This document shows, piece after piece, positions 1 through 14,946 of a stretch of 14,946 bases of DNA. The stretch comes from a bacterium (lineage in GTDB: Bacteria; Planctomycetota; J058; JAJDCP01): the NCBI GenBank assembly GCA_030428695.1, contig JAUIEM010000248.1:1-14946 (forward strand), given 5' to 3'. How positions within the stretch are numbered: position 1 is the first letter of the stretch; each line of letters starts with the position of its first letter. Made by a program: the position numbers and the translations under genes. Below the pieces are notes generated by a model, which was given only the letters and a program-made list of their open reading frames with translations, did no database searches and was not told where the DNA came from.

Positions 1-92
1 ACGCGGAAGGCCCCGAACTCGCGGTACAGGACGGTCGCCTGGAGGCGCCAGGTGTCTTCGGCTTTCCAATGGGGCAGGGCGAAGGCGGCCAT
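1..92 (-). CDS. Unrecognised protein, N-terminal 30 codons (runs off left edge)
   Basis: An ATG at 92 opens a reading frame that stays open to base 1. The protein starts MAAFALPHWKAEDTW and continues with an aromatic and charged stretch ending REFGAFR. A strong GAGGAG Shine-Dalgarno lies seven bases upstream (about 100-105), which is the main support for a real start. The gene is co-directional with the 655-aa gene, 65 bp downstream of its stop, and a GC-rich hairpin lies between them. No signal peptide or membrane segment is visible in the 30 residues available. I do not recognise the family and the fragment is too short to assign one. Being third in the cluster, it may work with the two upstream proteins, but that is inference. 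Confidence 0.6.
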   Translation of the reverse strand, partial: MAAFALPHWKAEDTWRLQATVLYREFGAFR

Positions 93-110
93 CGGCACTC
101 CTCACACAAA

Positions 111-130
111 GGCCCGGACCAGGCCGGGCC
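111..130 (-). terminator. GC-rich hairpin in the intergenic gap, weak terminator or attenuator
   Basis: GGCCCGG at 111-117 and CCGGGCC at 124-130 form a perfect 7-bp stem with a 6-nt loop. On the minus strand the stem is followed by TTTGTGTG, a short broken T run, and then by the ribosome binding site of the partial gene starting at 92. It could cause partial termination after the 655-aa gene or tune translation of the next one. The T run is too poor for a confident intrinsic terminator. Confidence 0.4.
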
Positions 131-157
131 GTCGGTCAAAGGCGGGACGTGGGGAGA

Positions 158-2125
158 TTATGCAAACTTCTCGCGCACGGCGACAACGCCCGTCTTGACA
201 AAATCGTGGGTGACGTAGAAGTTGCCGAGCCCGAAGTCGTCGTCGCCGTCGGCCTTCTTGCGTTCGGCAGCCATGCCCTTGACGCGGCTGAGGTAGGTGA
301 TCATGTACACCTCGCCCTCGTCCCAGCCGTTGCCCTGGGCGGTGAAGGACTTGACCACCGACTTCGTCGCGGCGCCGGCGTCGCTGTAGGTCTCCTCCAT
401 CTTCATCGTCCGGCCCCACCACTTCTTGACCTCGATCTCGCCCTCGCTGTTGACGACGCAGTTCTCCTCGCCGAGCACGTTCGCGTTGTCGATGTTGAAG
501 TAGAAGATGTTCTCGGTCTCGAGGTTCTTCTCGTCCTTGTCCTCGGGCTGGCTGTAGTTCGTGCGGACGTACATCGCGCAGTTGTTCCAGATCGCCGCCG
601 GGCCCGCCGCGGCCTGGTTCGAGCGGATGTCGCCCATGCAGGGGTCCTGGTCGTCCGCCATCATCCGGTAGATGTTCGCGACGAAGTCGGGGCCGATCTC
701 GTTCCACAGCTCCTTGACGCTGTTGTTGAACGCCTCGGCGCCGCCGTGGGCCTTGATGATCCGGTCGGCCTCCTCCTGGCACTGCGGATCGGTCATCTGG
801 ACGAACTTCTTGCCGTTGTACATCTGGTCGCGGTGGTACTTGTCCTTCAGGGCGTCCTTGAGCCCGGCGGCGGGATTCTGTTCCCCGGGCTTGAGCACCG
901 ACATCAGGTTGAGCTTCTTCGCGTTGCTGTTCTCGAAGTCGCCGTAGACGTACTTGACGTTGACGTACACGTACTTCGGCTTCAGCCCCCAGCCGCCGCC
1001 CTTGAACTGGGCGTAGTTGCCGGTGACCTCGGCGACGAGCAGCTGCAGGTCGGCGATCGAGAAGTTCTCGCCGTTGTGGTTGGTCGCCTTGACGTCCTTG
1101 AACAGCATCGAGCTCGGCGCGGAGTTGTGGCAGTGGCCGGCCCAGCCCGGCTGGCTCGGCCGGCTGTGGCCGAGGTCGGCGCGCTCGTAGACCTTGTCCG
1201 CGGCCTTCTTGACGACCTCGGCGTGGCCCTTGGCGACGCCGTCGGCGACCGCGTCCTTGCCGCCGGCCTCCCACCAGCGCGGGTGGTCGACCTTGTCCGG
1301 CGTGAAGGCGCGGCCGAACTTCGCGAACAGCGAGTCGTTGCCTTCCCAGGCGGTCGTCTTGTTGACCGGCCAGTAGTAGAAGTGCCACGGGAACAGGGGC
1401 GCGCCGTCCTTCTCGCGCGGGATCGCCTCGGTGTAGAAGGTCGCGGTCAGGTCACAGGGCTTCGACACCCGGACGTAGAACCACTTGTAGTCGTCCTTCT
1501 TGATGTCGAAGCCGAGCTCGGAGCCGCCCTTGACCGGCTTCTCCTCGCCGGTCGGGTTGGCCTTGTCGTCGCGGTCCTTCGCCTTGTAGGGGGTCTTGAG
1601 GTCGGGGTGGAAGACCTCGACGGTCGCGGCGTTGTCGCTGCACAGGAGGCGCATGCGGCCCGCCCGCTTGACCGGCTTGTAGATCTTGACCACCTCGCCG
1701 GGCCCGACCTTGGTCGGCGCGTCCTTGTTCAGGCGGCCCTTGACCACCTTGCCCTTGAGCTTGACCTGGAGCTTGCCGCCGCTCGGCTTGCCGGTGTTGA
1801 CCTTCTGGCAGTCCTTCTCGGTCAGCTTGCTCTCGAGCTCGTTGCGCGGGATCGAGGCGGCGCTGTAGTAGAAGTTGTACTCGCGCCCGCTGAACAGCTT
1901 GCCGCCGACGCCCTGGGGGCTGAGCTTGAAGCTGTTCTCGAGGATGAACTTGTTGTCGCCGGGCACGTCGGTGTAGACGTACAGGTCCGCCGCCGAGCCC
2001 TCGCCGACCTTCTCCCCGAAGCTGCCATCCGGCTTCACGTCGTGGTAGTCGAGGGTGTACTGCACGCTGTACACGCTCGGGTTGTCGACGTCTCCGCTGC
2101 CCGTGTTCCAATCGAATCCCGGCAT
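158..2125 (-). CDS. 655-aa protein with transglutaminase-elicitor-like cysteine enzyme region
   Basis: The ATG at 2125 has a strong GAGGGGAG ribosome binding site about seven bases upstream. The first ~230 residues are Lys-, Tyr- and Val-rich and look like one or two beta-sandwich domains. Around residues 326-339 is a QPGWAGHCHNSAPSS motif with Cys332 as candidate nucleophile, preceded by an HPRWWEAGG segment (281-289) and followed by an IWNNCAMYVRTNY segment (512-524). That W-x-G-x-C-[HN]-x-x-x-P pattern, with a later W-N-x-x-x-x-Y, resembles the transglutaminase elicitor family known from Phytophthora GP42 and some Vibrio, whose core is papain-like. There is no signal peptide and no membrane segment, so export, if any, would need a specialised route. 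It lies 26 bp after the 123-aa gene, probably in one transcript. The enzyme assignment rests on motif memory only. A transglutaminase, a protease and an inactive relative remain possible. Confidence 0.6.
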   Translation of the reverse strand: MPGFDWNTGSGDVDNPSVYSVQYTLDYHDVKPDGSFGEKVGEGSAADLYVYTDVPGDNKFILENSFKLSPQGVGGKLFSGREYNFYYSAASIPRNELESKLTEKDCQKVNTGKPSGGKLQVKLKGKVVKGRLNKDAPTKVGPGEVVKIYKPVKRAGRMRLLCSDNAATVEVFHPDLKTPYKAKDRDDKANPTGEEKPVKGGSELGFDIKKDDYKWFYVRVSKPCDLTATFYTEAIPREKDGAPLFPWHFYYWPVNKTTAWEGNDSLFAKFGRAFTPDKVDHPRWWEAGGKDAVADGVAKGHAEVVKKAADKVYERADLGHSRPSQPGWAGHCHNSAPSSMLFKDVKATNHNGENFSIADLQLLVAEVTGNYAQFKGGGWGLKPKYVYVNVKYVYGDFENSNAKKLNLMSVLKPGEQNPAAGLKDALKDKYHRDQMYNGKKFVQMTDPQCQEEADRIIKAHGGAEAFNNSVKELWNEIGPDFVANIYRMMADDQDPCMGDIRSNQAAAGPAAIWNNCAMYVRTNYSQPEDKDEKNLETENIFYFNIDNANVLGEENCVVNSEGEIEVKKWWGRTMKMEETYSDAGAATKSVVKSFTAQGNGWDEGEVYMITYLSRVKGMAAERKKADGDDDFGLGNFYVTHDFVKTGVVAVREKFA

Positions 2126-2151
2126 CGATCACTCCCCTCGACGTGGTGGGC

Positions 2152-2523
2152 CTACTTGTGGGCGCACTGCTTCAACAGGTCTTTGCTCGCTGTGAGGTCC
2201 CGGAACAGGAAGTAGGTCTCGCCGCCGCCGGCGGACACGATCATCTCGTAGGTCTTCTCGGGCAGGACGCGCTCGAACACCAGCTTGCGTCCGCCGTCGA
2301 CCTCGAGGCCTTCCTCGATCTTGACGGTCTTCGTGTAGGAACCGTCGGTCGCTTTGAGCGTGACCGACTCGTCCTTCTGGAACTCGTCGCTGGCGTCGAA
2401 GTGCAGGCAGATCGCGACGTTGAAGAAGTTCCCCACCACCCGCAGGGTGATGCCCTTCTTGCCGGTCGGGATCTTGACCGACTTGGCCTTCTCCAGGTCG
2501 AGGACGATCTCGTTGTCGCTCAT
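2152..2523 (-). CDS. 123-aa unrecognised protein, probably beta-rich
   Basis: The protein begins MSDNEIVLDLEKAKSVK and is dominated by alternating hydrophobic and charged residues typical of beta strands, with a segment VLPEKTYEMIVSAGGGETYF near residues 82-101. It ends with a Cys-containing CAHK tail. No signal peptide or transmembrane helix is visible. I chose the ATG at 2523 because GGCAGGG precedes it at a workable distance; an in-frame ATG at 2574 would add 17 residues that look non-conserved and basic. It is first in a minus-strand cluster, 26 bp before the 655-aa cysteine-enzyme-like gene. The spacing suggests co-expression and possibly a partner, adaptor or inhibitor role. The tyrosine- and glycine-rich hairpin pattern loosely resembles the N-terminal region of the 655-aa protein (residues 44-91), which might mean a shared fold. 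No function is assigned. Confidence 0.7.
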   Translation of the reverse strand: MSDNEIVLDLEKAKSVKIPTGKKGITLRVVGNFFNVAICLHFDASDEFQKDESVTLKATDGSYTKTVKIEEGLEVDGGRKLVFERVLPEKTYEMIVSAGGGETYFLFRDLTASKDLLKQCAHK

Positions 2524-2620
2524 CGCGTAGCCCTGCCGTTCTCCGGGTTTCGGCTTAATGGTACCGAACGGCACGCCGCCTCTCGAGTCCCGACCGCGAC
2601 TTTCTGACCACGCGGAGCGT

Positions 2621-2649
2621 TTGCTCCCTGTCGCGCGAAGCCGTAGACT
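2621..2649 (+). promoter_or_regulatory. Weak candidate promoter for the uridylyltransferase gene
   Basis: TTGCTC (2621-2626) and TAGACT (2644-2649) are separated by 17 bp, the ideal sigma-70 spacing, and would start transcription roughly 23 bases before the GTG at 2679, leaving the GGAG ribosome binding site in the leader. Only 3/6 and 4/6 consensus matches are present, so this is tentative. The same 155-bp region must also hold the promoter of the divergent minus-strand cluster, for which I see nothing better than a 4/6 TACCAT. Confidence 0.3.
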
Positions 2650-2678
2650 CCGGTGGCTTCCCCCGTTGGAGACCCCCC

Positions 2679-4031
2679 GTGAGCGACTTCGCCCCCTTCG
2701 AGACCCGGATGCGGGCCGCCGGCCTGCCCGCGCTCGCCATCCGGGCCTTCCGCGCCAGCTACGACCGCTTCGTCGGCGGTGACGCGGGCCTGATCCCCGA
2801 GGCGGACATCGAGCCGGTCGCGAGCCTGCCGGACGCCGACAACCTGCCCGAGGCCCTCGCCGAGGCGGGCGAGGCCGCCCTCGGGCAGACGGTGCTGATC
2901 AAGCTCAACGGCGGCCTCGGCACGAGCATGGGGCTGTCCCGCGCCAAGTCGCTGCTGCCCGTGCGCGGGGCGCTGAGCTTCCTCGACCTGATCGCCCGCC
3001 AGGCCCGGGCGGCCGGCTGCCCCCTGCTGCTGATGAACAGCTTCGCGACCCGCGACGACTCCCTCGCGGCCCTGGCCCCCTACCCGGAGCTGTTCCGCGA
3101 CGACCTGCCCCTCGACTTCCTGCAGCACCGCGTGCCGAAGATCGACCGGGCGACGCAGCGGCCGGTGGAGTGGCCGGACGAGCGCCTGACCTGGTGCCCG
3201 CCGGGGCACGGCGACCTGTACACCGCCCTGGTCAGCCGCGGGGTGCTCGCGAAGCTGCGCGCCACCGGGCGCCGCTACGCCTTCGTGTCGAACGCGGACA
3301 ACCTCGGCGCGGTGCTCGATCGGCGCATCCTCGGCTACTTCGTCCGCGAGGGTCTGCCCTTCCTGATGGAGGTCGCCGACCGCACCCTCGCCGACCGCAA
3401 GGGCGGACACCTCGCCCGCGGGCCCCAGGGGCTCCTGCTGCGCGAGCTCGCCCAGTGTCCCGAAGGCGATCGCGCGCGCTTCCAGGACGTCGCGCGCCAC
3501 CGCTACTTCAACACCAACAGCCTGTGGATCGACCTCGACGCCCTGGCCAGGCTGCTTGCGCAGCACGACGGGATCCTCCCGCTGCCGCTGATCCGCAACG
3601 CGAAGACCGTCGACCCGACCGACCCGGGCTCGACCCCGGTCTGGCAGCTCGAGAGCGCGATGGGCTCCGCCCTCGCCGTCTTCCCGGGCGCCGCCGCCCT
3701 GCGCGTGCCCCGCACCCGCTTCGCGCCGGTCAAGACCTGCAGTGACCTGTTGCGGGTGCGCTCCGATGCGACCCGCCTGACCGACGGGCACTGCCTGGTG
3801 CCGGCGACCCCCGCCCCTCCGGTCATCGAGCTCGACCCGCGCTTCTACAAACGTATCGACCACCTCGAGGCGCGCTTCCCGGACGGCCCGCCGTCGCTGG
3901 TCCGGTGCGCGCGCCTGGCGGTGCACGGGGACGTGCGCTTCGAGGCCGGGGTGGTCTGCGAGGGAGAGGTCGCGCTGCGCCACGAGGGCGACGGGCAGCG
4001 GGTGATCGCGGCGGGGACCGTGCTGCGCTGA
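2679..4031 (+). CDS. UTP-sugar-1-phosphate uridylyltransferase, UDPGP family
   Basis: The product transfers UMP from UTP to a sugar 1-phosphate, most likely glucose 1-phosphate, giving the UDP-sugar used in envelope and storage polysaccharides; it should be cytosolic. The diagnostic nucleotide-binding loop LNGGLGTSMG is at residues 76-85, followed by a lysine (Lys90) in SRAKSLLP. Other family landmarks are WCPPGHGDLY (172-181), the nucleotide/sugar site FVSNADNLGA (202-211), FNTNSLWIDL (277-286), QLESAMGSAL (323-332) and the Lys352 region FAPVKTCSDL. The 450-aa length fits the eukaryotic-type UDPGP enzymes and not the ~300-aa bacterial GalU type. Translation starts at a GTG with GGAG seven bases upstream. 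The gene stands alone on the plus strand between two divergent or convergent minus-strand groups. UDP-N-acetylhexosamine pyrophosphorylase belongs to the same superfamily, but the GGLGTSMG loop favours glucose 1-phosphate use. Confidence 0.92.
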   Translation: MSDFAPFETRMRAAGLPALAIRAFRASYDRFVGGDAGLIPEADIEPVASLPDADNLPEALAEAGEAALGQTVLIKLNGGLGTSMGLSRAKSLLPVRGALSFLDLIARQARAAGCPLLLMNSFATRDDSLAALAPYPELFRDDLPLDFLQHRVPKIDRATQRPVEWPDERLTWCPPGHGDLYTALVSRGVLAKLRATGRRYAFVSNADNLGAVLDRRILGYFVREGLPFLMEVADRTLADRKGGHLARGPQGLLLRELAQCPEGDRARFQDVARHRYFNTNSLWIDLDALARLLAQHDGILPLPLIRNAKTVDPTDPGSTPVWQLESAMGSALAVFPGAAALRVPRTRFAPVKTCSDLLRVRSDATRLTDGHCLVPATPAPPVIELDPRFYKRIDHLEARFPDGPPSLVRCARLAVHGDVRFEAGVVCEGEVALRHEGDGQRVIAAGTVLR

Positions 4032-4044
4032 GACTGGTCGTCCC

Positions 4045-4851
4045 TCAGCCCCCGACGATCAGCGTCACCGCGGCCCCGGGCCGCACGTAGCTGCCGCCGG
4101 CCGGCTCGCTGGCGAGCACGACGCCCGGCGGCGCGCCCGCGTCGCTGCGGACCCCGGCGAGGACGAAGCCGAGCACCGCCAGCCGCGCCTCCGCCTCCTC
4201 GCGGTCCAGGCCGTCGAGGGTCGGCAGGACCACCCCCGGATCGCCGAGGCTGCTGACGAAGTTGAGCCGCCGCAGGTTGCCCTCGCGGCCGAGCACCACG
4301 CCGCCGCGGGGGAACTGCCGGACGATGCCGCCCGAGGGGACGCGCGGGTCGTGGACGCGCTGCACCACCAGGCTCCGGAAGCCGGTGTTGACCGCGCGGT
4401 CGCGGGCGTCGTCACCGCTCAGGCCGCGGCAGTCGGGGACGACCAGGCCGCCGCGCCCGTGCTCGACGTGCAGGCTGATCGCGTCGAAGCGGGACGCGCT
4501 CCAGGCCAGGCGGATCGAGCCCGCGACCGGCTCGGCGCGGGACCAGCGGAAGTCCCGCTCGAGCACGCCGGAGGCCGGCGTCGCGTCGGGCAGGTCGAGG
4601 GCGACGCCCGCCAGGCCGTGGCGGGCGAGCAGGCGCGTGATCTTGCCGGGGCCGACGACCGGTCCGAGGGCGATGCGTCCGGACAGGGTCAGCGAGGCAT
4701 CCGCGGCGAGCAGGGCCTGGAAGCCGCTCTCCGCGCGCTTCCGGTCGTAGGATGCGACCAGGTCGGCCAGGGCCATGAAGAAGTAGCGGTGGAGGGGAAC
4801 CTCCGCCGGGGCGCGCGTCTTCTTCTTGCTCTTCTTCCCCACGGCCGGCAC
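4045..4851 (-). CDS. PASTA-domain protein without kinase or membrane anchor
   Basis: Two C-terminal repeats look like PASTA domains: residues about 137-200 (VVPDCRGLSGDDA then a P-rich basic hairpin) and 207-267 (VLPTLDGLDREEAEARL, then PGVVLASEPAGGSYVRPGA, ending LIVGG). The second is textbook: an alpha-helix after V-x-x-x-x-G, then Q/E-P-x-x-G and a closing V-x-L-x-V-G strand. The N-terminus is lysine-rich (KKSKKK, residues 6-11), and residues 20-130 look like a separate globular region. PASTA domains usually form the extracellular part of Ser/Thr kinases or penicillin-binding proteins and bind cell wall or ligands. Here there is no kinase, no signal peptide and no clear membrane helix. The first possible start is GTG 4851, four bases after the permease stop; GAGG lies directly against it, so the next GTG at 4842 (spacing nine) is the likelier start. 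It is the last gene of the trpS-ABC cluster. Confidence 0.8.
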   Translation of the reverse strand: MPAVGKKSKKKTRAPAEVPLHRYFFMALADLVASYDRKRAESGFQALLAADASLTLSGRIALGPVVGPGKITRLLARHGLAGVALDLPDATPASGVLERDFRWSRAEPVAGSIRLAWSASRFDAISLHVEHGRGGLVVPDCRGLSGDDARDRAVNTGFRSLVVQRVHDPRVPSGGIVRQFPRGGVVLGREGNLRRLNFVSSLGDPGVVLPTLDGLDREEAEARLAVLGFVLAGVRSDAGAPPGVVLASEPAGGSYVRPGAAVTLIVGG

Positions 4852-4855
4852 CCTC

Positions 4856-6445
4856 TCAGTGCTTCAACACCTCGACCGGCTGCACCCAGGACGCCTTCAG
4901 CGCCGGGATCAGCCCGGCCAGCAGGCTGAAGCCCGCGCCGAGGGCGAAGATCAGCACCTGGGCCTGCCAGTCCATCGCCGGCGCCGCGACCGGCGCGCTG
5001 CCTTCGACGGTCGCGAGCAGCCGCGCCCCGAAGGCGAGCACGCCCGCCCGCGCGGCGGCCTGGCCGAGCAGGGCCCCGAAGGCGCCGACCACCAGCGCCT
5101 CGAACAGGAAGATGGTCAGGATGTCGACGCGCCGGGCGCCGACCGCCCGCAGGATGCCGATACGCCGCTGCTGCTCGAGGACGGACAGGCTCAGCCCGTA
5201 GACGATCACCGTGCCCGCCATCGCGAACAACAACAGGGAGATGATCAGGGTCGCCTGCTCGAGGGTGGTGTTGAGCTCGCTCGCCCGCTCGCTCTCGCCC
5301 TTGAGCCGCGCCCCCTCGGCGGACAGCTCGGCGAGCTGGCGGTCGAGGCGGCGGGCCTCTTCGATCTGGGCCTCGACCTTGTAGCCCATCGCGTTGAGGC
5401 GGCTGTAGATCGCCAGGGTGGCGGCGAGGTCGCGGGTGACGACGTGGACCTCGCTGTAGGCGAGGTCGGTGTCCTTGGCGAGGACCCGCGTCAGCAGGCC
5501 GGCGTCGTCGTTGAAGGCCTGGTTCCACTCGTCGATGTAGGCGAGGGGAACCGACACGCCGGTGCCGGGGATGCGCTCGCTGTAGCCGACGATCTTCGTG
5601 CGGATGCCCTGGCCGCGGGCGTCGATGCCCGGGAACAGGGTCAGCTCGATCGACTCGGCGAGGCGCTCGCGGTCGAGGGCCGAGAGCAATTCGCCCATCG
5701 CGTCCTCGATCACGTCCTTCAACAGCGGCGCCGTCACCGCGTTCAGCCCGAAGAACTGCTTGGCGCGCTGCTCGATGCGGCGGCGGAAGTCGGCGTCGCG
5801 CTCCATACGGCGGGTGATCTCGGTCACGACCATCTCGGCGAAGCGCCGGCGCATGTCCTCGGTCTTCAGCGTGGTCAGGTAATCGAGCCAGTCGGCGGGG
5901 AGCACGACCGGCACGACCCGGTCGGGCTCGCCGACCGGGTCGAAGACCGCGTTCGGCAGGAGCTCGGCGGGGGTCATGAAGCCCGGGGCGATGCCGTACA
6001 CCGTCGTCGGGATCTTCATCTCGTTCTGGAAGGACTCCGGCTGCATGCCCATGATCGCGAGGTTCTTCCCGCGCACCCCGACGGTGACCGGGAACAGGAA
6101 CGCGACCGGCGTGACCGACACCACCCCCGGGAGCTGCTCGAGCTCGGCGACCTCGGCGGCGCCGATGCGCTCCTTGCGGTTGCTGCGGGGCCGCACCGTC
6201 AGCTGGTTGACCGGCAGCGAGGCGAGCAGCTCATCCTGCTGGGCGAGCAGCTCCTGGCGCTCGGCCATCACCGCCTGGAAGGCCTGCAGGTTGCCCTCGA
6301 CCTGCTGGCGGATGCCCCCGGACAGGGCGAGCAGGAAGGCGAGCGTGCCGGTGCCGACGGCGACCCCGAGGATCAGGAACAGCGTGCGGCCGAGGCGCGA
6401 GACCAGGTTGCCGACCGACATGCGGAGCAGATGCGGCAGCACCAT
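4856..6445 (-). CDS. ABC transporter permease, FtsX/MacB type
   Basis: This 529-aa inner-membrane permease probably moves a lipid, lipoprotein or other envelope substrate, or transmits force across the membrane, using the ATPase encoded just upstream. It has the FtsX/MacB layout: one helix near the N-terminus (residues ~19-44), a very long periplasmic domain (~45-390), then three C-terminal helices (~397-418, 443-466, 497-513). The family motif GILRAVGAR lies at ~431-439 between helices two and three, and PVEVLKH ends the chain. A coiled-coil-like segment (~345-385, EEARRLDRQLAEL onward) precedes helix two, as in MacB-like stalks. The ATG at 6445 overlaps the ATPase stop as TGATG, indicating translational coupling. 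The frame is open further upstream to 6598, but that extension is only repeat-derived GIGL residues and overlaps the ATPase. The periplasmic part is longer than in LolC/E-like permeases, so the substrate is uncertain. Confidence 0.9.
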   Translation of the reverse strand: MVLPHLLRMSVGNLVSRLGRTLFLILGVAVGTGTLAFLLALSGGIRQQVEGNLQAFQAVMAERQELLAQQDELLASLPVNQLTVRPRSNRKERIGAAEVAELEQLPGVVSVTPVAFLFPVTVGVRGKNLAIMGMQPESFQNEMKIPTTVYGIAPGFMTPAELLPNAVFDPVGEPDRVVPVVLPADWLDYLTTLKTEDMRRRFAEMVVTEITRRMERDADFRRRIEQRAKQFFGLNAVTAPLLKDVIEDAMGELLSALDRERLAESIELTLFPGIDARGQGIRTKIVGYSERIPGTGVSVPLAYIDEWNQAFNDDAGLLTRVLAKDTDLAYSEVHVVTRDLAATLAIYSRLNAMGYKVEAQIEEARRLDRQLAELSAEGARLKGESERASELNTTLEQATLIISLLLFAMAGTVIVYGLSLSVLEQQRRIGILRAVGARRVDILTIFLFEALVVGAFGALLGQAAARAGVLAFGARLLATVEGSAPVAAPAMDWQAQVLIFALGAGFSLLAGLIPALKASWVQPVEVLKH

Positions 6446-7239
6446 CAGGAAGCCCCCCCGGTCGCTGGATCCGAGCCCGATTCCGAGTCCGATTCCGAGT
6501 CCGATTCCGATTCGGCAACGTGCCCGCGCCCGATTTTCCCTTTCCCTTCCGATCCCGCCCCCGCCGACTGGTCCGTGATCCGCCCGTCCTGCACCCACAG
6601 CGTGCGCAGCGCGGGGAGGCTGAGCTCGCGCTCGTGGGAGACCAGCATCACGGTGACGCCGTCCTTGCGCTGCAGCTCGAGAATCAGGGCGAGGATCTCG
6701 TCGCCGGTGTGCGAGTCGAGGTTGGCGGTCGGCTCGTCGGCGAGCAGCAGCGCCGGCTTGTTGATCAGCGCCCGGGCGAGGGCGACCCGCTGCTTCTGCC
6801 CGGCGGACAGGTTGCGGGCGCGCACGTCGACCTTCGAAGCGAGGCCGACCCGGGCCAGGAACTCCGCCGAGCGGCGCCGGCGCTCGGCGGCGCTGACCGA
6901 GGCGAAGACCAGCGGCAGGCTGACGTTCTCGACCGCGGTGCGGTTCGGCTCGAGGTAGAAGCTCTGGAAGACGTAGCCGATGTGCTGGTTGCGGAAGCGC
7001 GACAACGCCCCGTCCCCGAGCTCGGTCAGGTCGCTGCCGTCGACGACGACCGTACCGGAGGTCGGCTGGTCGAGGCCGGCGAGCAGGTTGAGCAGGGTCG
7101 TCTTGCCCGAGCCGGAGGGGCCGCGGACGATGACGAACTCGCCCGCGGCGACCTCGAGGTCGACCTCGCGCAGGGCGTGGACGGCGGTCTCCCCGCGGCC
7201 GAAGACGCGGCCGACTCCCTTCAGTGCAATCGCTGGCAT
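6445..7239 (-). CDS. ABC transporter ATP-binding protein, LolD/MacB type
   Basis: All nucleotide-binding motifs are intact: Walker A GPSGSGKT (residues 40-47), Q-loop FQSF (Gln92), signature LSAGQ (144-148), Walker B LLLADEP (164-170) with catalytic Glu169, D-loop NLDSH and the H-loop His202 in VSHE. The order and spacing fit the LolD/MacB/FtsE clade of ATPases that drive FtsX-fold permeases, and the partner permease is the next gene. The ATPase core ends near residue 224. A 40-residue low-complexity tail rich in Ser, Glu and Asp follows (SESDSESDSESGSD), encoded by a 12-bp DNA repeat, which is unusual for this family. Start ATG 7239 has GAGG about five bases upstream. It lies 19 bp after trpS and shares TGATG with the permease. 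It acts at the cytoplasmic face of the inner membrane. Confidence 0.93.
   Translation of the reverse strand: MPAIALKGVGRVFGRGETAVHALREVDLEVAAGEFVIVRGPSGSGKTTLLNLLAGLDQPTSGTVVVDGSDLTELGDGALSRFRNQHIGYVFQSFYLEPNRTAVENVSLPLVFASVSAAERRRRSAEFLARVGLASKVDVRARNLSAGQKQRVALARALINKPALLLADEPTANLDSHTGDEILALILELQRKDGVTVMLVSHERELSLPALRTLWVQDGRITDQSAGAGSEGKGKIGRGHVAESESDSESDSESGSDPATGGAS
6471..6515. repeat. 12-bp tandem repeat at the 3' end of the ATPase gene
   Basis: The unit CCGAGTCCGATT occurs three times from 6471 to 6506 (first copy CCGAGCCCGATT) and continues as a partial copy to about 6515. Because 12 is a multiple of three, copy number can change without frameshift. In the ATPase frame it encodes the acidic Ser-Asp-Glu tail; in an overlapping minus-strand frame it encodes GIGL repeats, which explains the spurious upstream extension of the permease reading frame. 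Confidence 0.85.
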
Positions 7240-7258
7240 CGGTCCTCTTTCGGGGCGC

Positions 7259-8299
7259 TCAACTTCCGAGCTTGAGAATGCCGCAGGCCTCGCGGACCTC
7301 GGCCATCAGCGGACCCGCGACCTCGCGGGCCCGGCGCGCGCCGGCGCGCAGCACATCCTCGACGAAGTCGGGATCCTTCTCGAGCGCGAGCCGGCGCTCG
7401 CGCATCGGGCCGATGTGGGCCTCGGCGAGCTCGGCGAGGCGCTTCTTGACCGCCCCGTAGCCGGTGCCGCCGGTGCGGTAACGCGCGTCCCATTCCGCCA
7501 TCTCTTCGGCCGCGGCGAACAGCTTGAGCAGGGCGAAGACCGTGCAGCCCGCCGGGTCCTTCGGCTCCTCGACCGTCGCGCTGTCGGTCTTGATCGACAT
7601 CACCTTCTTCTTCGTGCGCTTCTTCGTCTCGAACAGCGGGATCGAGTTGCCGTAGCTCTTGCTCATCTTCGCGCCGTCCAGCCCGGGCACGATCGCCGCC
7701 TCGGTGACGCGCGCCTGCGGCATCGCGAAGACCTCGCAGCCAAAGGTGGTGTGGAAGCGGGTCGCGAAGCGCCGGGTCATCTCGACGTGCTGCAGCTGGT
7801 CCTCGCCGACCGGCACGATCTCGCCTTTGACGATCAGGATGTCGGCCGCCATCAACAGCGGATAGGTGAAGAGCCCGGCGTTCGCGGCCAGGCCGCGCTC
7901 GACCTTGTCCTTGTAGCTGACCGCCCGCTCGAGGTCGCCCATCCCGACCTGGCAGGCGAGGATCCAGGCGAGCTCGGTGACCTCGGGCACGTCGCTCTGT
8001 CGGTACAGCGTCGCGCGCTCGGGGTCGAGGCCGACCGCGAGGTAGTCGAGGGCCACATCGCGGGTCTGCTTGCGCAGCACCTCGGCGTCCGAGATCGTCG
8101 TCAACGAGTGGTAGTTGGCGATGAAGTAGTAGCCTTCGCCCTGGTCCTGCAGGTCGACGTGCTGGACCATCGCCCCGAAGTAGTTGCCCCAGTGGACCTG
8201 GCCCGAGGGCTGGATGCCTGACAGCAGCCTGCGGCCGGTCACGCTCCCGGCGGCGAGCAGGCTCGGGCGCCGCTTCTCGTCGCTGTTGTGCGGGGCCAT
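7259..8299 (-). CDS. trpS: Tryptophanyl-tRNA synthetase
   Basis: The enzyme charges tRNA-Trp with tryptophan in the cytosol and is a class I aminoacyl-tRNA synthetase. The first signature is present as PSGQVHWGNY (residues 31-40), and the second is the perfect KMSKS at 211-215 within LDGAKMSKSYGN. Further family landmarks are LLMAADIL (148-155) and VPVGEDQLQHVEMTRR (162-177), which lines the active site. The length of 346 residues is close to the usual ~330. A polylysine-like loop (KKRTKKKVM, 226-234) follows KMSKS. I chose ATG 8299 because GGAGGAG sits six bases upstream; the frame is open to 8500, but that extension lacks conserved sequence. It appears to be the first gene of a minus-strand unit with the ABC ATPase 19 bp downstream, a grouping I take as positional and not functional. 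Confidence 0.97.
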   Translation of the reverse strand: MAPHNSDEKRRPSLLAAGSVTGRRLLSGIQPSGQVHWGNYFGAMVQHVDLQDQGEGYYFIANYHSLTTISDAEVLRKQTRDVALDYLAVGLDPERATLYRQSDVPEVTELAWILACQVGMGDLERAVSYKDKVERGLAANAGLFTYPLLMAADILIVKGEIVPVGEDQLQHVEMTRRFATRFHTTFGCEVFAMPQARVTEAAIVPGLDGAKMSKSYGNSIPLFETKKRTKKKVMSIKTDSATVEEPKDPAGCTVFALLKLFAAAEEMAEWDARYRTGGTGYGAVKKRLAELAEAHIGPMRERRLALEKDPDFVEDVLRAGARRAREVAGPLMAEVREACGILKLGS

Positions 8300-8339
8300 G
8301 TGTGCTCCTCCGTGTCTGTCCGTGTGACAGCAGGCCGCG

Positions 8340-8345
8340 ATTCTA
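8340..8345 (-). promoter_or_regulatory. Candidate -10 element for trpS
   Basis: Read on the minus strand, TAGAAT (5/6 to consensus) lies about 40 bases before the trpS start, predicting a ~34-nt leader that includes the GGAGGAG site. A -35 is poor: CTGCAT at 17-bp spacing. It sits back-to-back with the plus-strand TATAAT at 8400. Confidence 0.45.
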
Positions 8346-8399
8346 GCGCATGGCGGCGGAAAATGCAGCTGCTTCGGTGGCGCGGATGGCGGAGGCTTG

Positions 8400-8405
8400 T
8401 ATAAT
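8400..8405 (+). promoter_or_regulatory. Perfect -10 box (TATAAT) for the SRPBCC-like gene
   Basis: A perfect TATAAT stands out in this GC-rich DNA, on the plus strand between two divergent genes. At 17-bp spacing the -35 position reads GTGGCG, only 3/6, so an activator or a strong -10 may compensate. A start near 8412 would give a leader of about 115 bases before the ATG at 8527, long enough to hold regulatory structure, although I see no recognisable riboswitch in it. Confidence 0.5.
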
Positions 8406-8526
8406 CCCACCATCGTTTCCTGGTCCGGACCCCCTGTGCTTCGCGCGCTCGCCGCGAGACGCATCCTCCGCTGGCCGGGACGGCAGGCACCGCAGCGCAA
8501 GTGGCAACCGCAGAGTGGACGGCAGC

Positions 8527-9129
8527 ATGGAAAACGAGCAGGACGCCCCGATCGAGACCTTGAGCATCTTCCACCACATGACGATCGACGCGTCCCTTGA
8601 CCGGGTCTGGCGCGTCTTCGGCGACCCCGCCTGTCCCTGGTTCTCCCGGGGCGGCGCGGTGTACGAGAACCGGCTCGGCGGCTTCCTCTCGCACCCTGAG
8701 CTCAAGATGCGGGCGGAGGTCACGCACTTCGCGGTCGGCCGCCGCGTCGTGTGGCAGCTCTACGTCGACGACAACCTCGGCACGACCGTCGAGTACCAGT
8801 TCGCCTGGGACGGCGACAACACCCACGTGTCCTTCCGCGAGGACGGCTGGGAGCAGGTGCCCGAGGAAGACCGCGACGAGTACTTCAAGCAGTCCCGCCA
8901 GAGCTGGCTGCAGATGCTCGACAACCTGAAGAGCTGCGCGGAAGCCGACGATCAGGAAGAGACCCTGCCCGGCGACGACGGCGAGCCTGCGGGTGACGAC
9001 GAGGTCACCGTCGACGCCGGTGACGACGAGGACACGGGCGGCGACGATGAAGCGTCGGACGACGGGGACGCGGGCGGCGACGACGAAGCGTCGGACGGCG
9101 ACGGCGAAGACGAAGAGACCAAAGAGTAA
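8527..9129 (+). CDS. SRPBCC/AHSA1-like protein with acidic repeat tail
   Basis: Residues ~10-135 match the look of SRPBCC (START/AHSA1) helix-grip domains: an opening strand HHMTIDASLDRVWRVFGDP, a central set of strands (YENRLGGFL, AEVTHFAVGRRVVWQLYV, TTVEYQFAW, THVSFREDGW) and a long C-terminal helix (residues ~117-136, YFKQSRQSWLQMLDNLKS). Such proteins bind hydrophobic ligands or act as Hsp90 co-chaperone-like factors; the ligand here is unknown. Residues 140-200 form a highly acidic, low-complexity tail of Asp, Glu and Gly with two copies of GGDDEASD (171-178 and 183-190). There is no signal peptide, so it should be cytosolic. The ATG at 8527 begins the conserved part; the frame is open back to 8350, but that stretch overlaps the promoter and lacks domain sequence. 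The ribosome binding site is weak. The gene is divergent from trpS and ends 7 bp from the convergent lipoprotein gene. Confidence 0.82.
   Translation: MENEQDAPIETLSIFHHMTIDASLDRVWRVFGDPACPWFSRGGAVYENRLGGFLSHPELKMRAEVTHFAVGRRVVWQLYVDDNLGTTVEYQFAWDGDNTHVSFREDGWEQVPEEDRDEYFKQSRQSWLQMLDNLKSCAEADDQEETLPGDDGEPAGDDEVTVDAGDDEDTGGDDEASDDGDAGGDDEASDGDGEDEETKE
9035..9097 (+). repeat. Imperfect 36-bp-period direct repeat in the acidic tail
   Basis: Two 27-bp copies at 9035-9061 and 9071-9097 differ at one position (T/C, synonymous in Asp) and are offset by exactly 36 bp, encoding two 12-residue acidic units. The in-frame period suggests tail growth by slippage or unequal exchange. Confidence 0.8.
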
Positions 9130-9136
9130 CGACCGC

Positions 9137-11551
9137 TCACCACAAGTCGTGGAACAGGCGCTCCGCCTGTTCCCGGACGTACTCCTCGCTGACGTCCGCG
9201 AGCGGCGTCAGGGGCCCGTCCGGGTTCCCTTCGATCCCTTCGAGCAGCGACCGGAAGAGCGCGTCGGCCACCGCCCGGTAGGTCGGCGGCGGCTCCTCCA
9301 TCGCCGGGTCGTCGCGCAGGTACCAGCGGAAGGCGGGCTCCTGCTCCCGGGACTTCAGCCAGCGCAGGTTGACCGCCAGGGTCGGCCAGGGAACCTCGAG
9401 CTGGCTGAGGGCGTAGGCCTCCGCGACCAGCTCGAAGCGGGTCGCGAGGTTGTCCGCCGAGAAGCCCTCCTCGACGTTGCGCCACAGGTTCGACCACAGG
9501 TTGCTCCAGAACGGCGTCAGGTGCTGGAAGTCGATGATGTGCCCGATCTCGTGCAGGGTCACGCCCTCGATGTCGGCGCGCACGAGCTCGCCGATCCGCC
9601 AGTCCTCGACGCTCGTGCCGGGCGGTGGGGCGGGCAGGCCGGCGCTGAAGCGCTCGATCCAGTGCCGCCACAGCTCCGGATCGAAGTCGAGCCCGCGCAT
9701 CCGGCTCGCGACCTCGAGCAGGTCCCCGGAGGCGAGCTCGCTGACGCTGGCGCGGATCGCCTCGATGTCGACGTAGAAGCCGCGTCCGGTGAAGGTCGCG
9801 CAGCCCGCCACCCGTGACAGCCCCGCGTGGTGGCCGGCCAGGGAGCGGATGTAGCCCTCGCCGCACAGGAAGCCGTCGACCTCGAGGGTGTCGCCCTCGA
9901 TCAGCAGGCGGTGGCGGTCGCGGCGGATGATCGTCATCAGCTTCAGCTCGACGCCATCGCGGCCGGTCTGCAGGTCGAAGTACAGGCCGCGCTCGAGGAA
10001 GAAGCGCACCAGCGGCGCCTCGGGCGTCGCCAGCGGGCTCATCTCCGCGCCGTAGATCGACATCGACACCGCCTCGCCCGCGCCGGCGGGGAAGTCGGCC
10101 ACGCGCTGGCGGCAGATGTTCTCGAGGGCGGAGATCACGCTCTCGATCGCGATCGCCTCGCCGCCGGAGACCCGCGCGTAGTGCCGGTCGAAGTAGCGCC
10201 GCAGGGCGTCGACGGTGTCGAGCCAGATGCCGACCCGGAGGTGGCCGGCCTCCGCGGCGGCGAAGACCGTGCGGTCGATCACGGCGGCCTCGAGCTGGGC
10301 GGCCTGGAGCAGCCGGTGCCAGACCGAGCGCGCCTCCCACCACAGCCCGGCGCCCTCGTAGGCGATCGCGAGGTCGGCGAGCAGGCCGGGCAGCGTCTCC
10401 CGTTCCTCGGCGGCGAGGGCCGTGGCGACCGCGTCCGTCGCCGCGACGACCGGGCCGAGCCGGGTGTCCGCCTCCCACACCAGCCCCGGCAGACCGCGCA
10501 GCCAGATCTCCAAGGCCTGCTCGTACTTGCCGGCGGCGACCAGCTGCCGGCGCGCGGCGCGCGTCACCCCGGGGTTGTAGGGGTTGTTCTCGACCGCGAG
10601 CAGGATCGCGTGCTCGGCGTCGTAGAAGTTGCCCTCGGCGCGGTGGAAGTCGGCGAGGTAGTGCCACAGGCGGGAGGCCCGGGGGAAGCGCTCGAGGGCG
10701 CGCTGCACCAGCGCGCGGCCGCCGGCGAAGTCGCGCTCTTCGCCGAGGCCCGCGAGGCATTCGCTGACCGCGTAGAGGTACAGCTCCTCGGAGACCTCGA
10801 GGGCGGGAAACGCGAGCTCGAGGATCTCGAGCGCCCGCTCGGGCTGGTCGCGGCGCAGCTCGGCGAGGGCGAGCAGCCACGCGCCGCGCGGGCTCGGGGT
10901 CGCGTGGTGGGCGAGCTGCAGCACCTCGACCGCGCGCCGGTCGCAGGCCGCGAGCAGGGCGAGACCGCGGCGCTCGCGGTCGAGGGCGAGGGGGTCGTCG
11001 TCGGTCGCGGCGACGACGTCGAGGAAGAGCGGCCACGCGCGCTCGTACTCGCGCAGCTCGAGCAGCGACCAGCCGCACTCCGCCGCGGCGCGCAGCAGCG
11101 AGGGATCGAGCTGCCAGGCCGCCTCGAGGTGGCGCACCGCCTCCTCGTGCTGGCCCGCGAGCTGCAAGGCCTCGCCGAGCACGAAGCGCACGGTCGGGTC
11201 GTCCGGGGCCCGGTCGGCCAGGGCGCGCAGCCGCCCGAGGCGCTCGTCGCCGGGGCTGCGCAGGCGCTCGGCCAGCGCCTCCTGCCAGGGCGCGTGGCCG
11301 TCACCGTAGGAGAACAGGATGTCGCGGGCGCCGACCTGCAGGGTGAGGTCCTGCAGCTCGATGTGGGCGGCGGGGAAGCGCCGGTCGACGTCGAGGGCGG
11401 CCTGGTAGTAGCGGATCGCCCCGCCGTACTGGCCCTGGCGCTGGGTCGCCACCGCGCGCCGGAACGAAGGCATCCCCGGCCGCTCGAAGGCGCAGCCCGG
11501 GGCCAGGAAGGCGCACAGGGCAGAGAGAAGTAGGGTCGCCGTCGCTCGCAT
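9137..11551 (-). CDS. TPR lipoprotein with C-terminal HEIGH metallopeptidase-like domain
   Basis: An 804-aa protein starts with a lipoprotein signal peptide: MRATATLLLS, a hydrophobic core, then APGC with Cys20 as the lipid-bearing residue. Residues ~30-350 read as tandem TPR-like helical pairs (QYGGAIRYYQAALDVD, QHEEAVRHLEAAWQLDP, ERALEILELAF, NFYDAEHAILLAVENNPYNP, KYEQALEIW). A TPR array suits binding partner proteins in the periplasm or on the outer membrane. Near the C-terminus HEIGH (His667, Glu668, His671) forms a zinc-binding HExxH motif in GVTLHEIGHIIDF, and Glu711 in FELVAEAYA, 40 residues on, is a plausible third ligand, which is the gluzincin arrangement. The order TPR then peptidase suggests a surface or periplasmic protease with a recruitment domain; the substrate is unknown. 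ATG 11551 starts a good signal peptide; the ribosome binding site is weak, and an ATG at 11596 is possible. It is the last gene of a three-gene unit. Confidence 0.85.
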   Translation of the reverse strand: MRATATLLLSALCAFLAPGCAFERPGMPSFRRAVATQRQGQYGGAIRYYQAALDVDRRFPAAHIELQDLTLQVGARDILFSYGDGHAPWQEALAERLRSPGDERLGRLRALADRAPDDPTVRFVLGEALQLAGQHEEAVRHLEAAWQLDPSLLRAAAECGWSLLELREYERAWPLFLDVVAATDDDPLALDRERRGLALLAACDRRAVEVLQLAHHATPSPRGAWLLALAELRRDQPERALEILELAFPALEVSEELYLYAVSECLAGLGEERDFAGGRALVQRALERFPRASRLWHYLADFHRAEGNFYDAEHAILLAVENNPYNPGVTRAARRQLVAAGKYEQALEIWLRGLPGLVWEADTRLGPVVAATDAVATALAAEERETLPGLLADLAIAYEGAGLWWEARSVWHRLLQAAQLEAAVIDRTVFAAAEAGHLRVGIWLDTVDALRRYFDRHYARVSGGEAIAIESVISALENICRQRVADFPAGAGEAVSMSIYGAEMSPLATPEAPLVRFFLERGLYFDLQTGRDGVELKLMTIIRRDRHRLLIEGDTLEVDGFLCGEGYIRSLAGHHAGLSRVAGCATFTGRGFYVDIEAIRASVSELASGDLLEVASRMRGLDFDPELWRHWIERFSAGLPAPPPGTSVEDWRIGELVRADIEGVTLHEIGHIIDFQHLTPFWSNLWSNLWRNVEEGFSADNLATRFELVAEAYALSQLEVPWPTLAVNLRWLKSREQEPAFRWYLRDDPAMEEPPPTYRAVADALFRSLLEGIEGNPDGPLTPLADVSEEYVREQAERLFHDLW

Positions 11552-11627
11552 CGTCACGGTCCGCAGCCCGGTTTCCACCGACCCATCAGTCTGCATCACC
11601 GGAGCGCCCGCCGCAAGTGCACGCCTG

Positions 11628-12617
11628 TCATGCGTCTGCGACCGGATACGGGCCGTCCTCGAAGCGCTGCGGGTGGTAGGGCTTCGAGCCGACGGCGCGG
11701 GCGAGGGGGCTGCGCAGCTCTTCGCCGCGGCGCAGCCGCTCGAGCAGCGCCGCGAAGGTGTGCTCCGGCCGCCAGCCGAGCGCCTCCTGGGCGGCGGCCG
11801 GGCTGTACACCCGGTCGACCCCGTCGTGCATGCGCCAGCCGCGCTCCCGGTACACCTCCTCCCAGCCCGGCACCCGGACGCGCAGCACATCGGGCAGGGC
11901 GCCCCGCAGCCGCGGCAGGTCCTCGGGCAGGAAGGGCGGCGGGGCGCTGATGATGAAGCGCCCGAAGCCGAGCTCCCGCGCCCGGGCGGCCGCGAGCCGG
12001 CAGGCGGTGACGATGTCCGCGACGTCGACCCGCCGGTGCAGGTACTCGTTGAGCTTGAGGTTGTCGTCGGCGAAGGCGGCGCGGCGGGAGGGGTCGTCGT
12101 CGGCCTCGAGGAAGAAGCGCGAGGTGCGGAGCACGACGCAGGGCAGCCCCCGCTTGCGCGCGAACAGCTCGCAGAAGCTCTCGGCGGCGCCCTTGCTGAC
12201 CCCGTAGACGTTGCGCGCCAGGGGCCGCAGCGCCTCGGTCACCCACACCGTCGGGGCCTCCGGCGGCGGGCGCAGGGCATCGCCGAAGGCGCTGGTGGTG
12301 CTGATGAAGACGAAGGCCTCGACGCCGATCCGCGTCGCTTCCTCGAGCAGCGCCAGGGTGCCGGCGATGTTCGTCTCGACGAAGTCCTGCATGCGGTGGG
12401 TCGCGACGTGCGGCTTGTGCAGGGTGGCGGCGTGGAAGATCGCCGTGACGTCGGCGCAGGCCGTTCGCACGACCTCCGGGTCGGCGACCGAGCCGACCAG
12501 GTCGGTGAAGGGCGAGGGCAGGATGTCGAGCCCGCGCGCCTCGATCCCCTCCTCGCGGAAGGTCCGCATCAGCGCCTCGCCGAGGTGTCCGGCGCTTCCC
12601 GTGACCAGCGCGCGCAT
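11628..12617 (-). CDS. NAD(P)-dependent epimerase/dehydratase (extended SDR)
   Basis: A 329-aa extended short-chain dehydrogenase. The Rossmann glycine motif GSAGHLG lies at residues 7-13, with Asp31 placed to bind the adenosine ribose of NAD. The catalytic set is present: Ser/Thr in FISTTSAFG (~104-112) and Tyr138-x-x-x-Lys142 in YGVSKGAAE. The substrate half ends with GWRPEHTFAALLERL, a typical nucleotide-sugar epimerase ending. The likely reaction is oxidation-reduction of a nucleotide-linked sugar, but the substrate cannot be read from sequence. I chose ATG 12617 because GGGGAGG stands about six bases upstream; the ATG at 12632 would put that ribosome binding site inside the gene. It lies 18 bp after the membrane-protein gene and 76 bp before the lipoprotein gene, with which it probably forms an operon. 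Confidence 0.93.
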   Translation of the reverse strand: MRALVTGSAGHLGEALMRTFREEGIEARGLDILPSPFTDLVGSVADPEVVRTACADVTAIFHAATLHKPHVATHRMQDFVETNIAGTLALLEEATRIGVEAFVFISTTSAFGDALRPPPEAPTVWVTEALRPLARNVYGVSKGAAESFCELFARKRGLPCVVLRTSRFFLEADDDPSRRAAFADDNLKLNEYLHRRVDVADIVTACRLAAARARELGFGRFIISAPPPFLPEDLPRLRGALPDVLRVRVPGWEEVYRERGWRMHDGVDRVYSPAAAQEALGWRPEHTFAALLERLRRGEELRSPLARAVGSKPYHPQRFEDGPYPVADA

Positions 12618-12635
12618 CGTCTTCCTCCCCATGCT

Positions 12636-14024
12636 TCACTCGAGGCGGATGCGGTTGCTGTACACCCCCGTCCGGTGCCCGACGGCGTCCCAGCCGCGCC
12701 CCAGGGAGGTCGCCGCCAGGGTGATGTAGACCCTGCAGGGCGCCCGCTCGCTCTCGCCGCTCCTGTCGAGCTCGATCGCGTTGACCGGCAGCCCCCAACC
12801 GGCGCTGGGGGAGAGCGTCCGCCCGGCCTGCCGGGCCCAATCGTACAGCACGATGCGGCCGACTTCGAGGCCCCCGTCGTGGAGGAAGATGGTCAGGCTG
12901 TCCTCCCCGAGCGGACCGCGGGCCAGCTCGCGGAAGGGACCCTTCTCGCCGCTGCTCGCCTCGACGATGACGAGGTCGCCCCCGGCGTCGAGGAAGGCGG
13001 CGCGGCAGGGGCGGCCGAAGGGGTAGTCCGACGGCAGCACCGCGATCGGGGTGGTCGGGCAGGGGGAGAACACCAACTCGAGCCGGCGGTGGCCGCGGAT
13101 CTCGATGGTCGTGAAGCTGTTGAGATGGGAATAGAGCTCCTCTTCGAGCACGCTACTCGCCGCGAGCGCCACGCCCGCCTCCAGCGCGCGCACCTCCAGC
13201 CGGCGCGCCGCGCCGCCCCCGTAGTCGAGCCGCAGCCACCCCTCGCCGCGCTGCCCGCCGCGCAACAGGCGAGGGAAAGCGACCGTGGGAAGACTCGGAG
13301 CGACCATCCGAGCCTGTTGCGCGCCGCGCAGGGTGAGCGCGTCCGCGGCGCGGCCCTCCGGATGGAAGATCGTCCAGCACCGGTCCGGGCTGGCGTCGAA
13401 CCAGCGCAGGAGCGGCTCGACGTAGACCTGCAGCGGACCGAGCCGGGCGCGCACGGCGCCCTCCGCCGCGTACACGGTCAGCCCGTCGGCGAGCCCGATC
13501 CTGCCCGGCAGCCGCGGGTCGAGCCGCAGCTCTACGGGCGCCGTGCCCGCCGGGCGGGTGTCGGCCTCCGGAGCGCGCTGTGCGGTGACCGCGGCGAGGG
13601 CCAGCAGCGCCGCGGGCAGCGCGATGACCCCGCGCGGACGCCGGCGGAAACGTAGCCACCAGGCCGCGGCGAGCAGCGCGCCCGGGACCAGGGCGGGCAG
13701 GAGCAGGCGCGCGCCGCTGTGGGGGAAGACGACCAGCCCCGCGAGCGGCCCGGCCAGGGTGAAGGCCGTCAGCGCGAAGGCCGCGCCGCGCTCCAGCGCC
13801 TCGGCCCGCCCGTGCCCGGGGCGAAGCAGGCGGGCGAGGAGACCGAGGAGGGCGGTGACGAGCAGCAGCCCGGGCAGGACGCGGTTGGCGAAGAAGCGCG
13901 GGTGGTCGAGGGGGAAGCCGCCCGGCAGGAGTGCCCACGCCCCGAGCGCGCCGGCCGCCGCCGCCAGGAACAGTCCCCGCCAGGTCGCACACAGCAACCG
14001 GCTCGGCGTTCGTGCTTCTTCCAC
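12636..14024 (-). CDS. Five-helix membrane protein with large C-terminal soluble domain
   Basis: The 462-aa product has about five hydrophobic helices in its first 150 residues (roughly 15-34, 48-67, 81-100, 106-124 and 131-148) and then a ~310-residue region rich in beta strands with no further helix. That region includes ELRLDPRLPGRIGLADG, a possible stretch with conserved Cys (FSPCPTTPIAVLPS, ~327-340), and ends NRIRLE. It resembles no family I can name; a membrane protein with a sensing or substrate-binding extracytoplasmic domain is a reasonable reading. Translation starts at a GTG with GGAGGGAGG directly upstream. The gene is the first of a unit with the epimerase and the TPR lipoprotein. 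Its upstream region carries the MITE-like element at 14096-14250, so that insertion may sit in its promoter. Confidence 0.75.
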   Translation of the reverse strand: MEEARTPSRLLCATWRGLFLAAAAGALGAWALLPGGFPLDHPRFFANRVLPGLLLVTALLGLLARLLRPGHGRAEALERGAAFALTAFTLAGPLAGLVVFPHSGARLLLPALVPGALLAAAWWLRFRRRPRGVIALPAALLALAAVTAQRAPEADTRPAGTAPVELRLDPRLPGRIGLADGLTVYAAEGAVRARLGPLQVYVEPLLRWFDASPDRCWTIFHPEGRAADALTLRGAQQARMVAPSLPTVAFPRLLRGGQRGEGWLRLDYGGGAARRLEVRALEAGVALAASSVLEEELYSHLNSFTTIEIRGHRRLELVFSPCPTTPIAVLPSDYPFGRPCRAAFLDAGGDLVIVEASSGEKGPFRELARGPLGEDSLTIFLHDGGLEVGRIVLYDWARQAGRTLSPSAGWGLPVNAIELDRSGESERAPCRVYITLAATSLGRGWDAVGHRTGVYSNRIRLE

Positions 14025-14071
14025 GCCTCCCTCCAGGCTTCGGACGTGCGGGGCGGGCCGGAGGTTCAGGG

Positions 14072-14087
14072 TGTTCCCGACAGTGCC
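14072..14087. repeat. Partial, second copy of the element end motif outside the element
   Basis: TGTTCCCGACAGTGCC at 14072-14087 resembles the right end of the adjacent element (TGTTTCCTGACAGGCCC at 14234-14250) with one missing base and small changes. It also pairs, with one bulge, against the element's left end: TTCCCGACAGT versus ACTGTCAGGGAA. It may be a decayed end of another insertion or a nested remnant. Confidence 0.45.
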
Positions 14088-14095
14088 TCCCCTTA

Positions 14096-14250
14096 GGGAC
14101 TGTCAGGGAACAAATCCTCGTTCTCGGTGAGGGATCGTCGTCGATGGCAAGGAGCGAGGAGCTCGCATACGGGCTGTATTCGGGCGACGAGCGACGCAGC
14201 CAGCGGCGGCGAGGGCCAGCGAGAACGAGGAATTGTTTCCTGACAGGCCC
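14096..14250. mobile_element. 155-bp MITE-like element, 31-bp inverted repeats, TTA flanks
   Basis: The left end (14096-14126, starting GGGACTGTCAGG) and the right end (14220-14250, ending CCTGACAGGCCC) are inverted copies, 28 of 31 positions identical. TTA occurs directly outside both ends (14093-14095 and 14251-14253), as expected for a 3-bp target duplication. The 93-bp interior has no coding frame and contains a GGAGCGAGGAGC run and short repeats. Small size, terminal inverted repeats, duplicated target and no transposase make this a MITE-like, non-autonomous element. A TNA-type target duplication with GGG ends fits some IS5-family groups, but that link is inference. It sits 71 bp upstream of the GTG at 14024, so it may affect that operon. 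Confidence 0.8.
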
Positions 14251-14379
14251 TTAGACGACCGTGCCCTGCCGGGGGTGCCGTCCCCCCTCCGGGAGCGCTC
14301 CGCGCGTCGCCGGCTCGACGGCGGTGCGACCCGTTTTCGAGGCCGACCCGAGCCCGCGAGCATCCGCGGCGTGCCGGGC

Positions 14380-14395
14380 GCATCGGCGCCGATGC
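14380..14395. promoter_or_regulatory. Perfect 16-bp palindrome, candidate operator
   Basis: GCATCGGCGCCGATGC equals its own reverse complement over 16 bases. It lies 118 bp before the GTG of the DoxX-like gene, in a non-coding region, which suits a dimeric regulator binding site. It has no poly-T run and no loop, so a terminator is unlikely. No regulator gene is nearby, so the binding protein is unknown. Confidence 0.45.
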
Positions 14396-14467
14396 AGGAC
14401 GCCCCCACAGCCTGCCGGCAAGCGGCGCGCGCGGGCCTTCCGGGTCTCCGCCCGCGGCGGCTCCGGC

Positions 14468-14497
14468 TTGGTTCCGATCCTCGGGACCGGCTATGAT
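14468..14497 (+). promoter_or_regulatory. Weak candidate promoter for the DoxX-like gene
   Basis: TTGGTT (14468-14473) and TATGAT (14492-14497) are 18 bp apart. The -10 is 5/6 to consensus, the -35 only 3/6. A start near 14504 would leave a leader of about nine bases, which would cut the ribosome binding site at its edge, so the site is tentative. Confidence 0.3.
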
Positions 14498-14512
14498 GGC
14501 GGCGGAGGAACC

Positions 14513-14946
14513 GTGCTGAAAGCCGCCGCGCGCATCCTGTTGAGCCTGCTGTTCATCGCCGCGGGCACCGCCCATCTGGCGGTGCCGGAGGTGTTCGTGC
14601 CGATGGTGCCGCCGTGGCTGGCCGACCCCTTCCAGATCGTGCTGATCACCGGCATCGCCGAGCTCCTCGGCGGCCTGGGCCTGTGGCTGCGCGCCACCCG
14701 ACGGGCGAGCGGCTGGGGGCTGATCGCCCTGCTGGTCGGCGTCTTCCCCGCCAACGTCTACATGGCGGTCGAGGAGATCTACCCGAAGGGCGTGCCGGAG
14801 GAGCCCTGGATCCTGTGGGCGCGCCTGCCGCTGCAGGCGGTGCTGATCATCTGGGCCTGGTGGGTCAGCTGGGAGAAGCTCGTCCGCACCCGCAAGAGCG
14901 GCCTGGTGCGTCCGGTCTCGGCCGCCGTCGTCGCCGCCCGCCGGGC
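14513..14946 (+). CDS. DoxX-like integral membrane protein (C-terminus off the window)
   Basis: A GTG at 14513 follows GGAGGA by about four bases and opens a frame without a stop to the right edge (144 codons). Four hydrophobic segments are visible at residues ~5-24, 41-59, 66-86 and 100-120. The family pattern is clear: AAGTAHLAVPEVFVPMVPPWL (16-36) with the conserved His21 and Pro, GIAELLGGLGL (47-57) and FPANVYMA (78-85). This marks the small four-helix DoxX family of inner-membrane proteins, often implicated in redox or oxidative stress functions; the exact role here cannot be read. Members are usually 120-150 residues, so little is likely missing, although the basic stretch beyond residue 120 is unusually long. 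An overlapping eight-codon ATG frame at 14493 ends at once and is ignored. Divergent from the 14024 gene. Confidence 0.9.
   Translation, partial: MLKAAARILLSLLFIAAGTAHLAVPEVFVPMVPPWLADPFQIVLITGIAELLGGLGLWLRATRRASGWGLIALLVGVFPANVYMAVEEIYPKGVPEEPWILWARLPLQAVLIIWAWWVSWEKLVRTRKSGLVRPVSAAVVAARR

Follow-up and report, generated by a model that had tools for sequence, protein, structure and literature searches.

The window, by which we mean the whole stretch of 14,946 bp that was analysed, carries on its minus strand (158..2125, read from 2125 to 158) the gene of a 655-aa GP42-like protein, P0002, which the ORF and its homologues confirm as real. The protein begins with a beta-rich domain (residues 1-117; 1775..2125, minus strand) that only its four closest proteins retain, continues with a beta sandwich like those of pre-peptidase C-terminal and collagen-binding domains (residues 121-232; 1430..1765, minus strand) and ends in a predicted papain-like core of the GP42 type (residues 236-655; 161..1420, minus strand). 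Within the core, the motif WAGHCHN (residues 328-334; 1124..1144, minus strand) holds the proposed nucleophile Cys332 (1130-1132) between His331 and His333, and the segment W-N-x-x-x-x-Y (residues 513-519; 569..589, minus strand) holds Asn514, the candidate for the catalytic Asn on strand 2 of GP42. An earlier note on this DNA had described a protein with a long beta-rich N-terminus, a WW pair before the Cys motif, a W-N-x-x-x-x-Y segment after it and no signal peptide; all of these features were found in place, the WW pair at residues 284-285, and the missing leader was upheld by a hydropathy heuristic.

An ORF of 140 aa (2152..2574, minus strand; 123 aa if translation begins with the ATG at 2523) lies 26 bp upstream of the enzyme, belongs to no known family and possibly encodes an adaptor; a resemblance of its product to the N-terminus of the enzyme was considered and rejected (hhalign E 0.49, probability 0.1). 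On the other side, 65 bp downstream of the enzyme stop, the first 30 codons of a further minus-strand gene (1..92, ATG at 92) are cut by the end of the contig, which is reached 158 bp beyond the enzyme gene. The other window genes that were scanned are ordinary (UDP-glucose pyrophosphorylase, a PASTA protein, an FtsX/MacB permease with an ABC ATPase, TrpS, an AHSA1-like protein and a TPR protein), and no injection gene, hub, VgrG or LysM/PGB gene was found in the 14.9 kb. A 12-bp tandem repeat (6470-6513) encodes a Ser-Glu/Ser-Asp run at the C-terminus of the ABC ATPase, the AHSA1-like protein (8527-9129) has a long acidic tail that stems from tandem repeats at 9022-9109, and the TPR protein (9137-11596) shows by eye a C-terminal HEIGH stretch like that of a zinc peptidase.

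Fold and active site of the enzyme

GP42 is a protein-crosslinking enzyme of plant-attacking water moulds, and a 2011 paper by Reiss et al. is said, by its title, to link it with oomycetes and marine Vibrio. The proposed likeness of P0002 to the papain-like core of transglutaminase elicitors is borne out by a second look at the structure comparison with VIA-align, in which the modelled core takes the GP42 fold with a score of 14.3, as against at most 4.8 for the papain-like peptidases (SERA5, calpains) that came next. GP42 emerged only there, and Foldseek alone returned nothing at E ≤ 0.001 with either structure model, so that the expected structural match was made by one method and not by the other. 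The Pfam family of transglutaminase elicitors (PF16683) gave no match at E ≤ 10 for P0002 itself and matches for P0003, P0004 and P0005 (19.4, 16.7 and 17.9 bits) that stay below the gathering score of 25 bits. PF16683 was the sole family found for four homologues at E ≤ 10, where Transglut_core, the animal-type transglutaminase domain (presumably PF01841), gave no match. With hhalign, the P0002 family profile matched seven Myxococcota GP42-type proteins at 97.5% (E 5.5e-12). When searched alone, P0002 found nothing in Pfam and PHROGs, one chance-level FhuF line in NCBIfam (E 0.18) and two chance-level lines in the PDB by sequence (E 0.45).

Conservation of Cys332 and its flanking Trp, on which the earlier interpretation depended, holds among the homologues together with that of the Asn: P0002 and a 14-row alignment keep all candidate catalytic residues of the GP42 type. 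In a core set of 30 picked proteins, each found through a Cys pattern and excluding P0013, P0008, P0010 and the enzymes of L052 and L072, W513 is present in 30/30 and N514 in 29/30. Judged from the alignment, Cys332-His333 and Asn514 would correspond to the arrangement described for GP42, namely a nucleophilic Cys followed by His, with an Asn on strand 2. The assignment of Asn514 aligns VWN of the window with VWN of GP42, bridged by L055; an earlier alignment of the second domain, which had paired FHIASAN of GP42 with FNIDNAN of the window, was replaced once this bridge joined both. The active-site loop has low model confidence. On the whole, the initial interpretation is supported.

Relatives and their neighbouring genes

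P0002 is rare, since a search of 5.8 billion proteins, with scoring of the 7996 candidates that had the most words in common, gave three relatives with 43-63% identity, and a profile search gave the same. Genome contigs added remote relatives, one from a Planctomycetota MAG (L001) and two from Minicystis rosea (L002 and L003), and the last protein search listed ten proteins, of which P0007-P0013 had not come up before. At E ≤ 0.001, matches occur in 27/329 Myxococcota and 12/392 Planctomycetota genomes sampled, many of them more distant forms with a leader, and the family is sporadic and divergent among these genomes. At E ≤ 1e-8, a match was seen in 3/183 genomes of the Minicystis order, in none of nine genomes of the order around G401 and in one of seven around G410, namely G410 itself; among viral contigs, 40 pattern matches included no relative.

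In the tree, from which L053 and P0013 were left out (the latter also from A4, as its C-terminus does not align), the window clade (P0002-P0005) is sister to the Planctomycetota L001 (100/99), which speaks for Planctomycetota as the phylum of the window but is no proof of it. TrpS does not decide between the phyla, its best matches having about 60% identity in Planctomycetota (matches in 145/149 genomes) and 58% in Myxococcota (91/95). Eleven of the 12 leaderless rows group together (91/89), with L054 on a long, unsure branch; the hydropathy heuristic found no signal peptide in 11/11 proteins of the leaderless group. Two enzymes appear to be broken or to contain sequence errors, that of L052 being split between frames, with no Cys motif in its reading frame, and that of L072 containing an in-frame TGA. 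Further variants were noted: three consecutive enzymes at L070:6154-12604, related to each other and 606, 599 and 519 aa long, have the motif WWGRCNN with no His beside the Cys, and FG-GAP repeats precede the enzyme domain within one protein (L063:9240-11531). In two secreted, partner-fused proteins, a helix-hairpin-helix domain (HHH_3, above cut-off; residues 629-685 of L083:3125-6856 and 578-637 of L079:8275-10500) directly follows the best-matched transglutaminase stretch, which is unusual for an exported protein.

Besides the window, seven leaderless loci were readable (L001, L002, L003, L052, L053, L054 and L072). At L072, a VgrG gene (TIGR03361, 441 bits), the enzyme, the partner gene discussed below and a LysM/PGB gene lie on one strand, and at L001 a baseplate-hub gene is found about 2 kb upstream of the enzyme (PF05954 above cut-off, the VgrG-related NF033848 below), which makes two of the seven loci with a VgrG or hub nearby. 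A LysM/PGB gene lies within 0.8 kb in all but L001 (6/7), and within 75 bp at all four Minicystis enzyme copies; where scanned, these genes score above cut-off for PG_binding_1 and below it for LysM itself. In Minicystis, seven of 18 LysM/PGB modules (merged from 20 matches, with VgrG pieces of one gene counted once) lie within 5 kb of a VgrG, compared with a random mean of 0.75 and a maximum of 5 in 2000 draws, and three of the seven share one open frame with VgrG. It counts against injection that the four Minicystis enzymes are 21-62 kb away from the nearest VgrG. TssC was found in G002, G843 and G308 but not in G001, the Planctomycetota MAG that contains L001; in a MAG, such an absence weighs little. 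Taken together, neighbourhood, VgrG distance, TssC and tree therefore make type VI delivery well supported, by association, for the Myxococcota branch and only plausible for that of the window.

The home-made gene caller overlooked the LysM/PGB gene that precedes L053, and it marked no enzyme at L062, L066 or L071. The Minicystis rosea genome G002 contains 79 matches to the TIGR03361 VgrG model and, in three places, peptidoglycan-binding modules and VgrG in one frame. Just before the L001 enzyme, a 212-aa ORF with no Pfam match (L001:8348-8986) recalls by eye NlpC/CHAP hydrolases in its C/H spacing.

The partner family

A gene for a partner of 222-286 aa adjoins nine enzymes in two phyla, downstream at L001, L052, L054, L063, L067, L072, L076 and L077 and upstream at L073. 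Four of the seven leaderless loci thus have one (L001, L052, L054, L072), and none was seen adjoining L002, L003 and L053. The partners found no match in Pfam (three of nine searched), NCBIfam (two of nine) or the PDB by sequence (one of nine). They form one family, as each, when left out, is recovered by the rest from 4680 six-frame ORFs (E 1e-21 to 0.02); a first such round with five partners had recovered four. The partner domain is also found as the N-terminal part of three secreted Myxococcota enzymes (L083, L079 and L084), of which the two scanned match PF16683 with 60.6 (L083) and 77.0 bits (L079). Partners of leaderless enzymes are leaderless at L052 and L072 and lipoprotein-like at L001 and L054, and secreted enzymes have secreted partners.

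The truncated gene of the window is, judged by its few codons, a probable member of this family. It has a leaderless start and opens with the W-x5-W signature of the partners, and over 18 residues it scores 16.6, within the range of true partners (13.1-24.4), compared with a maximum of 2.8 among 368 gene starts; such a score was reached in 3/100,000 shuffles. This comparison was set up with the motif already known and drew on nine of 12 partner blocks, L001p, L054p and L084n having been missed by the anchoring pattern. Whole-profile matches are weak, with E 0.04-1.2 and rank 3-7 among the non-training ORFs of the 4680 in leave-one-out runs, and E 0.61 in the full run.

Among 386 Planctomycetota genomes outside the training set, the enzyme occurs in three of the seven that bear a partner, compared with 6/386 overall (p 7e-5); in these three (G336, G348, G463) both are on different contigs, and a fourth partner-bearing genome has an enzyme piece at a contig end, adjoining the partner. 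Over all 392 genomes the co-occurrence is 9/13 (p 3e-13), a value that is partly circular because six of these genomes trained the partner model. No enzyme was seen around the partner in G336, G463, G368, G520, G431 and G348, for which 3.5-17 kb were read, several stretches ending at contig ends. Five partner genes (L091, L092, L093, L095 and L096), around which the sequence read shows no enzyme, could be orphan immunity genes or serve another function.

Possible function and comparison with known systems

From our point of view, P0002 is rather probably a GP42-type acyl-transferase that is injected and has a partner of its own, which serves as inhibitor or immunity protein. The fold, the homology, the conserved Cys, Trp and Asn, the missing leader, the relatives' neighbourhood and the occurrence of the partner in trans and in cis were all computed; delivery in the window's organism, chemistry, target, compartment and the partner's inhibitory role we infer as follows. 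Lacking a signal peptide, the enzyme would be exported as the cargo of a contractile injection machine, which would be type VI secretion in the Myxococcota relatives and a machine not yet seen in the window's organism. In a target protein, Cys332 would attack the side chain of a glutamine, while His333 or His331 would act as base and Asn514 would have an orienting role. A lysine amine would then resolve the thioester into a cross-link, or water would do so with deamidation as the outcome. Acting as immunity protein or inhibitor, the downstream partner would keep the enzyme silent in the cell that makes it. Against an injected enzyme with such a partner speak the lack of an injection gene in the window, the presence of the partner at only four of the seven leaderless loci, the two of seven enzyme copies that look broken, the mixed leaders of the partners, which fix no compartment, and the partner genes lacking a nearby enzyme.

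It is conceivable, if rather unlikely, that the injected protein is a papain-superfamily peptidase or cell-wall amidase instead of a glutamine acyl-transferase, given that SERA5 and calpains follow GP42 in the structure comparison, that neighbouring genes carry peptidoglycan-binding domains and that the same doubt is left for EAT14 in the eCIS toxin paper (PMC11297309). However, GP42 scores far above the peptidases, the Cys-His pair is the one described for GP42, and VgrG-linked genes carry peptidoglycan-binding domains too, which therefore may serve delivery. We consider it clearly improbable that the enzyme is intracellular and unrelated to injection, the Myxococcota neighbourhood being irrelevant for the window's branch. 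The window's lack of hub, VgrG and LysM/PGB genes would fit this, as would the fact that L001 is the only readable locus bearing on the window clade, but this very sister has its hub gene close by, and a sporadic, divergent family is unlike housekeeping genes. A catalytically dead member retained for binding would agree with the low confidence of the active-site loop and has a degraded example in L052, yet it is very hard to reconcile with the full set of candidate catalytic residues in P0002 and the 14-row alignment.

There is an appreciable, if less than even, chance that the partner acts not as inhibitor but as the enzyme's substrate, activator or folding helper. Its N-terminal fusion to three secreted enzymes, where immunity is needless, points in this direction, as do its stand-alone copies and the secreted partners of secreted enzymes, which therefore travel together with them. 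However, a prodomain or inhibitor would be just as compatible with a domain that is fused N-terminally in some proteins and encoded in trans next to cargo enzymes elsewhere. Returning to an inhibitory partner, one could tentatively, and with some doubt, speculate that it is a portable inhibitor of GP42-type enzymes, acting as N-terminal prodomain in secreted and as separate immunity protein in injected forms, such that the inhibitor of a zymogen became, or came from, the immunity gene of an injected crosslinking-toxin class in Myxococcota and Planctomycetota.

If an injected enzyme with such a partner is the true reading, contractile injection systems gain a GP42-type cross-linking or deamidating enzyme as cargo, an inhibitor encoded by a gene becomes available for enzymes of this class, and the exchange between prodomain and immunity protein is directly testable. 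The GP42 fold and active-site residues are seen here in Myxococcota and Planctomycetota, partly in leaderless proteins beside injection genes; new are the neighbourhood of the leaderless relatives and the partner family, which is not described in the libraries tried. The titles and abstract openings listed from the literature covered, to which most subscription journals do not belong, held no report of GP42-type injected effectors or of this partner family.

Compared with GP42 of Phytophthora sojae (PDB 3TW5) and the TGase_elicitor family PF16683, P0002 shares the predicted fold but differs in its missing signal peptide, the His on both sides of the Cys, the long beta-rich N-terminus and a score below the Pfam cut-off. 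Secreted, lipoprotein-like PF16683 proteins of Myxococcota (L055-L061) likewise have the GP42-type core, with 308 bits for L055, the one scanned, whereas they have leaders, the motif G-[VI]-C-H-A-W in place of G-H-C-H-N and, in L055, C-terminal PPC repeats. EAT14, an eCIS-associated toxin, is likewise a candidate injected toxin with a papain-superfamily, transglutaminase-like domain, but it carries DUF4157 and was compared with PDB 5M6Q instead of GP42 (PMC11297309). Cargo effectors of type VI secretion that come with immunity genes are a further known system, which L072 resembles in having VgrG, a leaderless enzyme and a candidate immunity gene in a row; the window differs from them in its lack of VgrG, and the partner family in that it also exists fused to secreted enzymes.
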